A stretch of DNA of 64,000 bases from the NCBI RefSeq assembly GCF_000023325.1, contig NC_012785.1:248001-312000 (forward strand), given 5' to 3'. The stretch's first letter is position 1, and the number at the start of each line of letters is the position of its first letter. Below the pieces are notes generated by a model. The model was not told the origin of the DNA. It ran no database searches and worked only from the letters and a program-made list of their open reading frames with translations. The DNA comes from Kosmotoga olearia TBF 19.5.1. GTDB taxonomy: Bacteria > Thermotogota > Thermotogae > Petrotogales > Kosmotogaceae. Shown here one piece after another: positions 1 through 64,000 of this stretch. Both the position numbers and the translations under genes were made by a program.

Positions 1-443
1 CCGGTTTCCAGAATCTCAACGTCTGTTTTCTGCTCGGTAACTCCCGGTGGTTCACGATGAATATCCCAGAACTCTTCAGCCTCAACGGGACCTCTTTCAT
101 CTATCGGCTCTCCAAGAAGGTTGAACATCCTTCCAAGTATTTTATCTCCAACAGGCACAGCAATCTGCCTGCCGGTATCGATAACCTCCTGGCCCCTTAC
201 CAGACCATCTGTGGAGTCAAGGGCTATCGTTCTAACCACGTTGTCTCCAATAACCTGAGCTACCTCAAGTATTATCTTTTTGCCCAGAAATTTATTGTAA
301 ACCTCCAGAGCGTTGAGAATATCGGGAAGCTCAGCTCCTTCGAAGCTAACGTCAATTACAGGCCCTATAATAGCAACTATTTTTCCTTTGTTGATACTTT
401 TTTGTTCCTTTTTGTTCTTCTTTTCTTCGGTTTTTTTGGCCAC
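1..443 (-). CDS. atpD: F-type ATP synthase subunit beta, N-terminal part
   Basis: Catalytic beta subunit of the F1 sector, cut by the left edge; about 147 N-terminal residues are present. The translation shows a Lys-rich N-terminal extension (VAKKTEEKKNKKEQKS) and then the beta-barrel domain with GKIVAIIGPVIDVSF, GDNVVRTIALDSTDGL and GRMFNLLGEPID, all typical of beta subunits. The nucleotide-binding domain with the P-loop lies outside the window. The start is GTG at 441-443, preceded by GGAGGTGTGA, and it lies 15 bp downstream of atpG in the same operon. The lysine-rich extension before the barrel is longer than in many bacterial homologues and may be disordered. The identification is firm. 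Confidence 0.95.
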   Translation of the reverse strand, partial: MAKKTEEKKNKKEQKSINKGKIVAIIGPVIDVSFEGAELPDILNALEVYNKFLGKKIILEVAQVIGDNVVRTIALDSTDGLVRGQEVIDTGRQIAVPVGDKILGRMFNLLGEPIDERGPVEAEEFWDIHREPPGVTEQKTDVEILET

Positions 444-458
444 ATTCACACCTCCAGA

Positions 459-1298
459 TTACCCTTTTAAGGCCTCGGCGCTGTTCACAATTTCGATAAT
501 CTCCTGCGTGATGGTTGCCTGTCTTACTTTGTTTCTCTCCAGCGTCAATCTTTCGATCAGTTTTTGGGCATTTTCCGTTGCGCTCTTCATCGCATTTTGT
601 CTGGAGAACAGCTCACCGACTTTTGTTTCGTAGGTGGCCCTCAGGATTTCAGAAATGATCCATGAATTCAGCATTTCAGGGAAAATTACCGATACTTCAG
701 GCTCAAAGTCGTACATATCTTCATCTTTTTCTTCCTCTGCTATCGGCTCCAGAGGCAGAAGCCTCAGGGTTTTGGGTAGCTGAACAATCGGGTTCTTGAA
801 TTCGCTGTAAACCACTTTGAATCCCGAAGCGTTTAGCTCTTCTTTGATTGCCAGGACCTCATCGACAATTATTGCGGCTTCATCGACATCGGGAACATCG
901 TAGAAACGCGTAAAAGCCTTTTTAAACAGTTTGTGCTTTTTATAATGCAATTCGGCCTTCAAGCCAACCGTGACTATGGCTTTTATGTTCCCTTTGGATA
1001 TCTCGATATCCGCATGTCTCAGGATCTCACTGCTGAAAGCCCCACACAATCCCATATCCGTGGAAACGACAAGCAATACATCGCCTTCACCGGGAAATTT
1101 AGGGAATGTGTCGAGATTTCTTATAACACGCTTCAGGATTTCTTTCATGCTGTCAGCATAATTCCGTGTATATGCCAGTCCCTTCTCAACTTTCTTCAGC
1201 TTAGCACGGGCGACCATCTCCATCGCCCTGGTGATTTGCATCGTTGATTCGGTAGCATCTATTCTCTTTTTTATGGCACGGAGTTTACCTTTGCTCAT
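459..1298 (-). CDS. atpG: F-type ATP synthase subunit gamma
   Basis: Central rotor shaft of F1, 279 aa, a normal length for the family. The N-terminal helix (MSKGKLRAIKKRIDATESTMQ) and the C-terminal helix (SATENAQKLIERLTLERNKVRQ, ending in TQEIIEIVNSAEALKG) form the coiled coil expected to penetrate the alpha3beta3 ring. The middle has the Rossmann-like domain with VVSTDMGLCGAF. It sits between atpA (10 bp gap) and atpD (15 bp gap), so it is translated from the same message as the other F1 genes. No unusual feature was seen. Confidence 0.96.
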   Translation of the reverse strand: MSKGKLRAIKKRIDATESTMQITRAMEMVARAKLKKVEKGLAYTRNYADSMKEILKRVIRNLDTFPKFPGEGDVLLVVSTDMGLCGAFSSEILRHADIEISKGNIKAIVTVGLKAELHYKKHKLFKKAFTRFYDVPDVDEAAIIVDEVLAIKEELNASGFKVVYSEFKNPIVQLPKTLRLLPLEPIAEEEKDEDMYDFEPEVSVIFPEMLNSWIISEILRATYETKVGELFSRQNAMKSATENAQKLIERLTLERNKVRQATITQEIIEIVNSAEALKG

Positions 1299-1308
1299 GA
1301 TACCACCT

Positions 1309-2817
1309 TCACGAGACGAACGCCTGACGCACGTCTTCTACCGCCTTTTTCAATCCTGCTTCTATCTCTTCGGTCATATCCTTTTTCTCTCTGATGGCTT
1401 TGAGCACGTCGGCATATTTTTGCCTCATGGTTTGCAACAGTTGTTTCTCGAACTGCCTGATCTTATCGGTTGGCAGATCATCCAGGTATCCCCTTGTACC
1501 TGCATAAAGAACCGCTATCTGTTCTTCAACCGGCATTGGGGAATACTGTTCCTGCTTCAAGAGCTCCGTGAGTTTTTCACCACGTATGAGCTGCGCCTGC
1601 GTGGCTTTGTCCAATTCAGTTGAGAACTGGGCAAAGGCGAGGAGCTCACGGTACTGGGCAAGGTCAAGCCTCAAGCTACCGGCTATCTTTTTCATGGCCT
1701 TTATCTGAGCGGAACCGCCGACACGGGATACTGAAAGCCCTACGTTTATAGCAGGTCTGTTACCGGCATAGAAGAGGTTCGGGTCCAGATAAATCTGACC
1801 GTCGGTGATGGAAATAACGTTTGTCGGGATATAGGCACTAACGTCGTTTGCCAGGGTCTCAATAATCGGCAACGCCGTTAACGATCCGCCACCGTGTTCC
1901 TCGTTGAGCCTTGCCGCTCTCTCCAAAAGTCTCGAATGGAGATAGAAAACATCTCCAGGATACGCTTCACGTCCTGGCGGCCTTCTTAGGAGAAGCGATA
2001 GTTCACGATACGCCGCCGCGTGTTTTGAAAGGTCGTCGTAAATAACAAGGGCATCTTTCCCGCTGTACATGAAATACTCACCCATAGCGGCTCCGGCGTA
2101 AGGGGCGAGGTAAGCCAATGTTGCAGGATCATTAGCCGTGGCTGCAACGATTGTGGTGTATTCCATTGCGCCGGTCTCTTCGAGTTTATCTATTATCCTG
2201 GCCAGGACTGCCGTTTTCTGTCCTATCGCAACGTAAATACAATAAACACCCTGATCTTTCTGGTTTATGATTGTATCGATGGCTATTGCCGTTTTTCCTG
2301 TCTGCCTATCTCCGATGATCAGCTCACGCTGACCCCTACCAATAGGAATCATCGCATCGATGGCTTTAATACCCGTTTGCAAAGGCGTATCAACGGGTTT
2401 TCTCATAACGACACCGGGCGCTTTGATTTCTACCGGCCGGTGTTCTGAAGCCTCAATGGGACCCTTCCCATCGAGAGGAATCCCGAGTGGATTGACGACC
2501 CTGCCGAGAAGCGCTTCACCGGCGGGAACCTCGATGATTCTTCCGGTGCGCTTCACCAGATCGCCTTCCTTTATCTCGCGGTAATCTCCAAGAACAACGA
2601 TACCAACGTTATCCTCTTCCAGGTTCAACGCGAGGCCGTACTCACCGTTTTCGAACTGGACAAGTTCGTTGGACATTACTCCTTTAAGGCCGTAGGCACG
2701 CGCAATACCATCTCCAACCTGGATAATCCGCCCGGCCTCAAAATAATCTATTTCCCGGTCGGAACGCTTCAATTGCTCTTCAATTATCTTCGTTATCTCT
2801 GAAGGACTGATCTTCAC
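1309..2817 (-). CDS. atpA: F-type ATP synthase subunit alpha
   Basis: Non-catalytic nucleotide-binding subunit of F1, 502 aa (normal length). The Walker A motif GDRQTGKT is at residues 169-176, followed by the family signature around [17 protein letters not shown], which carries the arginine finger region. The start is GTG at 2815-2817 with the ribosome-binding site TGGAGGTGG just upstream. It lies 30 bp downstream of atpH and 10 bp upstream of atpG in the order delta-alpha-gamma-beta typical of bacterial atp operons. Confidence 0.97.
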
Positions 2818-2847
2818 TTAACCACCTCCAAAAAGTGGCTGCCATTC

Positions 2848-3375
2848 TTATTTAAGCCCATACTCTAAACGTTTTAGCCTTCCAGAAGCACTCAAATCAA
2901 GGACTCTATCCTGAAAATGTACCACCATTCCCGCTATCAGCTCCGGCTTGATCTGGATCTGGAATAATGGTCTCATCCCCGATTCTCTCTCTATGAACTC
3001 CTCAAGGAGCTTCAACTCTTCGTTCGATAGTGCAACGGCAGTTTCCACAAGGACCTTTATCTTGCTACGGGACTCATCTAAGATCTGTTCGTAAGCGTTT
3101 GTAATGGTGGGCAGATACAGCAATCTTTTCTTTTCAACCAGAATAACCACGAAGTTTTTGAATATCTCAGGAACGTCTTCCAGAAACTCAAGAATCAATT
3201 TCACAGCCTCAGAGCGCGGAAACGTCGGATCCTGAAGGAATTCCCGGGCTTTCTTATCAGAGAACATCTCGCTGGAGGCTTTCAGAAGCTCAAGTATCCC
3301 GTCCCTTTCAGATTCATCTGTCATCAGGAACAACGCCTTCGCGTATTTATAAGCGACAGTCAGTGAACGTTTCAC
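2848..3375 (-). CDS. atpH: F-type ATP synthase subunit delta (OSCP)
   Basis: Peripheral-stalk subunit linking the b subunits to the top of F1, 175 aa. The N-terminal helical bundle (TVAYKYAKALFLMTD) and the C-terminal segment (VVHFQDRVLDLSASGRLKRL, related to the family motif GxxxxxxDxxxDxSxxxxLxxL) are recognisable. It starts at a GTG that overlaps the end of atpF by 4 bp, indicating translational coupling. Overall divergence is high, as is usual for this subunit, but position and motifs agree. Confidence 0.93.
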   Translation of the reverse strand: MKRSLTVAYKYAKALFLMTDESERDGILELLKASSEMFSDKKAREFLQDPTFPRSEAVKLILEFLEDVPEIFKNFVVILVEKKRLLYLPTITNAYEQILDESRSKIKVLVETAVALSNEELKLLEEFIERESGMRPLFQIQIKPELIAGMVVHFQDRVLDLSASGRLKRLEYGLK

Positions 3376-3857
3376 TTCTCATCACCTAAACTCCTGAGAA
3401 TCCTCTGAGCGTACTGCCTCTTCATGGCTTCATCCATCTCTTTACCAAGAAACTTAGCGGCAATTTCAACCGCCGTTGTAATGACCGTTGCCTGAAGCTG
3501 TTTCAACGCTTTTTCCTTTTCCTGTGCGATCTGCGCTTCGGCTGATTCCATGATCCTGACCGCTTCTCTCTGTGCGTTCTCTTTGGCTGTTTTTATTATT
3601 TCTTCGGCTTGTCTCTCAGCATTAGCAATGATTTCCTGAGACTTTTTCCGGGCGTTTTCCATCTCTATGCGGTATTTTTCCCGATAGGCTTCTGCCTCTT
3701 TCCTCAGCTTTTCAGCTTCAGTTAGTTCTGACTTTATCATGTTCTGCCTTTCTTCGATGATGTCGAAGAACTTATCAAAAAGCAGTTTTTTCAACACAAA
3801 GAGAAGCACAAGAAAATTCAAAAGCTGTATGAGTGATGTCAGGTTGAGTTCTATCAT
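3372..3857 (-). CDS. atpF: F-type ATP synthase subunit b
   Basis: Peripheral stalk subunit, 161 aa. One N-terminal membrane helix (SLIQLLNFLVLLFVLKKLLF, about residues 8-27) is followed by a long charged amphipathic helix rich in Glu, Lys, Ala and Arg, as expected for the right-handed coiled-coil dimer. There is a single b gene and no b' gene, so a b2 homodimer is inferred. It is preceded by atpE (33 bp gap) and overlaps atpH by 4 bp. Confidence 0.95.
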   Translation of the reverse strand: MIELNLTSLIQLLNFLVLLFVLKKLLFDKFFDIIEERQNMIKSELTEAEKLRKEAEAYREKYRIEMENARKKSQEIIANAERQAEEIIKTAKENAQREAVRIMESAEAQIAQEKEKALKQLQATVITTAVEIAAKFLGKEMDEAMKRQYAQRILRSLGDEK

Positions 3858-3890
3858 GCCTTAAACCCCCTTTTCGGTGGGGACTCTTCG

Positions 3891-4136
<246 letters not shown>

Positions 4137-4171
4137 CTAACACTACCTCCTTTATCAACAATTGTAATCGA

Positions 4172-5008
4172 TCACTCTAACAGGGCCCCTATATACGCTA
4201 TCGCGAGAATAGTAAACACAAGCGCCTGAATAGATCCCACGAACATACCGAAAAATCCCCACAGGAATGTCGGCAAAATGAGGTATTTTACAAGATAACT
4301 TATGATGAGCACCAGAAGACCTCCGCCCATTATATTTCCAAAAAGCCTCAAGGAATGGGATACCGGTTTGGCCAGTTCACCAACAATGTTCATGGGGAAC
4401 ATGATTGGATTTGGCTCAAAAAAGCTCTTCAACCATGTGGTAAAACCTTTTGCCTTTATCGCGAAAGCGTGGCTGATTATCAATACCAGAACCGCAAAGG
4501 TGGCATTGGTATTGAGATCCGATGTGGGTGTGTACCAAGTGTCCTCAAAAAGGGTTATCTTTATCCCTGAATCCGTCGGTACCACCTGAACTCCCGGAAT
4601 ACCACTGAGGATATTTGCGATCAGAATAAAAAGAAACAGCGTCGCTGCAATGTTGAATGTGGGCCTGACGAATTCTTTCTTTGGGATCGCGTCTTTTGTC
4701 ATATCTAAAATGAATTCCAGCGCAAGTTCGAGAAGAGTTTGTTTCTTTCCAGGGATCACCTTGAAAACTTTCACAGTTGAAACAAATATGATCAATCCGG
4801 CCATTATAACCCAGGTCATTATAACCGTCATGGGGTTGATCCTGCTCAAAGGACCTGTTCCGAAGGGGAGCTGGTAAATCCAGCGTTCACCCACTCCCTC
4901 AAGGGAAAAGGTGTACCCGGTGGCAACCATATATATCAACACCGCTATATATCCCAGCGCTATAAACGTCAGAAAAATCTTGTCACCCTTTGTCAGCTGA
5001 ATTCTCAC
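4172..5008 (-). CDS. atpB: F-type ATP synthase subunit a
   Basis: Membrane stator subunit with the ion half-channels, 278 aa. It has five to six hydrophobic segments and the conserved helix with the essential arginine in LAKPVSHSLRLFGNIMGGGLL (Arg in SLRLFGN). The C-terminal helix reads ALVFTILAIAYIGALLE. It starts at GTG 5006-5008, inside the 3' end of the upstream atpI-like gene (26 bp overlap), and is 36 bp from atpE. Ion specificity cannot be decided from this subunit alone; see atpE. Confidence 0.96.
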   Translation of the reverse strand: MRIQLTKGDKIFLTFIALGYIAVLIYMVATGYTFSLEGVGERWIYQLPFGTGPLSRINPMTVIMTWVIMAGLIIFVSTVKVFKVIPGKKQTLLELALEFILDMTKDAIPKKEFVRPTFNIAATLFLFILIANILSGIPGVQVVPTDSGIKITLFEDTWYTPTSDLNTNATFAVLVLIISHAFAIKAKGFTTWLKSFFEPNPIMFPMNIVGELAKPVSHSLRLFGNIMGGGLLVLIISYLVKYLILPTFLWGFFGMFVGSIQALVFTILAIAYIGALLE

Positions 5009-5345
5009 TTAACCACCTCCCGAAAAGGAAAAGCGATATTTTCAAATTCAAGAAACCAATTGCTGCTCCCACAAAGAAGAATCTACCATAAAAAGTCGCT
5101 GTCCACAAAGCAACAGCAGCCAAACCATATCTTATCAAAAAGCCGTACCTTGAAAACCTTTCTTTTCTACACATAAGGTAAACATCTCTCGTCATCAACC
5201 AGAACATTAAAACGGCAAAAAAAGAACCATACAAAATGCCTGGAGCCATTTGTGATTTAAATAACAAACTTACTCCGGTTTCAATTATCGCCAGAATACT
5301 TATCGCTATCGTTTCTTTTAGTGCTATCTTTGTTAAGTCTTTCAT
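4983..5345 (-). CDS. atpI: AtpI-like small membrane protein of the ATP synthase operon
   Basis: 120 aa, four hydrophobic segments (ETIAISILAIIETGVSLLF; ILYGSFFAVLMFWLMT; YGLAAVALWTATFYGRFF; FFVGAAIGFLNLKISLFLFG), the layout of the ATP synthase I family. AtpI proteins are thought to help c-ring assembly. Its first 65 bp overlap the tail of the upstream 98-aa gene in another frame, and its last 26 bp overlap atpB, so all three are likely coupled in translation. Sequence similarity to any named AtpI is weak; the call rests on topology and position. Confidence 0.7.
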   Translation of the reverse strand: MKDLTKIALKETIAISILAIIETGVSLLFKSQMAPGILYGSFFAVLMFWLMTRDVYLMCRKERFSRYGFLIRYGLAAVALWTATFYGRFFFVGAAIGFLNLKISLFLFGRWLSENSADKG

Positions 5346-5577
5346 ACTTTTCGGCTTCCTTCATCAGATATCTTATCCCCTGATATATTCCGGAGATTGT
5401 CCCAAGAAACAAAAAGATTACCAGCCATATCTTGTTATGAAAAAGATATTTATCTGTCAAATAGCCTAGCAATCCACCGACAAGGATGTTGGAGATTACA
5501 ACGATTCCAAATTGAAATACCATGTTTATAGCGTTTAATTGTCTGAAATCGATCCTTTTCTTTTTCACCACGCCCAC
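5281..5577 (-). CDS. AtpZ/AtpQ-type small membrane protein, first gene of the atp cluster
   Basis: 98 aa with two membrane helices (VFQFGIVVISNILVGGLLGYLTD and KIWLVIFLFLGTISGIYQGIRYL) and a charged tail. The motif GGLLGYLTDKY plus GTISGIYQGIRYL matches the short AtpI-related AtpZ family that often heads bacterial atp operons; related proteins have been linked to Mg2+/Ca2+ transport or ring assembly. It begins only 8 bp after the polA stop. The start is one of the GTG codons at 5577, 5571 or 5568; 5568 has the best spacing from the AGAGG ribosome-binding site. Confidence 0.7.
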   Translation of the reverse strand: MGVVKKKRIDFRQLNAINMVFQFGIVVISNILVGGLLGYLTDKYLFHNKIWLVIFLFLGTISGIYQGIRYLMKEAEKYERLNKDSTKRNDSDKYSGDN

Positions 5578-5585
5578 CTCTGGAG

Positions 5586-8276
5586 TTATTTACCCCAGTA
5601 ACTGTTAACTGCCACATCTACCTCAAGCGGAACCTTCAGTTCAACGACCCCGGACATACCCCTGGTGAGTATATCACAAACTCTGTCAACCTCTGTTGCG
5701 GGAGCTTCAAAAACCAGTTCATCGTGCACCTGCAAAATTGGGAAAGCTTCCAATCCCTCTTCCTTAACCATCTTATGTATCTTGATCATGGCAAGCTTCA
5801 TGATATCCGCCGCCGTTCCCTGAATCGGGGTGTTGATCGCAATTCTTTCCCCTTCCTGGATCTTCATCTTGTTACGCGTCCTGAAGTGAGGTATCTCCCT
5901 TTTTCTACCGAACAACGTCCTCACGTATCCCTTTTCTTTGGCTTCGTGTATAACTTCATTTATGAACTTCCTGACCCCCGGATAAGCGTTGAAATAATTC
6001 GATATCATATTCTCAGCTATGTGGGTTTTTATCTTGAGTCTTCTTGCAAGACCGTAAGGAGATATCCCGTAAATAATCGAAAAGTTAACCATCTTTCCGA
6101 CCTGTCTCATCTCCGGTGTCACATCTTTAACAGAAACTCCGTACAAACGTGACGCGGTAAGGGCATGCACGTCTTCGCCGTTTTTGAATGCCGAAATCAA
6201 TCTTTCGTCCTCGCTGAAGTGCGCCAGTACCCTGAGTTCAATCTGGGAATAATCGGCACTTATGATCTTCCAATCACTCTTCTGAGGGACAACACATTTT
6301 CTGATTTCCTTGCCCTCTTCACCCTTTATCGGTAAATTCTGCATGTTGGGATTACTGCTTGAAAGACGGCCTGTACCGGTTCCCGTCTGGTGATAACTGG
6401 CGTGAATCCTTCCCGTAACCGGGTTTACAAGGGTCGGAAGCGTATCGAGATACGTGGATTTGAGTTTCTGGTACTTCCTGTAATCCAGGAGTTTCTGAAT
6501 AATAGGATGCTCATTCACAAGCTCTTCTAGAACAGCTGCGCTCGTAGAATAAGCGCCATGCTTGGTCTTTTTCGGCGGATTCAATCCGAGTTTCTCAAAA
6601 AGTATCTTTGAAACCTGAGTGGGAGAATTTGGATTAAAAGGCTCACCAGCAAGTTCAAAGAGTTCTTCTCTTATCTTCCCGAGTCTCTTCTCGTATTCTT
6701 CTGAAAGATTTTTCAAAGATTCCACGTTCATGTACACGCCGTTGAGTTCGAGTTCCGCCAAAACGGGTATGAGTTCCATCTCGATTTTATGGAAAATGTT
6801 GTCGAGATCAGATTCATATAATTTCTTAGAAAGCACCCGATAGAGCCTGAGCGCTATATCGGCGTCTTCGACAGAGTATTTTGCAGCTTCCTCAACGGAA
6901 ACTTTTTCAAACTGATCTTTCAATTGATTCTTATTCATCAGCTCGCTAAAAGAAGTGGTGCGATATCCCAGGAACTTCAAAGCCAGGTCATCAAGGTTGA
7001 AACGTCTTGAATCCGGGTTCAAAAGATAAGCTGCAATCATTGTATCGAAATGAGGCACAACTGGTTCTATACCATGCTTTTCGAGTATTTCGTAATCGAA
7101 TTTTAGGTTCTGGCCGACGATCTTCGTGCCGGAATCTTCCAGAAGTTCTTTGAGTCTCAGAAGAACCTGTTTTTCGTCTGCCTGCCAATCGCTGCTTTCG
7201 TGATTAACAGGAATATAAAAACCCTCTCCATCCTTTATCGCTACAGAGATACCGACAATCTTCGCTTCGTGAGGGTCAAGGGAGCTGGTTTCGAGATCAA
7301 TCGAAATCACATCGCTACCTTTGAGGGTTTCAAAGAGCTCATCGAGCTCTTGCTGGGAGCTTACCGGCCTGTAACCATTGTCTTCGTTATTATCAGAGCC
7401 CAAGTTGGTAAGATCGAATTCTCTTAAAAGCGAGGCAAATTCCAGCTTCAGGAAAAGTTCTCTGAGTTTTTCTTTGTCCAATCCTCTGTATCTGAGCTCT
7501 TCAAGTTCTATGTGTAAATCCGCATCCGTAACCAGGCGAACGAGCTTTTTCGACATCTCCAGCGCTTTTTTGCCGTCCATCAGCTTCTTTCTGAGCCCGG
7601 GGCTCAGTTTACGGATATTCTTGTATATCTCATCAATGGAGCCGTACTCTTTCAATAACTTCAATGCCGTTTTTATTCCAATACCCGGAACACCGGGAAT
7701 ATTGTCAGAGGTATCACCACAAAGTGATAGCAGTTCGTATATCTTTTCCGGCGGAAGCCCAAACTTTTCTTCAACCTTCCTCCTGTCGTATTCCTCCAGA
7801 TCGGTAAGCCCCGAAACAAAGCGCAGAACTTTGACTTTTTCATCCACGAGCTGGAGGATATCCTTATCGCCAGATACTATAACTATCTCATCGAACTTAT
7901 CCCTGTATTTCGTAACGGCAGTGGCAATTATATCGTCGGCTTCAAGGGTGGCCACGGAATGAAATTTTATTCCAAAGCCTTCTACAAGGTCTGGAATATA
8001 TTTGAGTTGTGCTACGAGGGCATCCGGCATCTCTGCGCGAGTCGCTTTATATCCTTCGAAGAGATCGTGGCGGTGTGTGGCTTCTTTGCGATCAAAGGCA
8101 AATAGTGCGTAGTCTCCTTCAGCAATGTAGTTTTTGATGAATCTGGAAAGCATTCTCGCGGTGCCGTAAACCGCGTTGGTGGGTTCTCCTTTGGAGTTTG
8201 TCAGAGAAACATCTATCGCGAAGTATGCCCTGTAAACAATGGCCGTTCCGTCAAAAAGAAAAAGCCTGTTAGCCAT
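5586..8276 (-). CDS. polA: DNA polymerase I with all three domains
   Basis: About 896 aa: 5'-3' exonuclease/flap domain (residues 1-290, FDGTAIVYRAYFA, VSGDKDILQLV, GDTSDNIPGVPGIGIKTA), 3'-5' exonuclease domain, and family A polymerase domain. The proofreading domain keeps its acidic residues (IDLETSSLDP near residue 325, GQNLKFDYE, YSVEDADIALRLY) and so looks active, unlike Taq polymerase. Polymerase motifs are SADYSQIELRVLAHFS (A, near 672), GKMVNFSIIYG (B) and LQVHDELVFE (C, near 848). ATG at 8274-8276 is preferred over an upstream TTG because GGAGAGG lies 7 nt before it. It is followed after 8 bp by the ATP synthase genes. Confidence 0.97.
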   Translation of the reverse strand: MANRLFLFDGTAIVYRAYFAIDVSLTNSKGEPTNAVYGTARMLSRFIKNYIAEGDYALFAFDRKEATHRHDLFEGYKATRAEMPDALVAQLKYIPDLVEGFGIKFHSVATLEADDIIATAVTKYRDKFDEIVIVSGDKDILQLVDEKVKVLRFVSGLTDLEEYDRRKVEEKFGLPPEKIYELLSLCGDTSDNIPGVPGIGIKTALKLLKEYGSIDEIYKNIRKLSPGLRKKLMDGKKALEMSKKLVRLVTDADLHIELEELRYRGLDKEKLRELFLKLEFASLLREFDLTNLGSDNNEDNGYRPVSSQQELDELFETLKGSDVISIDLETSSLDPHEAKIVGISVAIKDGEGFYIPVNHESSDWQADEKQVLLRLKELLEDSGTKIVGQNLKFDYEILEKHGIEPVVPHFDTMIAAYLLNPDSRRFNLDDLALKFLGYRTTSFSELMNKNQLKDQFEKVSVEEAAKYSVEDADIALRLYRVLSKKLYESDLDNIFHKIEMELIPVLAELELNGVYMNVESLKNLSEEYEKRLGKIREELFELAGEPFNPNSPTQVSKILFEKLGLNPPKKTKHGAYSTSAAVLEELVNEHPIIQKLLDYRKYQKLKSTYLDTLPTLVNPVTGRIHASYHQTGTGTGRLSSSNPNMQNLPIKGEEGKEIRKCVVPQKSDWKIISADYSQIELRVLAHFSEDERLISAFKNGEDVHALTASRLYGVSVKDVTPEMRQVGKMVNFSIIYGISPYGLARRLKIKTHIAENMISNYFNAYPGVRKFINEVIHEAKEKGYVRTLFGRKREIPHFRTRNKMKIQEGERIAINTPIQGTAADIMKLAMIKIHKMVKEEGLEAFPILQVHDELVFEAPATEVDRVCDILTRGMSGVVELKVPLEVDVAVNSYWGK

Positions 8277-8278
8277 TT

Positions 8279-8623
8279 TCAATCCTCTCCTTCCAGTTCA
8301 TCGAGGAGAGCAACCGCGCGTCTGAAATGGGGTATAACTATCGAACCTCCCACTACAAGCGCGACGTTAAAGGCTTCCATAAACTCATCCCTGGTGACTC
8401 CAAGGGATTTACACTGCAGAATGTGGTATGTAATGCAGTCATCACACCTCAATACCATGGACGCAACAAGCCCAAGCAATTCTTTCGTTTTGGAGTCAAG
8501 GGCACCTTCTCTATACACGGCTGAATCGAGTGAAAAGAATCTCTTCGTGTTTATATCGCCCGTCTCCAGGATCCTTTTGTTCATTTTTTTCCTAAATTTC
8601 CTGAACTTCTCAATCTCACCCAC
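8279..8623 (-). CDS. AhpD-like / carboxymuconolactone decarboxylase family protein
   Basis: 114 aa, all-helical small protein with the family core LLGLVASMVLRCDDCITYHILQCKSLGVTRDEFMEAF (residues about 44-80). The CxxC plus downstream His (CDDCITYH) is the redox motif of AhpD-type proteins, which support peroxide defence or thiol-disulfide exchange; the substrate is unknown. The start is GTG 8621-8623 with AGAGGGGG upstream. It lies between tatD (13 bp) and polA (2 bp) in an operon, which gives no strong functional hint. Confidence 0.85.
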   Translation of the reverse strand: MGEIEKFRKFRKKMNKRILETGDINTKRFFSLDSAVYREGALDSKTKELLGLVASMVLRCDDCITYHILQCKSLGVTRDEFMEAFNVALVVGGSIVIPHFRRAVALLDELEGED

Positions 8624-8636
8624 GAAGCAACCCCCT

Positions 8637-9458
8637 CTAAAGGTTCAGTCTGAAAAGAGCGACCGCATTTGCGCAAAGAATATCAGCACAGGTCTCAACT
8701 GAAAGACCCTTCAACTCGGAAATCTTTTCCACAACAAAACGGACATAATACGGTTCATTTCTCTTTCCCCTGTGCGGCTGCGGCGGAAGGTAGGGACAGT
8801 CCGTTTCCGGTACAAAGGTCTCTATCGGCAAAACCTTTACAATCTCTCTGAGTCCTTTGTTTTTTGGATAGGTTAGCGGTCCCCCTATGCCGAGCTTAAA
8901 TCCAAGTTCTTTGAATCTGAGCGCGTCTTCCTGCGTGCCTGAAAAGGCATGGATAACGCCTGTGAGTTTTCCTTCGAACTCTCTCAATATTTCATAGGCA
9001 TCGTAATAAGCATCCCTGACGTGAACGATCACCGGCATATCAAGTTCCTGTGCAAGCAAAAGCTGTTCGCGAAAAACCTTCCTCTGAACATCTTTGGGCG
9101 ATAAATCCCGATAAAAATCCAGGCCGATCTCGCCTAAGGCCACTACCTTCTTTTCAGCAGCCAATTCCTTCAGTATATCTATGTAATCAGAAGGCACTTC
9201 ATCACTATCATGCGGATGAACCCCAACAGATGCAAAGATATGACGGTTGGCTTTCGCAAGTTCGACTGCTGCTTTGGAATCGTCCATATTCGTACCCACT
9301 TCTATGGTAAAAACAATCTTTCCTGAATCTATCTCTTCAAGGATTCGTTTCCGGTCTCTGTTGAAATGGGGAAAATTCAGATGGGCGTGCGTATCGCAGA
9401 TTTTGAGCTCACGCGTTTGCCCTGATGTGTACGATGTCTCCGTCATGTATGATCTCAT
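8637..9458 (-). CDS. tatD: TatD-family metal-dependent DNase
   Basis: TIM-barrel hydrolase of the TatD/YcfH family, 273 aa from the first ATG. Metal ligands are visible: DTHAHL near residue 23, GEIGLDFYRD, PVIVHVRDA, GVIHAFSGT and PETDCPYL. The first ATG lies inside ychF (50 bp overlap); a second ATG four codons later is also possible, and the conserved domain begins only at KICDTHAHL, so the true start is uncertain by up to about 20 codons. Family members are 3'-5' exonucleases in DNA repair or D-aminoacyl-tRNA deacylases. Confidence 0.9.
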   Translation of the reverse strand: MRSYMTETSYTSGQTRELKICDTHAHLNFPHFNRDRKRILEEIDSGKIVFTIEVGTNMDDSKAAVELAKANRHIFASVGVHPHDSDEVPSDYIDILKELAAEKKVVALGEIGLDFYRDLSPKDVQRKVFREQLLLAQELDMPVIVHVRDAYYDAYEILREFEGKLTGVIHAFSGTQEDALRFKELGFKLGIGGPLTYPKNKGLREIVKVLPIETFVPETDCPYLPPQPHRGKRNEPYYVRFVVEKISELKGLSVETCADILCANAVALFRLNL

Positions 9459-10488
9459 CCCTTCCTACGAGTTTAACAAGCCCCTTATTTTTGGCTTCGT
9501 GCATATCTCCAATCTCTATGAAGGTCTGGTAGGGAATGACCTCCGCACGGATGAAGTTTTTGGCAAGATCCGTGTGTATCTTCCCCGCAGCTTCCCTGGC
9601 GGTTGATCCTTTCTTTATGGTCCAGGCACGGACTTCATCCTCACCAACAGTCAAAAAGGACATCAAGCCGATATGCTCGTAAACAACCCTTGAAAGCCTT
9701 TGTATCCCGCTTTCCTTTATACCAAGCTCTTCCATGAAGGCTTCTTTTTCCTCATCTTCAAGTTCGTTGATTTCCATCTCTATCTTCCCGGAGAGTTCCA
9801 TGTAGGCAAACCCGTTCTCTTCGCAGGTGGCTTTTATATCCTCTTTGCCGTCATAGTTTCCTTCTGTGAACTGTTCATCATCGGTGTTGGCCACTATGAT
9901 CAGCGGCTTGGCAGTGAATAGAGAAAGCGAGCCAAGAAGCTTGAGAATATCCGCTTCCAGACCCAGTTGTGAAACAAATTTCTCTTCCTCGAGTGCGTTT
10001 TTTATCTCTCCCAGAACCTCGAGCTCCTTTTCTTCTTCCTTTGTCAATTTCTTTTTCTTTAAGCTTTCGTTGAGCCGTTCGATCTTGTTCTCTACCACTT
10101 CCATATCCCTAAGCAAAAGCTCCGTGATGATCGCATCAAGCTGTTGTTTTGGAGTTTCAGCTCCAACAGGCCATGGAACGGTGGGATCTCTAAAGGTTCG
10201 AACCACAGCCAGCAAAGCATCTGCATTCTGTATGAACTGGAAGATACGATTCTTCTCCTTGCGGTTTGCGGATGGATCGAAGCTGGGGATATCGATGAAG
10301 CTCAGGGTAGCGTATGTTGTCTTCTTTGGTTTGAATATCTCTGAAAGCTTTGCAACCCGTTCATCGTATATTTTTGCAACACCTGTGTGGGATTCTGTTC
10401 TATGTGAACCGGAGGTATCCACTCCTGTCAGAAGAGAAAAAATCGTCGTTTTACCACTCAAAGGTAAACCGAAAATACCGATTTCCAT
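9409..10488 (-). CDS. ychF: YchF/OLA1-type P-loop NTPase
   Basis: 359 aa. G1 motif GLPLSGKTT at residues 7-15, a coiled-coil insertion rich in Lys/Glu (about 120-175), a G4-like segment IVANTDDE, and a C-terminal TGS domain (GLMSFLTVGEDEVRAWTI, IGDMHEAKNKGLVKLVGRDEII). Well-studied family members hydrolyse ATP rather than GTP and interact with ribosomes. Most homologues have GxPNVGKS; here it is LSGKT, a small deviation. ATG at 10488 follows GGGAGG closely. It appears to be the first gene of the ychF-tatD-polA-atp run. Confidence 0.94.
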   Translation of the reverse strand: MEIGIFGLPLSGKTTIFSLLTGVDTSGSHRTESHTGVAKIYDERVAKLSEIFKPKKTTYATLSFIDIPSFDPSANRKEKNRIFQFIQNADALLAVVRTFRDPTVPWPVGAETPKQQLDAIITELLLRDMEVVENKIERLNESLKKKKLTKEEEKELEVLGEIKNALEEEKFVSQLGLEADILKLLGSLSLFTAKPLIIVANTDDEQFTEGNYDGKEDIKATCEENGFAYMELSGKIEMEINELEDEEKEAFMEELGIKESGIQRLSRVVYEHIGLMSFLTVGEDEVRAWTIKKGSTAREAAGKIHTDLAKNFIRAEVIPYQTFIEIGDMHEAKNKGLVKLVGRDEIIHDGDIVHIRANA

Positions 10489-10529
10489 AAAATTGCCTCC
10501 CTCGTTTTAGTACCGAATAGACATACACT

Positions 10530-10559
10530 TATATATTACCAGAATTGGCGATTTTACAA
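10530..10559 (-). promoter_or_regulatory. Candidate promoter upstream of ychF
   Basis: On the minus strand TTGTAA (10554-10559) is followed after 18 nt by TATATA (10530-10535), about 40 nt before the ychF start. The -35 is imperfect. If real, this could drive the whole ychF-tatD-polA-atp run, because no larger gap occurs until the left edge. Confidence 0.4.
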
Positions 10560-10616
10560 AAGACGGGAGCGATTACGTTGCTGAAGTGCGGAGCTACCCT
10601 CCGGACGCTTCCAGAG

Positions 10617-10745
10617 GCTGTCAGCTGATAGAGCGACGGAAAAAAACCGTTGTGGGTTGTACGTAAAAAACGAGAAACCGAGATCCGGGAACCGATAGCT
10701 GCTGCGCAGCCGAGGCTTGCAACGCTGTCAGCTGGTAGAGCGACG
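10617..10745 (+). repeat. Two copies of a 22-bp D-arm-like direct repeat and nearby inverted repeats
   Basis: GCTGTCAGCTGRTAGAGCGACG occurs at 10617-10638 and 10724-10745, with a third copy at 12551-12572. From 10712 the second copy and the third are identical for about 34 bp, including the GAGGCTTGCAACG lead. The core CAGCTGGTAGAGCG resembles a tRNA D-arm, but no acceptor, anticodon or T-arm is present. Between the copies are CGAGA-rich stretches like those that flank the hairpin arrays. Confidence 0.75.
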
Positions 10746-10785
10746 CTTGCGAGGCTGAGGCTTGCGGACGCTGATGAAAAGCCAA

Positions 10786-10839
10786 GAATCGAGAGTCCGA
10801 GAGTCCGAGAACCGAGAGGGCCGCTGCGTGGCGGATACG
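10786..10839 (+). repeat. CGAGA-rich leader of the hairpin array
   Basis: GAATCGAGAGTCC followed by tandem GAGAGTCC/GAGAACC words and a GCCGC-type hairpin. The same leader precedes arrays at 13871-13900 and 23319-23353, and a shorter form is at 14013-14037. Reverse-complement TTCTCGG words close the repeat zones at 14388-14416, 23823-23838 and 49080-49096. Confidence 0.75.
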
Positions 10840-10916
10840 AATCCCTTCGGGATTGACCCGAACTCCTTCGGAGTTGTCCCGAACCACTCCGTGGTTGTTC
10901 CGAACCGCAAGCGGTT
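10840..10916 (+). repeat. Hairpin array A: four 15-bp interrupted palindromes at 21-bp pitch
   Basis: Units begin at 10840 (AATCCC-ttc-GGGATT), 10861 (AACTCC-ttc-GGAGTT), 10882 (AACCAC-tcc-GTGGTT) and 10903 (AACCGC-aa-GCGGTT), so the pitch is exactly 21 bp. Spacers are GACCCG, GTCCCG and GTTCCG. Each unit has 6-bp perfectly complementary arms that differ between units. A degenerate GC-rich hairpin sits one pitch upstream (near 10827). Confidence 0.95.
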
Positions 10917-10929
10917 GAAAAAAGCAGTC

Positions 10930-10995
10930 ATTCTGGAGATGTTCTATCCAGAATCTCGTTTTCTTAAGTACGAGATCCTGAATCAAGTTCAGGAT
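10930..10995 (+). repeat. Composite dyad element ATTCTGGA / ATCCTGAA, copy A
   Basis: Three nested dyads follow the array: ATTCTGGA (10930) with TCCAGAAT (ends 10954), TCTCG with CGAGA (10971-10975), and ATCCTGAA-tcaag-TTCAGGAT (10975-10995). Near-identical copies lie at 14148-14213 and 23462-23527, a less perfect one at 23669-23730, and a split one at 12706-12730 plus 12880-12900. TCCTGAAT-type palindromes of this kind recur between genes in many bacteria. Confidence 0.9.
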
Positions 10996-11005
10996 GCCAG
11001 GTAAA

Positions 11006-11045
11006 GAAAATGGGGACAGTCCACTACGGTACTGTCCCCATTTTC
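11006..11045. repeat. 40-bp inverted repeat with perfect 15-bp arms
   Basis: GAAAATGGGGACAGT (11006-11020), a 10-nt loop CCACTACGGT, then ACTGTCCCCATTTTC (11031-11045). A diverged copy is at 13051-13088. As RNA it would be a very stable hairpin but has no U-run positioned as in a normal terminator. From 11046 to about 11150 I see no other structure. Confidence 0.9.
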
Positions 11046-11150
11046 TCAACTTCGTGAGTGTCAGCCATTCCCAGCGTCTTTCTCATTAGCATACTACATT
11101 CCTGCTGCATAGCAGCCCTTCGGTTCTTGTTTACTTACATCTATATTTTC

Positions 11151-11192
11151 CCGTTATGATGGTATAATATAACTGAATTAATACCATAACGG
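11151..11192. promoter_or_regulatory. -10 box inside a dyad upstream of the DUF4143 ATPase
   Basis: TATAAT at 11163-11168 lies in the left arm of an inverted repeat: CCGTTATGATGGTAT (11151-11165) and ATACCATAACGG (11181-11192), complementary except for a 3-nt insertion. The dyad covers the probable transcription start and ends 10 nt before the ATG, so it is a candidate operator or leader hairpin. No good -35 was found. Confidence 0.45.
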
Positions 11193-11201
11193 GGTGATAA
11201 G

Positions 11202-12482
11202 ATGGAATTGTTTGATATCCTGTTATCGATGAATCTCTGGTGGCGGGGTACTAAGATAGAAGTTCCTGAAATAAAAAGAGATACTTACGATGAAGTTCAA
11301 GAACTTTATAACACTTCTAAAACCATGATTTGCATTCAGGGATTGAGAAGGGTTGGAAAATCTACGTTGATCTTTCAGTTCATAAATGAACTCCTTACAA
11401 ATGGGGCGGACCCGGAGGATATTTTATACATCTCCTTAGATGATCCAAGACTTATCAGTTTTGATTTTCCGATAATCGAAGCTTATGAACTATGGTTAAA
11501 AAGGTTCGGTAGAAGAAAGGCATACCTTTTCGTGGATGAAGCTCATTTTTCCAGAAACTTCGATCTTCAGTTAAAAAGAATCTACGACAACTATGGTCCG
11601 AAGATCGTATTCACAGGTTCCGCATCCCTTTTCTTAAAGAAAGGGATATCCGAAAGCCTTGCAGGCCGGGTTATCTCGGTTCCAATGAATCCATTGTCAT
11701 TCAGAGAATTTCTGAGGTTTAAGAACCTGAAAGTAGAAAGTTTCGTTTCCCTTGAAGAAGCTATTGATAATGCTTATAAGTTGCCTCTGGAGATATACAG
11801 CCTATTCCACGAATACCTGCTCATCGGAGGATTCCCTGAAACTCTAACCTTAAAACCCGAAATGGCGAAAAGGTATTTGCGCGAAACATACGTTGAAAGA
11901 GTTCTTCTAAAGGACATTCCAACAATCTTTGGAAACGTGGATAGTCTAAAACTCCTATCTACTTTCGCAATACTTGCTGAAAGCACGGGAAACAAAATAA
12001 ATTTCACTGAAGTCTCCAGTTCTCTCCGCCTGAAGATCGATACCGTAATAAAATACTCGGATTATATAAAGGCTTCCGGGCTGGTACATTTTATTCAGCG
12101 TATGAGTAAATCGGTAAGAGCACGTCGAAACATAATGCCAAAGGTGTATCTGGCACATCCGTCAATAGCAGGAGCCTTCAGCGAAATCAGGCTGAATGAA
12201 GGAGTTTTAGTGGAAAATGCAGTCGAAAATCATTTAAAAGCGGATAAATATTATTGGGAAGGAAAACGGGAAGTGGATTTTGTCGTAAACGGAATACCTA
12301 TCGAAGTAAAGTTCTCAAACAAGCCAGAAACCGCTCTTAAAAATCTGCAGGAGCTCTCCAGATACTTAGATTTCAAAAGAGCCATCGTGGTCACCAGGGA
12401 CATCTTAAAAAAAGAAAATTCGAATGATAAAGAGATTTTCTTCATACCAGCAGCGGTGTTTCTCCTTAGTGAGGTTCGGTAA
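11202..12482 (+). CDS. AAA-family ATPase with C-terminal DUF4143 domain
   Basis: 426 aa. Walker A GLRRVGKS at residues 47-54, Walker B FVDEAHF near 110, sensor-like FTGSAS, and a C-terminal DUF4143/nuclease-like domain with WEGKREVDFVVNG...PIEVKFSN near residue 350. The D-x-V...E-V-K pattern resembles a PD-(D/E)xK fold. Such ATPases are common accessory genes in archaea and anaerobic bacteria and their cellular role is unknown. ATG at 11202 follows GGGGTGATAAG. It stands alone, flanked on both sides by repeat arrays, and its surroundings suggest an exchangeable island. Confidence 0.88.
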   Translation: MELFDILLSMNLWWRGTKIEVPEIKRDTYDEVQELYNTSKTMICIQGLRRVGKSTLIFQFINELLTNGADPEDILYISLDDPRLISFDFPIIEAYELWLKRFGRRKAYLFVDEAHFSRNFDLQLKRIYDNYGPKIVFTGSASLFLKKGISESLAGRVISVPMNPLSFREFLRFKNLKVESFVSLEEAIDNAYKLPLEIYSLFHEYLLIGGFPETLTLKPEMAKRYLRETYVERVLLKDIPTIFGNVDSLKLLSTFAILAESTGNKINFTEVSSSLRLKIDTVIKYSDYIKASGLVHFIQRMSKSVRARRNIMPKVYLAHPSIAGAFSEIRLNEGVLVENAVENHLKADKYYWEGKREVDFVVNGIPIEVKFSNKPETALKNLQELSRYLDFKRAIVVTRDILKKENSNDKEIFFIPAAVFLLSEVR

Positions 12483-12550
12483 GCACGATAGTGCGTGGGT
12501 AAGCCCAGCTGCGCTGCGAAGTGCTGGACCACGTCCAGGAGGCTTGCAAC

Positions 12551-12572
12551 GCTGTCAGCTGGTAGAGCGACG
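12551..12572 (+). repeat. Third copy of the 22-bp D-arm-like repeat
   Basis: Identical to 10724-10745, including about 12 bp of upstream flank. From 12483 to 12550 there are further short palindromic words (GTAAGCACGATAGTGC, AAGCCCAGCTGCGCTG) of the GGTRAG-spacer type, but they are degenerate. Confidence 0.8.
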
Positions 12573-12616
12573 TTCGAAGACTGAGGCTTGCAGACGCTGT
12601 CAAATAAAGCGACACG

Positions 12617-12693
12617 AACCGCAAGCGGTTGTCGCGAACTCCTGCGGAGTTGTTCCGAACCACTTCGTGGTTGTCTCGAACCGCTTCGCGGCT
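12617..12693 (+). repeat. Hairpin array B: four units at 20-21-bp pitch
   Basis: Units at 12617 (AACCGC-aa-GCGGTT), 12637 (AACTCC-tgc-GGAGTT), 12658 (AACCAC-ttc-GTGGTT) and 12679 (AACCGC-ttc-GCGGct). Spacers GTCGCG, GTTCCG and GTCTCG. The 14-bp first unit accounts for the single 20-bp step. The last unit has one unpaired end position. Confidence 0.95.
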
Positions 12694-12705
12694 GAAAAAA
12701 CTGTC

Positions 12706-12730
12706 ATTCTGGAGATGTCCTATCCAGAAT
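12706..12730 (+). repeat. Left half of the composite dyad element, copy B
   Basis: ATTCTGGA (12706-12713) with TCCAGAAT (12723-12730). In other copies the ATCCTGAA dyad follows within 30 bp. Here it is at 12880-12900 (ATCCTGAA with TTCAGCAT), and the 25-bp-pitch array lies between the two halves. Confidence 0.85.
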
Positions 12731-12752
12731 CTGCTCTATGTACCCTTTCGTC

Positions 12753-12852
12753 AACGGCGTAGCCGCTCCAAGCATCAATCAGCGGAGCTGATTCCAGCAT
12801 CAATCGCCAAAAGTGATTCCAAGCGTCATTGCCAGGGGCAATCCAAGCATCT
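12753..12852 (+). repeat. Hairpin array with 25-bp pitch and CCAAGCATC spacer
   Basis: Interrupted palindromes are centred at 12760 (AACGGC-gta-GCCGCT), 12785 (ATCAGC-gga-GCTGAT), 12810 (ATCGC-caaaa-GTGAT) and 12835 (ATTGCC-agg-GGCAAT), exactly 25 bp apart. The 10-nt spacers are CCAAGCATCA, TCCAGCATCA, TCCAAGCGTC and CCAAGCATCT. Same 15-nt hairpin size as the 21-bp arrays, but a different constant spacer. Confidence 0.9.
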
Positions 12853-12933
12853 GCGTACGCTTTCTGCACTTCAGACGAGATCCTGAATTAAGTTCAGCAT
12901 GACGGGTTATGGATGTTTATATTGAACAGTAAA

Positions 12934-12999
12934 GTAGGGGCACAGCATGCTGTGCCCTTTAATAGGATTTACAAAGGGCAGAACATGTTCTGCCCCTAC
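12934..12999. repeat. REP-like pair of GTAG-headed palindromes in inverted orientation
   Basis: GTAGGGGCACAGCATGCTG... (12934-12960) and AAAGGGCAGAACATGTTC... (12973-12999) are two 27-nt palindromes separated by 12 nt. The first begins with GTAG and the second ends with CTAC, so the two form an inverted pair with conserved outer arms and different inner stems. A 5' GTAG next to a hairpin is the hallmark of REP elements mobilised by TnpA-REP proteins; no such gene is in this window. Confidence 0.85.
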
Positions 13000-13050
13000 G
13001 ATAAAGAACAGCTATTCATTACAGCCTAACAATTATGGCTTGCCATCTGA

Positions 13051-13088
13051 GAAAATGGGGATAGTCCGCTACGATACTACCCCATTTT
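13051..13088. repeat. Diverged copy of the GAAAATGGGGACAGT inverted repeat
   Basis: GAAAATGGGGATAGT (13051-13065), a 10-nt loop, then ACTACCCCATTTTT. Compared with 11006-11045, changes occur in both arms. It lies just beyond the 3' end of hepT and could act as its transcription terminator on the minus strand. Confidence 0.7.
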
Positions 13089-13103
13089 TTAGATTTGTTA
13101 ATC

Positions 13104-13451
13104 TTAAAAACGCATATCGCTTTTTATTGATTCTATTTGCTTTCTTAATTCTGGAAGATCATTTTTTATAATAGCCCACACAATATCAAAGTTAACTCCG
13201 AAATAATCATGGATTAGCTTGTCTCGGGTACCTGCTATTTCTTTCCATGGAATCCGGGAATATTTTTGCCGGATATGAAGTGGAATCTTTTTTGCCGCTT
13301 CCCCGATAATTTCTATATTTCTCACAACAGCATCCTGCGTTTTAAGATCATTTAGAAATTCATTGTACGTCAGATTGTCTATGTAGTTCATTATTCTGTT
13401 TATTGCTTCAATAATATCTTCAATCAGTTCTGTAGGGGTTCTTTCAGACAT
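13104..13451 (-). CDS. hepT: HepT-type HEPN toxin (DUF86)
   Basis: 115 aa, all-helical HEPN domain with the RX4HXY motif at Arg76-His81-Tyr83 (RDKLIHDY). HEPN toxins of this kind are RNases; the paired MntA proteins neutralise them by adding AMP groups to the tyrosine of this motif. It overlaps mntA by 8 bp and is downstream of it, the usual order for many of these pairs. The motif is complete, so an active toxin is expected. Confidence 0.92.
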   Translation of the reverse strand: MSERTPTELIEDIIEAINRIMNYIDNLTYNEFLNDLKTQDAVVRNIEIIGEAAKKIPLHIRQKYSRIPWKEIAGTRDKLIHDYFGVNFDIVWAIIKNDLPELRKQIESIKSDMRF

Positions 13452-13746
13452 AGGTAAGCGTCCTTTCTATATCCTCTTTTACCTTACGGTTTCTTATCGT
13501 TTTTAGACCGATCGGGGTAATTAGATCAACTTTTTTACCAAGGGCGTTTTCCAGAAACTCCGCTAATTCCATAAACTTTAAACCCGGAACTTTATCAAAT
13601 TCAACATAAATATCTATGTCGCTGTCTTTCGTCTGAGATCCTTTTGAGAAAGAGCCAAACACGGCTATTTTACTCACGCCAAATCTATCTCTAAGCTCCG
13701 GCAGTAACTCTTTCAACACATTAATAATTGCACCAAGATCTTTCAT
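13444..13746 (-). CDS. mntA: MntA-type minimal nucleotidyltransferase antitoxin
   Basis: 100 aa with the nucleotidyltransferase motif GSX10DXD: GSFSKGSQTKDSDID from Gly31 to Asp45. The family transfers AMP onto HepT and thereby silences it. ATG at 13746 has GAGGTGATATT upstream. The pair lies between repeat arrays in the accessory island, consistent with a mobile or defence-related toxin-antitoxin module. Confidence 0.92.
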   Translation of the reverse strand: MKDLGAIINVLKELLPELRDRFGVSKIAVFGSFSKGSQTKDSDIDIYVEFDKVPGLKFMELAEFLENALGKKVDLITPIGLKTIRNRKVKEDIERTLTYV

Positions 13747-13763
13747 AATATCACCTCTAAATG

Positions 13764-13773
13764 ATTATATCAC
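13764..13773 (-). promoter_or_regulatory. Extended -10 promoter of mntA-hepT
   Basis: On the minus strand TGATATAATC, that is TGn followed by TATAAT (13764-13769), about 20 nt before the mntA ATG. No strong -35 is seen, as is common for extended -10 promoters. Confidence 0.6.
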
Positions 13774-13897
13774 TACACTTTAATTATGCACGAATGATGC
13801 TGGCGGAACTTCGTTCTGGACGCTTACAGAGGCTGTCCGCTGCAGGGCAGCGGGAGCGAACTCCTGGTAAGAATCGAGAGTCCGAGAACCGAGAGGA

Positions 13898-13971
13898 CCG
13901 CTGTGCGGCTGGTGAGCACGCTGCGCGTGGGTAAGCCCGGCTGCGCTGGGGTTGCGAACTGCTTCGCAGTG
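13898..13971 (+). repeat. Hairpin array C1 with GGTRAG spacers
   Basis: Stems CCGC-tgt-GCGG (centre 13903), CACGC-tgc-GCGTG (13923), CCCGGC-tgc-GCTGGG (13943) and AACTGC-ttc-GCAGTg (13964), at a pitch of 20-21 bp. Spacers include GGTGAG and GGTAAG. Just upstream, 13860-13867 is a half unit AACTCCTG that runs directly into the CGAGA-rich leader (GTAAGAATCGAGAGTCC), as also happens at 23306. Confidence 0.88.
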
Positions 13972-14037
13972 ATAAACACCGTTGTGGGTTGTCGGTTGTA
14001 GGTTGTGCGTAAAATCGAGAAGCCGAGAGTCGATAGG

Positions 14038-14134
14038 GCCGCTATGCGGCAGATATGAATCCCTTCGGGATTGTCACGAACTCCTGCGGAGTTGTTTCGA
14101 ACCACTACGTGGTTGTTCCGAACCGCAAGCGGTT
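14038..14134 (+). repeat. Hairpin array C2: five units at 21-bp pitch
   Basis: Units: GCCGC-tat-GCGGC (centre 14044), then AATCCC-ttc-GGGATT at 14058, AACTCC-tgc-GGAGTT at 14079, AACCAC-tac-GTGGTT at 14100 and AACCGC-aa-GCGGTT at 14121. All steps are 21 bp. Unit order matches array A, while loops differ (tgc for ttc, tac for tcc). Confidence 0.95.
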
Positions 14135-14147
14135 GAAAAAAGCAGTC

Positions 14148-14213
14148 ATTCTGGAAATGTTTTATCCAGAATCTCGTTTTCTTAAGTACGAGATCCTGAA
14201 TCAAGTTCAGGAT
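14148..14213 (+). repeat. Composite dyad element, copy C
   Basis: ATTCTGGA/TCCAGAAT followed by ATCCTGAA-tcaag-TTCAGGAT, nearly identical to 10930-10995 and placed at the same distance after its array. Confidence 0.9.
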
Positions 14214-14275
14214 GACAGCTTCTGTTTATAAAGGGCGATGCCGGACACAGCGTCTGCAAGCATCTATTATTTCCT

Positions 14276-14351
14276 CACTCCGGAGGAGTGCTCACCCCTG
14301 ACGTAGTCAGGATTACCCCCAGCGCAGCTGGACTCACCCACGCGAAGCGTG
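14276..14351 (-). repeat. Hairpin array C3 in reverse orientation
   Basis: CACTCC-gga-GGAGTG at 14276, CCTGAC-gta-GTCAGG at 14297, CCCAGC-gca-GCTGGa at 14318 and CACGC-gaa-GCGTG at 14339. Pitch 21, 21 and 20 bp between centres. Spacers CTCACC, ATTACC and CTCACC are the complements of the GGTGAG/GGTAAT words used in array C1, and the loops gga, gta, gca and gaa are complements of tcc, tac, tgc and ttc, so this array is the same kind on the other strand. A truncated fifth unit follows at about 14358. Confidence 0.92.
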
Positions 14352-14465
14352 CTTACCCGCTGCAAAAAGTAATTTTCTCGCCTTCTCGGATCTCGGTGAC
14401 CTGTTCTCGGGGTTTATCTATTCTCCAATCACCAACATCTATTCTCAAATTATTGCCTCTTCTCG

Positions 14466-14474
14466 TGATAAAAT
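14466..14474 (+). promoter_or_regulatory. Extended -10 promoter of the exonuclease operon
   Basis: CGTGATAAAAT: TG at 14466-14467 and TAAAAT at 14469-14474, 20 nt before the ATG at 14494. The same CGTGATAAAATT string occurs in front of lepA (49199-49208), supporting it as a promoter core. Confidence 0.5.
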
Positions 14475-14493
14475 TCTTTCAGGAGGTATTTTG

Positions 14494-15051
14494 ATGAACA
14501 AAGTATATGTGGTCATTGATACTGAAACCACGGGACCCTCTCCTTTGAGAGGAGATCGTATTATTGAAATCGCCGCTATTCCCATTTATAGAGGCAAGAT
14601 GTTCGTTGACCTCGCCTTTCATTCACTGGTAAATCCACAGATCAGGATTCCAGCTTATATTTCCGGGATACATGGTCTCAAGAATGAGGATGTAACAAGT
14701 GAACCCACTATAAGCGATGTTTTCCCGAGATTCAAGGAATATCTTGGCAATGCAATTATTGTCGGTCACAGTATTGAGGTGGATATGAAGTTCTTTGACA
14801 TCGCATGTAAGGAAATAGGAACGTTTCCACTTTCTAATCAGTATATAGATACCCTTAAGATAGCAAAGGATTTGTTCAAGGAAGGGTCGTACAGCCTTGC
14901 CGAACTTGCAAAAAGGTTGAAGATCAAGGATGCGCCAACCCATAGAGCTCTTGATGATGCGAGGGTTACTGGAAAGGTTTTTCTGGCAATGGTGAAAAAG
15001 CTCGGTGGGTTTTCAAGCATTCGCAAATATGTGAAGCGCTGGAGGGGATAG
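14494..15051 (+). CDS. DEDDh 3'-5' exonuclease (DnaQ-like)
   Basis: About 185 aa. Exo I VIDTETTGPSP with Asp9 and Glu11, Exo II VGHSIEVDMKFFD and Exo III HRALDDARVT give the complete DEDDh set. It resembles the epsilon exonuclease domain found in DNA polymerase III epsilon or PolC, but stands alone without a polymerase domain, so it may proofread in trans or act in RNA/DNA turnover. ATG at 14494 is chosen over TTG at 14491 because AGGAGG lies 7 nt before it. It ends 2 bp before the PhoH gene, so the two are co-transcribed. Confidence 0.92.
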   Translation: MNKVYVVIDTETTGPSPLRGDRIIEIAAIPIYRGKMFVDLAFHSLVNPQIRIPAYISGIHGLKNEDVTSEPTISDVFPRFKEYLGNAIIVGHSIEVDMKFFDIACKEIGTFPLSNQYIDTLKIAKDLFKEGSYSLAELAKRLKIKDAPTHRALDDARVTGKVFLAMVKKLGGFSSIRKYVKRWRG

Positions 15052-15053
15052 GT

Positions 15054-16343
15054 ATGGTCAAGAACTTCATTCTCGATACGAACGTTCTGGTACATGATCC
15101 ATATTGTATTGAAAAATTCGAGGATAACAACGTGATTATTCCGTTTCCTGTTCTTGAAGAGATAGACAAGTTGAAAAGTAAACCCGGAACCCTTGGCCAG
15201 AGTGCAAGAAAGGTCAACAGGATATTGGATTCTTACAGAGAAAAGGGAAGCCTTACCGGTGGAATTACACTTCCATCTGGAGGCAAGTTGAAGGTTCTGG
15301 TTTTCAATGAGTTTCACGTGGAATTGCCACCTTTTTTGGAACATAATTACAAGGACAACGCCATACTTCTTTACACTCTGGAATTGAAAAAGAGAAACAA
15401 GGTACCTGTCGTGCTCGTGAGTAAGGATATAAATCTCAGGGTTAAGGCCGATGTGGTGGGAATACCAGCACAGGATTATCTTGCGGATAAGGTTAGCCTG
15501 GACGAAGGGTTATCTGGAATATTGAAGATAAACGATGATATCTTGCGCAAACGTTTCCTGGAAACAGGAGAACTGCCGGCTAAAGAGTTAGCAGACGATG
15601 AGATATATCCAAATCTTTTCATAGATTTTGGCGAAGACGTTTTTGGACGTGTTGCGCCCGATGGTAAGAAAATCGTCAAACTAAAAGTCAACATGGAAAC
15701 TTCATGCTGGGGGATTCAGCCGCGCAATGTTGAACAGATGCTGGTAATGGAACTTCTTCTTGATGATAGAATAAAACTGGTAACAATTCCAGGTATGGCC
15801 GGAACCGGTAAAACACTTTTGTCATTAGCAGCGGGGCTCAGGAAGGTGCTTGACGAAAAGGTTTATGACCGGCTTCTGGTCGCGCGACCTTTGATTCCTA
15901 TGGGAAAAGATATAGGATATCTTCCCGGTTCAAGGGAAGATAAGGTTCGCCCGTGGATGCAGCCAATTTATGATAACCTTTTCCTGTTGTTCACAAATCG
16001 TCATCAGGACCTTGATACATTTCTTAAACGAGGCGAGAAATTAGAAATTGAGATTCTCAGTTATATTCGCGGACGTTCTATCCCGAATCAGTTAATGATT
16101 ATCGACGAAGCTCAAAACCTCACTCCGCACGAGGTAAAAACTATAATCACCAGAGTTGGCGAGGATACGAAAATCATTCTGACGGGTGATCCTTATCAAA
16201 TCGATAATATTTATCTCGATACAAGCAGTTGTGGGCTGGTTTATGCGGCGTCCAGATTCAAGAAACATCCACTGGCTGGATGCGTTACCTTAACAAAAGG
16301 TGAGAGATCCGTCCTTGCCAGCGCAGCGGCAGAACTGCTGTAA
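15054..16343 (+). CDS. PIN-domain PhoH-type ATPase
   Basis: 429 aa: N-terminal PIN nuclease domain (FILDTNVLVHDPYCIEKF, LEEIDKLK, DNAILLYTL) and C-terminal PhoH ATPase domain with Walker A GMAGTGKTL near residue 248 and Walker B-like LMIIDEAQNLTPHE, followed by IILTGDPYQID. Fused PIN-PhoH proteins have RNA-directed ATPase and RNase activity and are often encoded near RNA-processing genes. It starts two bases after the exonuclease gene. Confidence 0.93.
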   Translation: MVKNFILDTNVLVHDPYCIEKFEDNNVIIPFPVLEEIDKLKSKPGTLGQSARKVNRILDSYREKGSLTGGITLPSGGKLKVLVFNEFHVELPPFLEHNYKDNAILLYTLELKKRNKVPVVLVSKDINLRVKADVVGIPAQDYLADKVSLDEGLSGILKINDDILRKRFLETGELPAKELADDEIYPNLFIDFGEDVFGRVAPDGKKIVKLKVNMETSCWGIQPRNVEQMLVMELLLDDRIKLVTIPGMAGTGKTLLSLAAGLRKVLDEKVYDRLLVARPLIPMGKDIGYLPGSREDKVRPWMQPIYDNLFLLFTNRHQDLDTFLKRGEKLEIEILSYIRGRSIPNQLMIIDEAQNLTPHEVKTIITRVGEDTKIILTGDPYQIDNIYLDTSSCGLVYAASRFKKHPLAGCVTLTKGERSVLASAAAELL

Positions 16344-16362
16344 GATAATGGAGAGGTGAAAC

Positions 16363-16605
16363 ATGACGAACACACAGGAATATGATCTCTATTTAAAGAT
16401 AGCCAAACCGGATATTCATGTTCTCTGTTATATAGTGGAAGCTGAGGACAATCTTATGAACATCAGGCACGTAACTGAAGACGGTTTTTTGAAAATAATC
16501 GTTCCCGGCGATTTACTCAAAGATGCCCTGAACTTTCTTGAAAGCATAGGCAACTATATAGATCTGGAAGTGGTGGAAATACGTGAAAATCCTGGACATA
16601 CTTAG
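16363..16605 (+). CDS. Small DUF4911-like protein
   Basis: 80 aa, predicted alpha/beta fold with the pattern YDLYLKIAKPDIHVLCYIVEA...GFLKIIVPGDLLKDALNFLESI. It resembles the short DUF4911 family known from Thermotogota and Firmicutes; function unknown. AGAGGTGAAAC precedes the ATG. It overlaps the downstream YqeG-type gene by 23 bp, implying coupling. Confidence 0.7.
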   Translation: MTNTQEYDLYLKIAKPDIHVLCYIVEAEDNLMNIRHVTEDGFLKIIVPGDLLKDALNFLESIGNYIDLEVVEIRENPGHT

Positions 16606-17635
16606 GTTACCGCTACCTAAGGAAAGAGCGAAAAGTGTTCGCGATATAGACTACGACAAGCTCATAAATAAGGGGTATAATACGTTCCTCTTCGATTATG
16701 ACAATACGATCGCTGTATGGCGATCGACCTTTGATATGAGGAACGAAAGTTTGTTTAACTCTCTTTTGAACAAAGGTGTCAAGGTAGCAGTTGTAACCAA
16801 TGCTCCTGCCAACAGAGTTCAACATATTACAAAGATATTCGGGCACAAAGTTAAAATATATCATTCAATGAAAAAGCCCGGTACAAAAGAAATGCAGAGA
16901 GTGTTAAAGGAACTAAGATCCGCTCCAGAGAAAACGGTCATTATTGGCGACTTGTTTTTGACGGACGTTATAGCCGGGAATCGTATCGGCATGTATACGA
17001 TTTTGGTTCGTCCTGCTATTAACAAAAATGCGGCTCTTTATAAAAAAATCGCAGCCTTCCTTACAATGGCCAGTTATGTAACGTTCTTTTATACGGTTGG
17101 GTGGTTTGTCAGGACTATTGATTTGCTGACCCCACACGTCTTTCACAAACGTGTTGAAGATATAAATTTCGAGCAATTGAAAGATGCCGGTTACGAGCTG
17201 GTGGTATTCGATTTCGACAACACTCTTCAGCCCTGGAACTCCAACTCGCTTTCTCACGAAAGAGAGCTTTTTATAAAGCGTATACAGCTTCTAGGGTTCA
17301 AGGTAGTAATTGTCTCTAACGGTTCAAAAAGACGTTTGAAAGACATATCACAATCTCTTTCAGGAGTAAAGATTCTCCCGGAAGCGAGAAAACCCTATCC
17401 CGGAAAGGTAAGACGGTTGTTGAAATCGCTGGATATTTTGCCGCATAAAACCGTTGTTGTTGGTGATCAATTGTTTACGGATGTTCTAATGGGGAATCTT
17501 CTCGGAGCTTTTACCATCAAGGTAGTTCCTCTCTCTAATAAGGAATTCTTCTGGACACGAATCATGAGAAAACTGGAAGCAGTTGTGTTGAAGATTATAG
17601 AGTCCAGTGCGGAACTGAAGGAGATTGATAAATGA
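16583..17635 (+). CDS. Tandem YqeG-type HAD phosphatase (two domains in one chain)
   Basis: 350 aa, about twice the usual YqeG length of roughly 170 aa. Domain 1 has FLFDYDNTIAVW near residue 35 and VIIGDLFLTDVIAGN; domain 2 has VVFDFDNTLQPW near residue 213 and VVVGDQLFTDVLMGN, so both carry the HAD nucleophile motif DxDNT and the C-terminal acidic motif. A hydrophobic segment (FLTMASYVTFFYTVGWFV) links them. It starts at GTG 16583 and overlaps yqeH by 4 bp; yqeG and yqeH are also neighbours in Bacillus, which supports a ribosome-assembly context. Confidence 0.88.
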   Translation: MKILDILRLPLPKERAKSVRDIDYDKLINKGYNTFLFDYDNTIAVWRSTFDMRNESLFNSLLNKGVKVAVVTNAPANRVQHITKIFGHKVKIYHSMKKPGTKEMQRVLKELRSAPEKTVIIGDLFLTDVIAGNRIGMYTILVRPAINKNAALYKKIAAFLTMASYVTFFYTVGWFVRTIDLLTPHVFHKRVEDINFEQLKDAGYELVVFDFDNTLQPWNSNSLSHERELFIKRIQLLGFKVVIVSNGSKRRLKDISQSLSGVKILPEARKPYPGKVRRLLKSLDILPHKTVVVGDQLFTDVLMGNLLGAFTIKVVPLSNKEFFWTRIMRKLEAVVLKIIESSAELKEIDK

Positions 17636-18738
17636 AGTGTAAAGGCTGTGGAGTGGAAATACAGACGTTTAACGATGATGTACCCGGATATATTCCGGCA
17701 GACGTTCTCGAAAGAAGGCAAAAAGAGGGTAAAGAGATACTTTGTCAGCGTTGTTTCCATCTCAAGCATTATGGAAAGTTCAAAAAGGAAAAGAAAGGTG
17801 TAAAATCTCTCGATAGCTTGAAGAAATACCTGCACCTCGCTAAAAATGTTATTTATGTGATAGATATTTTCGATTTCGATGGAACCTACAGAGAGGAAAT
17901 AGTCGAACTTTTGAAAGAACACAATGTTTATTATGTTATAAACAAGGTGGATCTGGTTCCCAAAGAAGTTGCTCCACCGGAAATAAAAAAATGGGCTCGA
18001 GACAGGTTAAAGGTACAATCAACTCGTGTAAAACTACTGTCAGCAAAAGTTGGAAGAGGTGTATCAGGTTTCGTTAAATTTTTAAAGAGCAAAAAAGACA
18101 GGCGGTTTCTCGTTGTTGGTGTGACAAATGTCGGAAAGTCGTCGGTACTGAATGCCCTCACCGGTGAAGGCCAACTCACCGCCAGTAAATATCCTGGAAC
18201 GACTCTTGAGCTTGTTCAGTTAAAAAACGAGGATACAGGCCTGACACTGATAGACACTCCCGGAATTTTCACAAATGATCGGGTTACCGATCTCCTCGAT
18301 CCATGGTGCCAGGCAAAGATTATGCCACAAAAGAAATTGACAGTAACAACCATTAACGCCAAGAAAGACAGGACTGTCTTTTTCAGCAGCTTCGTTTCTA
18401 TTACTGTCAAAGGTTATAAAGGAAGACGATCGCCCATATTCCATATACTTACCTCTGAAAATGTGGTTGTTCATGAAACCAACCCGGAAAAAGCTGAAGA
18501 GCGCTGGTCTGAGTGGTTTGGTCGGTTTCTCGTTCCCCCCTGTGGAAATAGCGGGTTTGATAATTATAAATTTGAAAACCATCAACTGAGACTGGAAGCC
18601 GGGCAGGAAATCCATATTTGTGGTCTCGGCTGGGTCAACGTAGCACGTGGGCCGGCTGAATTTACACTGAAACTCCCCGAGAGTGTAAAATGGGTTGTTA
18701 GGGATGCGCTTATTGGTCCATATAAATTCAAAAAATGA
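17632..18738 (+). CDS. yqeH: Circularly permuted ribosome-biogenesis GTPase YqeH
   Basis: 368 aa. N-terminal zinc finger with Cys3, Cys6, Cys38 and Cys41; then a circularly permuted G domain in which NKVDL (G4, near residue 102) precedes GVTNVGKSS (G1, residue 163) and DTPGIF (G3). The C-terminal region is a beta-rich RNA-binding part. YqeH is needed for 30S ribosomal subunit maturation in Bacillus. It is preceded by the YqeG-type gene with a 4 bp overlap and followed by pduL. Confidence 0.95.
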   Translation: MKCKGCGVEIQTFNDDVPGYIPADVLERRQKEGKEILCQRCFHLKHYGKFKKEKKGVKSLDSLKKYLHLAKNVIYVIDIFDFDGTYREEIVELLKEHNVYYVINKVDLVPKEVAPPEIKKWARDRLKVQSTRVKLLSAKVGRGVSGFVKFLKSKKDRRFLVVGVTNVGKSSVLNALTGEGQLTASKYPGTTLELVQLKNEDTGLTLIDTPGIFTNDRVTDLLDPWCQAKIMPQKKLTVTTINAKKDRTVFFSSFVSITVKGYKGRRSPIFHILTSENVVVHETNPEKAEERWSEWFGRFLVPPCGNSGFDNYKFENHQLRLEAGQEIHICGLGWVNVARGPAEFTLKLPESVKWVVRDALIGPYKFKK

Positions 18739-18754
18739 AGCTGGAGGTGTTTCT

Positions 18755-19348
18755 GTGAAACTCAAAAAACTTCCGATCAAAGCTGGTGTTTCTAACAGAC
18801 ACGTTCATCTGTCTCAGGAGCATCTGGAAATTCTCTTTGGAAAAGGTTATGAATTAACGCCTATTAAGGATCTTGGACAACCGGGACAGTACGCGGCAAA
18901 AGAGAAGGTCATCCTTGTTGGCCCTAAGGGTGCTATCGAAGGTGTAAGAGTCCTCGGACCTGTCAGAAAAGCCACACAGGTTGAAATTTCGAAAACTGAC
19001 GCTTTCAAACTGGGGGTTAACCCTCCCATAAAGGATTCTGGCGATCATGAGGGTTCTGTTGGACTGACCCTTGTTGGGCCAAAGGGAACGGTAATCCTTG
19101 AAAGAGGCGTCATCCTTGCAAAAAGGCACATCCACATGACACCGGAAGAGGCAGAAGCCTTTGGTGTCAAGGATAAAGATATTGTTATGGTTTACTGCGA
19201 GGGGACCGGTGGAAGAAAAACCATTTTTGACGACGTTCTTGTAAGGGTCAGTAAATCTTACGCTCTGGAATTTCATGTGGATACTGATGAAGCCAACGCG
19301 GCTATGCTGAGTAACAATGACCCTGTGTATATTATAGAGGAGCTGTAA
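18755..19348 (+). CDS. pduL: PduL-type phosphotransacylase
   Basis: 197 aa with two related beta-barrel halves, each with its His-containing motif: GVSNRHVHLSQEHLE near the N terminus and AKRHIHMTPEEAEAFGV near residue 125. These histidines bind the active-site zinc ions. The enzyme interconverts acyl-CoA and acyl phosphate; outside microcompartment operons it commonly serves as the phosphotransacetylase for acetate formation. There is no microcompartment gene here. The start is GTG 18755 with CTGGAGG 8 nt upstream. Confidence 0.92.
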   Translation: MKLKKLPIKAGVSNRHVHLSQEHLEILFGKGYELTPIKDLGQPGQYAAKEKVILVGPKGAIEGVRVLGPVRKATQVEISKTDAFKLGVNPPIKDSGDHEGSVGLTLVGPKGTVILERGVILAKRHIHMTPEEAEAFGVKDKDIVMVYCEGTGGRKTIFDDVLVRVSKSYALEFHVDTDEANAAMLSNNDPVYIIEEL

Positions 19349-19352
19349 ACCT

Positions 19353-20150
19353 TTGCTTTTTCTCGGAACGAGCGGGTATTCTTTTAAAGATTGGTTAGGA
19401 ACTGTCTATCCTCCAGATGTGAAACCATCTCAAATGCTTAAGTATTATAAGCATGTATGGCGTTTTAATACCGTTGAGTTGAATTTCACTTATTACAGGC
19501 AACCAACGTATAAGACAATTGCAGGTATTTCAAGAAAGATTCCCGGCGAGTTCCTTTTTACAGCAAAAGCTCCTTCAACAGTAACGCACGAGTATTGGAA
19601 AGAAGGGAAAAAAGAAGCAGCAAAACAGGATATGGTACGTTTCCTAAGTGCACTTCAACCACTCAAAGATGAAGGTAGATTGGGACCTATTCTTTTCCAG
19701 TTTCCTTATGCTTTCAAAGCGACGAAGGAAAGGTTAAGGTATCTGGAATTCATCGCCGAAAAGCTCTCAGGTGAAAATATTCATTACGCTCTGGAATTCC
19801 GTAATGATAGCTGGGATGACCCCAAAATCTATGACTATGTTATCGAGCTCGGTTTTACACCGGTTACAGTGGATGAACCACAACTTCCAGGGCTGTTTCC
19901 ATATCGCCCCATAATGGGAAAGAATCTGGCTTACTTCAGGTTCCACGGGAGGAATCCCAAATGGTTCCGTGCTGAAGGAAGTGCGCGGTATAATTATAAT
20001 TATTCGGATGATGAGTTGAGACGTTTCGCTCTCGATGTGTTAGAATTTCTTAGAACCGGAGCGGATGTGTTTGTTTTCTTCAACAATTGTTACATGGGCC
20101 AGGCAGTACAAAATGCCCTCCGCTTCAGGGAATTGGTAGGAGGTGCATGA
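19353..20150 (+). CDS. DUF72 (YecE-like) TIM-barrel protein
   Basis: 265 aa with the DUF72 pattern GTSGYSFKDWLGTVYP, FNTVELNFTYYRQP, FTAKAPSTVTHE, FQFPYAFK, ALEFRNDSWDD, VTVDEPQ, YFRFHGRN and VFFNN. The family has a TIM-barrel fold and an unproven function. It starts at TTG 19353, with GAGGAG about 10 nt upstream, 4 bp after pduL, so it is in the same operon. Confidence 0.9.
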   Translation: MLFLGTSGYSFKDWLGTVYPPDVKPSQMLKYYKHVWRFNTVELNFTYYRQPTYKTIAGISRKIPGEFLFTAKAPSTVTHEYWKEGKKEAAKQDMVRFLSALQPLKDEGRLGPILFQFPYAFKATKERLRYLEFIAEKLSGENIHYALEFRNDSWDDPKIYDYVIELGFTPVTVDEPQLPGLFPYRPIMGKNLAYFRFHGRNPKWFRAEGSARYNYNYSDDELRRFALDVLEFLRTGADVFVFFNNCYMGQAVQNALRFRELVGGA

Positions 20151-20156
20151 TAATAG

Positions 20157-20483
20157 ATGACATATTCTGATATTCTAAGCATCGTGTTGCGAATGATAGC
20201 TGAGGGAAGCGAACCTCATGAGATTTTTGAGCAGCTTTCCAAATTCGGGCTCAGTTCCAGTGAGATCGATGAGATTTATGACGCGGTTTTAGAAATGGTT
20301 GTCAACGGCTATGAAAAAACAGAAATGATCATAGACAACAGTTATGACATAAGAAGAAGGGTTTTCGTTGACGATGAACTCGAAACGCTTAAGATGATGC
20401 CCGGATTATTCAAATCCTTCGTGAAAGGTGATATTTCACCCGGAGATTTTGAGAAGTCCTTAAGTGATTTTTCGGTTTTTTGA
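20157..20483 (+). CDS. Hypothetical small acidic helical protein
   Basis: 108 aa, not recognised. It is acidic and predicted almost wholly helical (ILSIVLRMIAEGSEPHEIFEQLSKFG; SSSEIDEIYDAVLEMVV), with two helix-turn-like parts. ATG at 20157 is 6 bp after the DUF72 stop; AGGAGG lies 13 nt upstream, slightly far. It is the last gene of the plus-strand operon and ends just before a strong terminator. Confidence 0.65.
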   Translation: MTYSDILSIVLRMIAEGSEPHEIFEQLSKFGLSSSEIDEIYDAVLEMVVNGYEKTEMIIDNSYDIRRRVFVDDELETLKMMPGLFKSFVKGDISPGDFEKSLSDFSVF

Positions 20484-20491
20484 TGTAATAG

Positions 20492-20522
20492 AAAAAGCGC
20501 GGGGTTTTTCCCCGCGCTTTTT
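20492..20522. terminator. Bidirectional intrinsic terminator
   Basis: AAAAAGCGCGGGG (20492-20504), loop TTTTT, then CCCCGCGCTTTTT (20510-20522). The 13-bp stem flanked by A and T runs works on both strands, serving the plus-strand operon and the convergent phosphorylase gene. Confidence 0.95.
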
Positions 20523-20539
20523 ATTGCTCTCTCTGAATC

Positions 20540-23104
20540 CTATATCCATTTAGCCATTGGTAAGAAATGACCATTAGGAAGATTTTCAGGGTTGGGTATT
20601 ACCCTGATGGTGTAGACCATTTTACCCTCTTCTTCCACTGTGAACTTGCCCGTATAAACATATTCACCATGGACATCCTCTTTTTCGAGTTTCATCGGGT
20701 AGGTTTTGAATTTGACTATTTCTCCATCTTCGTTCAGCATGGCAACATATATTTCCACCCGAACTTCTTCCGGTTTCAATTCCCCAAGATACACGTTGGC
20801 TGTCAGCGAAATTTCGCTTCCAACTCTCAAACTGTCCCCTGAGCTGGGCCTGAGAAGATTTGGTTTTATTCTTATGTAGCCCCAGTTTTGAAGGAGCCGT
20901 TGGTGCCATCTTGCTATCTCTAAGGCCTTTTTGAAAGAATCAGCGTTCATGAATTCATAGTATTCGACACCCTTTAGGTAGAGATTTTCTATGTAGTCTA
21001 TAAGCATCCTGTGGCTGTTAAAATTGAGGGCTACGGACTTTATGGAGTTTTTCATTTTCTTGACCCACTCTCGAGGAATACCATTTTCATCTCTTTTGTA
21101 ATAAAGCGGGATGATTTCCTTTTCGAGGGTACTATAGATAGAAACGCTGTCTATACGGTCCTGAAGTTCGTTATCGTCGTAATCTCTGTTATCCCCAATT
21201 GTCCAGCCGTTTTCGCCGTTGTAACCTTCGACCCACCATCCATCCATAACACTGAAATTTATGACGCCATTCATAGCAGCTTTCTGGCCACTGGTACCGC
21301 TTGCTTCGTGAGGTCTTCGGGGGTTGTTCATCCAGACATCGACGCCAGAAATCATATGACGGGCAATATTCATATCGTAGTTTTCGAGTATGATTATTCT
21401 ATTCTTGAATTCCGGCATCCTTGACAACTGGTATAACTGACGTATGAGTTCTTTCCCGGGCTCATCAGCTGGATGGGCTTTACCTGCAAAGACAAATTGT
21501 ACCGGGCGTTCGTTATCTGTGAGTATCATCTTTAATCTTTCGATATCTTTCAAAATGAGGGTAGCTCTCTTATATGTGGCGAATCTCCTTGCGAAGCCTA
21601 TCGTAAGAATCTTTTCAGGTAGGAGTTTATCGACTTCCATCAGTTCTTCTATTGTTTCTCCGCACCTCAAACGCTGTCGTCTTATACGGCCCTGAAGGAA
21701 TACTTTCATTCTTTCCTTTAGTTTCATATGAACTTCCCAGAGTTCTTCGTCAGGAACCTTATCGACATATTCCCATATCTCAGAATCCGTTATCTTCTCT
21801 TCCCAGCCTTTCGGGAAATACTTATCGAAGAGTTTCTTGAGGTCGCGGTTCAACCACGTCCACATGTGAACACCATTCGTCACGTGAGTTATGGGCACTT
21901 CAACGGCAGGATACTCCGGAAATACATGGCTCCACAATTTTCTGGAAACCTCTCCGTGGAGTTTGCTGACACCGTTTGCCAGACTTGATAATCTCAGGGC
22001 AAGAACGGTCATGCTGAATTGCTGATGGCCCCCAACACCTCTTTCGAGACCAAGGTCTATGAATTCCTGTCTTGAAGCATTCAGTTTTGGCCAGAATTCT
22101 GAGAAGTATTTGTCTATGAGGCTCAGGTCAAAGACATCGTTACCGGCGGGGACAGGTGTATGCGTTGTGAAAATGTTGGTGGCGCGGGTCAATTCTATGG
22201 CTGTTCTAAAGTCGAGCTTTTTGCCCTGAACATACTCTCTGATCCTTTCCAATGCAAGAAAGGCAGCATGCCCTTCGTTCATGTGCCATACCTTCGGATT
22301 GTAACCGAGCATCCTGAGAGCCCTGACACCACCAATTCCGAGGACGAGTTCCTGCTGAATTCGCGTCTCGCGATTTCCGCCGTAAAGCTGGGCTGTAATC
22401 TTTCTGTCTTCGGGATCGTTCATGGGAACATCCGTATCAAGAAGCAGAAGGACTGAACGCCCAACCATCGCTTTCCAGACCTTTGCCCAGACCTTTCTTC
22501 CGGGAAATTCAATGTTTACATAAATCTCTTCACCTTTTTCATTCGTTGCGGATACTACCGGAAAGTCGGAAAAATCATAACTGGGAAATTCAGAATGCTG
22601 CCAGCCTGTTTTGTCTATGGTTTGCACAAAGTAACCATGACGATACAACAAACCAACCCCAACGATGTTAAGTCCAAGATCGCTGGCGGTTTTCAGGTGG
22701 TCTCCTGCAAGGATCCCCAGCCCCCCAGAATAGATAGGGAAAGATTCGTGAAGGCCGTATTCAGCACAAAAATACGCTACAAGCTCGTTTTTTCTGTCGG
22801 GGTGATTTTTGTCCATCCATGTATTGCTGTTGTTCATATACGCATCGAATTCTGCAACAACTTCGGCATATTCTTTTAGAAACTTTTCGTTCTTTGCAAG
22901 CTCGTTGAGTTTCTGCTGGTTAATTCGCCTTATGAGTTTTACTGGACTTCTCTTTACCTCGTACCAGAGTTCTGAATCCATCGAACGGAAAAGAGCTTCT
23001 ACTTTCGGGTTCCACGTCCACCATAGATTGTAAGCAAGTTCCTCGAGACGTTTCAATTTCTCGGGAAGCTTTGGAACCACAGTGATTTTTTCCAGGAAGT
23101 ACAT
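20540..23104 (-). CDS. glgP: Alpha-glucan (glycogen/maltodextrin) phosphorylase
   Basis: About 854 aa, GT35 phosphorylase of the archaeal/Thermotoga type with an N-terminal DUF3417 helical domain (LKRLEELAYNLWWTWNPKVEALF). The catalytic core has FCAEYGLHESFPIYSGGLG, HMNEGHAAFLALERI and the pyridoxal-phosphate region EASGTSGQKAAMNGVINFS near residues 597-615. It releases glucose-1-phosphate from alpha-1,4-glucans. ATG at 23104 is chosen because GGAGGAG lies 6 nt upstream; an upstream TTG at 23122 lies in front of that site. Single-gene transcript. Confidence 0.95.
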   Translation of the reverse strand: MYFLEKITVVPKLPEKLKRLEELAYNLWWTWNPKVEALFRSMDSELWYEVKRSPVKLIRRINQQKLNELAKNEKFLKEYAEVVAEFDAYMNNSNTWMDKNHPDRKNELVAYFCAEYGLHESFPIYSGGLGILAGDHLKTASDLGLNIVGVGLLYRHGYFVQTIDKTGWQHSEFPSYDFSDFPVVSATNEKGEEIYVNIEFPGRKVWAKVWKAMVGRSVLLLLDTDVPMNDPEDRKITAQLYGGNRETRIQQELVLGIGGVRALRMLGYNPKVWHMNEGHAAFLALERIREYVQGKKLDFRTAIELTRATNIFTTHTPVPAGNDVFDLSLIDKYFSEFWPKLNASRQEFIDLGLERGVGGHQQFSMTVLALRLSSLANGVSKLHGEVSRKLWSHVFPEYPAVEVPITHVTNGVHMWTWLNRDLKKLFDKYFPKGWEEKITDSEIWEYVDKVPDEELWEVHMKLKERMKVFLQGRIRRQRLRCGETIEELMEVDKLLPEKILTIGFARRFATYKRATLILKDIERLKMILTDNERPVQFVFAGKAHPADEPGKELIRQLYQLSRMPEFKNRIIILENYDMNIARHMISGVDVWMNNPRRPHEASGTSGQKAAMNGVINFSVMDGWWVEGYNGENGWTIGDNRDYDDNELQDRIDSVSIYSTLEKEIIPLYYKRDENGIPREWVKKMKNSIKSVALNFNSHRMLIDYIENLYLKGVEYYEFMNADSFKKALEIARWHQRLLQNWGYIRIKPNLLRPSSGDSLRVGSEISLTANVYLGELKPEEVRVEIYVAMLNEDGEIVKFKTYPMKLEKEDVHGEYVYTGKFTVEEEGKMVYTIRVIPNPENLPNGHFLPMAKWI

Positions 23105-23149
23105 CTCTACTCCTCCTCCCAATCAGGTGAAAAAGGGCGTCCGCTTATG

Positions 23150-23178
23150 ATTATAACGTATATTTGTATAGAATTCCA
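23150..23178 (-). promoter_or_regulatory. Probable promoter of glgP
   Basis: Minus strand TATAAT at 23150-23155 with TGGAAT 17 nt upstream (23173-23178), about 46 nt before the ATG. The -10 is perfect and the -35 weak. Confidence 0.5.
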
Positions 23179-23242
23179 CGTCTATTTGCCTCTGAAGGGG
23201 AAATTTCACGAAATATCGGCTCAAATGGGGGATTTTGAATAT

Positions 23243-23313
23243 CGCTGCTTCGCAGCGGAAACGAATCCCTTCGGGATTGAAACGACCGGCCGCGCCGGTG
23301 ATACGTACTCCTG
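23243..23313 (+). repeat. Hairpin array D1: three units plus a broken fourth
   Basis: Units at 23243 (CGCTGC-ttc-GCAGCG), 23264 (AATCCC-ttc-GGGATT) and 23285 (ACCGGC-cgc-GCCGGT), at exact 21-bp pitch with spacers GAAACG, GAAACG and GATACG. At the next position (23306) only TACTCCTG remains and it runs straight into the CGAGA-rich leader of array D2. Confidence 0.94.
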
Positions 23314-23318
23314 ATAAG

Positions 23319-23448
23319 AATCGAGAGTCCGAGAGTCCGAGAACCGAGAGGGCCGTTGCGTGGCGGATACGAATCCCTTCGGGATTGACCCGAACTCCTT
23401 CGGAGTTGTCTCGAACCACTCCGTGGTTGTTCCGAACCGCAAGCGGTT
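23319..23448 (+). repeat. Hairpin array D2 with leader: four units at 21-bp pitch
   Basis: The leader GAATCGAGAGTCC is at 23319. Units follow at 23372 (AATCCC-ttc-GGGATT), 23393 (AACTCC-ttc-GGAGTT), 23414 (AACCAC-tcc-GTGGTT) and 23435 (AACCGC-aa-GCGGTT), the same order and loops as array A. Between 23319 and 23527 the segment is nearly identical to 10786-10995, so these are two copies of one long element. Confidence 0.95.
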
Positions 23449-23461
23449 GAAAAAAGCAGTC

Positions 23462-23527
23462 ATTCTGGAGATTTCTTATCCAGAATCTTGGTATCTCAAG
23501 TACGAGATCCTGAATCAAGTTCAGGAT
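23462..23527 (+). repeat. Composite dyad element, copy D1
   Basis: ATTCTGGA/TCCAGAAT then ATCCTGAA-tcaag-TTCAGGAT, as after arrays A and C2. Confidence 0.9.
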
Positions 23528-23541
23528 GACGGGTGTACAAA

Positions 23542-23612
23542 GAATCGTAGATTCGACCGGCTGCGCCGGTGTTACGAACTCCTGCGGAGTTGCCTCGAAC
23601 CACTGCGTGGTT
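23542..23612 (+). repeat. Hairpin array D3
   Basis: GAATC-gta-GATTC (23542-23554), then ACCGGC-tgc-GCCGGT at 23556, AACTCC-tgc-GGAGTT at 23577 and AACCAC-tgc-GTGGTT at 23598; the last three are at exact 21-bp pitch with spacers GTTACG and GCCTCG. All three of these loops are tgc. Confidence 0.93.
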
Positions 23613-23624
23613 GAAAAAAGCTGA

Positions 23625-23730
23625 CATTCTGGAAATGTTTAATCGCAGAATCTGCTGCACAAGCTGACGTTCTGGAGATGTCTTATCCAGAATCTTGTTT
23701 TCAGACGAGATCCTGAATCAAGTTCAGGAT
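23625..23730 (+). repeat. Two further ATTCTGGA/ATCCTGAA dyad copies
   Basis: A degenerate ATTCTGGA dyad is at 23625-23653 and a fuller copy at 23669-23730. From 23731 to 23820 only short CGAGA/TCTCG-type words and AACCGACAACGG-like fragments are visible; no gene was found. Confidence 0.8.
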
Positions 23731-23856
23731 GACAGGTGGGAGTGTTCGGGTTTTAATGTATCTCGATTTTCACGTACAATCTACAACCCAGAACCGACAA
23801 CGGCTTTTATCGCCGCGCAGCGGCTTTCTCGGACTCTCGTTTTTTGCTGCTCTTCT

Positions 23857-23902
23857 AAAAATAAAACAGGGTAAGCATTAAGCTTCCCCCGTTTTTATTT
23901 TT
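23857..23902 (-). terminator. Intrinsic terminator downstream of the S1-domain gene
   Basis: On the minus strand a stem with GGGG and AAGC pairs with GCTT and CCC around a TTAAT loop, followed by TGTTTTATTTTTAG. It lies 10 bp beyond the S1 gene stop. Confidence 0.75.
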
Positions 23903-23911
23903 TGCTATTTC

Positions 23912-24277
23912 TTATCTTTTCTTGACCCCTCTTTTTTTATCGAGTCTCCTGCGGTACGCCGAAAGCTTTTGAGAGCTATCACGCATGAAACGGGCAAGTT
24001 TTCTCTCGAAATCCTGACTTGTAGCCTGTTCCTCCCCCTGATTTCCTCCGGCGTCTTTGATGGACAATTCCCATTTTCCGTCCTTAGTTGTACCAAGAAC
24101 CTTCGCTGTGATCTCCTGTCCAACTTTCAGGTAATCATCGATATTCTTTACATAACCCTTCGAAACCTTGGAAATGTGAATGAATCCTTCTTCTCCGCCT
24201 TCAAGAGTAACAAAAGCTCCGTACTTCCTAACTGCGGTAACTTTGCCCTGAACAATGTTACCAACTTTCACACTCAC
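23912..24277 (-). CDS. Single S1-domain RNA-binding protein
   Basis: 121 aa. Residues 1-75 form one S1 domain (VGNIVQGKVTAVRKYGAFVTL, EGFIHISKVSKGYVKNIDDYLKVGQEITAKVL); the remainder is a basic tail (RKLARFMRDSSQKLSAYRRRLDKK). This is the layout of the YugI/general stress protein 13 family, which binds ribosomes or mRNA. The start is a GTG with GGAGG upstream. It lies downstream of rpmE (59 bp), probably in the same transcript. Confidence 0.88.
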   Translation of the reverse strand: MSVKVGNIVQGKVTAVRKYGAFVTLEGGEEGFIHISKVSKGYVKNIDDYLKVGQEITAKVLGTTKDGKWELSIKDAGGNQGEEQATSQDFERKLARFMRDSSQKLSAYRRRLDKKRGVKKR

Positions 24278-24336
24278 ACTCTAAACCTCCAGTAATGTTT
24301 ATGATTTAGTAATGACGACATGCTGGGCTTTACAGC

Positions 24337-24546
24337 TCAGTAATTGTCGCCGTACTTGTTTCTGAATTTCTGTACTCTTCCTTCAGTATCGACGATCAAC
24401 GACCCAGTATCGCCTTTGTAGAATGGGTGGCAATTGGAGCAAAGATCGATCTTAATATCCTCTTTCATCGTCCAGAACTTGTGCTCCGCCCCGCATGTAC
24501 ACTTTACGGTGATCAGCTTTAGCTCGGGATGGATGCCTTTTTTCAT
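24337..24546 (-). CDS. rpmE: Ribosomal protein bL31, zinc-binding form
   Basis: 69 aa with the C+ pattern: CTCG near residue 16-19 and CSNC near 36-39 before HPFYKG. This is the zinc-containing primary version of bL31. A consensus promoter and a good ribosome-binding site (GAGGTGAAG) precede it. Confidence 0.96.
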
Positions 24547-24586
24547 CAGGACTTCACCTCTTCAATAGTTTAATTTTACAGGCTTC

Positions 24587-24615
24587 ATTATATCATATGT
24601 TTTAGAAGCTGTCAA
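24587..24615 (-). promoter_or_regulatory. Consensus promoter of rpmE
   Basis: Minus strand TTGACA (24610-24615), 17-nt spacer, TATAAT (24587-24592); the -10 is also extended (TGATATAAT). A perfect match to the housekeeping sigma consensus about 41 nt before the ATG. Confidence 0.92.
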
Positions 24616-24660
24616 AAAGGAGACAGTCTCTAACAAATTTTTGTGCGCCCGGAGATAATT

Positions 24661-25650
24661 ATGAAGGATATCGAGAGAGTTTTTGAATCTGTAAAGGGAA
24701 AAATTTATGAAGAAGGTTTTACAACTTTTTATTATGAGAGGAAAGAATGGGTCGAAAGGCTCGCGCTACTTTTGAGACGTAACTCTGAAAGTGGCCTGCG
24801 ACTTTTAAAGAGAGAACTGGATAATTCCAGTCCCCTGCTCAGTTTCTCTGATGAGAATCTGTCTTTTATAATCGATATCCTCAAAGATTCCGAAAGAGAT
24901 GTTAAAGAACGGATAGTGCTGGCTTCGGATCTGAGCGGTGATACCGTTGGTAATACGGCTCATTTGCTTTATCTGATATATCCAAAGCATTACCCGCCTG
25001 TTCCTAAGGCCATCGGAAATGAGATGGTAACTGTGGAAGAGTATTATAGCTGGAAGAAAAGAGCAGAGAAGTTTCTGGGTAACATCGTAGATAATTACAT
25101 CATGCTCGAAAGTGCCTTTCTTTTTAAACCATCGCCAAAAATTAGCGAAGGAATTGAAGAATTTTTCAAGGGACTTTCGTTCATCAATGTAAAAGGAATC
25201 AAGAAAGCCCGGGAAGAATACAAGAAATTAAAAGGGAAACAAAAAGAAAGAGTTGTCCGGTTCTTAAATGATTCTTATGTGAAGAAGGTAGTTACAAGTA
25301 AAAGGGTTTCTCCTGTTGTTATAGATGGAAGTAATATTGTTTTTTCGCAACAGCCTTTTCCAGACATCGCGAGGCTCGACAAACTTTTTAATTTCATGGG
25401 AAGGGCAAAAGAAGCGCTCTTTCCATACCGGATAGTGTTTGATGCAAATATACGCTATATAATAAGAGGTTACCAGCAAAGCCAGTTAGAGAAGTGGCTG
25501 GTTTTACCGAATGTAGAACTTTATTCACCTGCTGATGATAGAATTATCATGCTTGCTAGAAGCCTGAAGGCAAAAGTGATAAGCTATGATAGATTTCTTG
25601 AACATAATACTTCTGGAATCAAAATTCTAAGACCGGAGGATCTGTTGTGA
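24661..25650 (+). CDS. Uncharacterised protein with C-terminal NYN/PIN-like nuclease domain
   Basis: About 329 aa. Residues 1-205 are a charged helical region I cannot assign. The C-terminal 120 residues read VVIDGSNIVFSQ, YRIVFDANIRYII, LYSPADDRIIMLAR and VISYDRFLEHN, the pattern of NYN-type (YacP/Zc3h12a-like) RNases with acidic residues at the strand ends. An RNA-processing role is inferred. ATG at 24661 is chosen because GGAG (24651-24654) lies 6 nt before it. The queA start overlaps its stop by 4 bp. Confidence 0.75.
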   Translation: MKDIERVFESVKGKIYEEGFTTFYYERKEWVERLALLLRRNSESGLRLLKRELDNSSPLLSFSDENLSFIIDILKDSERDVKERIVLASDLSGDTVGNTAHLLYLIYPKHYPPVPKAIGNEMVTVEEYYSWKKRAEKFLGNIVDNYIMLESAFLFKPSPKISEGIEEFFKGLSFINVKGIKKAREEYKKLKGKQKERVVRFLNDSYVKKVVTSKRVSPVVIDGSNIVFSQQPFPDIARLDKLFNFMGRAKEALFPYRIVFDANIRYIIRGYQQSQLEKWLVLPNVELYSPADDRIIMLARSLKAKVISYDRFLEHNTSGIKILRPEDLL

Positions 25651-26669
25651 ATATGAAAGTATCAGATTTTGATTACGAACTCCCAAAAGAGTTGATAGCT
25701 CAAGAACCTGTTCAACCTAGAGACCATAGTCGTTTGATGGTGATTAGAAGAGATAGGGAGAATTTTGAGCACACACATTTTTACCGGATAATCGATTATC
25801 TTGAGCCTGGCGATTTGCTGGTTATGAATGACAGTAAGGTTATCCCCGCACGGCTGTTGGGGAAAAAATCCACTGGGGCAAAGGTGGAGATCGTTCTGAT
25901 CGAAAAAGTAGGTTCTAAACAATGGAAGGCAATCGTTAGGCCAGGAAGCAAGATAAAACGCGGTAATGTGCTCCTTTTTGAAGATTTGCAGTGTGAGGTT
26001 GTAGAACATTGCGATGATTCAACAAGAATCCTTGAATTCACCGGCAGCAATCCATGGGAAAAGATAAGGCGTATCGGCAAATTGCCTATACCACCTTACA
26101 TTTCTAAATACCCTGATGATCCTAATCTCTATCAAACGGTATATGCAAAAAAAGACGGTTCCGTTGCAGCTCCAACGGCGGGATTGCACTTCACGGATTC
26201 TTTGCTCAAAAAACTCAAAGAAAAAGGAATCAAAATGGCTTTCGTGACACTACATGTTGGTCTTGGAACCTTCCGCCCGGTTAAGGTCGAAAATGTCGAA
26301 GATCACGTTATGCACTCGGAATATTACACACTTCCCGAAGAAACGGTTGAGTTAATTAAGGAAACTAAAAGAAATGGGAACCGTGTCATTGCTGTTGGAA
26401 CCACGGTAGTCAGAACTCTGGAAGCCGTTGCACAAAAACACGACGGAAAACTCGTCGCGGAATCAGGGAGAACGGATATATTCATCTATCCACCTTACGA
26501 GTTTAAAGTCATCGATGGCCTTATAACAAATTTTCACCTTCCAAAGTCCACGCTTTTAATGCTCGTGGCAGCTTTTACTGGACGCGAAAAAATACTAAAA
26601 GCCTATAATGAAGCTATAAAGCTTCGTTACCGCTTTTTCTCATTCGGCGATGCTTGCTTCATTTACTGA
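25647..26669 (+). CDS. queA: S-adenosylmethionine:tRNA ribosyltransferase-isomerase
   Basis: 340 aa. Makes epoxyqueuosine in tRNA from preQ1-modified tRNA and SAM. Family landmarks: VSDFDYELPKELIAQEPVQPRDHSRLMV, AAPTAGLHFT, HVGLGTFRPV, HSEYYTLP and TNFHLPKSTLLMLVAAF. GTG at 25647, or ATG two codons later, follows GGAGG. Its 3' end overlaps the convergent membrane-protein gene by 30 bp. Confidence 0.96.
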   Translation: MNMKVSDFDYELPKELIAQEPVQPRDHSRLMVIRRDRENFEHTHFYRIIDYLEPGDLLVMNDSKVIPARLLGKKSTGAKVEIVLIEKVGSKQWKAIVRPGSKIKRGNVLLFEDLQCEVVEHCDDSTRILEFTGSNPWEKIRRIGKLPIPPYISKYPDDPNLYQTVYAKKDGSVAAPTAGLHFTDSLLKKLKEKGIKMAFVTLHVGLGTFRPVKVENVEDHVMHSEYYTLPEETVELIKETKRNGNRVIAVGTTVVRTLEAVAQKHDGKLVAESGRTDIFIYPPYEFKVIDGLITNFHLPKSTLLMLVAAFTGREKILKAYNEAIKLRYRFFSFGDACFIY

Positions 26670-28706
26670 GTTTTCTGATTCAAGCCACGGTTCAAAAAAA
26701 TGTTTCCACAGTTGTTTGAGAAGTATGGCTACCGGTGCAGCAAGAAATGCACCCAATATTCCCAGCAACTGTCCCATGAACAGGACAAGGAGGATAACCA
26801 TTACGGGGTTAACTCTATTGTAATCACCCATGAGTTTCAAGAATATGATGAAAGCTGCTGAATGGATCGCTATAAGAGCAATCACAAAGATTATCAATCC
26901 TGAAAGACTTGGTTGGGCTGCTATCAGGAGAATGATGGGAACTATTTCAAATATAACACCAACAACGGGAACAAGATTGGTAATCGCAGCCCAAAATCCA
27001 ATCAAAAGGCTATAACCAAGCCCGAGAAACTTTATCAGGAGTCCAACGGTTATACCCACTATAAGAGCTATAAACAGTATGGAAAGTATGTAGCGTTTCA
27101 TGTTTCCATGAAGTTCCCTTAAAAAGTTTGCCGCAATTCTTCTATACTGCCGTGGATAGAGTTTTGGAGCAAGCCTTTTGAAAAAGGCAAAGTAAAAACT
27201 CGTGTATATCGAACCGATTACCACAAAAAACACTATCGTAAAGGTTTCAGAAGCGATGTTGGGAATTTTTTCTAGCATTGAATTCGTATAATCCCTCAGC
27301 TTCACTTTGAGTTCTAAAAGAAAAGTCCTGGTGGTCAAAAGAATAGATGCCTTCGTTTCTCTTTTTACGTTGAACCAATCAAGCAATTCGTTTGTATAAG
27401 CAAGCCAATTGCCATCATAACTCTCGAAGTTGCTTGCCAGATTGGTTGCAAAGTCCCTGGTAAATCGCTGGAAATACTTTTCCTCTTCTTTGCTCAATCC
27501 TATTGGTTTATAAGTTTCGAGTATTTCTTCAACACGTCTTTTTATTCCATCTCGTAGATTCGGTTCTTCCATTATAACGATGTAGGCCCTTTCCAGATCC
27601 GGAAAATTAACCGTATAACGTTGTAGCTCGCTGCGCTCTTTTTCGGTCATGTAATAAGCTTTCAGTGAATTCACATCGTTTGCTCCGGGAGAATAAATTT
27701 TGACACGGAATAAACCCGGAGGAAAAACAGAAACAAGTTCTTTTTCTATAAATTCCCTGATTTTTTCCGGTTCCCCGTCAGGAAGCGGAATCATAAGTAA
27801 GTAACGAGTATTTATTTCTTCATCTACTATCTGTTTTATCTCCGATATGAATTCTGAAAATGTTTTGTCCGGATTGAATTCATAAGAGTATTTGTTTATT
27901 ATTTTGAGCAAGGCATTTCGGCTCTGAATCGTAAAAGGAACGTATATGTTGCTGTCTCGAAGATTACCTTGTTGTGATATTTCTTCTGACAAGCGTGCTG
28001 CTATATCATGTGCTATGGCAACTGCAACTGTCTCTGGAGAAATGCATTCTTTTATTTTATTTTCAAGTTTTGTTCTGAATATCCTTTCGTCTGATGATAC
28101 AAGCGCTCCGTAAATTTCCACTTTCTTTATATCTGGTGATGTAGGGACTTCTTCAAAATACTCTTTCAGTTTTTCTGTCGCACTTCTGAGCTGCAATTCA
28201 AGGTAATTTGGATTTCTCTTTACCGAAGAAGCCGCTAAAAGGTAATCCTCTATCTCCTTGATCATTTGCTCTTTGCTTGCGCCCATCCTGTCGAGAATGA
28301 TTCTATATTGCGATTCGATAACTCTGTCTCGGTTACCCACTTCCAGCACCCACAAGGTGGTGCCGACATATCCAGTGGATATTGTTTTATCATCGGAAGG
28401 GAAGAAATCAAGAACGAGGTTGTAAAAATTTGGGACCTGTTTCAAGACAAGTGGAACAATAAAGAACATTATCATAATTATCGTTAAAAAGACACTCAGC
28501 AATCCGATGATAAGAGCTAACGCTCTTTTGATTTTGAGCTTCGTTGTTGCAAATTTTGCCCAGGTAACTACTATAAACACAATAACCAGAGTTGCAAGAA
28601 CCACAATAGCTGTGGTCGGTGAGAGTAAGAAAATCATGAACGCGATGAAGAGATACAAAAATGTCAGTAACGCCACAAACAATCTACCTTTGTTGGAACG
28701 CTTCAT
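26640..28706 (-). CDS. AI-2E/PerM-family membrane protein with very large extracytoplasmic insertion
   Basis: About 688 aa, roughly twice the usual 350. Three N-terminal membrane helices (about residues 5-95) are followed by about 340 mostly charged residues and then the conserved C-terminal block: FTIVFFVVIGSIYTSFYFAFF, RYILSILFIALIVGITVGLL, GFWAAITNLVPVVGVIFEIVP and VILLVLFMGQLLGILGAFLAAPVA. The block is typical of the AI-2E transporter superfamily, which includes Na+/H+ antiporters and permeases. ATG at 28706 is supported by AAAGGAG. It follows asparaginase in the same operon. Confidence 0.88.
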   Translation of the reverse strand: MKRSNKGRLFVALLTFLYLFIAFMIFLLSPTTAIVVLATLVIVFIVVTWAKFATTKLKIKRALALIIGLLSVFLTIIMIMFFIVPLVLKQVPNFYNLVLDFFPSDDKTISTGYVGTTLWVLEVGNRDRVIESQYRIILDRMGASKEQMIKEIEDYLLAASSVKRNPNYLELQLRSATEKLKEYFEEVPTSPDIKKVEIYGALVSSDERIFRTKLENKIKECISPETVAVAIAHDIAARLSEEISQQGNLRDSNIYVPFTIQSRNALLKIINKYSYEFNPDKTFSEFISEIKQIVDEEINTRYLLMIPLPDGEPEKIREFIEKELVSVFPPGLFRVKIYSPGANDVNSLKAYYMTEKERSELQRYTVNFPDLERAYIVIMEEPNLRDGIKRRVEEILETYKPIGLSKEEEKYFQRFTRDFATNLASNFESYDGNWLAYTNELLDWFNVKRETKASILLTTRTFLLELKVKLRDYTNSMLEKIPNIASETFTIVFFVVIGSIYTSFYFAFFKRLAPKLYPRQYRRIAANFLRELHGNMKRYILSILFIALIVGITVGLLIKFLGLGYSLLIGFWAAITNLVPVVGVIFEIVPIILLIAAQPSLSGLIIFVIALIAIHSAAFIIFLKLMGDYNRVNPVMVILLVLFMGQLLGILGAFLAAPVAILLKQLWKHFFEPWLESENSVNEASIAE

Positions 28707-28723
28707 ACGCGAGCATTCTCCTT

Positions 28724-29704
28724 TCAACTATGCTGAAAATATTCAGCAATTTTCGTTAGATCATCGGTCAACCCCATTACTACCATTAATTTAATTCGAG
28801 CTTTTTGAGAGGAAAGGCCCGGTGCAAAAATAACGCCTAAATCATGTAAACTCCGTCCGCCACCTTTGTACCCATAAATGCCGAGAACCCTTCCTTTGAA
28901 GCATCGTGATGTTATCACAACGGGAAAACTAAGATCTTTTATCAGTACTTTTAAAGCATCTTCAACCTTTGGCGGGACGTTTCCGCGCCCAAAGGCTTCT
29001 ATCACGAGACCTTTGTAACCAAGTTCTGGTAATTTTTCTATTATTCTTCCGTCATCACCTACAAAGGTTTTTATCAGAGCTACATTTTCTTCAATGAATC
29101 TAACTCTGTAGTTTTCTCTATAGTATAATCTTCTAAAGTATACCACCTTGTCTTCATCAACTATTCCGAGAGGTCCATATCCAGGGGAATCAAAGGTAGC
29201 CACGTTACTGGTATAGGTTTTTGTAACTTCCTTTGCAGCATGAATCTCGTCGTTCAAACAAACCAATGTCCCCAATCCTCTTGAAGCCGGGGACAAAGCT
29301 ACCTTCACAGAAGATACAACGTTCCTTGGGCCATCGGTACCTAGCTCGTTGATGTTTCGCATGGCTGCCGTGCAAACAACCGGCTTATCGGATTGAACGG
29401 TCAGATCCAGAAAATAAGCGGATTCTTCAAGGGTATCCGTTCCATGGGTTATCACCACTCCAGCAATATTTTCATCTTTTAGAATATCGTTTACAAGACT
29501 CGATAAATTCCACAACATCGAAGGGGTCATATAAGGGCTGGGGACATTACTGAAATCGTAATGTCGTATCTTTGCGATTGCAGATAATCCGTCAACTTCT
29601 GCCACATGAACGTTCATTCCACTTGCGGGAACAGAAGCACCTGTTGATGGATCCCTTACCATTGCGATGGTACCTCCGGTTGTAATTATCGCGATTTCAG
29701 GCAA
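28724..29704 (-). CDS. L-asparaginase
   Basis: 326 aa. Hydrolyses asparagine to aspartate and ammonia. N-terminal ITTGGTIAMV contains the first catalytic threonine, and GVVITHGTDTLEESAYFLDL contains the second Thr-Asp pair. No signal peptide, so a cytoplasmic type I enzyme is likely. It overlaps the radical SAM gene upstream by 19 bp and lies 17 bp upstream of the large membrane protein. Confidence 0.93.
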   Translation of the reverse strand: MPEIAIITTGGTIAMVRDPSTGASVPASGMNVHVAEVDGLSAIAKIRHYDFSNVPSPYMTPSMLWNLSSLVNDILKDENIAGVVITHGTDTLEESAYFLDLTVQSDKPVVCTAAMRNINELGTDGPRNVVSSVKVALSPASRGLGTLVCLNDEIHAAKEVTKTYTSNVATFDSPGYGPLGIVDEDKVVYFRRLYYRENYRVRFIEENVALIKTFVGDDGRIIEKLPELGYKGLVIEAFGRGNVPPKVEDALKVLIKDLSFPVVITSRCFKGRVLGIYGYKGGGRSLHDLGVIFAPGLSSQKARIKLMVVMGLTDDLTKIAEYFQHS

Positions 29705-31341
29705 TCCGTCTTACCTCCTATCTGAAGTCTTAATTTTTTAAGATTGTTTACGGTTTCCTGCTCAAGCAAATTCACGAGTTCTTCCCAATTTTTGAAGGGT
29801 CTGTTCAATACCAACATTGTTGCTCTGTTTTTCCCGATGCCCGGCAAAAAAGTAAGTTCCCTCAAACTCAGACTGTTTAAATCAGCATTTACTGGTATTG
29901 CCGTTATAGAACGTATCCCATGTCCGATAACAACCATATCGGTTGGGCTCTCGAACTTTACCGGGCTTCCCACAAGAATTGGGTAGGTTCCAAGAGGTCT
30001 TCCAAAGGTTATATCTCCCTGAGTGTACTCCGGAATTACCTTTCTCAGTATCGCACCCACCGGAAATACCTTTTTAAGCATGGGAGTATCGAATTCCTTC
30101 CGTATCGTTTCTTTGTGTTTTATAAATGCTTTCTTAGAGAATTTAGGAAGAACCTGGTGCGATAATGGCGTCCCTTCAAATATCATAACCTGACGAATGT
30201 TGAGCCGTCTGATGAGCCAATCATTATCATATATCTTTTTCAGGTATGCTCTGTCTATCTTAAAGGTCTCTTTTGAATGACCCGGCAATCCATACAGGAG
30301 GTTTATCCCTGGAAGGAGCTTTGGAACACCATCAACTCTGAAAGCTCCTATTTCATTTACGATTTCAATTGCCTTCAAAATATCCTCAGCGGAACCACCA
30401 AGATTGTTCAACCTTCTAACGGTTTCATCGAAACTCTCAACACCAAAAGAGATTATATCTCCCGGTGTATCGTATCGGGCAATGGTTTCAAGGATTTTTC
30501 TTGATTCTTCGGGGTATTGGGCTATAAAAATCGGATTCCCGTTGTCTATGTGTAAAACTTCCGGCTTGAGAATCTCCGTAGCTAATCTGAACAAGTTTTC
30601 CACTGCTTCAGGATCCGGCTTCCCCACATCTCTATTGTAACCATAAGCCACAACATTTGCACTACGTCCAAACCTCAAAGCTTTAACTCCCACATCTTTT
30701 AATGCTCTCAATTCTCTTTCTATGCCTCTCAAATCACGGCTTTCAAACTTCCCGTAAAGCAGTGATTCTGTACAAAAAGAGCAGTAGCCGTCAGAACGTT
30801 CGCACCCGGACGAAATATCGAATTCGATCATGACATCTGGATAACGCGGGTGCTGTGGTACAATCCTCGCACCAATGGGATATAGCTCGTTCAATATCTC
30901 GTATCTTGAACCCTTCAATTCCAATCCCAAAAAATCTGCAAGTTGAAGTTCATGGGAAAGCAGCGCATCCACTTCGCTGAGCTCTACGTTCATAGCCTTT
31001 GTTCCGCCTTTCAGACTGTATCCAAGTGCTATTGGTCCACAAATAATCTTCTGTGGTTCTTTGTTTCCGGAAAGAAGCTTTTTAATATCATTAAGGGTTA
31101 CTGGATTGCCCCCAACATATCGACCGGGAGTGGTTATCCCGCCGTGCACAACGAGAATCTGGTGGCCGCGAAAAGCTTCCCAGAGTTCTTTTTTCCTGAC
31201 ATCGTCTATTGTATGGTATTCCACTTCGTATCCAGCCCGAAACAGAATCCCCGCCAGTAACCTGATCTTTGGAGAAATATAAGGCGAAACACCAAAAGCG
31301 GCGGGTTCATCTATATAACCATCGACAAGCACAGCCTTCAT
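29686..31341 (-). CDS. Radical SAM enzyme with C-terminal helix-hairpin-helix (COG1031 type)
   Basis: About 551 aa. An N-terminal Rossmann-like region is followed by a radical SAM core with an unusual cluster motif: CERSDGYCSFC, that is C-x6-C-x2-C rather than C-x3-C-x2-C. The C terminus has a helix-hairpin-helix (LTFLPGIGKNRATMLVLNRPF). This matches the COG1031 group best known from archaea; substrate unknown, with nucleic acid binding suggested by the HhH. ATG at 31341 is chosen because GGAGG lies 10 nt before it. Confidence 0.87.
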   Translation of the reverse strand: MKAVLVDGYIDEPAAFGVSPYISPKIRLLAGILFRAGYEVEYHTIDDVRKKELWEAFRGHQILVVHGGITTPGRYVGGNPVTLNDIKKLLSGNKEPQKIICGPIALGYSLKGGTKAMNVELSEVDALLSHELQLADFLGLELKGSRYEILNELYPIGARIVPQHPRYPDVMIEFDISSGCERSDGYCSFCTESLLYGKFESRDLRGIERELRALKDVGVKALRFGRSANVVAYGYNRDVGKPDPEAVENLFRLATEILKPEVLHIDNGNPIFIAQYPEESRKILETIARYDTPGDIISFGVESFDETVRRLNNLGGSAEDILKAIEIVNEIGAFRVDGVPKLLPGINLLYGLPGHSKETFKIDRAYLKKIYDNDWLIRRLNIRQVMIFEGTPLSHQVLPKFSKKAFIKHKETIRKEFDTPMLKKVFPVGAILRKVIPEYTQGDITFGRPLGTYPILVGSPVKFESPTDMVVIGHGIRSITAIPVNADLNSLSLRELTFLPGIGKNRATMLVLNRPFKNWEELVNLLEQETVNNLKKLRLQIGGKTDCLKSR

Positions 31342-31395
31342 GAAGTTTTCATCCTCCATTCTCGGGATTTTTCATACATCCCCTCATTAAGAGTG

Positions 31396-31401
31396 TATAA
31401 T
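31396..31401 (+). promoter_or_regulatory. Possible -10 box of clpX
   Basis: TATAAT at 31396-31401, 44 nt before the clpX start, between divergent genes. The -35 region (TTCATA at 31371) is poorly spaced. TATTATAC on the other strand overlaps it and could serve the radical SAM gene. Confidence 0.4.
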
Positions 31402-31445
31402 ATATTGAAGAAATTTGGACCAAATAGATTTGGGAGGTAATATCT

Positions 31446-32657
31446 TTGCCATTCGAAAGAAAATGTTCATTTTGTGGAAGACCTGCTTCTCAGGTAAAAA
31501 AGTTAATATCCGGAGCAGAAGGTTACATCTGTGACGAGTGTGTTGAACTATTCCACGATATTCTAAAAGAAGATACAAAGGTGAGGCGGGAACCCGGGAA
31601 AAAGCTGCCGAAACCTGCCGAAATAAAGGCAATACTGGATCAGTACGTTATCGGTCAGGAAAAGGCAAAGAAAACAATCTCTGTCGCTGTTTATAACCAT
31701 TACAAACGTGTTTTCATTGGAAGCGATGACATCGAAGTGGAAAAGTCCAACATTATGTTAATCGGTCCCACAGGCTCCGGAAAAACGCTGATTGCCCGAA
31801 CTCTGGCAAAGATTCTCGATGTCCCTTTTGCCATAGCTGACGCTACACCGTTGACTGAAGCCGGTTATGTTGGCGAAGATGTGGAGAATGTTATCCTGAG
31901 GCTTTTACAAGCTGCAAATTTTGATGTAGAACGCGCGCAATACGGAATCATATATATTGACGAGATAGATAAAATAACGCGCAAAACCTCCAATCCGTCC
32001 ATAACCAGAGACGTTTCCGGCGAGGGCGTCCAACAGGCACTTTTGAAGATAGTGGAGGGTACAATTGCAAATGTTCCGCCTCAGGGAGGAAGAAAACATC
32101 CCTATCAGGAGTTCATAAAGATCGACACCACCAATATCCTTTTCATCGTTGGTGGAGCCTTTGACGGCCTGGATGAGATTATAAAAGAGAGGATCTTGAC
32201 CTCTACCATGGGGTTCGGGGCAGAGGTCAAAGGAAAAGATTCCTATCGCCTTGGCGAAATTCTTGCTCAGGTTGGTCCGGATGACTTGATTCACTACGGT
32301 ATGATTCCAGAGTTTGTCGGCAGATTTCCCGTGGTCGCCACACTGGATGACTTGAGTGTAGAAGATTTGAAAAGAATAATGCTGGAACCAAAGAATGCCG
32401 TCATAAAACAGTACCAGAAACTCCTGGAGATCGAAGGTATAACACTTCAATTTACCGAAGACGCATTGACTGCTATCGCCAAAGAAGCCTTGAAGCGGGG
32501 TACCGGCGCGAGGGCAATAAAGAGCGTTATAGAATCTGTTATGCTCGATATTATGTTTGAAGCTCCAAGTATGGAGAATGTTGAAAAGATCATCATGACC
32601 AAAGATGTTATAGAGGGACGCGCAAAACCTGAAATAATAACGAGGGAATCAGCCTGA
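31446..32657 (+). CDS. clpX: ATP-dependent Clp protease ATP-binding subunit ClpX
   Basis: 403 aa hexameric unfoldase. N-terminal zinc-binding domain with Cys7, Cys10, Cys29 and Cys32; Walker A GPTGSGKT at 107-114; [10 protein letters not shown] Walker B; pore-loop region GYVGEDVEN; sensor 2 GTGARAIKS. It begins at TTG 31446 with GGGAGG 8 nt upstream. It overlaps tsaD by 1 bp. clpP is not in the window. Confidence 0.97.
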
Positions 32658-33649
32658 TGAGAGTACTGGCAATAGAAAGTTCCTGCGATGAAACAGCCGT
32701 TGCTATAGTTGAAGACGGCAAGCTCCTATCCAGTGTTCTTTCTTCACAGGTAAATATTCACCGCAAATATGGCGGTGTAGTTCCCGAAATAGCAGCAAGA
32801 AAACACCTTGAAAATATTCTGTTCCTTCTGGATGAAGCCCTGGATAGAGCAAGCTTAAAGATCGACGATATCGATGTATTCGCGGCTACTCAGGGACCGG
32901 GATTGGTGGGTTCACTTCTTGTAGGTTTATCGCTGGCTAAGGGGCTTTCCATCTCGCTCAACAAACCATTCGTTGCAGTCAACCATCTCATCGGGCATAT
33001 TTATGCCAATTTTTTGAGTTTTCCAGATCTAGAATATCCTTTTCTGGTTTTGCTCGTTTCCGGCGGACACACAGAAATTCTACTTGCCGAGGATTGGAAT
33101 AATTTTAAGCGTATAGGAAAAACACGTGATGATGCGGCCGGTGAGGCTTTTGACAAGGTTGCCCGACTCCTTGGATTGGGTTATCCAGGAGGGCCAGAGG
33201 TCGAACTAGCTGCCAGAAACGGAAATCCAATTTATCGTTTTCCCCGTGCTCTCAACGAGAAGGGAAATTTTGATTTTAGCTTCAGCGGGTTGAAAACTTC
33301 TGTCCTTTACTTTCTAAAGAACAATCCTGAGGCTCGAATCGAGGATGTAGCTGCCGCTTTTCAGGAAGCGGTGATTGATTCTTTGCTTACCAAAACCTTT
33401 GCTGCGGCTAAAACATATGGCATTAACAAAATTGTTTTTGCCGGTGGCGTAGCTGCTAACACCAGATTAAGAGAGCGTGCGAATGAGATTGCAAAAGAGA
33501 AAGATATAAATATTTACTTTCCACCAATAGAATTTTGCACCGACAACGCCGCGATGATAGCTATGGTAGCTTACGAAAAAGCAAAAAGGGGGATTTTCTC
33601 CCCCATAGATACCAATGCTATACCTTATCTCTCAATCGTTAGTCTTTGA
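32657..33649 (+). CDS. tsaD: tRNA N6-adenosine threonylcarbamoyltransferase
   Basis: 330 aa, ASKHA-fold enzyme that with TsaB and TsaE forms t6A37 on ANN-decoding tRNAs. Landmarks: LAIESSCDETAVAIVE, VNHLIGHIYAN (metal-binding histidines), LVSGGHTEI, DDAAGEAFDKVARLLGLGYPGGP, FAGGVAANTRLR and FCTDNAAMIA. The 3' end overlaps the convergent zinc-ribbon gene by 18 bp. Confidence 0.97.
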   Translation: MRVLAIESSCDETAVAIVEDGKLLSSVLSSQVNIHRKYGGVVPEIAARKHLENILFLLDEALDRASLKIDDIDVFAATQGPGLVGSLLVGLSLAKGLSISLNKPFVAVNHLIGHIYANFLSFPDLEYPFLVLLVSGGHTEILLAEDWNNFKRIGKTRDDAAGEAFDKVARLLGLGYPGGPEVELAARNGNPIYRFPRALNEKGNFDFSFSGLKTSVLYFLKNNPEARIEDVAAAFQEAVIDSLLTKTFAAAKTYGINKIVFAGGVAANTRLRERANEIAKEKDINIYFPPIEFCTDNAAMIAMVAYEKAKRGIFSPIDTNAIPYLSIVSL

Positions 33650-33871
33650 AGTGTTGTTAGTGGTTTCTTTGGAACTGCTGGAATCATTCGATGTTTTTTT
33701 TGAGTCTGTGGAGTAGAAGCCGCTTCCTTTGAATACAACACCAATGTTGCCTATCATCTTCTTGAGTTCTCCGCCACAGGTTTCGCAGGTTTCTAAGGGA
33801 TCGTCGTTTATCTTCTGAAAGACTTCTACTACATTTCCACAACTTTCACAACGATATTTGTATATTGGCAT
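33632..33871 (-). CDS. FmdB-type zinc-ribbon protein
   Basis: 79 aa. MPIYKYRCESCGNVVEVFQK...ETCETCGGELKKM is the FmdB/CxxC-CxxC regulatory-protein pattern, followed by VFKGSGFYSTDS and a Ser/Thr/Asn-rich tail. Function poorly known. ATG at 33871 is preferred because GGAGG lies about 8 nt before it. Convergent with tsaD. Confidence 0.88.
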   Translation of the reverse strand: MPIYKYRCESCGNVVEVFQKINDDPLETCETCGGELKKMIGNIGVVFKGSGFYSTDSKKTSNDSSSSKETTNNTSKTND

Positions 33872-33888
33872 GACGATTCCTCCTTTCC

Positions 33889-34248
33889 TCACTTTTCTGC
33901 ATATACTGGAACAACACAGATGAACTCAAGTATATCTTCTGTTTCATTTTTGAACTGATGCTCAACGTTTTTTGGAACATAAACATACGAACCTGCGGAA
34001 ACCTTTATTTCACCTTCAGGAGTTACAACTGTGGCTTCCCCTTTAACAATGAAAACCTCGTGTTCCCAATCGTGGGAATGCCTGGGGCTGTAACCACCAG
34101 GTTTTACTGTGAAAAGCCTCATTACAAAATTAGGAGCATTGTGTTTTTCGCCAATCAATATGCGCTTCTCTACCCCTCTTACAGTATCGCTATCAAAAAC
34201 CTGAGCTTCCAGGTCATGAGCTTTTCCTGTTACTATACGCTCTGACAT
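33889..34248 (-). CDS. Small cupin-domain protein
   Basis: About 119 aa, one cupin barrel: motif 1 PRHSHDWEHEVFIVKGEA (metal-binding His-x-His and Glu) and motif 2 YVPKNVEHQFKN. The substrate cannot be inferred. The upstream in-frame codons lie inside jag; GGGAGGTTCAAAA in front of ATG 34248 fixes the start, which still overlaps the jag 3' end by 35 bp. Confidence 0.88.
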   Translation of the reverse strand: MSERIVTGKAHDLEAQVFDSDTVRGVEKRILIGEKHNAPNFVMRLFTVKPGGYSPRHSHDWEHEVFIVKGEATVVTPEGEIKVSAGSYVYVPKNVEHQFKNETEDILEFICVVPVYAEK

Positions 34249-34918
34249 TTTTGAACCTCCCGGTTTTTTTCCTGGCACCGTTTCTACCGTTGCCGTTACC
34301 AGAATATTCCACAACTACTCGTCTGTAAGGTTCAAGCCCTATAGAATAGCTTCTCACTCCATCATATTGGGAAACTATTTCATGGACTATCCTTCTTTCA
34401 AAAGCAAACATAGGCTCAAGAATCACCTTACCCTTTTGCTTTTTTACCTTTCTCACTATTTTGTGAGCCATATTAACTACAAGTTCACTGCGTTCCCTCT
34501 TATAATTACCGACATCCACACTAACGTTGACCTTTATATCGGATAGCCTGTTGGCATAGATGTTCAGGATGTGTTGCAATGCACTCACCGTTTTTCCGTG
34601 CCTGCCAATCAATCTTGAGATGTTGTCGCCCTCAATAATAACCTTGAAGGTTTTCCCGTTGAAAGTAACGTCGAAATAGATGTCCTCTCCAAAATGGTGC
34701 AGTATTCCTTTCAAGTATTCCGATAGTTTTCTCTCAAAATATTTAGGAAGAAGTTTGGCCTCGATTTTGGTTGCTTTACCTCCAAAAATTCCAAGAAATC
34801 CCTTAGACCCTTTTTCAATAACCTTTACCTCTATTTCGTCTTCGTAGGCATCGAGCTTAATCTGAGCGAGTCTTACTGCTTCATCCACTGATGGAGCACT
34901 TACTACGACGGTTTTCAT
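34214..34918 (-). CDS. jag: Jag/KhpB RNA-binding protein
   Basis: 234 aa: Jag-N domain (VSAPSVDEAVRLAQIKLDA, EKGSKGFLGIFG), KH domain with GRHGKTVSALQHILN, and R3H domain (MFAFERRIVHEIVSQYDGVRSYSIGLEPYRRVVVE). The C-terminal tail is Gly/Arg/Asn-rich. KhpB partners with KhpA to regulate cell elongation and division. It follows yidC, its classic neighbour, and has GGAGGTGTACATTTAA before the ATG. Confidence 0.95.
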   Translation of the reverse strand: MKTVVVSAPSVDEAVRLAQIKLDAYEDEIEVKVIEKGSKGFLGIFGGKATKIEAKLLPKYFERKLSEYLKGILHHFGEDIYFDVTFNGKTFKVIIEGDNISRLIGRHGKTVSALQHILNIYANRLSDIKVNVSVDVGNYKRERSELVVNMAHKIVRKVKKQKGKVILEPMFAFERRIVHEIVSQYDGVRSYSIGLEPYRRVVVEYSGNGNGRNGARKKTGRFKNVRAYSNRKSS

Positions 34919-34952
34919 TTAAATGTACACCTCCCAGAACTTTAACATAGCG

Positions 34953-36290
34953 TTATTTCACGGGTTTTGGTGGCAATCCCAGAACTTCCCTGACTGTTAG
35001 TTTTTTGATGCCAAATTTACGGTAGACGTAAATAGTAATGAGCATCTGTATGACAGTATTTGTGGTGTAGTAAAGGAATAAACCCGATGGGAAACTGTAA
35101 AAAAGGAACGGAAACATTACATTAAAAATCATGCCCTGTCTGGCTGCCCGTGGATCCTGGCTTGTAAATAGCGACATGTAAAATCCCGCAAGGATTGTGA
35201 TGATTATAAATGGCAGGTTTATAACGAATCCGCCGGTTGAAAGATCGCTCCAGATCAGGAACTTCGGCGAATAAGCAAACATCTCGCCGAAGTAACGGAT
35301 AACAGCGTACAATACAAAAAACACCGGTAGCTGTATCAAAAGAGTGAGACAACCGGTTGCAGGATTTATGTTCTTTTCCCGGTAAAGCTTTGTAAGAGCC
35401 TGTTGCTGCTTTTGAGGATCCTTGTACTTCTTTTTGATTTTTTCTATTTCAGGTTGTACCGCACGCATCTGTATCATTGATTTCGTCTGGAGATGATAAA
35501 GGGGATAGAGGACCAGCCTTACAACGATGGTGAACAGGATGATAGCCCAACCAAAGCTCTTCGTCAGCTTATAGAGCCAGTAAAGAAATGCGACAAGCCC
35601 GTGGAATATATAGCTTGTAAAACCGATGGCACCGAATTCCTCGAGGTCCTTTTTTATTTCTTCGTATATCTCCGGAAACGCTTCGGAGATATGTATGAGT
35701 TTGACAGGCCCGGCAAAGGCAGAGATAGTTGCTCTTCCGGAGTTGGGATAAAAACGTTTTACGTCAAAACGTCCTTCTTCAGAATAACTAATGCACACCG
35801 TTTTCTGTTTATCAGGTTTTGCATATGTAATGAAGAAGTTCGGATGGACTTTCTGATTTATCTCCGATATATAAGGAACACTTACAGCGGTAATCTCCTC
35901 TGAAAAAGATAGAATAATATCAAAATCGTAGTAAGGGTCATTTTTTACGACAAAGGTTTTTGTTCCACTATCATAGAAAAAGTAGACAAGAATATTTCCA
36001 TTTTCATCCTCTTCGTATGAGAATGAAATTGGAATGAGTTCGCCGTTGGAACCGTACACATTGTAACCATCAGGATCTTCAGGATAATAAGTATAAATAT
36101 CTACAACCTTTCTATCCACGTTAATACGAATATCGTCAAGAACCCCCAACCTGGTATTTAGAACAATTGTAAAAGTCTTGGAAGATATCGTGAGAGTGTC
36201 TGTCCCCTCTTTTGTGGTCATTTCAGAACCAAGGAGAACAGAAGCAAACAAAACAACCAAGATAAAGAACAAAGCAGTAATTTTTCTCAT
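34953..36290 (-). CDS. yidC: Membrane protein insertase YidC
   Basis: 445 aa with an N-terminal signal-anchor helix ([15 protein letters not shown]), a periplasmic domain of about 180 residues, and the conserved five-helix insertase core ([71 protein letters not shown]). It inserts proteins, for example the ATP synthase c subunit. The start overlaps yidD by 4 bp. Confidence 0.95.
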
Positions 36291-36529
36291 TTCGTGTTCC
36301 TCCTTAGCAGTTTGAATTCTTCTGGAACTGGATCATATCCACCTTTGTTGAAGGGGTTGCATCTTAAAATACGCCAGGTTCCCAGCAAAAGTCCTTTAAA
36401 TACACCGAACCTCTGAACAGCTTCAAAAGTGTAAGCAGAGCAGGTAGGTGTAAACCTACACGTAGGAGGCTTGGATGGAGAAATGTATTTCCTATAAAAG
36501 TTAATTAACGTCAGAACTATTTTTTTCAT
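36287..36529 (-). CDS. yidD: Membrane protein insertion efficiency factor YidD
   Basis: 80 aa with the family pattern [35 protein letters not shown]...[17 protein letters not shown], including three conserved cysteines. ATG at 36529 is chosen over an upstream TTG (36547); AGGAAAAAA precedes it. It lies between rnpA (29 bp overlap) and yidC (4 bp overlap). Confidence 0.95.
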
Positions 36530-36905
36530 TTTTTTCCTGCTCTGCAATCCCGCTCAATAATCCAAGTAAATGATCAGATAAAATATGGTAATCAGCTTTA
36601 CCACTCTTAAACGAGTCAGAAAGTTCCTTTCTTGCAATGACGAGTATATCATAACCTGGCAGGAAAGCACTTTTGTTCTTTCTGAAAATCTCTTTTACAA
36701 TCCTTCTGAGTCGGTTCCTGTCGTGTGCTTTTCCGAATTTCTTTTTTACAGATACACCAATACGAGAAAAAGGCAGACCATTTCTGACATAGAGAACAAC
36801 GAAGAAATTATCCTGAACAACATTTCCCTGTTTGAACACTCTATCAAAGTCTGCCTTCTTTCTCAATCTCTCATTTCGTGTTAATCTCTGGTCGATTTTT
36901 CTCAC
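36501..36905 (-). CDS. rnpA: Ribonuclease P protein component
   Basis: 134 aa, basic. The RNR motif [17 protein letters not shown] near residue 60 is diagnostic; [20 protein letters not shown] forms the central cleft. The C-terminal 40 residues are less conserved. It starts at GTG 36905, overlapping the rpmH stop by 3-4 bp. The RNase P RNA gene is not in the window. Confidence 0.95.
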
Positions 36906-37036
36906 ACCGCCAATCTTTTTCTTCCTTTTCTTCTGCGGTTTGCAATAATCCTTCTACCGGATTTCGTTCTCATCCTAACGAGAAATCCGTGGGTTCTCTT
37001 TCTCTTAACCCTCGAAGGCTGGTATGTCCTCTTCAT
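36902..37036 (-). CDS. rpmH: Ribosomal protein bL34
   Basis: 44 aa, [14 protein letters not shown]...[14 protein letters not shown]...[11 protein letters not shown], unmistakable bL34. AAAGGAGGTTGAGCT precedes the ATG. It is the first gene of rpmH-rnpA-yidD-yidC-jag, the classic origin-proximal cluster; dnaA is not upstream here, where recN diverges instead. Confidence 0.98.
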
Positions 37037-37067
37037 AGCTCAACCTCCTTTTAATGTATCCTTGAAG

Positions 37068-37096
37068 ATTATACGGAGCATCTGAAAAACTGTCAA
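37068..37096 (-). promoter_or_regulatory. Consensus promoter of the rpmH-yidC operon
   Basis: Minus strand TTGACA (37091-37096), 17-nt spacer, TATAAT (37068-37073), 32 nt from -10 to the ATG. A perfect housekeeping consensus. Confidence 0.95.
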
Positions 37097-37154
37097 GGAT
37101 GGAAAGATTAAGATTAATGTTATTATTACCCACCGAAGGGTCATATGCAAATAG

Positions 37155-37160
37155 TATAAT
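37155..37160 (+). promoter_or_regulatory. -10 box of recN
   Basis: TATAAT, 30 nt before the recN ATG; no convincing -35 hexamer 16-19 nt upstream. Confidence 0.5.
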
Positions 37161-37190
37161 GTTGTTGAAACCAAGAGATGGAGGTTAGAA

Positions 37191-38795
37191 ATGCTTTTTA
37201 CTCTATCAGGAAAGAATTTTTTCACCTTCAAAGAATTTTACATGGAGTTTTCTGAAAAGCTGAACGTCATAACAGGAGAATCTGGTGCGGGAAAAACGCT
37301 TCTTCTGAAAGCCTTGAAAGCAGTAACCGGCTTTTCTCCACAACTCACCGAACGAAAGGAAGACAGCTATGTCGAAGCCATATTTCTCATGAACGAAGCC
37401 CTCCGCAAAAGGGCCGTGGAAATGGGAATCGAACCCTCTGACGAGATATTGATAAAGGTTAGTTTCGGGCCTCAAAGAACTATATACCGTCTGAACGGAA
37501 AAATCACGCCGCGCCAGGTCATTGCTGAGCTTCTTTCAGACCAGATTGAGATTCACTCTCAACACAGTAGTGTGAAACTTCTCGATAGCTCAAAACATCA
37601 CCTGATTCTCGACAACATGATAAGGGATCGTTCCTTGCTAAAGGAATACGCAGAAAAATATAACGAGTTTGTAAAAGTCAAAAAAGAATTAGGCACCTTC
37701 GAAGTAGACCCTGGAAGCATAGCAAGAGAGAAGGATTTTCTGGAATTTCAGTTGAAAGAGATTGTGGATGCAAAGCTCCAACCCGGTGAGGACATTGAAA
37801 TTGAACGGAAGTACAAAAAATACACCGACGCTCAGGAACTCAAGAAAACCTTTACCCTTCTAATGGAGACATTGAAAGATATGGACAATTCGGCTTATGC
37901 AATATTATCTAACATCCTGCACGACCTGGAAGCACTTGAAAAATATGGTTACAAAGATTTTTCCGAACATGCTCGCGTCGCCATTGAGGAGATCGATTAT
38001 CTCTACGATATGCTGGTAGCTGAGCTTCCGAATTTTGAGTTCGATGATGAAGAATTCTCGCAAGTCGAGGCAAGATTTTCGTTGATACAGAATTTGAAGC
38101 GAAAGTACGGTCAAACCGTTGAAGAGATAATCGAAACAGGAGAAAAAATAGCAAACAGACTTAAAGAACTCACAAATCTAGAAGCTAAAAAAGAAAGGTT
38201 GGTGGAGAGGGAAAAGGAACTCTACCAGGAGCTTATCAGACTGGGAAAGGAGATAGATAAAGAACGTCTTGAGGTTGCCAGGATTATAAAGGAGAAGATA
38301 CAGAAGCATCTTGATGATCTGAAAATGAAAGGGGCAATTGTTGATTTTCAATTCATACCAAACGAACACCCCACGAGCTCCGGCATTTCAAAGGTCTCTT
38401 TGCTGATCAGGACAAATCCCGGGGGAGGACTGTTAGAGATTTCGAAAGTAGCTTCCGGTGGTGAACTTTCCCGTATTCTGCTGGCTATAGAATCTGTTTT
38501 GAAGGATGAACTTACCTTAAGCACTGTTGTTTTTGATGAAATCGATACCGGTGTTGGACAGAGGCTTGGAAAGATTGTCGCTGAAAAAGTAAAGGAGATC
38601 TCGGATAGTGTCCAATCTATTGTGATAACGCATATCCCGCAGATCGCGGCTATTGCGGACAGACATTTTACTGTGAACAAAGAGATAATCGGGAATAATA
38701 CGTATTCCTTTGTAAAAACTCTCAGCGACCAGGAAAGACAACTTGAACTGAAAGCTATGACTGGAATAATAGGGGAGGAAAGATTATATGAATAG
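37191..38795 (+). CDS. recN: DNA repair SMC-like ATPase RecN
   Basis: 534 aa. N-terminal half-ATPase with Walker A GESGAGKT at 29-36, a central coiled coil (about 150-350, rich in Glu/Lys), and a C-terminal half with signature ASGGELSRILLAIESVL and Walker B STVVFDEIDTGVG. Acts in double-strand break repair. GATGGAGGTTAGAA precedes the ATG. Overlaps the next gene by 8 bp. Confidence 0.95.
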   Translation: MLFTLSGKNFFTFKEFYMEFSEKLNVITGESGAGKTLLLKALKAVTGFSPQLTERKEDSYVEAIFLMNEALRKRAVEMGIEPSDEILIKVSFGPQRTIYRLNGKITPRQVIAELLSDQIEIHSQHSSVKLLDSSKHHLILDNMIRDRSLLKEYAEKYNEFVKVKKELGTFEVDPGSIAREKDFLEFQLKEIVDAKLQPGEDIEIERKYKKYTDAQELKKTFTLLMETLKDMDNSAYAILSNILHDLEALEKYGYKDFSEHARVAIEEIDYLYDMLVAELPNFEFDDEEFSQVEARFSLIQNLKRKYGQTVEEIIETGEKIANRLKELTNLEAKKERLVEREKELYQELIRLGKEIDKERLEVARIIKEKIQKHLDDLKMKGAIVDFQFIPNEHPTSSGISKVSLLIRTNPGGGLLEISKVASGGELSRILLAIESVLKDELTLSTVVFDEIDTGVGQRLGKIVAEKVKEISDSVQSIVITHIPQIAAIADRHFTVNKEIIGNNTYSFVKTLSDQERQLELKAMTGIIGEERLYE

Positions 38796-39426
38796 GGATG
38801 AAGTTATAAGGAAGATTGTCGATGAAAAAGGAGAAGAAGCAATTCCTTTGCTTTTAGATCTGCTTGAAAAAGAGGACGACGAGGTAGCCAATATATGTCT
38901 TGATGCACTGTGCGATATGGGATCTTCCGGTATTGATGCACTTTTTAAGAAACTAAAAGAAATTGTCAGTGAAGGCAGGCAAAACGACATCACAGCCCTT
39001 TATATCGTTGACAGACTCAGTGATATTGGTGAAACACGGATAGTTCCACTGATATACTCCATGTTAAAACTCTATGACAGTGAAGAAGCACAGGTAATTT
39101 TATACGAGGCTCTGGCAAAACTGGGTGAAGGTGATAAAGTCGTTGATCTGTTGTCAATGCTCCTGAAGGAAGCTGTAAGCACTGATTTTCGTGACCAGAT
39201 AATTATGGCGCTCAGCCATACTGGATCCATGAAGGCTCTAAAAGCTCTTGTTGAGCTTTACAATGATGATAAAATTGATAAGGCAACGAAAGCTTTTTTG
39301 CTCGAGGCGCTTCAGATGTTGCTTGTGAATCGGCCGGAATTCATAGAAGTAGTTAAGAATTTGAAGAGTGGGAAAGAAATCATCGACAAAATCTACTTCT
39401 GGGGCGAAAATTGTGAGTCTAAATAA
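38788..39426 (+). CDS. HEAT-repeat protein
   Basis: 212 aa of paired helices with HEAT/PBS-lyase-like repeats (GEEAIPLLLDLLEKEDDEVANICLDALCDMG; ILYEALAKLGEGDKVVDLLSMLL; QIIMALSHTGSMKALKALVELY). Probably a protein-interaction scaffold; no catalytic motif seen. It starts within the recN 3' end and overlaps murB by 14 bp, so the three genes are likely coupled. Confidence 0.75.
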   Translation: MNRDEVIRKIVDEKGEEAIPLLLDLLEKEDDEVANICLDALCDMGSSGIDALFKKLKEIVSEGRQNDITALYIVDRLSDIGETRIVPLIYSMLKLYDSEEAQVILYEALAKLGEGDKVVDLLSMLLKEAVSTDFRDQIIMALSHTGSMKALKALVELYNDDKIDKATKAFLLEALQMLLVNRPEFIEVVKNLKSGKEIIDKIYFWGENCESK

Positions 39427-40312
39427 TAAGCTTTTCCGGAAATTGTACCTTTCAGGTTGCGAAATAAAGCTCGACGAATCTCTCGCAAACTATACCACAA
39501 TAAGAATTGGTGGAAGAGTCGATGCGGTCGTTTTTCCGATGACCATTCAGGCTTTCTCGAAATGCCTGGAGGTTTTAAAAGCTCATTCGGTCCCTTTCAA
39601 AATCCTCGGCGGAGGGTCTAACGTTGTTCCTCCAAAAAGCTTCAATGGCATTGCCGTCCATACTCGATATTTAGCGAACGTTAGAATCTCTGGAAACAAG
39701 ATAACAGCTGAATGTGGTGTGCCTCTTAGAAGGGTTCTGGATATAGCCGCTGAGGGGGGGCTCTCCGGCCTGGAGTTCGCTTCCGGAATACCAGGAACTC
39801 TTGGTGGTGCTCTTTACATGAACGCAGGCGCTTTCGGCGGAGAGATGTCTCAGGTCGTTGAGTCAGTGAGCGTTTTAGACGATAATTTGAAGCCAAAAAA
39901 ACTATCCGTAGAGGAAATAGGTTATGGTTACAGACAGAGTTTGTTTAAAAAGAACGGTCTAACTATTCTCAGCGCGACTCTTTCATTACACGAAGGTAAG
40001 CCAGAAAAGATTCGTGAGAAGATGCAAGAGATATTATCGAAGAGACTGGAAAAACAACCGATACACCTTCCAAGTGCTGGTAGTGTGTTCTTGCGTCCCA
40101 AACCGGATTTTTATGTTGGCTCTACCATTGACAAACTCGGATTAAAAGGACTAAGAGTTGGTGGCGTTGAAGTGTCCAGGAAACATGCGGGATTTATTGT
40201 AAACGTAGGAGGAGGTACACAGAGAGATTTGGTAGAACTAATTGAAAAAATAAAAGCGCGGGTTTATGAAAAAACGGGAGTTATCCTACAAACCGAGATC
40301 GACATCTGGTAA
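39413..40312 (+). CDS. murB: UDP-N-acetylenolpyruvoylglucosamine reductase
   Basis: About 299 aa FAD enzyme of peptidoglycan synthesis. FAD-binding YTTIRIGGRVDAVVFP and LGGGSNVV; GLEFASGIPGTLGGALYMNAGAFGGEM; active-site region GYGYRQSLFK and PSAGSVFLRPK; C-terminal KHAGFIVNVGGGT. GTG 39413 is the likely start, because the conserved domain follows and in-frame upstream codons lie inside the HEAT gene. Ribosome-binding site weak. Confidence 0.93.
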   Translation: MSLNNKLFRKLYLSGCEIKLDESLANYTTIRIGGRVDAVVFPMTIQAFSKCLEVLKAHSVPFKILGGGSNVVPPKSFNGIAVHTRYLANVRISGNKITAECGVPLRRVLDIAAEGGLSGLEFASGIPGTLGGALYMNAGAFGGEMSQVVESVSVLDDNLKPKKLSVEEIGYGYRQSLFKKNGLTILSATLSLHEGKPEKIREKMQEILSKRLEKQPIHLPSAGSVFLRPKPDFYVGSTIDKLGLKGLRVGGVEVSRKHAGFIVNVGGGTQRDLVELIEKIKARVYEKTGVILQTEIDIW

Positions 40313-40329
40313 AGGAAAGGAGTGATCCT

Positions 40330-41295
40330 ATGACAGAAATAGGTGAATTACCTGAAAGAAGACCCTCTTTTAAGTTCATGAGTGGTTTTGTTATTGTGTT
40401 TGTAATAATCGCAATTGTCGTTGTTTATTTCCTGTCAGGTTTTTTCTTCGTTGGACCGGCAGAGGTTGGGTTAGTCAAACGATTCGGTGCCCACATAAAA
40501 ACCGTTGGTCCTGGCTTACACTATCATCTCCCATACCCTATCGAAAGCGTTGTTAAGGTCAATGTTTCCGCACTCAGAAAACAGGAGATAGGATTCAGAA
40601 CAGTTTCGCCAGGAAGATACACCTCAGTAAAGAATGAATCGTTGATGTTGACAGGCGATGGAAATATCGTCTCTGTGGAAGCAGTTGTTCAGTACTATGT
40701 GAAAGATCCTGAGCAGTTTGCTTTTAACCTGATTAATGACGAGCAGGTGGTCCGTTTCGTCTCTGAAGCCATCCTCAGGGAAGAGGTTGCCGCCGCGAGT
40801 ATAGATGAAGTCCTCACATTCGAGAGGGATGTAATCGCAGCAAAAACGGCTGAGCGAGTCCAGGATGTTTTAGACCAGCTCAATGTTGGCATCGAGGTAA
40901 AGAACGTTTATCTCCAGGAGGTCAGTCCACCTGAACAGGTTGTTGCCGCATTCGACGACGTCAACAACGCGAAGCAAGATAAAGAAAAGCTGAGAAATGA
41001 AGCAGAAAGATACAAGAACGATTTAATTCCACGTGCTGAAGGTGAAGCCGTCCAGATAGTAAGAGAGGCGGAAGCCTATGCTGAAGAATTGATCCTCAAA
41101 GCAAAGGGTGAAGCAGAGAGATTCACAAAGGTTTTTGGAGAATACAAAAAGGCGCCGAAAATAACCCGTACAAGGCTTTATCTCGAAATGCTGAACAGAA
41201 TCCTTAAAGATTCTGAAAAATTCGTTCTCCTTAGTAAAGATGGAGTATTGAAGTTCCTGGACCTCTCCAAAATGGAAGAAGGTGGTAGCCGATGA
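40330..41295 (+). CDS. hflK: HflK, SPFH-domain membrane protease modulator
   Basis: 321 aa: N-terminal membrane helix (VIVFVIIAIVVVYFLSGFFF) then SPFH domain (VGPAEVGLVKRFGAHIKTVGPGLHYHLPYPIE, LTGDGNIVSVEAVVQYYV, REEVAAASIDEVLTF) and a long coiled coil. With HflC it forms the large complex that surrounds FtsH. GGAAAGGAGTGATCCT precedes the ATG. Overlaps hflC by 4 bp. Confidence 0.94.
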   Translation: MTEIGELPERRPSFKFMSGFVIVFVIIAIVVVYFLSGFFFVGPAEVGLVKRFGAHIKTVGPGLHYHLPYPIESVVKVNVSALRKQEIGFRTVSPGRYTSVKNESLMLTGDGNIVSVEAVVQYYVKDPEQFAFNLINDEQVVRFVSEAILREEVAAASIDEVLTFERDVIAAKTAERVQDVLDQLNVGIEVKNVYLQEVSPPEQVVAAFDDVNNAKQDKEKLRNEAERYKNDLIPRAEGEAVQIVREAEAYAEELILKAKGEAERFTKVFGEYKKAPKITRTRLYLEMLNRILKDSEKFVLLSKDGVLKFLDLSKMEEGGSR

Positions 41296-42140
41296 AAGCC
41301 ATAATAACAATTGTGATTCTGGCGATTATTGCTCTGATACTTGTACCTGAATTCTTCTACATTGTAGATCAAACCAAACAGGCGGTCGTTCTCCGCTTTG
41401 GAGAGATAAAAGAGGTTAGTACCGAACCGGGGCTCCATACCAAACAACCCTTTGTTGACAAGGTTGTAAGATTCGATAAACGTTTACAGATATACGATGT
41501 TCCCGCAGAAAGAATTTTCACAAAGGATAAGAAAACGCTTCTGGTGGACACCATCGCTGTGTGGAAGATCGTTGATCCTGAAAAATTCGTGAAAACGATG
41601 AAATCGGTCGATCTTGCTCTGACAAGGATCGACGATGTTGTTTACTCCATCGTGAGAAACACCTTTGGAAAATTGCAGTTTGATGAAGTGATCTCCGGTC
41701 GCGGCGCGGTTCTCGAGAAAGTCACCCTGGCCGCTGCTGAAGAAATGAAGGACTACGGTATCCTCATTGTATCCGTCAGGGTTAAACGTGCTGTCCTTCC
41801 TGATGAAAATAAAAACGCTGTTTTCAACAGAATGAAATCTGAACGCTACCAGGAAGCCGCCCTGATCCGTGCTGAAGGTGAAAAGGAAGCCAATATGATT
41901 CGCGCCGAAGCTGATAAATTGAAGGTAATAGCCCTTGCAGAAGCACAGAAGAAAGCTGAAATAATAAAGGGAACCGCGGAAGCATCAGCTCTGAGAATCT
42001 ATGCGGAAGCCTTTTCGGACGACCCGGAATTTTACGAGTTCTGGAAAAGGCTGGTTGTCTATGAAGAGACGCTGCCAGATTCAAAATTCATACTCAGCCC
42101 AGATATGAGCTTCATTGAAAAACTGATGAAAGGTGAATAG
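41292..42140 (+). CDS. hflC: HflC, SPFH-domain membrane protease modulator
   Basis: 282 aa with an N-terminal membrane helix (IITIVILAIIALILVPEFF), SPFH core (VVLRFGEIKEVSTEPGLHTKQPFVDKVVRFDKRLQIYDVP) and a coiled coil with AALIRAEGEKEANMIRAEADKLK. Partner of HflK, encoded immediately upstream with a 4 bp overlap. Confidence 0.94.
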   Translation: MKAIITIVILAIIALILVPEFFYIVDQTKQAVVLRFGEIKEVSTEPGLHTKQPFVDKVVRFDKRLQIYDVPAERIFTKDKKTLLVDTIAVWKIVDPEKFVKTMKSVDLALTRIDDVVYSIVRNTFGKLQFDEVISGRGAVLEKVTLAAAEEMKDYGILIVSVRVKRAVLPDENKNAVFNRMKSERYQEAALIRAEGEKEANMIRAEADKLKVIALAEAQKKAEIIKGTAEASALRIYAEAFSDDPEFYEFWKRLVVYEETLPDSKFILSPDMSFIEKLMKGE

Positions 42141-42142
42141 GA

Positions 42143-42769
42143 TTGAGCTGTTATCTTTCACTAACTGGGACCGTCTCTTTTGAAGTGAATATAAAGCGTT
42201 CCGTTTTCATAGGTAACGCAGCACATTGTGAAACGGAGGAAGAAGCCAAAAGATTCATCAGAGACGTAGCTGCTAAGTACAGGGATGCTAGCCATAATTG
42301 CTGGGCTTACAAGGTAATTGGTAATGGCGTTGAAAAGTTCAATTTTTCCGATGCCGGCGAACCCCATGGGAGCGCCGGTCGGCCTATTTTTTCGGCCATT
42401 GAAGAGCTAAACATGACAAACGTGGCCATCGTTATTACAAGATACTTTGGCGGAACAAAGCTTGGTGTACGGGGGTTAATAGACGCCTATCGGTCAACCG
42501 CACGATCCACTCTGGAACAAGGGGAAAAAGGAAGATACTGTCCCGGAAAGGTATTTAGTGTCCAGGTTAATTACAGCATATGGAACATGTTCGTTGGAAA
42601 ATTTGTTGAGGGAAAAGACTTCAATATTCAAGACATCGATTTCGGCGCTTCAGTAAAAGCCAAAATCTCCTGTAGAGTGGAAAACCTTGATGTTCTCATC
42701 TCCTTCTTCAAGGAAAGGCAAATAGAAGTAGAGATGAATGGTAACATCGTCTTTGTTGAAAAGGTGTAA
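42143..42769 (+). CDS. YigZ/IMPACT-family protein
   Basis: 208 aa. N-terminal UPF0029/Impact domain with KRSVFIGNAAHCETEEEAKRFI, HNCWAYKV, DAGEPHGSAGRPI and VIVITRYFGGTKLGVRGLIDAY; C-terminal DUF1949-like ferredoxin-fold domain. The family is associated with translation-linked stress. It starts at TTG 42143, two bases after hflC. Confidence 0.9.
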   Translation: MSCYLSLTGTVSFEVNIKRSVFIGNAAHCETEEEAKRFIRDVAAKYRDASHNCWAYKVIGNGVEKFNFSDAGEPHGSAGRPIFSAIEELNMTNVAIVITRYFGGTKLGVRGLIDAYRSTARSTLEQGEKGRYCPGKVFSVQVNYSIWNMFVGKFVEGKDFNIQDIDFGASVKAKISCRVENLDVLISFFKERQIEVEMNGNIVFVEKV

Positions 42770-42790
42770 AGGCTATCAGGGGGGATGGCG

Positions 42791-43630
42791 ATGAAGATAT
42801 TCATTTCGACAGATATGGAAGGCATTGCGGGGGTAGTCTCCTGGAACGAGATGAAGTCAAACAACAAAATATATACCACCATGCAGAACACGGAACTCAA
42901 CTGGGTAATTGAACTCATCAAAGAATCAAAATTAAACGAACAGGTCGAAGAGATAGTGATTTGCGATTCCCATTCCAGGGGAGAAAATCTGCCCTTTGGT
43001 GGTATTTCTGACCACAGAGTTAGCTGGATCAGGGGTTACCCGAGACCTTTTTATATGATGCAAGGGCTTGATAACAGCTTCGACCTTGTTATGCTCCTCG
43101 GCTATCATGGCAAAGTAGGTTCGTTCCGGGCTGGTATGGATCACACCTATGCCGGATCCTGCATCTACAACATAAGACTGAACGGAAAAGAAGTTGGTGA
43201 AACAGAGATAAATGCTTATTACGCAGGAGTCTTCGGTGTACCGGTAGGACTGATTACAGGCGATGATGTTCTCGAAAAGCAGGTCAAAGAATTCTTTGGA
43301 AACGATTTTCCCTTTGTAAGAACGAAAGAAGGAATCGGAAGATTCTCCGCCAAAGTCTATCATCCAGTCAAGGTAAAAAAAGCATACGAAAAGGCTTTCG
43401 AAAAGTTATTGGAGCAGCTCGATAGCCTGGAAGTCAAGAAACTCAATGGTGAGATAACCCTCGAGGTTGATCTTGTTACAACTGTTGTCGCAGATGCGGT
43501 CGCAATTATACCGGGGTTAACCAGAACCTCTGGCAGAACAGTTAGATACACATCCACAGAATATCTAGAAATATTCAGGATGATACTGGCAATAGCAATG
43601 CTTGGTGGCCGATTTGCCAATTACGAATAA
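42791..43630 (+). CDS. DppA-type D-aminopeptidase (M55)
   Basis: About 279 aa. Zinc ligands of the M55 family are visible: STDMEGIAG (Asp and Glu), CDSHSRGEN (His), LLGYHGKVG (His) and NGKEVGETEINAYYAG (Glu). Likely recycles D-amino acid peptides from cell wall turnover. The second ATG (42791) is preferred because AGGGGGG abuts the first one. Confidence 0.92.
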   Translation: MKIFISTDMEGIAGVVSWNEMKSNNKIYTTMQNTELNWVIELIKESKLNEQVEEIVICDSHSRGENLPFGGISDHRVSWIRGYPRPFYMMQGLDNSFDLVMLLGYHGKVGSFRAGMDHTYAGSCIYNIRLNGKEVGETEINAYYAGVFGVPVGLITGDDVLEKQVKEFFGNDFPFVRTKEGIGRFSAKVYHPVKVKKAYEKAFEKLLEQLDSLEVKKLNGEITLEVDLVTTVVADAVAIIPGLTRTSGRTVRYTSTEYLEIFRMILAIAMLGGRFANYE

Positions 43631-43667
43631 GTCTCTTGAAGATATGAAAGGAATCGAGGTTAATCAA

Positions 43668-45320
43668 TCAACGAATCCCGTAGTATGCTTCAAAGATCTT
43701 TCTTGCTATCGCGGCGGCTGTTGTTGAACCATAGCCGCCGTTTTCGACAAACACCGTTACTATGATTTCTGGATCATCAACCGGAGAAAAGCCTGTAAAC
43801 CAGGAATGCGGAACATTACCAGTATTTTCTGCCGTTCCGGTTTTTCCAGCAACATCGTAAGGAAACCCTTTGAAAGCATGGTAGGCCGTTCCTCTATCAG
43901 CAGGACCTGTTCCGGCACGTGATATGACATCTTTCATTCCAGCTATGATTGTCTCCCACGCATCTTCGGAAAGATGAAAGTCTTTTTCGTTCGTTGCACT
44001 CCTTCGATATATATATGGGACAACCTCACACCCTTTTGTAGCTATTATCGCCGTCATTCTTGTTACCTCAAGAGGTGTCATAAGCGCATACCCCTGACCG
44101 ATGTAGGTTAGGATCGTATCACCGGGATACCACGGCTCACCGTAGGTTTTAAATTTCCATTCCCTTGATGGCATGAGTCCCTCTCTTTCCTCAAGATCTA
44201 TACCTGTTTTGCCAAAAATGCCCGTCAGTTCAGCATAATGGGTTAGCGTGTCTATACCAAGTTTAAGCCCTAACTCATAAAAATACACGTTGCAGGAGAC
44301 CGCAAGGGCTCTTCTCAAATCAACTTCTTTATGACCGTAAAGATACCAATCAGAAAACACAGCCAGGGTATGTCCCTCTGAATCTTTGTACTGAAAAATC
44401 CCCGAACAAAAGATGGTTGCGTCTGGCGAAACTTTTTCTGAAAGAGCCACCATAGAAATAAAAGGTTTTATGATTGAACCAGGCGGATACGGGGAAACAG
44501 CTCTGTTAAGCAGAGGGCCTTCAGGATCGTATTTGAGTCTTGTCCATTCCCTATCGGAAAGGCCTAACGAGAATTGTTCTGGAGAATACGAGGGATTGGA
44601 AGCCATTGCCAGAATCTGGCCGTCGGTTTTCATAACAATAACTGCGCCGGGACGGTTGTACGATTTCAGTAAAGAATAAGCGTAACTGCTGAGACTCGCA
44701 TCTATGGTGAGAACGAGATCTTCCCCGGGAATTGGTTCTGTTTTTTCCAGTACAGAAACAACCTTTCCGTGGTTATCCACTTTCAAGAGCTTCAGGCCAT
44801 TTTTCCCGGTTAACAGGTCGTTGTAAAATTTTTCAATCCCCCGAACCGGTTGTTCTTCAGATGTAATGTAGCCTACGACATGTGCTATTCCTGGATTTTC
44901 GCTATAACGCCGCACGAAGTGTTCTTCGACATCAATTTCGTCCGAATCTTCCAGAAGATGTATATAATCAGCCCTTAAATGAGCTTCTACCTCCCCAAAG
45001 GCCTCCAGTTTTCTGATGGTTGAAGTGGCATCATCAGCTCTATTGAGTGCCGTATAAAGAATGCTCCTGATTTTCTCAGAAAGGAAAGGCACCTTTTTCT
45101 TTAGAATATAAATCGGTTCATTCCATGCTAAGGGGATCCCGTTCCTGTCGAATATTCTTCCTCTTGGAGCTTCAATTGAAGAAACGCGTGTTATTATTTT
45201 TTCCACTTCTGCCTGGAATTCTTTGTGCTCCAGGATTTGAAACTGAAAAAGCCTGAATATAAAAAGTCCTGCCCCGAGGAGAAAGAAGAGAAATAGTAAA
45301 TCAATTCTTTTCGAATTCAA
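43668..45320 (-). CDS. mrdA: Penicillin-binding protein 2 (elongasome transpeptidase)
   Basis: 550 aa: N-terminal membrane helix (LLFLFFLLGAGLFIFRLFQFQIL), dimerisation domain with APRGRIFDRNG, and transpeptidase domain with SxxK (PPGSIIKP), SxN (SCNVYFYELG) and KTG (AGKTGTAEN). It is last in the mreBCD-mrdA run and overlaps mreD by 20 bp; the set drives lateral wall growth. Confidence 0.95.
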   Translation of the reverse strand: MNSKRIDLLFLFFLLGAGLFIFRLFQFQILEHKEFQAEVEKIITRVSSIEAPRGRIFDRNGIPLAWNEPIYILKKKVPFLSEKIRSILYTALNRADDATSTIRKLEAFGEVEAHLRADYIHLLEDSDEIDVEEHFVRRYSENPGIAHVVGYITSEEQPVRGIEKFYNDLLTGKNGLKLLKVDNHGKVVSVLEKTEPIPGEDLVLTIDASLSSYAYSLLKSYNRPGAVIVMKTDGQILAMASNPSYSPEQFSLGLSDREWTRLKYDPEGPLLNRAVSPYPPGSIIKPFISMVALSEKVSPDATIFCSGIFQYKDSEGHTLAVFSDWYLYGHKEVDLRRALAVSCNVYFYELGLKLGIDTLTHYAELTGIFGKTGIDLEEREGLMPSREWKFKTYGEPWYPGDTILTYIGQGYALMTPLEVTRMTAIIATKGCEVVPYIYRRSATNEKDFHLSEDAWETIIAGMKDVISRAGTGPADRGTAYHAFKGFPYDVAGKTGTAENTGNVPHSWFTGFSPVDDPEIIVTVFVENGGYGSTTAAAIARKIFEAYYGIR

Positions 45321-45690
45321 GGATTTTCCTCCTCAAAATAAATAGAATCAGCAGCGGAGCTACAAAAATTCCAGGAAAGAAGGTATTGAATACCAATGTC
45401 GATAGCGACAGCAGAAATGTTGTTAAAATTGCTGAAAAAGGAGTTTTTAACTTCGTTTTGAACACAAGATACCCGAAAGATGTGATGATTCCTGCCAGAA
45501 CGGCAAAACTCAGGCTGGAGTATGAAACGCTTATTAGCCAGATTATAAAAAGGCTCAAAACAAAGCTCAACCATCCGCCTCTTAAGGTTATAAATAACAA
45601 AACAATTGAAAGTGGGAACAGTGGAAAGAGATCGGCGTAACCCAGATCTATGTATGTAAGAAATACAGGAATCAAATATTTCCAGCTCAC
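45301..45690 (-). CDS. mreD: MreD-like membrane protein
   Basis: 129 aa, about five hydrophobic segments, shorter than typical MreD (about 160 aa). Sequence motifs are weak, but its place between mreC and mrdA (2 bp after mreC) supports the call. Confidence 0.8.
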   Translation of the reverse strand: MSWKYLIPVFLTYIDLGYADLFPLFPLSIVLLFITLRGGWLSFVLSLFIIWLISVSYSSLSFAVLAGIITSFGYLVFKTKLKTPFSAILTTFLLSLSTLVFNTFFPGIFVAPLLILFILRRKILEFEKN

Positions 45691-45692
45691 AT

Positions 45693-46394
45693 TTACTCTC
45701 CTCCAAGATATATGAATAATTCACCGGATATCTCCAGGGTTTTCAGCAGATAGTTTCCACATTCCCTAAAGGGAGTAGTAATCTGACCAATAACCGTCAA
45801 TCCGGCGTGATGCAGATACCCAAACCCCTCAATTGACGGTGAAAGGGTTACCTCATCTCCATACTCTAACTCAACAGGATCAAAGGTTTTAAAGAACACT
45901 CTACCATGTTCACTGTAAACGAATCCTTCAATATCCACAGAACGATGTCTGGCAACCGCGGGAATTCTAAACTCTAAAAACTTCAGAGGTTCAACCTCTA
46001 TATAGCCACTACCCCAACCAACGACGACCCCCACAATATGCTTGCTTTCAAAGGCAACAACAGGGGACCCTAATAACGGAGTGGAAACAGCATCCAGTAA
46101 TAGATGATTTCCTCTGTAGTGATTGTAAAAGGCCACCCTCAAAGGAGGCTCAATTCCGGTTATTGATAATTCTTTTTTTAGCAATTCATTTAATTCCGAA
46201 AGTAAAACAACTCTTCCTTGTTCTTTTAGTAATATAGAAAAAATTTCTGAGGATCTCATCCTCATATAAGTCAGGGGCCAGATCGCTTTTCCAAGAAAGA
46301 CCTTGAAGCCATCTAACAGCCCCAAATAAAAGCACGTAGAGACAAACACTAGATAAATCAAAAGGATGGTTATGGAAATCTCCAAAAGTTTCAA
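45693..46394 (-). CDS. mreC: Cell shape protein MreC
   Basis: 233 aa. Membrane helix at residues 8-30 ([20 protein letters not shown]), then a beta-rich periplasmic domain ([36 protein letters not shown]-like region). It is shorter than E. coli MreC and the usual coiled coil is reduced. Overlaps mreB by 4 bp. Confidence 0.86.
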
Positions 46395-47410
46395 TATTGA
46401 TTCTCCTTAGAAATCCTTTCTAAAATCGAAACCCTTTCAAGAACCATTCCTGCGCCCCGTGCGACACAGGTTAACGGGTCATCTGCAAGGTTTACCTTAA
46501 TCCTTGTTTCTCTTTCCAGAAGCTCTCTTATACCTTTCAATAACGCGCCGCCACCGGCAACATTGATACCATTCAAGACAATATCAGAGACTAACTCAGG
46601 TGGTGTGTTCTCTATGGTGAATTTAACCGCTTCAACGATTCTATTTACAGGTTCTGTTATAGCTTCGCGAACTTCGTAGCCCTTCAGGATCAGTTTTTTG
46701 GGTAAGCCCGTATTCAGATCCAAACCAATGACCTCAGTTTCCGCTTCGTCGAAATCCTCGTGATCAACAACGTTCCCTATTTCAATTTTCACTCTCTCCG
46801 CAGTTTTTTCACCTATGGAAAGCCTGTACTTATCCTTAACATACTGTACAATAGACTCATCAAGCTCATCGCCCGCGGTTCTTATGGATTGGCTTAACAC
46901 TATACTTCCCAGAGATATGACGGCAATCTCTGTGGTTCCGCCACCGATATCAACAATCATATTTCCGGTCGGTTCCTCAACATTTAGTCCTACACCTATT
47001 GCACTTGCCATGGGTTCTTCTATAAGGAAGGCTTTTTTTGCTCCGGCCTCCAACCCAGCATCGGTCAATGCCCTTCTTTCTACTTCGGTTGCTCCGGAGG
47101 GAACTCCTATTACAACCCGGGGTTTTAATAGAGTAAAACGATTTGAAGCGCGCGAAATAAAGTATTTAAGCATTGCCAGAGCAATATCGTAGTCCGCTAT
47201 CACACCATCTCTTAAAGGCCTTATAGCGATTATACTGGCAGGAGTTTTACCAACCATTTTCTTGGCTTCTAGACCAACCTGAAGGATTTTTTGAGATTCT
47301 GAATCAATAGCGACAACTGAAGGTTCATTTACGACAACGCCGCTTCCTTTTACAAATACCAGTGTGTTCGCCGTTCCTAGGTCAATTCCCATATCCTGTC
47401 TGAATAACAT
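46391..47410 (-). CDS. mreB: Rod shape-determining actin MreB
   Basis: 339 aa. Phosphate 1 motif [15 protein letters not shown], phosphate 2 [19 protein letters not shown], adenosine motif [11 protein letters not shown], connect motif EEPMASAIG. Forms membrane-bound filaments that guide the PBP2 elongasome. CAGGAGGCAGACGT precedes the ATG; first gene of mreBCD-mrdA. Confidence 0.97.
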
Positions 47411-47448
47411 ACGTCTGCCTCCTGATAGTTATTGGTTTATCTCAATAA

Positions 47449-47478
47449 ATTTTACCATCAATAAATCTCAGTCGTTAA
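47449..47478 (-). promoter_or_regulatory. Possible promoter of mreBCD-mrdA
   Basis: Minus strand TTAACG (47473-47478), 18-nt spacer, TAAAAT (47449-47454), about 40 nt before the mreB ATG. Confidence 0.45.
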
Positions 47479-47500
47479 CCAGGTTTTTACAACTAAATGT

Positions 47501-47530
47501 TTGACTTTTCATTCTCTAAAAGAATATAAT
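47501..47530 (+). promoter_or_regulatory. Promoter of speH-speE
   Basis: TTGACT (47501-47506), 18-nt spacer, TATAAT (47525-47530). This gives a leader of about 75 nt before speH. Confidence 0.75.
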
Positions 47531-47560
47531 GCAATCGCATCACATAAAGAGTTAGCACAA

Positions 47561-47584
47561 ATGCCTTACCCGAGAGGGGGGCAT
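47561..47584 (+). promoter_or_regulatory. Leader hairpin upstream of speH
   Basis: ATGCC (47561-47565) pairs with GGCAT (47580-47584), and inner CCC with GGG around GAGA. It lies 20 nt before the GGAGGG ribosome-binding site. Whether it regulates polyamine synthesis is unknown; a plain stable leader is also possible. Confidence 0.4.
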
Positions 47585-47612
47585 AATTTTTGATATATGG
47601 AGGGAAGAAAAG

Positions 47613-48008
47613 GTGAAAAAAGTTAAGGCTCTCGGGCGTCACTTGGTGGCTGAGTTCTTTGAATGCTCGTCTGAAGCACTGGACAATCTCGACTTCGTAG
47701 TCAATTCCATGAGGCAGGCCGCTGAGGAAGCTGGGGCTACGATCGTTGATTCGTCGTTTCACAGATTTTTGCCACATGGAATAAGTGGAGTTGTTGTAAT
47801 AGCGGAATCTCATCTTGCAATACATACCTGGCCGGAATACGGGTACGCAGCTATAGACCTCTTCACCTGCGGCGATGAGGTTAACCCATGGAAAGCTTTT
47901 GAATTCTTGAGGATAAAATTTGATGCAAAAAAAACCAGCGTGGTTGAACACCTTAGAGGAATTTACTCCGAAATTGGGATTCCTGAAACTGCACCACACA
48001 AGGTATAA
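47613..48008 (+). CDS. speH: S-adenosylmethionine decarboxylase proenzyme
   Basis: 131 aa, short bacterial class like the Thermotoga enzyme. Self-cleavage site Glu65-Ser66 in AESHLAIHTWPEYGY creates the pyruvoyl group; conserved Cys86 in FTCGD and His50/His71 are present. Makes decarboxylated SAM for spermidine synthesis. GTG start with TGGAGGGAAGAAAAG upstream; speE follows after 14 bp. Confidence 0.96.
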   Translation: MKKVKALGRHLVAEFFECSSEALDNLDFVVNSMRQAAEEAGATIVDSSFHRFLPHGISGVVVIAESHLAIHTWPEYGYAAIDLFTCGDEVNPWKAFEFLRIKFDAKKTSVVEHLRGIYSEIGIPETAPHKV

Positions 48009-48022
48009 CGGAGGGGATTGGT

Positions 48023-48889
48023 GTGAAAAAAGATCTTAGAACGATGGATCATCTTATGTACATGGAATATTATACTGGTAGAAACGCAGGCATTTTTATG
48101 AAGATAAAAAAGATGTTACACTCTTACCAAAGTCCTTATCAAAGGATAGATATATTCGAACATCCCGACTTTGGAAAGGTATTTGCTCTTGACGGTATAA
48201 CGATGATGACGGAAGTGGATGAATTCATGTACCACGAAATGCTGGTTCATGTTCCGTTGTTCGTACACCCTGAACCCAGGAGAGTCCTCATAATAGGTGG
48301 AGGGGATGGAGGAAGTCTGCGTGAGGCTTTGAAGCATCCATCTATTGAAGAGGCAATACTTTGTGAAATCGATCCTTATGTTATAGAAGCTGCAAAGAAA
48401 TACTTGCCAACGGCTGTAGAAATGGACAACCCAAAAGCCAAAATCGTAAACGAAAATGGTGCTGAATTCATCAAGAAGTACAAGGATTATTTTGATGCCA
48501 TAATCGTTGATTCCACCGATCCGACGGCTGGGGAGGGTGGCCATCTTTTCACAAAAGAATTCTACAAAAATTGTTTTGAAGCGTTAAAGGAAGACGGTGT
48601 TTTCTCTGCCGAAACGGAAGATCCTTTCTACGATAAAGGATGGGTGGCCATAGCGTACAACAGAATTTCATCTGCTTTCCCGATTTCTAAATTATATACA
48701 GGCTTTATGACAACCTATCCATCAGGACTGTGGACATATGTTTTCGCTTCCAAAAAGTACCACCCAATTGACGACTTTGATCCGTCGAGAGTGCAGAATT
48801 TTGATCATCAATTAAAATATTACAACGAAGACATTCACAAGGCTTGCTTTGTCTTGCCGAATTTTATAAAAGAGTTGATTAACGAATAA
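48023..48889 (+). CDS. speE: Spermidine synthase
   Basis: 288 aa aminopropyltransferase. IFEHPDFGKVFALDGITMMTEVDEFMYHEMLVHVPL, IIGGGDGGSLREAL, CEIDPYVIEAAKKYLP, VDSTDPTAGEGGHLFT and the gatekeeper region around YPSGLWTYVFASKKY are all typical. GTG start with GGAGGGG upstream. Works with speH. Confidence 0.96.
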   Translation: MKKDLRTMDHLMYMEYYTGRNAGIFMKIKKMLHSYQSPYQRIDIFEHPDFGKVFALDGITMMTEVDEFMYHEMLVHVPLFVHPEPRRVLIIGGGDGGSLREALKHPSIEEAILCEIDPYVIEAAKKYLPTAVEMDNPKAKIVNENGAEFIKKYKDYFDAIIVDSTDPTAGEGGHLFTKEFYKNCFEALKEDGVFSAETEDPFYDKGWVAIAYNRISSAFPISKLYTGFMTTYPSGLWTYVFASKKYHPIDDFDPSRVQNFDHQLKYYNEDIHKACFVLPNFIKELINE

Positions 48890-48937
48890 AAACACGAGAA
48901 TCCAAGAAATGGTAAGCTCGATTACGCTGAGGGTACG

Positions 48938-49015
48938 AATCCCTTTGGGATTGACTCGAACTCCTGCGGAGTTGTTCCGAACCACTTCGTGGTTGTCTCG
49001 AACTGCTTCGCAGTT
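48938..49015 (+). repeat. Hairpin array E: four units at exact 21-bp pitch
   Basis: Units at 48938 (AATCCC-ttt-GGGATT), 48959 (AACTCC-tgc-GGAGTT), 48980 (AACCAC-ttc-GTGGTT) and 49001 (AACTGC-ttc-GCAGTT); spacers GACTCG, GTTCCG and GTCTCG. A short GGTAAG word is at 48911, degenerate sequence with a TTCAGGAT remnant follows to about 49070, and TTCTCGGGATCTCGG closes the zone at 49080-49096. Confidence 0.95.
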
Positions 49016-49146
49016 GATATGCGCCTGCGGCGGATAAAACCCAAAAATGAGATACCGATTTAAATTCAGGATCTATCTACAGTACTCAACTTCTCGGGAT
49101 CTCGGACAAGAATTTCTTAAAATTAGTTAAATAGCATTTACCAGAA

Positions 49147-49178
49147 AAGACAGGGGAGTACTCTCCCTTGTTTTTTTT
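49147..49178 (+). terminator. Intrinsic terminator downstream of speE and array E
   Basis: CAGGGGAGTACTCTCCCTTG (stem GGGGAG with CTCTCCC) followed by eight T residues at 49171-49178. It follows array E, so the array would be transcribed as part of the speHE 3' untranslated region. Confidence 0.85.
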
Positions 49179-49199
49179 CATGCGCTTAAAACGTTCCCG

Positions 49200-49208
49200 T
49201 GATAAAAT
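49200..49208 (+). promoter_or_regulatory. Extended -10 promoter of lepA
   Basis: TGA then TAAAAT (49203-49208), 31 nt before the lepA ATG; the string CGTGATAAAATT is shared with the promoter at 14466. Confidence 0.5.
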
Positions 49209-49238
49209 TTCTATCAGAACATATCAGGGGGAATTTGT

Positions 49239-51053
49239 ATGTACAATAAGGAATTGATACGGAATATATCGATAATTGCGCACATTGACCACGGGAAAAC
49301 CACTCTTGTTGACAGGATACTCGAAATCACCAGTGCCATTGAACAGAGAAAGATGCATGAACAGTATCTTGATACTATGGATATTGAAAGGGAAAGAGGA
49401 ATTACGATAAAAGCCACACCGGTAAAAGTAATGTACACCGCTGATGATGGAAAAACATATGAGATAAATATAATCGATACTCCCGGCCATGTGGACTTCT
49501 CTTACGAAGTCTCACGAAGTCTTGCTGCCTGCGAGGGTGCAATATTGCTCGTCGATGCGAGTCAGGGAGTTGAAGCGCAAACTTTCGCAAATACTTACCT
49601 TGCATTAGAAAACGACCTGGAAATCATTCCTGTCATAAATAAAATCGATCTTCCAAATGCCAATATTCAGGAAACCATAAGCGAACTGGAAGATCTCATT
49701 GGTTTTACGGAGGAAGATTGTATAAAGGCGAGCGGGAAAACAGGCGAAGGTGTTAAGGAGATTCTTAAAGCCATTGTTGATAAAATTCCGGCACCTTCTG
49801 GAGATTCTGGTGCTCCCCTGAAAGCTCTCATATTTGATGCCGAGTACGATAAATACAGAGGGGTTATAGTTCATGCAAGGATTTTCGAGGGCACGGTGCG
49901 CCCCGGAGATAAGATAATGATGTTCAGCAGCGGTGAAACCTTTGAAGTCACCGAGGTTGGAATATTTACTCCCGAACTTATACCGGCCGATTCTTTAAGT
50001 GCAGGAGAGGTTGGTTACATAATTGCGGGGATAAAAGAGGTTTCCAGCGCACGAATAGGTGACACGATAACATCGGCAGATAATCCTATCTCTGAACCTC
50101 TTCCGGGATTTAGAGAAGTCAAGCCAATGGTATATGCTGGAATGTTCCCGGGTCTCCCTGAATACTACGGAGAACTGCGGAAGGCTCTTGAGAAATTAAA
50201 GTTAAACGACCCCGCTCTGGTTTTTGAACCGGAGAATTCACCAGCTCTTGGATTCGGTTTCCGGGTTGGCTTTCTGGGGTTGCTTCATATGGATGTTGTT
50301 AGAGAAAGGCTTGAAAGGGAATTTGAAATAGCTGTGATTTTAACCGCTCCAAATGTTGTATATAGAGTGAAGATGAAAAACGGTGAAATCGTGGAAATCA
50401 CCAATCCCGCAAAATTCCCAAACGATGGTGAATTTGAAGAGGTCGAGGAACCTTACGTCGAGCTTTCCATAATCACACCTTCTGAATATATGGGTAACAT
50501 AATTGGATTCGTTACTTCAGAGAAGCGCGGTGAATTTAAGGAAGTCGAAAATGCCGGTAAGAACAGAGTAGTGCTGAAATTCATCGCACCACTGTCAGAG
50601 ATAATGTTTGATTTCTTCGATAAACTAAAGGCTATTTCTAGAGGATTCGCTTCTATGGATTACGAGATCATCGGATATAGACCCTCCGATCTTGTAAAGG
50701 TAACGATCCTTGTTAATAAAGAAGTGGTTGATGCCTTATCATTCATCGTTCATAAGGACAAGGAATATGCCGTGGCAAAGAAAGTAGTTGAAAAGCTCAA
50801 GGATCTGATTCCTCAACATCAGTTTCAGATTCCCATACAGGCTAAGTCCCGCGGAAGGATAATCGCCAGGACCGATATAAAAGCTCTCAGAAAGGATGTT
50901 TTGGCTAAGTGTTACGGTGGAGACATAACGAGAAAAATGAAACTCCTTGAGAAGCAAAGAGAAGGAAAGAAAAGATTAAGGGAAATTGGAAGGGTTACAA
51001 TACCGCAGACGGCATTCCTTGCTTTGTTAAAGATAGGGGAAGAAGATAAGTGA
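49239..51053 (+). CDS. lepA: Elongation factor 4 (LepA)
   Basis: 604 aa. G1 AHIDHGKTTL at 14-23, G3 DTPGHVDF, G4 NKIDLP; domains II-V and the LepA-specific C-terminal domain (ISRGFASMDYEIIGYRPSDLVKV, PIQAKSRGRIIARTDIKALRKDVLAKCYGGDITRKMKLL-like region). Back-translocating ribosomal GTPase. First gene of lepA-nfo-pyrG-folP. Confidence 0.97.
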   Translation: MYNKELIRNISIIAHIDHGKTTLVDRILEITSAIEQRKMHEQYLDTMDIERERGITIKATPVKVMYTADDGKTYEINIIDTPGHVDFSYEVSRSLAACEGAILLVDASQGVEAQTFANTYLALENDLEIIPVINKIDLPNANIQETISELEDLIGFTEEDCIKASGKTGEGVKEILKAIVDKIPAPSGDSGAPLKALIFDAEYDKYRGVIVHARIFEGTVRPGDKIMMFSSGETFEVTEVGIFTPELIPADSLSAGEVGYIIAGIKEVSSARIGDTITSADNPISEPLPGFREVKPMVYAGMFPGLPEYYGELRKALEKLKLNDPALVFEPENSPALGFGFRVGFLGLLHMDVVRERLEREFEIAVILTAPNVVYRVKMKNGEIVEITNPAKFPNDGEFEEVEEPYVELSIITPSEYMGNIIGFVTSEKRGEFKEVENAGKNRVVLKFIAPLSEIMFDFFDKLKAISRGFASMDYEIIGYRPSDLVKVTILVNKEVVDALSFIVHKDKEYAVAKKVVEKLKDLIPQHQFQIPIQAKSRGRIIARTDIKALRKDVLAKCYGGDITRKMKLLEKQREGKKRLREIGRVTIPQTAFLALLKIGEEDK

Positions 51054-51066
51054 ATGGGGTGAAATA

Positions 51067-54348
<3,282 letters not shown>

Positions 54349-54349
54349 A

Positions 54350-54358
54350 TGATATAAT
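54350..54358 (+). promoter_or_regulatory. Extended -10 promoter of the malFG-like operon
   Basis: TGA-TATAAT (TATAAT at 54353-54358) right after the folP stop, 39 nt before the GTG start. It suggests that the permeases can be transcribed separately from folP. Confidence 0.65.
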
Positions 54359-54396
54359 GAACTTAGCGCAAAAAAAAATTCCTGGGAGGGTGCGAA

Positions 54397-55728
54397 GTGG
54401 CTTATAGTAAGTATTCAAAGAAATACTGGCGAGAGACGCTCCACGCATACCTTTTTCTGCTACCATCGCTCGTAATCCTATCAATATTCGTCTTTTGGCC
54501 GATAGGGTTTTCTCTGGTTCTTAGCTTTTTTAAATGGGACTACACCACCACAGAGAAGTACTTCATAGGATTCGACAACTATAAAGAACTCTTCAGGCTT
54601 TCCTACCCGATAGACATGAACATCTTTTATGCTGCTTTAAACACTGCGATCTACCTAATCACAGCGTTGATCCTGGTAAGATTCTGCTATTTTATCGCTG
54701 GTTTGCTGAGCAAATATTCAAAGCCAGCTAAGATTTATTCAGTGTACTACGGTGTTACCATCTCTCTTGGGGCAATCTACTATATTCTACGCAATATCGT
54801 TGCTAATCTGTCAATGCTGCACATCTGGTTAGGACTGACCTTCTTTGTGATTGCACTGATTTCTATAAAGAAAATCAAGAAAAGCGATGCTCATATTCAG
54901 CTAATGGATTCACGACCTTGGACCAAGATCATCCTCGTCGTCGCTGCTTACCTTTTCTTTTCAATGATTGTTGTACCGAAGAGTTATGACCTTGTAGAGT
55001 ATTTCAAATTGGCTAAAGAAAGTTCAGACTTTTTGAAAGCAATCTATAATACCGTTTATTACGTTATCCTTGCAGTTCCAACCCAGATAGCTCTGGCGCT
55101 CATAATAGCCCTTTTGTTGAACAGGAATATCAAACTCAGGTCTCTGTTCAGAACAGCCTATTTTATTCCATTCGTAACCTCTGTTGTTGCTGTTTCCCTT
55201 GTGTGGCAGTGGATGTTCAACGACCAGTTTGGTTTGATAAACTATGCACTTTCCTGGTTTAACATAGACAAAATAGCCTGGTTGAAAGAGGAAAAATGGA
55301 CGATCCCGACCATTGCCATAGTTTCAGTATGGCAACGGGTGGGATACACAGCCGTTATATTCCTTGCAGGTCTTCAAAATATAGACAGATCATACTACGA
55401 AGCAGCAGAGGTTGATGGAGCTAACAGCTTACAAAAATTCAAGTACATTACCTGGCCGCTGTTATCACCAACAACCTTCTTCATACTAATCATCACGATG
55501 ATCGGTGCATTCAAAGTGTTTGCCCAGATCTTCATTCTTTACCAGGGATTACCAGGCCCCGTCAATAAGAGCGGTTTGACTCTCGTTTATTACGTGTTCG
55601 AAAAATTCTACAATGAACAGCGTATGGGGGTCGCAAGCGCAGCTGCATATGTGTTGTTCATAATAATACTAATATTGACGATGGTACAGTTCAAAATCGG
55701 ACGTTCTCGCGTCCACTACGAGAGTTGA
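54397..55728 (+). CDS. malF: MalF-like sugar ABC transporter permease with extra membrane segments
   Basis: 443 aa. First helix FLLPSLVILSIFVFWPIGFSL and the permease core from about residue 205 (AIYNTVYYVILAVPTQIALALIIALLLN, LFRTAYFIPFVTSVVAVSLVWQWMF) with the EAA loop EAAEVDGANSLQKFKYITWPLL. Residues about 75-195 are an insertion with about three extra hydrophobic segments, including FYAALNTAIYLITALIL, which resembles the following core helix. Starts at GTG with GGGAGGG upstream. No solute-binding protein or ATPase gene is adjacent. Confidence 0.9.
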   Translation: MAYSKYSKKYWRETLHAYLFLLPSLVILSIFVFWPIGFSLVLSFFKWDYTTTEKYFIGFDNYKELFRLSYPIDMNIFYAALNTAIYLITALILVRFCYFIAGLLSKYSKPAKIYSVYYGVTISLGAIYYILRNIVANLSMLHIWLGLTFFVIALISIKKIKKSDAHIQLMDSRPWTKIILVVAAYLFFSMIVVPKSYDLVEYFKLAKESSDFLKAIYNTVYYVILAVPTQIALALIIALLLNRNIKLRSLFRTAYFIPFVTSVVAVSLVWQWMFNDQFGLINYALSWFNIDKIAWLKEEKWTIPTIAIVSVWQRVGYTAVIFLAGLQNIDRSYYEAAEVDGANSLQKFKYITWPLLSPTTFFILIITMIGAFKVFAQIFILYQGLPGPVNKSGLTLVYYVFEKFYNEQRMGVASAAAYVLFIIILILTMVQFKIGRSRVHYES

Positions 55729-55737
55729 GGTGGAAGC

Positions 55738-58152
55738 ATGAAGTATACTACAAAGACATTGATTCAGACTCTTGTTTATCTTATTATCGTTGCTGGTGCG
55801 CTTCTAATGCTGATACCCTTCGCCTGGATGCTTGATACCTCATTCAAAGCCTCCAGCGAAGTTTCCAGCTGGCCTCCAAAGTGGACGACAAAGAATGCAA
55901 AATCAGAGGTTGAATTTCAAACTAAATTGAAATACAAAACAACAGGTGCGGGAATAGACCTCTCATCGCTGAGTTTGAGTGAATTTCGCAATTTTGCAGC
56001 GTTGCTTGGCTCTGCAGCTGGTAAGGATACTCTTGTGGTGATGCTCGACGATGACCCAATACTCAGAGGTACAGTAACCCTCAGGTTAACAGATGAAACC
56101 GGGCAGGCTCCAGCGTATGCAAAGAATATAGACAAAGCCACATATGCTGAAGTCGTCAGTGAATTTGAAGAAGTTAAGTCCAACGCACCCTCTGCATATG
56201 AGAAAGAATTAAGAAACATATTCACCGATAACCCTTCAGATTTTATCGATGATTTCCTTTATGTCGCCGAATTTTCCGATGAAGGCTTCGCGAGACGTGT
56301 AATGTTCGTTGCCAACCTGAGCGCAAGTCTGGAAGGAGCTATAGGCAACCTGAAGCGTGCTGTCGAAACGCCCTTCAAACCGTTCCCGATGGACAACGAT
56401 ACCACAAAAAAGCTTAAAGAAGAACTGACATTAAAAGCTTCCGAGCTTTTTGAGCCTTTCCGTGAGGAGATTTCAAAGGTCGCTACTGATCTTCAATCCA
56501 TGAAGGTCGGGGAAACCAGAGTCATTACCCTTGAGGAAGTCAGGAGCGTTATAACTGCACTCGATAATCTGATCAATGAGGCCAGAAACCTTAAAAACCT
56601 TGTTGTTAAGGAATTAACACCTTTAATTCCTGCAACCGATATGCGCTTAAAACTCTCTTTAAGACAGGTAAGCTCTCTCATAGATGGTGGTGTTATTAAA
56701 AAATTGGAAAACTGGAAAACCCTTCTGGCATTCTACAACAAGGTGAAAGCGTTCTACGTCAGTCAGCAGGTTTTGAGGCTTTCCGGCAGTGAAATCGTTG
56801 GTAGAATAAGGACTGACCAGGAAGTTCACGCGATTTTGATGAAGGAGATTGATAACTGGGGAGCCCCGGATGAACTGAAAACCTATTTGAAAAACAACAT
56901 CACTGAAAAGAATGTGAGAAATTCACTACAGATAATGCTCAGTCACGTGGATTTCGAATATAAAGAGCTATTGTCAAAGTATTTCGATAATCCCACCCAG
57001 GCTTTTAACGGCATTACAGAGATAATAAACCTTTCAAGAGCTGCTCTTGTGTCTCTTAACGATCCGCATTATCAAAATGCAGTTGAAAGCAAAATTGAAA
57101 GTGGTCTGAATTATGATGCTTTCAAGAACATAGCAAAAGAAATAGGGGCTAAAAGCGGCCAATCTCTGGTTATAAACGCGTCTCTTGCTTCTCTTGACAG
57201 ATACGCCAACAAGGTAGATCCCGCCACATTCGGTCGATTGGTCTCAAGAAGATGGAAGGAAACACGCTTGATAGGTGAATTTTCGAAAACCGTTTCTGAT
57301 ACGTTCAGTGAACTTGAAATAGTAAAGAAGCCGGATGAGGTTTACAAGGTCTATTACCGGGGAAGAATAACCAGTGCCGGTACTAAATCTTTCGAAATAA
57401 AGTTCAAAGACCTTTATGCCGTTTGGTTCAAAGACGACAACGTTCAAGGAAAGGTAAAGTACACTGCCAGTGAAGTGTTCAAGAATTTCTGGCAAAACTA
57501 TGTGGATGCATGGAATGCCGCACCCTTTGGAAGGTACTATTTCAACACGGTCTTCGTAGCTGTCAGCACCACGTTCCTTGAAATAATATTTGCAGCAATG
57601 GCTGCCTTTGCCTTTGCGAAGCTTGACTTTTTCGGGAAAAACTTCCTCTTTACCCTTTTCCTCGCCACTATGATGGTGCCGGGAGAAGTCCTTCTGGTCC
57701 CGAATTTTATAACCCTTACGGCCTTCGGATGGATCGATACGTACTACGCCCTTATCGTGCCGTGGGTTGTAAGCGTTTTTGCTATATTTCTTTTAAGACA
57801 GCATTTTATGACGATCCCAGACGAGCTCTTTGATGCCGCAAAAATAGATGGAATGTCAAAGTGGAAGTTCCTCTGGCGGATAATGGTTCCGCTTGCAAAA
57901 CCTGCTGTTATCACAGGTGCACTCCTGAAGTTCGTTGGAAGCTGGAACGCTTTCCTCTGGGTATTGATCGTTACCAAGAGCCCGGAATACAGAACACTGC
58001 CCGTTGGTTTGCAGAACTTCAGTAGCGCAACCGGTACAGAGTACAATCTCTTGATGTCAGCAGCTACCTTCTCCATTGTACCGGTAATAATTCTGTTCCT
58101 TGTAACCCAGAAATACTTCATCGCCGGTATCGCAAGGAGTGGTTTGAAATAA
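55738..58152 (+). CDS. malG: MalG-like sugar ABC transporter permease with a very large extracytoplasmic domain
   Basis: 804 aa against about 280 for ordinary MalG. The first helix (LVYLIIVAGALLMLIPFAWML, residues 12-32) is followed by SFKASSEVSSWPPKW, and the permease resumes at about residue 586 (YVDAWNAAPFGRYYFNTVFVAVSTT) with the EAA loop DAAKIDGMSKWKFLWRIMVPLAKP. The roughly 530 residues between are mostly helical and charged and must lie outside the membrane. Long MalG proteins of this type are, as I recall, known in Thermotoga. Starts 9 bp after malF. Confidence 0.9.
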   Translation: MKYTTKTLIQTLVYLIIVAGALLMLIPFAWMLDTSFKASSEVSSWPPKWTTKNAKSEVEFQTKLKYKTTGAGIDLSSLSLSEFRNFAALLGSAAGKDTLVVMLDDDPILRGTVTLRLTDETGQAPAYAKNIDKATYAEVVSEFEEVKSNAPSAYEKELRNIFTDNPSDFIDDFLYVAEFSDEGFARRVMFVANLSASLEGAIGNLKRAVETPFKPFPMDNDTTKKLKEELTLKASELFEPFREEISKVATDLQSMKVGETRVITLEEVRSVITALDNLINEARNLKNLVVKELTPLIPATDMRLKLSLRQVSSLIDGGVIKKLENWKTLLAFYNKVKAFYVSQQVLRLSGSEIVGRIRTDQEVHAILMKEIDNWGAPDELKTYLKNNITEKNVRNSLQIMLSHVDFEYKELLSKYFDNPTQAFNGITEIINLSRAALVSLNDPHYQNAVESKIESGLNYDAFKNIAKEIGAKSGQSLVINASLASLDRYANKVDPATFGRLVSRRWKETRLIGEFSKTVSDTFSELEIVKKPDEVYKVYYRGRITSAGTKSFEIKFKDLYAVWFKDDNVQGKVKYTASEVFKNFWQNYVDAWNAAPFGRYYFNTVFVAVSTTFLEIIFAAMAAFAFAKLDFFGKNFLFTLFLATMMVPGEVLLVPNFITLTAFGWIDTYYALIVPWVVSVFAIFLLRQHFMTIPDELFDAAKIDGMSKWKFLWRIMVPLAKPAVITGALLKFVGSWNAFLWVLIVTKSPEYRTLPVGLQNFSSATGTEYNLLMSAATFSIVPVIILFLVTQKYFIAGIARSGLK

Positions 58153-58163
58153 GAAGAAAACGA

Positions 58164-58379
58164 GTGTCCTTTGGTGTGATTATTTTCATCACTCTTTTGC
58201 TGTTGCTTACAGTGGTTGCAAACTATCGTGCATATACCAAATATAAGGAAGCCAAACAAAGGCTTCAAGAGGTAGAGAAGCGATATCAGGATTTAACTAA
58301 AGAGCTTGAAATTAAAGAGAAGGAACTTGAAGCTCTCAGAAATTTTATAGAGCAAAACACCGCGAGGGAAGAGGAATGA
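58164..58379 (+). CDS. Small single-pass protein with coiled coil
   Basis: 71 aa: one N-terminal helix (FGVIIFITLLLLLTVVANYRAY) and a coiled coil (EAKQRLQEVEKRYQDLTKELEIKEKELEAL). The layout is like FtsB/FtsL but the sequence is too short to assign. GTG start without a clear ribosome-binding site. It overlaps the methyltransferase by 4 bp, which supports it as a real gene. Confidence 0.6.
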   Translation: MSFGVIIFITLLLLLTVVANYRAYTKYKEAKQRLQEVEKRYQDLTKELEIKEKELEALRNFIEQNTAREEE

Positions 58380-59161
58380 CTTTTATAGTTACAACCTCAC
58401 ATAAACCCGATGCAAAAATCGCTGCCAGGGCAAAAGACCTGGCAGCTAAGCTTGGGGTTCCTTACGTTTCGCGCCGAAGGTTAAAAGATTATCTAAAATT
58501 AAAACCTGTTGACTTTTATTATGTTCTGGATAGGAACGGTCAGCTATCTATAAGTTACGACAACCAGAGATTCTTTTTTCACCCATCTATGGCCAAGCTG
58601 AGACTTAAAAATTTTCGGGACGGTCAGCGAGATCACCTTATCGAAAGCCTTGAACTAAAAGGTAATGAATTGATACTGGACACAACCTTTGGACTCGGTA
58701 GCGAAGCAATATTGATGGCACATTTTCTGACACAGGGAAAGGTGATAGGGCTCGAGGCATCACCCCACATATACAGAGTGGTGAAGCATGGACTTGAACA
58801 TTACCCGTTCCAGTATCAATGGATGTATGATGCAGTATCGAAAATTATTCTGATAAACGCGGATCTTAAAAAGTTCATACGGAAGGTTGCAGACGGTGTT
58901 TATGACATCGTTTATTGTGACCCGATGTTTGAGGTCCCCCAATACAGTTCGAGCTCTTTGAATCCGTTGAGACCTTTTGCTGTTTACAATCCCATTAACG
59001 AAGAAGATGTACTCGAGATGTTGAGAATAGCCAAGAAACGAGTTGTCTTGAAAACCCGCAATACCGATAGTCTCTTTGATTCATTCAAAACCATAAAGTT
59101 CGACAGAATATCGGGAGGTAAAAGCAGCGGCGTTTTGTATGGAGTGATAGAGAAGAAATGA
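58376..59161 (+). CDS. Class I SAM-dependent methyltransferase, RsmJ-like
   Basis: 261 aa. The N-terminal part (VTTSHKPDAKIAARAKDLAAKLGVPYVSRRRLKDYLK) and the SAM-binding core ILDTTFGLGSEAILMAHFL with GLEASPHIYRVVKHGLEHYP are followed by IVYCDPMFEVPQ, similar to the DPMFP motif of RsmJ (16S rRNA m2G1516). rRNA methylation is inferred, not proven. Good GAGGGAAGAGG site; overlaps miaA by 4 bp. Confidence 0.8.
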   Translation: MTFIVTTSHKPDAKIAARAKDLAAKLGVPYVSRRRLKDYLKLKPVDFYYVLDRNGQLSISYDNQRFFFHPSMAKLRLKNFRDGQRDHLIESLELKGNELILDTTFGLGSEAILMAHFLTQGKVIGLEASPHIYRVVKHGLEHYPFQYQWMYDAVSKIILINADLKKFIRKVADGVYDIVYCDPMFEVPQYSSSSLNPLRPFAVYNPINEEDVLEMLRIAKKRVVLKTRNTDSLFDSFKTIKFDRISGGKSSGVLYGVIEKK

Positions 59162-60084
59162 AGATACCAATGATATTAGGGGCAACAGCTGTCGGTAAAA
59201 CACAATTTCTGGTAAAACTCGCTTCATTAATTCCAATAGAGGTAGTATCCGTTGATTCAAGGCAGATATATAGATACATGGATATTGGGACAGCAAAACC
59301 TACACGGGAAGAACTTTCAAAATTAAAACATCATGTTATAGACGTTGTAGATCCGGACGAAGATTTCAATGTTTTTGAATACCGTAAAATTGCTCTGAAA
59401 GCCATGGACGAGATTGTCAAGAAAGGGAGAATCCCCGTTTTTGCTGGGGGAAGTGGTCTTTATGCTGAAACACTGATGAAAGGGATAGTAGAAAATGTTC
59501 CACGAAATGATAAAGTCAGGGAAGCATTGAAAACGCTTGAAGTGAATGCTCCAGGATCTTTGAGAAAACTCCTCGAAAAAGTGGATCATGAAGCCTACGA
59601 AAAGATTCATCCAAACGATTTGAAAAGAACTATCCGGTATCTTGAAGTGTTTTTTACCACCGGGAAAACATTAACGTCACTTCAGAAAATACATAAATGC
59701 TCAAATCAATTCACTGTTATAATATTAGAAAGAGATAGAAGAGAACTTGCCGAAAGAATTGAGAACCGTGTCGATAAAATGGTCGAATCGGGGTTGATCG
59801 AGGAAGTAGTAAGGTTAAAAGAAATGGGTTACACCCGTGAGTTGAATTCCCAGCAAACGATCGGTTATGCGGAGATCTGGAGCTACCTTGAAGGGGAGGT
59901 CACTTTAGAAAGAGCCACGGAGCTCATAAAACGAAATACAAGACGTTTTGCGAGACGCCAGATTATCTGGTTCAGACGGTACAAAGATGCAAAACGAATC
60001 AGTCTTTCTGAAACCAATGAGAATGATATCTTGAGTCTTTTGAAGGAAGACATTCTTAATGTTTGGGGGGGTAAATATGGCTGA
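59158..60084 (+). CDS. miaA: tRNA dimethylallyltransferase
   Basis: 308 aa. P-loop GATAVGKT at 8-15, VVSVDSRQIYRYMDIGTAKP, HHVIDVVDPDEDFNVFEYRK, AGGSGLYAETLMKG and NTRRFARRQIIWFRR. Adds the isopentenyl group to A37 of tRNAs. Its last 8 bp overlap hfq, a classic miaA-hfq-hflX arrangement. Confidence 0.96.
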   Translation: MKIPMILGATAVGKTQFLVKLASLIPIEVVSVDSRQIYRYMDIGTAKPTREELSKLKHHVIDVVDPDEDFNVFEYRKIALKAMDEIVKKGRIPVFAGGSGLYAETLMKGIVENVPRNDKVREALKTLEVNAPGSLRKLLEKVDHEAYEKIHPNDLKRTIRYLEVFFTTGKTLTSLQKIHKCSNQFTVIILERDRRELAERIENRVDKMVESGLIEEVVRLKEMGYTRELNSQQTIGYAEIWSYLEGEVTLERATELIKRNTRRFARRQIIWFRRYKDAKRISLSETNENDILSLLKEDILNVWGGKYG

Positions 60085-60316
60085 AAAATTCAATCTTCAG
60101 GATCGTTTCCTGAATCTCTTGAGGATCAACAAGATCGAGGTTAAGATTTTCCTTGAAGGTGGGTTTCAAACGAAGGGAATCGTTCGTTCCTTTGATAATT
60201 TTACGGTTCTCCTTGAGACCGGCCAGGAACAGACACTGATTTACAAGCACGCGATAAAGATGATGATCCCACAGAGATACGTTAAGCTGGCTGTCCAGAA
60301 TAAGAAGGAGGGGTAG
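60077..60316 (+). CDS. hfq: RNA chaperone Hfq
   Basis: 79 aa. Sm1 motif FLNLLRINKIEVKIFLEGGFQTKGIVRSFDNFTVLL and Sm2-like IYKHAIKMMIPQ (YKHA corresponds to the usual YKHAIS). ATG at 60077 with GGGGGG upstream. Lies between miaA and hflX. Confidence 0.95.
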   Translation: MAEKFNLQDRFLNLLRINKIEVKIFLEGGFQTKGIVRSFDNFTVLLETGQEQTLIYKHAIKMMIPQRYVKLAVQNKKEG

Positions 60317-60320
60317 CGTA

Positions 60321-61571
60321 ATAGAGGTAAAATCGATAATTATAGCGGTTTTTAATCCAACGGAACGAAGATTAAAAGATGAGATTCTTGATGAATTAGA
60401 GGATTTAGCAGAAACCCTTGGATATATTGTTGTGGATAAAATCATCCAGAACCTTGATAAACCTGATAACCGCCGTTATTTTGGAAAGGGAAAGCTCGAA
60501 CAGGTTAAAAAGATAGTATCGTTCAAGAATATATCAGTCGTAATAACTCGCCATAATCTCACACCTTCCCAGAAAAAGAATCTTGAGAGTTTTTTAGAGG
60601 TTAAGGTTCTTGACAGAACACAGGTAATTCTTGAGATCTTTAAAAAGCATGCTGTTACTAGAGAAGGAAAACTGGAAGTGGAACTTGCAAGGCTGAAGTA
60701 CGAGCTCCCATCTTTGAAAGGAAAAGGAACCTCTCTATCAAACACTGGAGCTGGAATAGGTACAAGAGGACCCGGTGAAAAGATACTGGAAAGAGATAGA
60801 AGATTGGCTCTGAAAAGAATAACGGTTCTCCAAAAAGAACTTATAAAACAAAGGAAAGTACGGGAGGTTATTAGAAAGAAACGCCAACGGAATTCAATTC
60901 CCGTAGTTTCTTTCGTGGGATATACGAATGTTGGAAAGTCTTCACTGATTTCGGCGCTAACAGGCGCTGATCTATTGGTTGAAAATCAGTTGTTTTCTAC
61001 TTTAGATGTTAAAACGTGCCGGTTGAAACTACCAAGCGGCAGAAGGGTACTAATATCTGACACGGTTGGATTTATAAGGGAACTCCCGCAGGAATTGATA
61101 CAGTCTTTTAAATCCACCCTGGAAGAAGCAAAGTTTTCGGATTTACTCGTTGTAGTGCTGGACGCTTCTGACCGTTATTTAGATGAGAAACTGGAGATTA
61201 TCAATTCAACGTTAAGAGACATAGGTGCGGAAAATGTTCCAAAACTGAATGTGATCAACAAAATCGACAAATGTACCGGAGAACGATTAAAGGAACTCGG
61301 GAATAGTTTTCCTGATGCGGTCTTTGTAAGTGCTGTTTTGAAGTACAATCTCGATGAATTGAAAGAGAAAATAGATATAGTGCTCAGCCAGAGTTTTCGG
61401 AAATACAAACTGGTTGTCCCTCCAGAAAAACTCGGCGAGTTTTTGAAGGTTCGGGATGAAATAAAAGTGATATCTCAGGAATGTTATGGGGATTCGTTGA
61501 TCGTTGTATATAAAGCTCCGGAAAGAATTCATAAAAAGCTCGTTTCTTTTATCGGGGAGGGAGTTAAATGA
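60321..61571 (+). CDS. hflX: GTPase HflX, probably with an ATA start codon
   Basis: About 416 aa ribosome-splitting GTPase. The N-terminal domain reads IEVKSIIIAVFNPTERRL, then DRTQVILEIF, GTRGPGEKILERDRR, and the G domain with GYTNVGKSS near residue 200, DTVGFIRELP and NKIDK. In-frame codons run open from a stop at 60264, but there is no ATG, GTG or TTG until GTG 60432, which would remove 37 conserved N-terminal residues. AAGGAGGGG (60305-60313) is placed 7 nt before ATA 60321, 4 bp after the hfq stop, so ATA is the best start. Overlaps the next gene by 4 bp. Confidence 0.9.
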   Translation: MEVKSIIIAVFNPTERRLKDEILDELEDLAETLGYIVVDKIIQNLDKPDNRRYFGKGKLEQVKKIVSFKNISVVITRHNLTPSQKKNLESFLEVKVLDRTQVILEIFKKHAVTREGKLEVELARLKYELPSLKGKGTSLSNTGAGIGTRGPGEKILERDRRLALKRITVLQKELIKQRKVREVIRKKRQRNSIPVVSFVGYTNVGKSSLISALTGADLLVENQLFSTLDVKTCRLKLPSGRRVLISDTVGFIRELPQELIQSFKSTLEEAKFSDLLVVVLDASDRYLDEKLEIINSTLRDIGAENVPKLNVINKIDKCTGERLKELGNSFPDAVFVSAVLKYNLDELKEKIDIVLSQSFRKYKLVVPPEKLGEFLKVRDEIKVISQECYGDSLIVVYKAPERIHKKLVSFIGEGVK

Positions 61572-62581
61572 AACTGCATAAACAGGTTTTGATCCTTTTA
61601 CTATCATTTTTATTCCTATCCAGTTTTCTTATTGCCGGCTATCTGAAATTTCCGTTGAATAGAAAAATTGAGGTTACCGGTTATTTCGGAGAATATCGTG
61701 GCCCTTCACGTGACTTACAATTTGCAGCACATTTTCATAAAGGAATCGATTTTTCAACCGGAGGTGTAACAGGATTAGATGTAATGGCTCCCGAGAATGG
61801 ATATATTGACTATTTCGAGTTGAACCATCCACTCTATGGTAATATTCTTGTTCTAGCTTTGCCAGAAGTAGAAAATCCTTATACCAGTAAAAAAGGCGTA
61901 AAGGTACTGTTTTGTCATCTTGAAAGTATCGGTGCTGAAGGAACATTGGCCGGAAGAAAATTAAGGATGATTTACGAGAAAATCCAAGGCACTTACGGTG
62001 AAGCCTATGTTAAAGTAAAATTCGACCCGGAAGAAATAACCTTTAGAAGGGGAGACGTTGTTGCTAAAAGCGGTGATACAGGTGGAGTTCCTCCTCACCT
62101 ACACGTGGAAGTAAGGGATATGGACGAAGTGCTGATAATGAATCCGGGCTTCTTCTTTGATCTTGAATACGAGCGTACAGAAGTAAAAATAATGGAATTG
62201 AAAGTGGGAAACAAAAAATACGACTTGAGCGAGCATCCTCTGGTTGAGATTGGAAAATTTTCACCCATCGTTCTTCACACGATCATCAAACTAAGGCATC
62301 CCATAAACCCAAAAAGCATTAAGCTGTACATAGACGATAAACTGATCTATGGAATTGATTTTGAATACCTTAAATTAGAGCACTATGACGCTGTTAATGA
62401 AATATATGTGAATTCCACCCCTTCGGATTATTGGTTTAACCTTAAAAGTAACGCAAACCTCGATATTGTCGTTAATTACTGGGATAGAATAGACCTTTCT
62501 GATCCTAAAGATGCTCTCATAGTTGTTGAAGACCACTGGGGAAACAAATCTGAAGTAACATTCAAAATCGTTGGGAGATGA
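61568..62581 (+). CDS. M23-family peptidoglycan metallopeptidase
   Basis: 337 aa, secreted or membrane-anchored by an N-terminal signal segment (VLILLLSFLFLSSFLIAGYL). Zinc motifs: HFHKGIDFS near residue 56 (HxxxD) and PPHLHVEVRD near residue 178 (HxH). The C-terminal 140 residues form a beta-rich region with no known motif. Overlaps hflX by 4 bp. Confidence 0.9.
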   Translation: MKLHKQVLILLLSFLFLSSFLIAGYLKFPLNRKIEVTGYFGEYRGPSRDLQFAAHFHKGIDFSTGGVTGLDVMAPENGYIDYFELNHPLYGNILVLALPEVENPYTSKKGVKVLFCHLESIGAEGTLAGRKLRMIYEKIQGTYGEAYVKVKFDPEEITFRRGDVVAKSGDTGGVPPHLHVEVRDMDEVLIMNPGFFFDLEYERTEVKIMELKVGNKKYDLSEHPLVEIGKFSPIVLHTIIKLRHPINPKSIKLYIDDKLIYGIDFEYLKLEHYDAVNEIYVNSTPSDYWFNLKSNANLDIVVNYWDRIDLSDPKDALIVVEDHWGNKSEVTFKIVGR

Positions 62582-62587
62582 TGGGAC

Positions 62588-62914
62588 ATGTTTTTTAAAC
62601 GAAAGAAAAAAGGAAAAGACATCAACAAAAATCCCTTTTATAATAATGGCGACACCCTGGTTATCTATTTTAAGTGCACAAAGTGTGGAGAAGTATTCAG
62701 GAGTCATTTACGAAAATTCTATGACATCCATGTAAATTACGAGCGCTCCGGAGGTGCTTATCGCTTAGATAAAGAATTCATTGGAAGCAAATGCCAGAAC
62801 AGGATAAATATTTACGCGGATTTTACAAGAACATTCAAACCCATTTCTTTTGATATAATAGGTGGGCGGTTCATTTCTAAAGAAGAATACGAACGTGAAA
62901 GTCAACAAACATAG
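62588..62914 (+). CDS. Hypothetical protein with one CxxC knuckle
   Basis: 108 aa, basic start ([11 protein letters not shown]). [17 protein letters not shown] near residue 30 is a zinc-knuckle-like CxxC, with one further Cys (SKCQN) near residue 70. Not assigned to a family. Six bp after the peptidase gene and 26 bp before metK. Confidence 0.65.
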
Positions 62915-62940
62915 AATTACAGATAAAAGGAGGAACGCTG

Positions 62941-64000
62941 ATGAAAAAATGGCTGTTCACCAGTGAAAGTGTTACAGAGGGTCACCCCGACAAAATTGCA
63001 GATCAGGTATCAGATGCTATTTTGGATGCGATGCTTGAGCAGGATCCTGAATCACGAGTAGCTGTTGAAACGTTGGTGGCAACAGGTGTTGCTGTCGTCG
63101 CAGGAGAGGTAACTACAAAGGCTTACGTTGACATTCCGAGAATCGTAAGAGATACCATATTAGAGATAGGTTATACAAGAGCCAAGTTTGGTTTTGATGG
63201 GGAAACCTGTGCCGTTCTGACAAGTATCGATGAACAGTCGCCGGATATTGCCCTTGGTGTTAATAAATCTTTAGAAGCAAAGAATGACGGCAAGGATAAA
63301 TATGACATTATAGGTGCCGGAGATCAGGGTATGATGTTTGGTTATGCAACGAATGAAACAGAAGAGATGATGCCTCTTCCGATTGTCCTTGCTCACAATC
63401 TTGCACGGAGACTCGCAACGGTCAGAAAAGAAAGGATCGTTGAAGGCTTCCGACCGGATGGTAAAACACAGGTAACTGTTCTCTATGAAGACGGGAAACC
63501 AATCGGAGTCAAAACAATAGTTGTTTCCACACAGCACGATCCAGCCATGACTCAAGAAGAGATAGAACAGCTTGTGAAAGAGCATGTTATCAAGGCTGTA
63601 GTACCTGAAGAAATGATGTTAGATGGAATAGAGACCTTTGTTAATCCCACAGGAAGGTTTGTGAAAGGCGGCCCTGCGGCAGATACAGGACTTACAGGAA
63701 GAAAAATAATCGTAGATACTTACGGTGGATGGATACCTCATGGAGGTGGAGCCTTCAGCGGTAAGGATCCAACAAAGGTTGATAGATCAGCTCATTATAT
63801 GGCGAGATACGTTGCCAAAAACATTGTAGCTGCCGGACTTGCTGATAGAGTCACTCTTCAGATTGCTTATGCTATTGGTGTCGCTCATCCTGTTTCATTC
63901 ATGATTGATGCTCATGGAACGGAAAAGGTTGCCCTTGAAAAGCTTGAAAAAGTTGTCAAAGAGGTCTTTGATTTCAGGCCTGCCGCTATCATCGACAAGC
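62941..64000 (+). CDS. metK: S-adenosylmethionine synthetase, N-terminal 353 residues
   Basis: Cut by the right edge. [25 protein letters not shown] (ATP and methionine binding), [16 protein letters not shown] (hexapeptide motif), [34 protein letters not shown] and [17 protein letters not shown] (second phosphate-binding motif) are present, so the catalytic residues are intact. AAAAGGAGGAACGCTG precedes the ATG. SAM made here also feeds speH, queA and the methyltransferases. Confidence 0.97.

Follow-up and report, generated by a model that had tools for sequence, protein, structure and literature searches.

A head-to-tail minihairpin array in Kosmotoga olearia TBF 19.5.1 belongs to a genome-wide mosaic family of non-coding repeats

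Background

Palindromic repeats with a tag are widespread among bacteria, but the ways in which they are recognised and the reasons why they persist are unsettled. In Streptococcus pneumoniae, BOX elements are built according to the scheme boxA-boxBn-boxC. The CGTC REPs carry a CGTC, TGTC or CCTC tag, A/T-starting stems of 8–9 bp, loops of 4–5 nt and CCA tails, show only negligible head-to-tail dimers, and count K. olearia and Mesotoga prima among their hosts (Di Nocera, De Gregorio, Rocco 2013, PMC3733652). They were described without a linked transposase (PMC3733652) and are still without a known enzyme. The TnpA-REP of S. maltophilia depends on a perfect stem closed by a triloop that begins with G, and it rejects the inverted loop (PMC8266576).

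The present analysis concerns an array of four short palindromes in a 64,000-bp stretch of the genome of the heat-loving bacterium K. olearia TBF 19.5.1 (bases 248001–312000 of the single 2,302,126-bp contig; hereafter, the window). This array is part of a genome-wide, non-coding mosaic family of minihairpin arrays, and, judged by its unit layout against that given by Di Nocera et al., it appears to be a variant of the CGTC REPs with short stems in head-to-tail order. Pattern and similarity searches of the genome were combined with sampled stretches covering about 37 % of it. Neither these arrays nor the purine-N-A loop rule reported below turned up in literature searches, which were conducted mostly outside subscription papers. 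Since the many natural variants in this genome differ independently in stem letters, loop and spacer, recognition of structure and recognition of sequence become separable.

Composition of the array and its flanks

The array and its neighbouring elements are listed below; assignments were made from the sequence, the first tag following the tag layout of the other units and both REPs following the layout of Di Nocera et al. (2013).

12617–12693, minus strand: 21-type array of four hairpins with purine-N-A loops on the minus strand
12702–12732, plus strand: left REP, TGTC-ATTCTGGA..TCCAGAAT-CT, with tag and stem
12739–12748, plus strand: remnant TGTACCCTTT of the GTAGGGGCACAGCATGCTGTGCCCTTT palindrome
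12749–12752, plus strand: CGTC tag ahead of palindrome 1
12753–12767, plus strand: palindrome 1, AACGGC-GTA-GCCGCT, one mismatch
12768–12776, plus strand: spacer CCAAGCATC, consisting of tail CCA, AG and tag CATC
12777–12793, plus strand: palindrome 2, AATCAGC-GGA-GCTGATT
12794–12801, plus strand: spacer CCAGCATC, shorter by one base than its counterparts elsewhere
12802–12818, plus strand: palindrome 3, AATCGC-CAAAA-GTGATT, one mismatch (GCGATT in other copies)
12819–12827, plus strand: spacer CCAAGCGTC carrying a CGTC tag
12828–12842, plus strand: palindrome 4, ATTGCC-AGG-GGCAAT
12843–12851, plus strand: spacer CCAAGCATC behind the last palindrome
12852–12879, plus strand: conserved 3' tail TGCGTACGCTTTCTGCACTTCAGACGAG, joining the array to the right REP
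12878–12904, minus strand: right REP, CGTC-ATGCTGAA..TTCAGGAT-CTC
13799–13826, minus strand: lone 25-type unit, CGTC-CAGAAC-GAA-GTTCCG-CCAGC

The four palindromes at 25-bp steps reported in the first-pass annotation were confirmed, the 15-mers starting at 12753, 12778, 12803 and 12828 (centres at 12760, 12785, 12810 and 12835). Of the 24 arm positions, 21 are complementary, which no other site in the window surpasses for such a geometry; five shuffles reached maxima of 15–17. Palindromes 1 (AACGGC/GCCGCT) and 3 (ATCGC/GTGAT) contain one mismatch each. The nearly constant spacer, given as 10 nt in the first-pass annotation, is better read from the alignment with other copies as 9 nt, CC(A/C)AGC(A/G)TC, the four spacers being, in order, CCAAGCATC, CC-AGCATC, CCAAGCGTC and CCAAGCATC. 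In the same alignment, the palindromes measure 15, 17, 17 and 15 nt, and the natural 25-type unit comprises a 15–18-nt palindrome and a 9-nt spacer, with pitches of 24–27 bp elsewhere. Its layout is tag (CGTC or CATC), palindrome and CCA tail, with units arranged head-to-tail. The 25-bp pitch is exact in the window because one spacer has lost a base and palindrome 3 has a longer loop; it is an incidental property of the window copy, as pitches in the copy at 749 kb are 26, 25 and 24 bp.

The array sits between both halves of the ATTCTGGA/ATCCTGAA element, as had been noticed earlier, but only in this copy: those at 749 and 900 kb adjoin the right half alone and that at 1917 kb neither half. 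This element agrees with the CGTC REP dimer already known in K. olearia. The 3' tail TGCGTACGCTTTCTGCACTTCAGACGAG recurs in the copies at 749 and 900 kb as well as in a related genome (L038), and the GTAGGGGCACAGCATGCTGTGCCCTTT palindrome precedes the copies at 900 and 1917 kb, with only TGTACCCTTT left in the window.

Further 21-type and CYYACC-type hairpin arrays are located in the window at 10621–10990, 13856–14210, 23240–23620 and 48930–49030, and behind several of them come a CGTC REP dimer and degenerate repeats rich in CTCGG. Many of these arrays yield spurious ORFs of 100–150 aa, since both 21 and 42 are divisible by three. Palindromes of the AAAATGGGGACAGT..ACTGTCCCCATTTT type, resembling the GGGGWSAS terminal repeats of TIR-associated tyrosine transposases, were detected at 11006–11046 and 13053–13087, and the perfect palindromic elements GGGGCACAGCATGCTGTGCCC and GGGCAGAACATGTTCTGCCC stand in tandem at 12943–13002. 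A gene pair for a HepT-like nuclease and an MNT-like nucleotidyltransferase (toxin-antitoxin type; 13104–13746) adjoins the array, and an AAA/DUF4143 ATPase gene (11202–12482) is located upstream.

Copies and relatives of the 25-type array

Absence of further copies had been named as the outcome that would mark the array as a chance cluster. Three other full copies were, however, identified at 749225 (plus strand), 899825 (minus strand) and 1917471 (plus strand), with 87–90 % identity, and all four share the same four palindromes in identical order. In addition, there are about ten partial or rearranged relatives (1089, 1281, 1286, 1338, 1389, 1505, 1511 and 1627 kb, as well as 13.8 kb of the window). 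The array is thus real and not a chance cluster. In G002, the nearest complete relative, the last 25-type unit is preserved together with the tail and the right REP (L038). An exact-spacer pattern search of the genome gave zero matches because the spacers vary, and the unit-2 pattern had zero matches in viral contigs. Across GTDB species genomes, the latter matched once, in an apparent coding sequence of an Anaerolineales MAG, which was taken as chance.

Palindrome 1 occurs in other copies as AGCGGC-GTA-GCCGCT and AATGGC-GTA-GCCATT, i.e. two of its six pairs change on both sides (A-T to G-C and C-G to T-A). Across eight related sequences, 95.8 % of the cells of this unit are paired, a value reached by 17 of 500 shuffles. 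Loops of the 25-type follow the purine..A rule less strictly than those of the 21-type.

Both types also meet. At 1338 kb, the 25-type spacer bears four other palindromes, including AACCAC-GAA-GTGGTT, a hairpin that in other places belongs to the 21-bp class; this very hairpin also forms the passage from a 21-type array into the 25-type spacer near 1286 kb; and at 1281 kb, a chimeric, broken hairpin (AACCAC-GAA-GCTGATT) is joined at the loop.

A genome-wide family of minihairpins

One design, a short palindrome mostly with a triloop and a constant spacer, recurs on the spacer words CGNNNC (21-bp pitch), CYYACC (20–21), CCMAGCRTC (24–27) and TCRCTTC (23–24). Arrays on the TCRCTTC spacer with 15–16-nt palindromes and a pitch of about 23–25 bp (L038, 1250–1460; L079, 1560–1620) are common to this genome and its relative G002. 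In the intergenic mosaics holding the window array, the 21-bp class is dominant, and the 21-bp pitch accounts for 87 of about 140 neighbour distances. Within 464 kb of partly targeted sequence, 363 hairpins with a 3-nt loop and a stem of at least 6 bp were counted, as compared to 119 in random sequence, and 52 versus 35 with a stem of at least 7 bp; since the excess is strong at the former and small at the latter threshold, stems are exactly 6 bp long. GNA/TNC loops numbered 212 versus 26 in the same comparison. Samples from two relatives displayed little or no excess of triloop hairpins. A spread-out and less biased 400-kb sample contained 24 arrays with 71 hairpins, which by extrapolation corresponds to about 140 arrays and about 400 hairpins per genome.

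The pattern CGNNNCAACNNCGNAGNNGTTCGNNNC had 113 matches in the genome versus 0 for the backward control; in viral contigs, the 21-type pattern gave 26 single matches, approximately the number that we estimate for 16 fixed bases by chance. Leaving the inner four pairs free in spacer-anchored 21-type units and requiring at least three of them to be paired, 119 of 123 units are palindromic, and their loops (104 GNA and 15 ANA) place purine-N-A on one fixed strand. ANA loops with a sheared A·A pair are known. Paired stem changes are exemplified by AACTCC-GGAGTT, AACTCT-AGAGTT and AACTCA-TGAGTT. Units follow the order AACYGC, AACCAC, AACTCC, ACCGGC, AATCCC, CGCYGC, with some skipped at times, and this order recurs in the related genomes G002 (L190) and G006 (L189).

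Spread and exchange of array modules

The first-pass annotation envisaged one mechanism that builds arrays on different spacer words. A common design on several words does exist, and at 1338 kb one spacer carries other palindromes; continual building of new arrays, on the other hand, finds no support, given that the copies share their four hairpins in unchanged order and that the 21-type order is conserved, also in related species. Nor does growth appear to proceed unit by unit, as the one allelic difference, at the 131 kb locus, resembles a swap with a paralogous array. Alleles of this locus are carried by contigs of two metagenome-derived genomes, G042 (L186, contig C46) and G004 (L187, contig C111); these contigs are nearly identical to the locus and usable as strain alleles. 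Both genomes belong to other genera, and the contigs may be misbinned. The G004 contig matches the locus at 96 %, with a 40-bp module replacing a short stretch, and this allele is matched contiguously (91 %) by a paralogue at 2103 kb of the present genome. The simplest reading of this difference would be that dispersed arrays underwent gene conversion or ectopic recombination with each other. The MAGs bearing Kosmotoga-like contigs contained no orthologous allele of the window array locus.

The conserved unit order together with the paralogue module in the allele argues that arrays disperse in whole blocks and trade pieces with each other. Comparison of the copies shows dispersal in blocks of fixed unit order, with stem letters changing in pairs so that the stem is kept.

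A candidate enzyme

Two RAYT-like Y1 transposase genes are present at 1342 and 1355 kb (L107 and L108). Their products score 68 bits against the NCBIfam REP-transposase model (cut-off 80) and above the Pfam Y1_Tnp cut-off. Both genes lie within a duplicated segment of 839 bp (95 % identical), which includes a decayed 21-type array fragment on the 3' side of each gene; neither has an intact array unit at both ends. RAYT-like genes also occur in relatives without the triloop excess, and their presence does not track array abundance. With the stem and loop demands of the S. maltophilia TnpA-REP as a close functional parallel, we hypothesise that a RAYT-like or other IS200/REP-type HUH transposase may be tied to the arrays.

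Maintenance of the hairpins

Our preferred reading, which we hold with slightly better than even confidence, is that of dispersed mosaic arrays of CGTC REP variants in which a single-stranded DNA hairpin is kept by selection and/or by template-switch correction, and in which modules are reshuffled by recombination. What is conserved would be the hairpin into which one of the two DNA strands folds when it is single-stranded. Selection might preserve it as the target of a protein that binds hairpins in a strand-specific manner, with an HUH transposase of the IS200/REP type as the candidate, and/or template-switch correction during replication might do so, while ectopic recombination or gene conversion would reshuffle the modules. 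More tentatively, and with distinctly less than even confidence, the repeats may be addressed by DNA structure instead of sequence, namely by short paired stems with free letters and a strand-fixed purine-N-A triloop, in tandem on interchangeable spacers, with a predicted single-strand enzyme recognising the hairpin and processing the repeats. Such a strand-fixed triloop predicts that one DNA strand folds and matters.

Several other explanations were weighed against these data. That the arrays are passive debris, with template switching copying one arm onto the other and neither protein nor benefit involved, is unlikely, albeit with points in its favour: according to PMC8794818, template switching can create and maintain perfect hairpins, stem sequences vary yet stay paired, and chimeric broken hairpins such as that at 1281 kb exist. 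Template switching, however, also inverts loops, and no inverted (TNC) loop was found among the 119 palindromic spacer-anchored 21-type units; moreover, it leaves the 6-bp stems and the GNA/ANA rule unexplained. Arrays of duplex binding sites for a nucleoid protein or regulator, lined up on one helix face, would account for the dominant pitch, 21 bp being two helical turns. Yet a duplex-binding protein reads bases, whereas here stem letters vary with pairing kept, the loop is strand-asymmetric and the 25-type pitch varies, so that we regard this explanation as very improbable. A chance cluster of palindromes, for which only the small number of units could speak, has a negligible probability in view of the 21 of 24 paired positions versus at most 17 after shuffling and of the full copies elsewhere.

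Elements acting at the RNA level, i.e. terminators, mRNA stabilisers or structured RNA in transcripts, would agree with the intergenic location and the stable stem-loops, and REPs have often been proposed to act in mRNA. Nevertheless, such a role is improbable. Rfam covariance models gave no match at E≤1 save a chance 19-nt match elsewhere, and RNA folding of the whole array on both strands was no better than that of shuffles (z of -0.68 and -0.34). Furthermore, the purine-loop strand is sense to genes in 16 cases and antisense in 27 and hence lacks a gene-sense preference, divergent gene pairs are not avoided, and neighbouring arrays lie in opposite orientations. Mismatches on the purine-loop strand are G·T in 11 and A·C in 4 cases, a trend only (p = 0.12), in the direction expected if this strand folds. 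DNA folding energies calculated with available parameters did not separate the two strands. According to PMC6479982 (citing Yoshizawa 1997), GNA triloops give extraordinarily stable DNA minihairpins with a sheared G·A pair. Gene-strand neutrality, the G·T trend, GNA stability and the negative Rfam and RNA folding results together favour upkeep of the hairpin as single-stranded DNA.

Comparison with known systems

With the CGTC REPs, the array shares the tag, the A/T-starting stem, the CCA tail, the intergenic location and heterogeneous letters. Units 1 and 4 carry CGTC, and units 2 and 3 carry CATC, a variant unlisted for CGTC REPs; stems start with AACGGC, AATCAGC, AATCGC and ATTGCC (CG in a few relatives), and CCA or CCC(A) follows the palindrome as an unpaired tail. 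In contrast to CGTC REPs, stems are 5–7 rather than 8–9 bp long, loops mostly have 3 and in some cases 4–5 nt rather than 4–5, and all four units are arranged head-to-tail rather than head-to-head, on a fixed spacer and with neighbouring units differing from each other. The GTAG REPs acted upon by TnpA-REP/RAYT (S. maltophilia group 3, PMC8266576) are similar in their perfect stem, their triloop with G at position 1, their strand specificity, the tag ahead of the hairpin and partly free stem letters; the present arrays differ by the lack of a GTAG tag, the shorter stem, the head-to-tail arrangement and a cognate enzyme that is only a candidate.

BOX elements likewise have repeated internal units, and the window copy is similarly placed between two end modules, but the other array copies are not bounded by both modules and the units are different palindromes. 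As in BIMEs, palindromes and linker modules make up mosaics between genes in a multitude of arrangements, and REP halves and arrays are combined with other palindromes in varying ways. While the regularly spaced REPs of BIMEs alternate in orientation, according to PMC2817692, the arrays consist of distinct minipalindromes in a single orientation. Overall, the array looks like a variant of REP/BIME-type repeats, composed of head-to-tail minipalindromes with CGTC or CATC tags.
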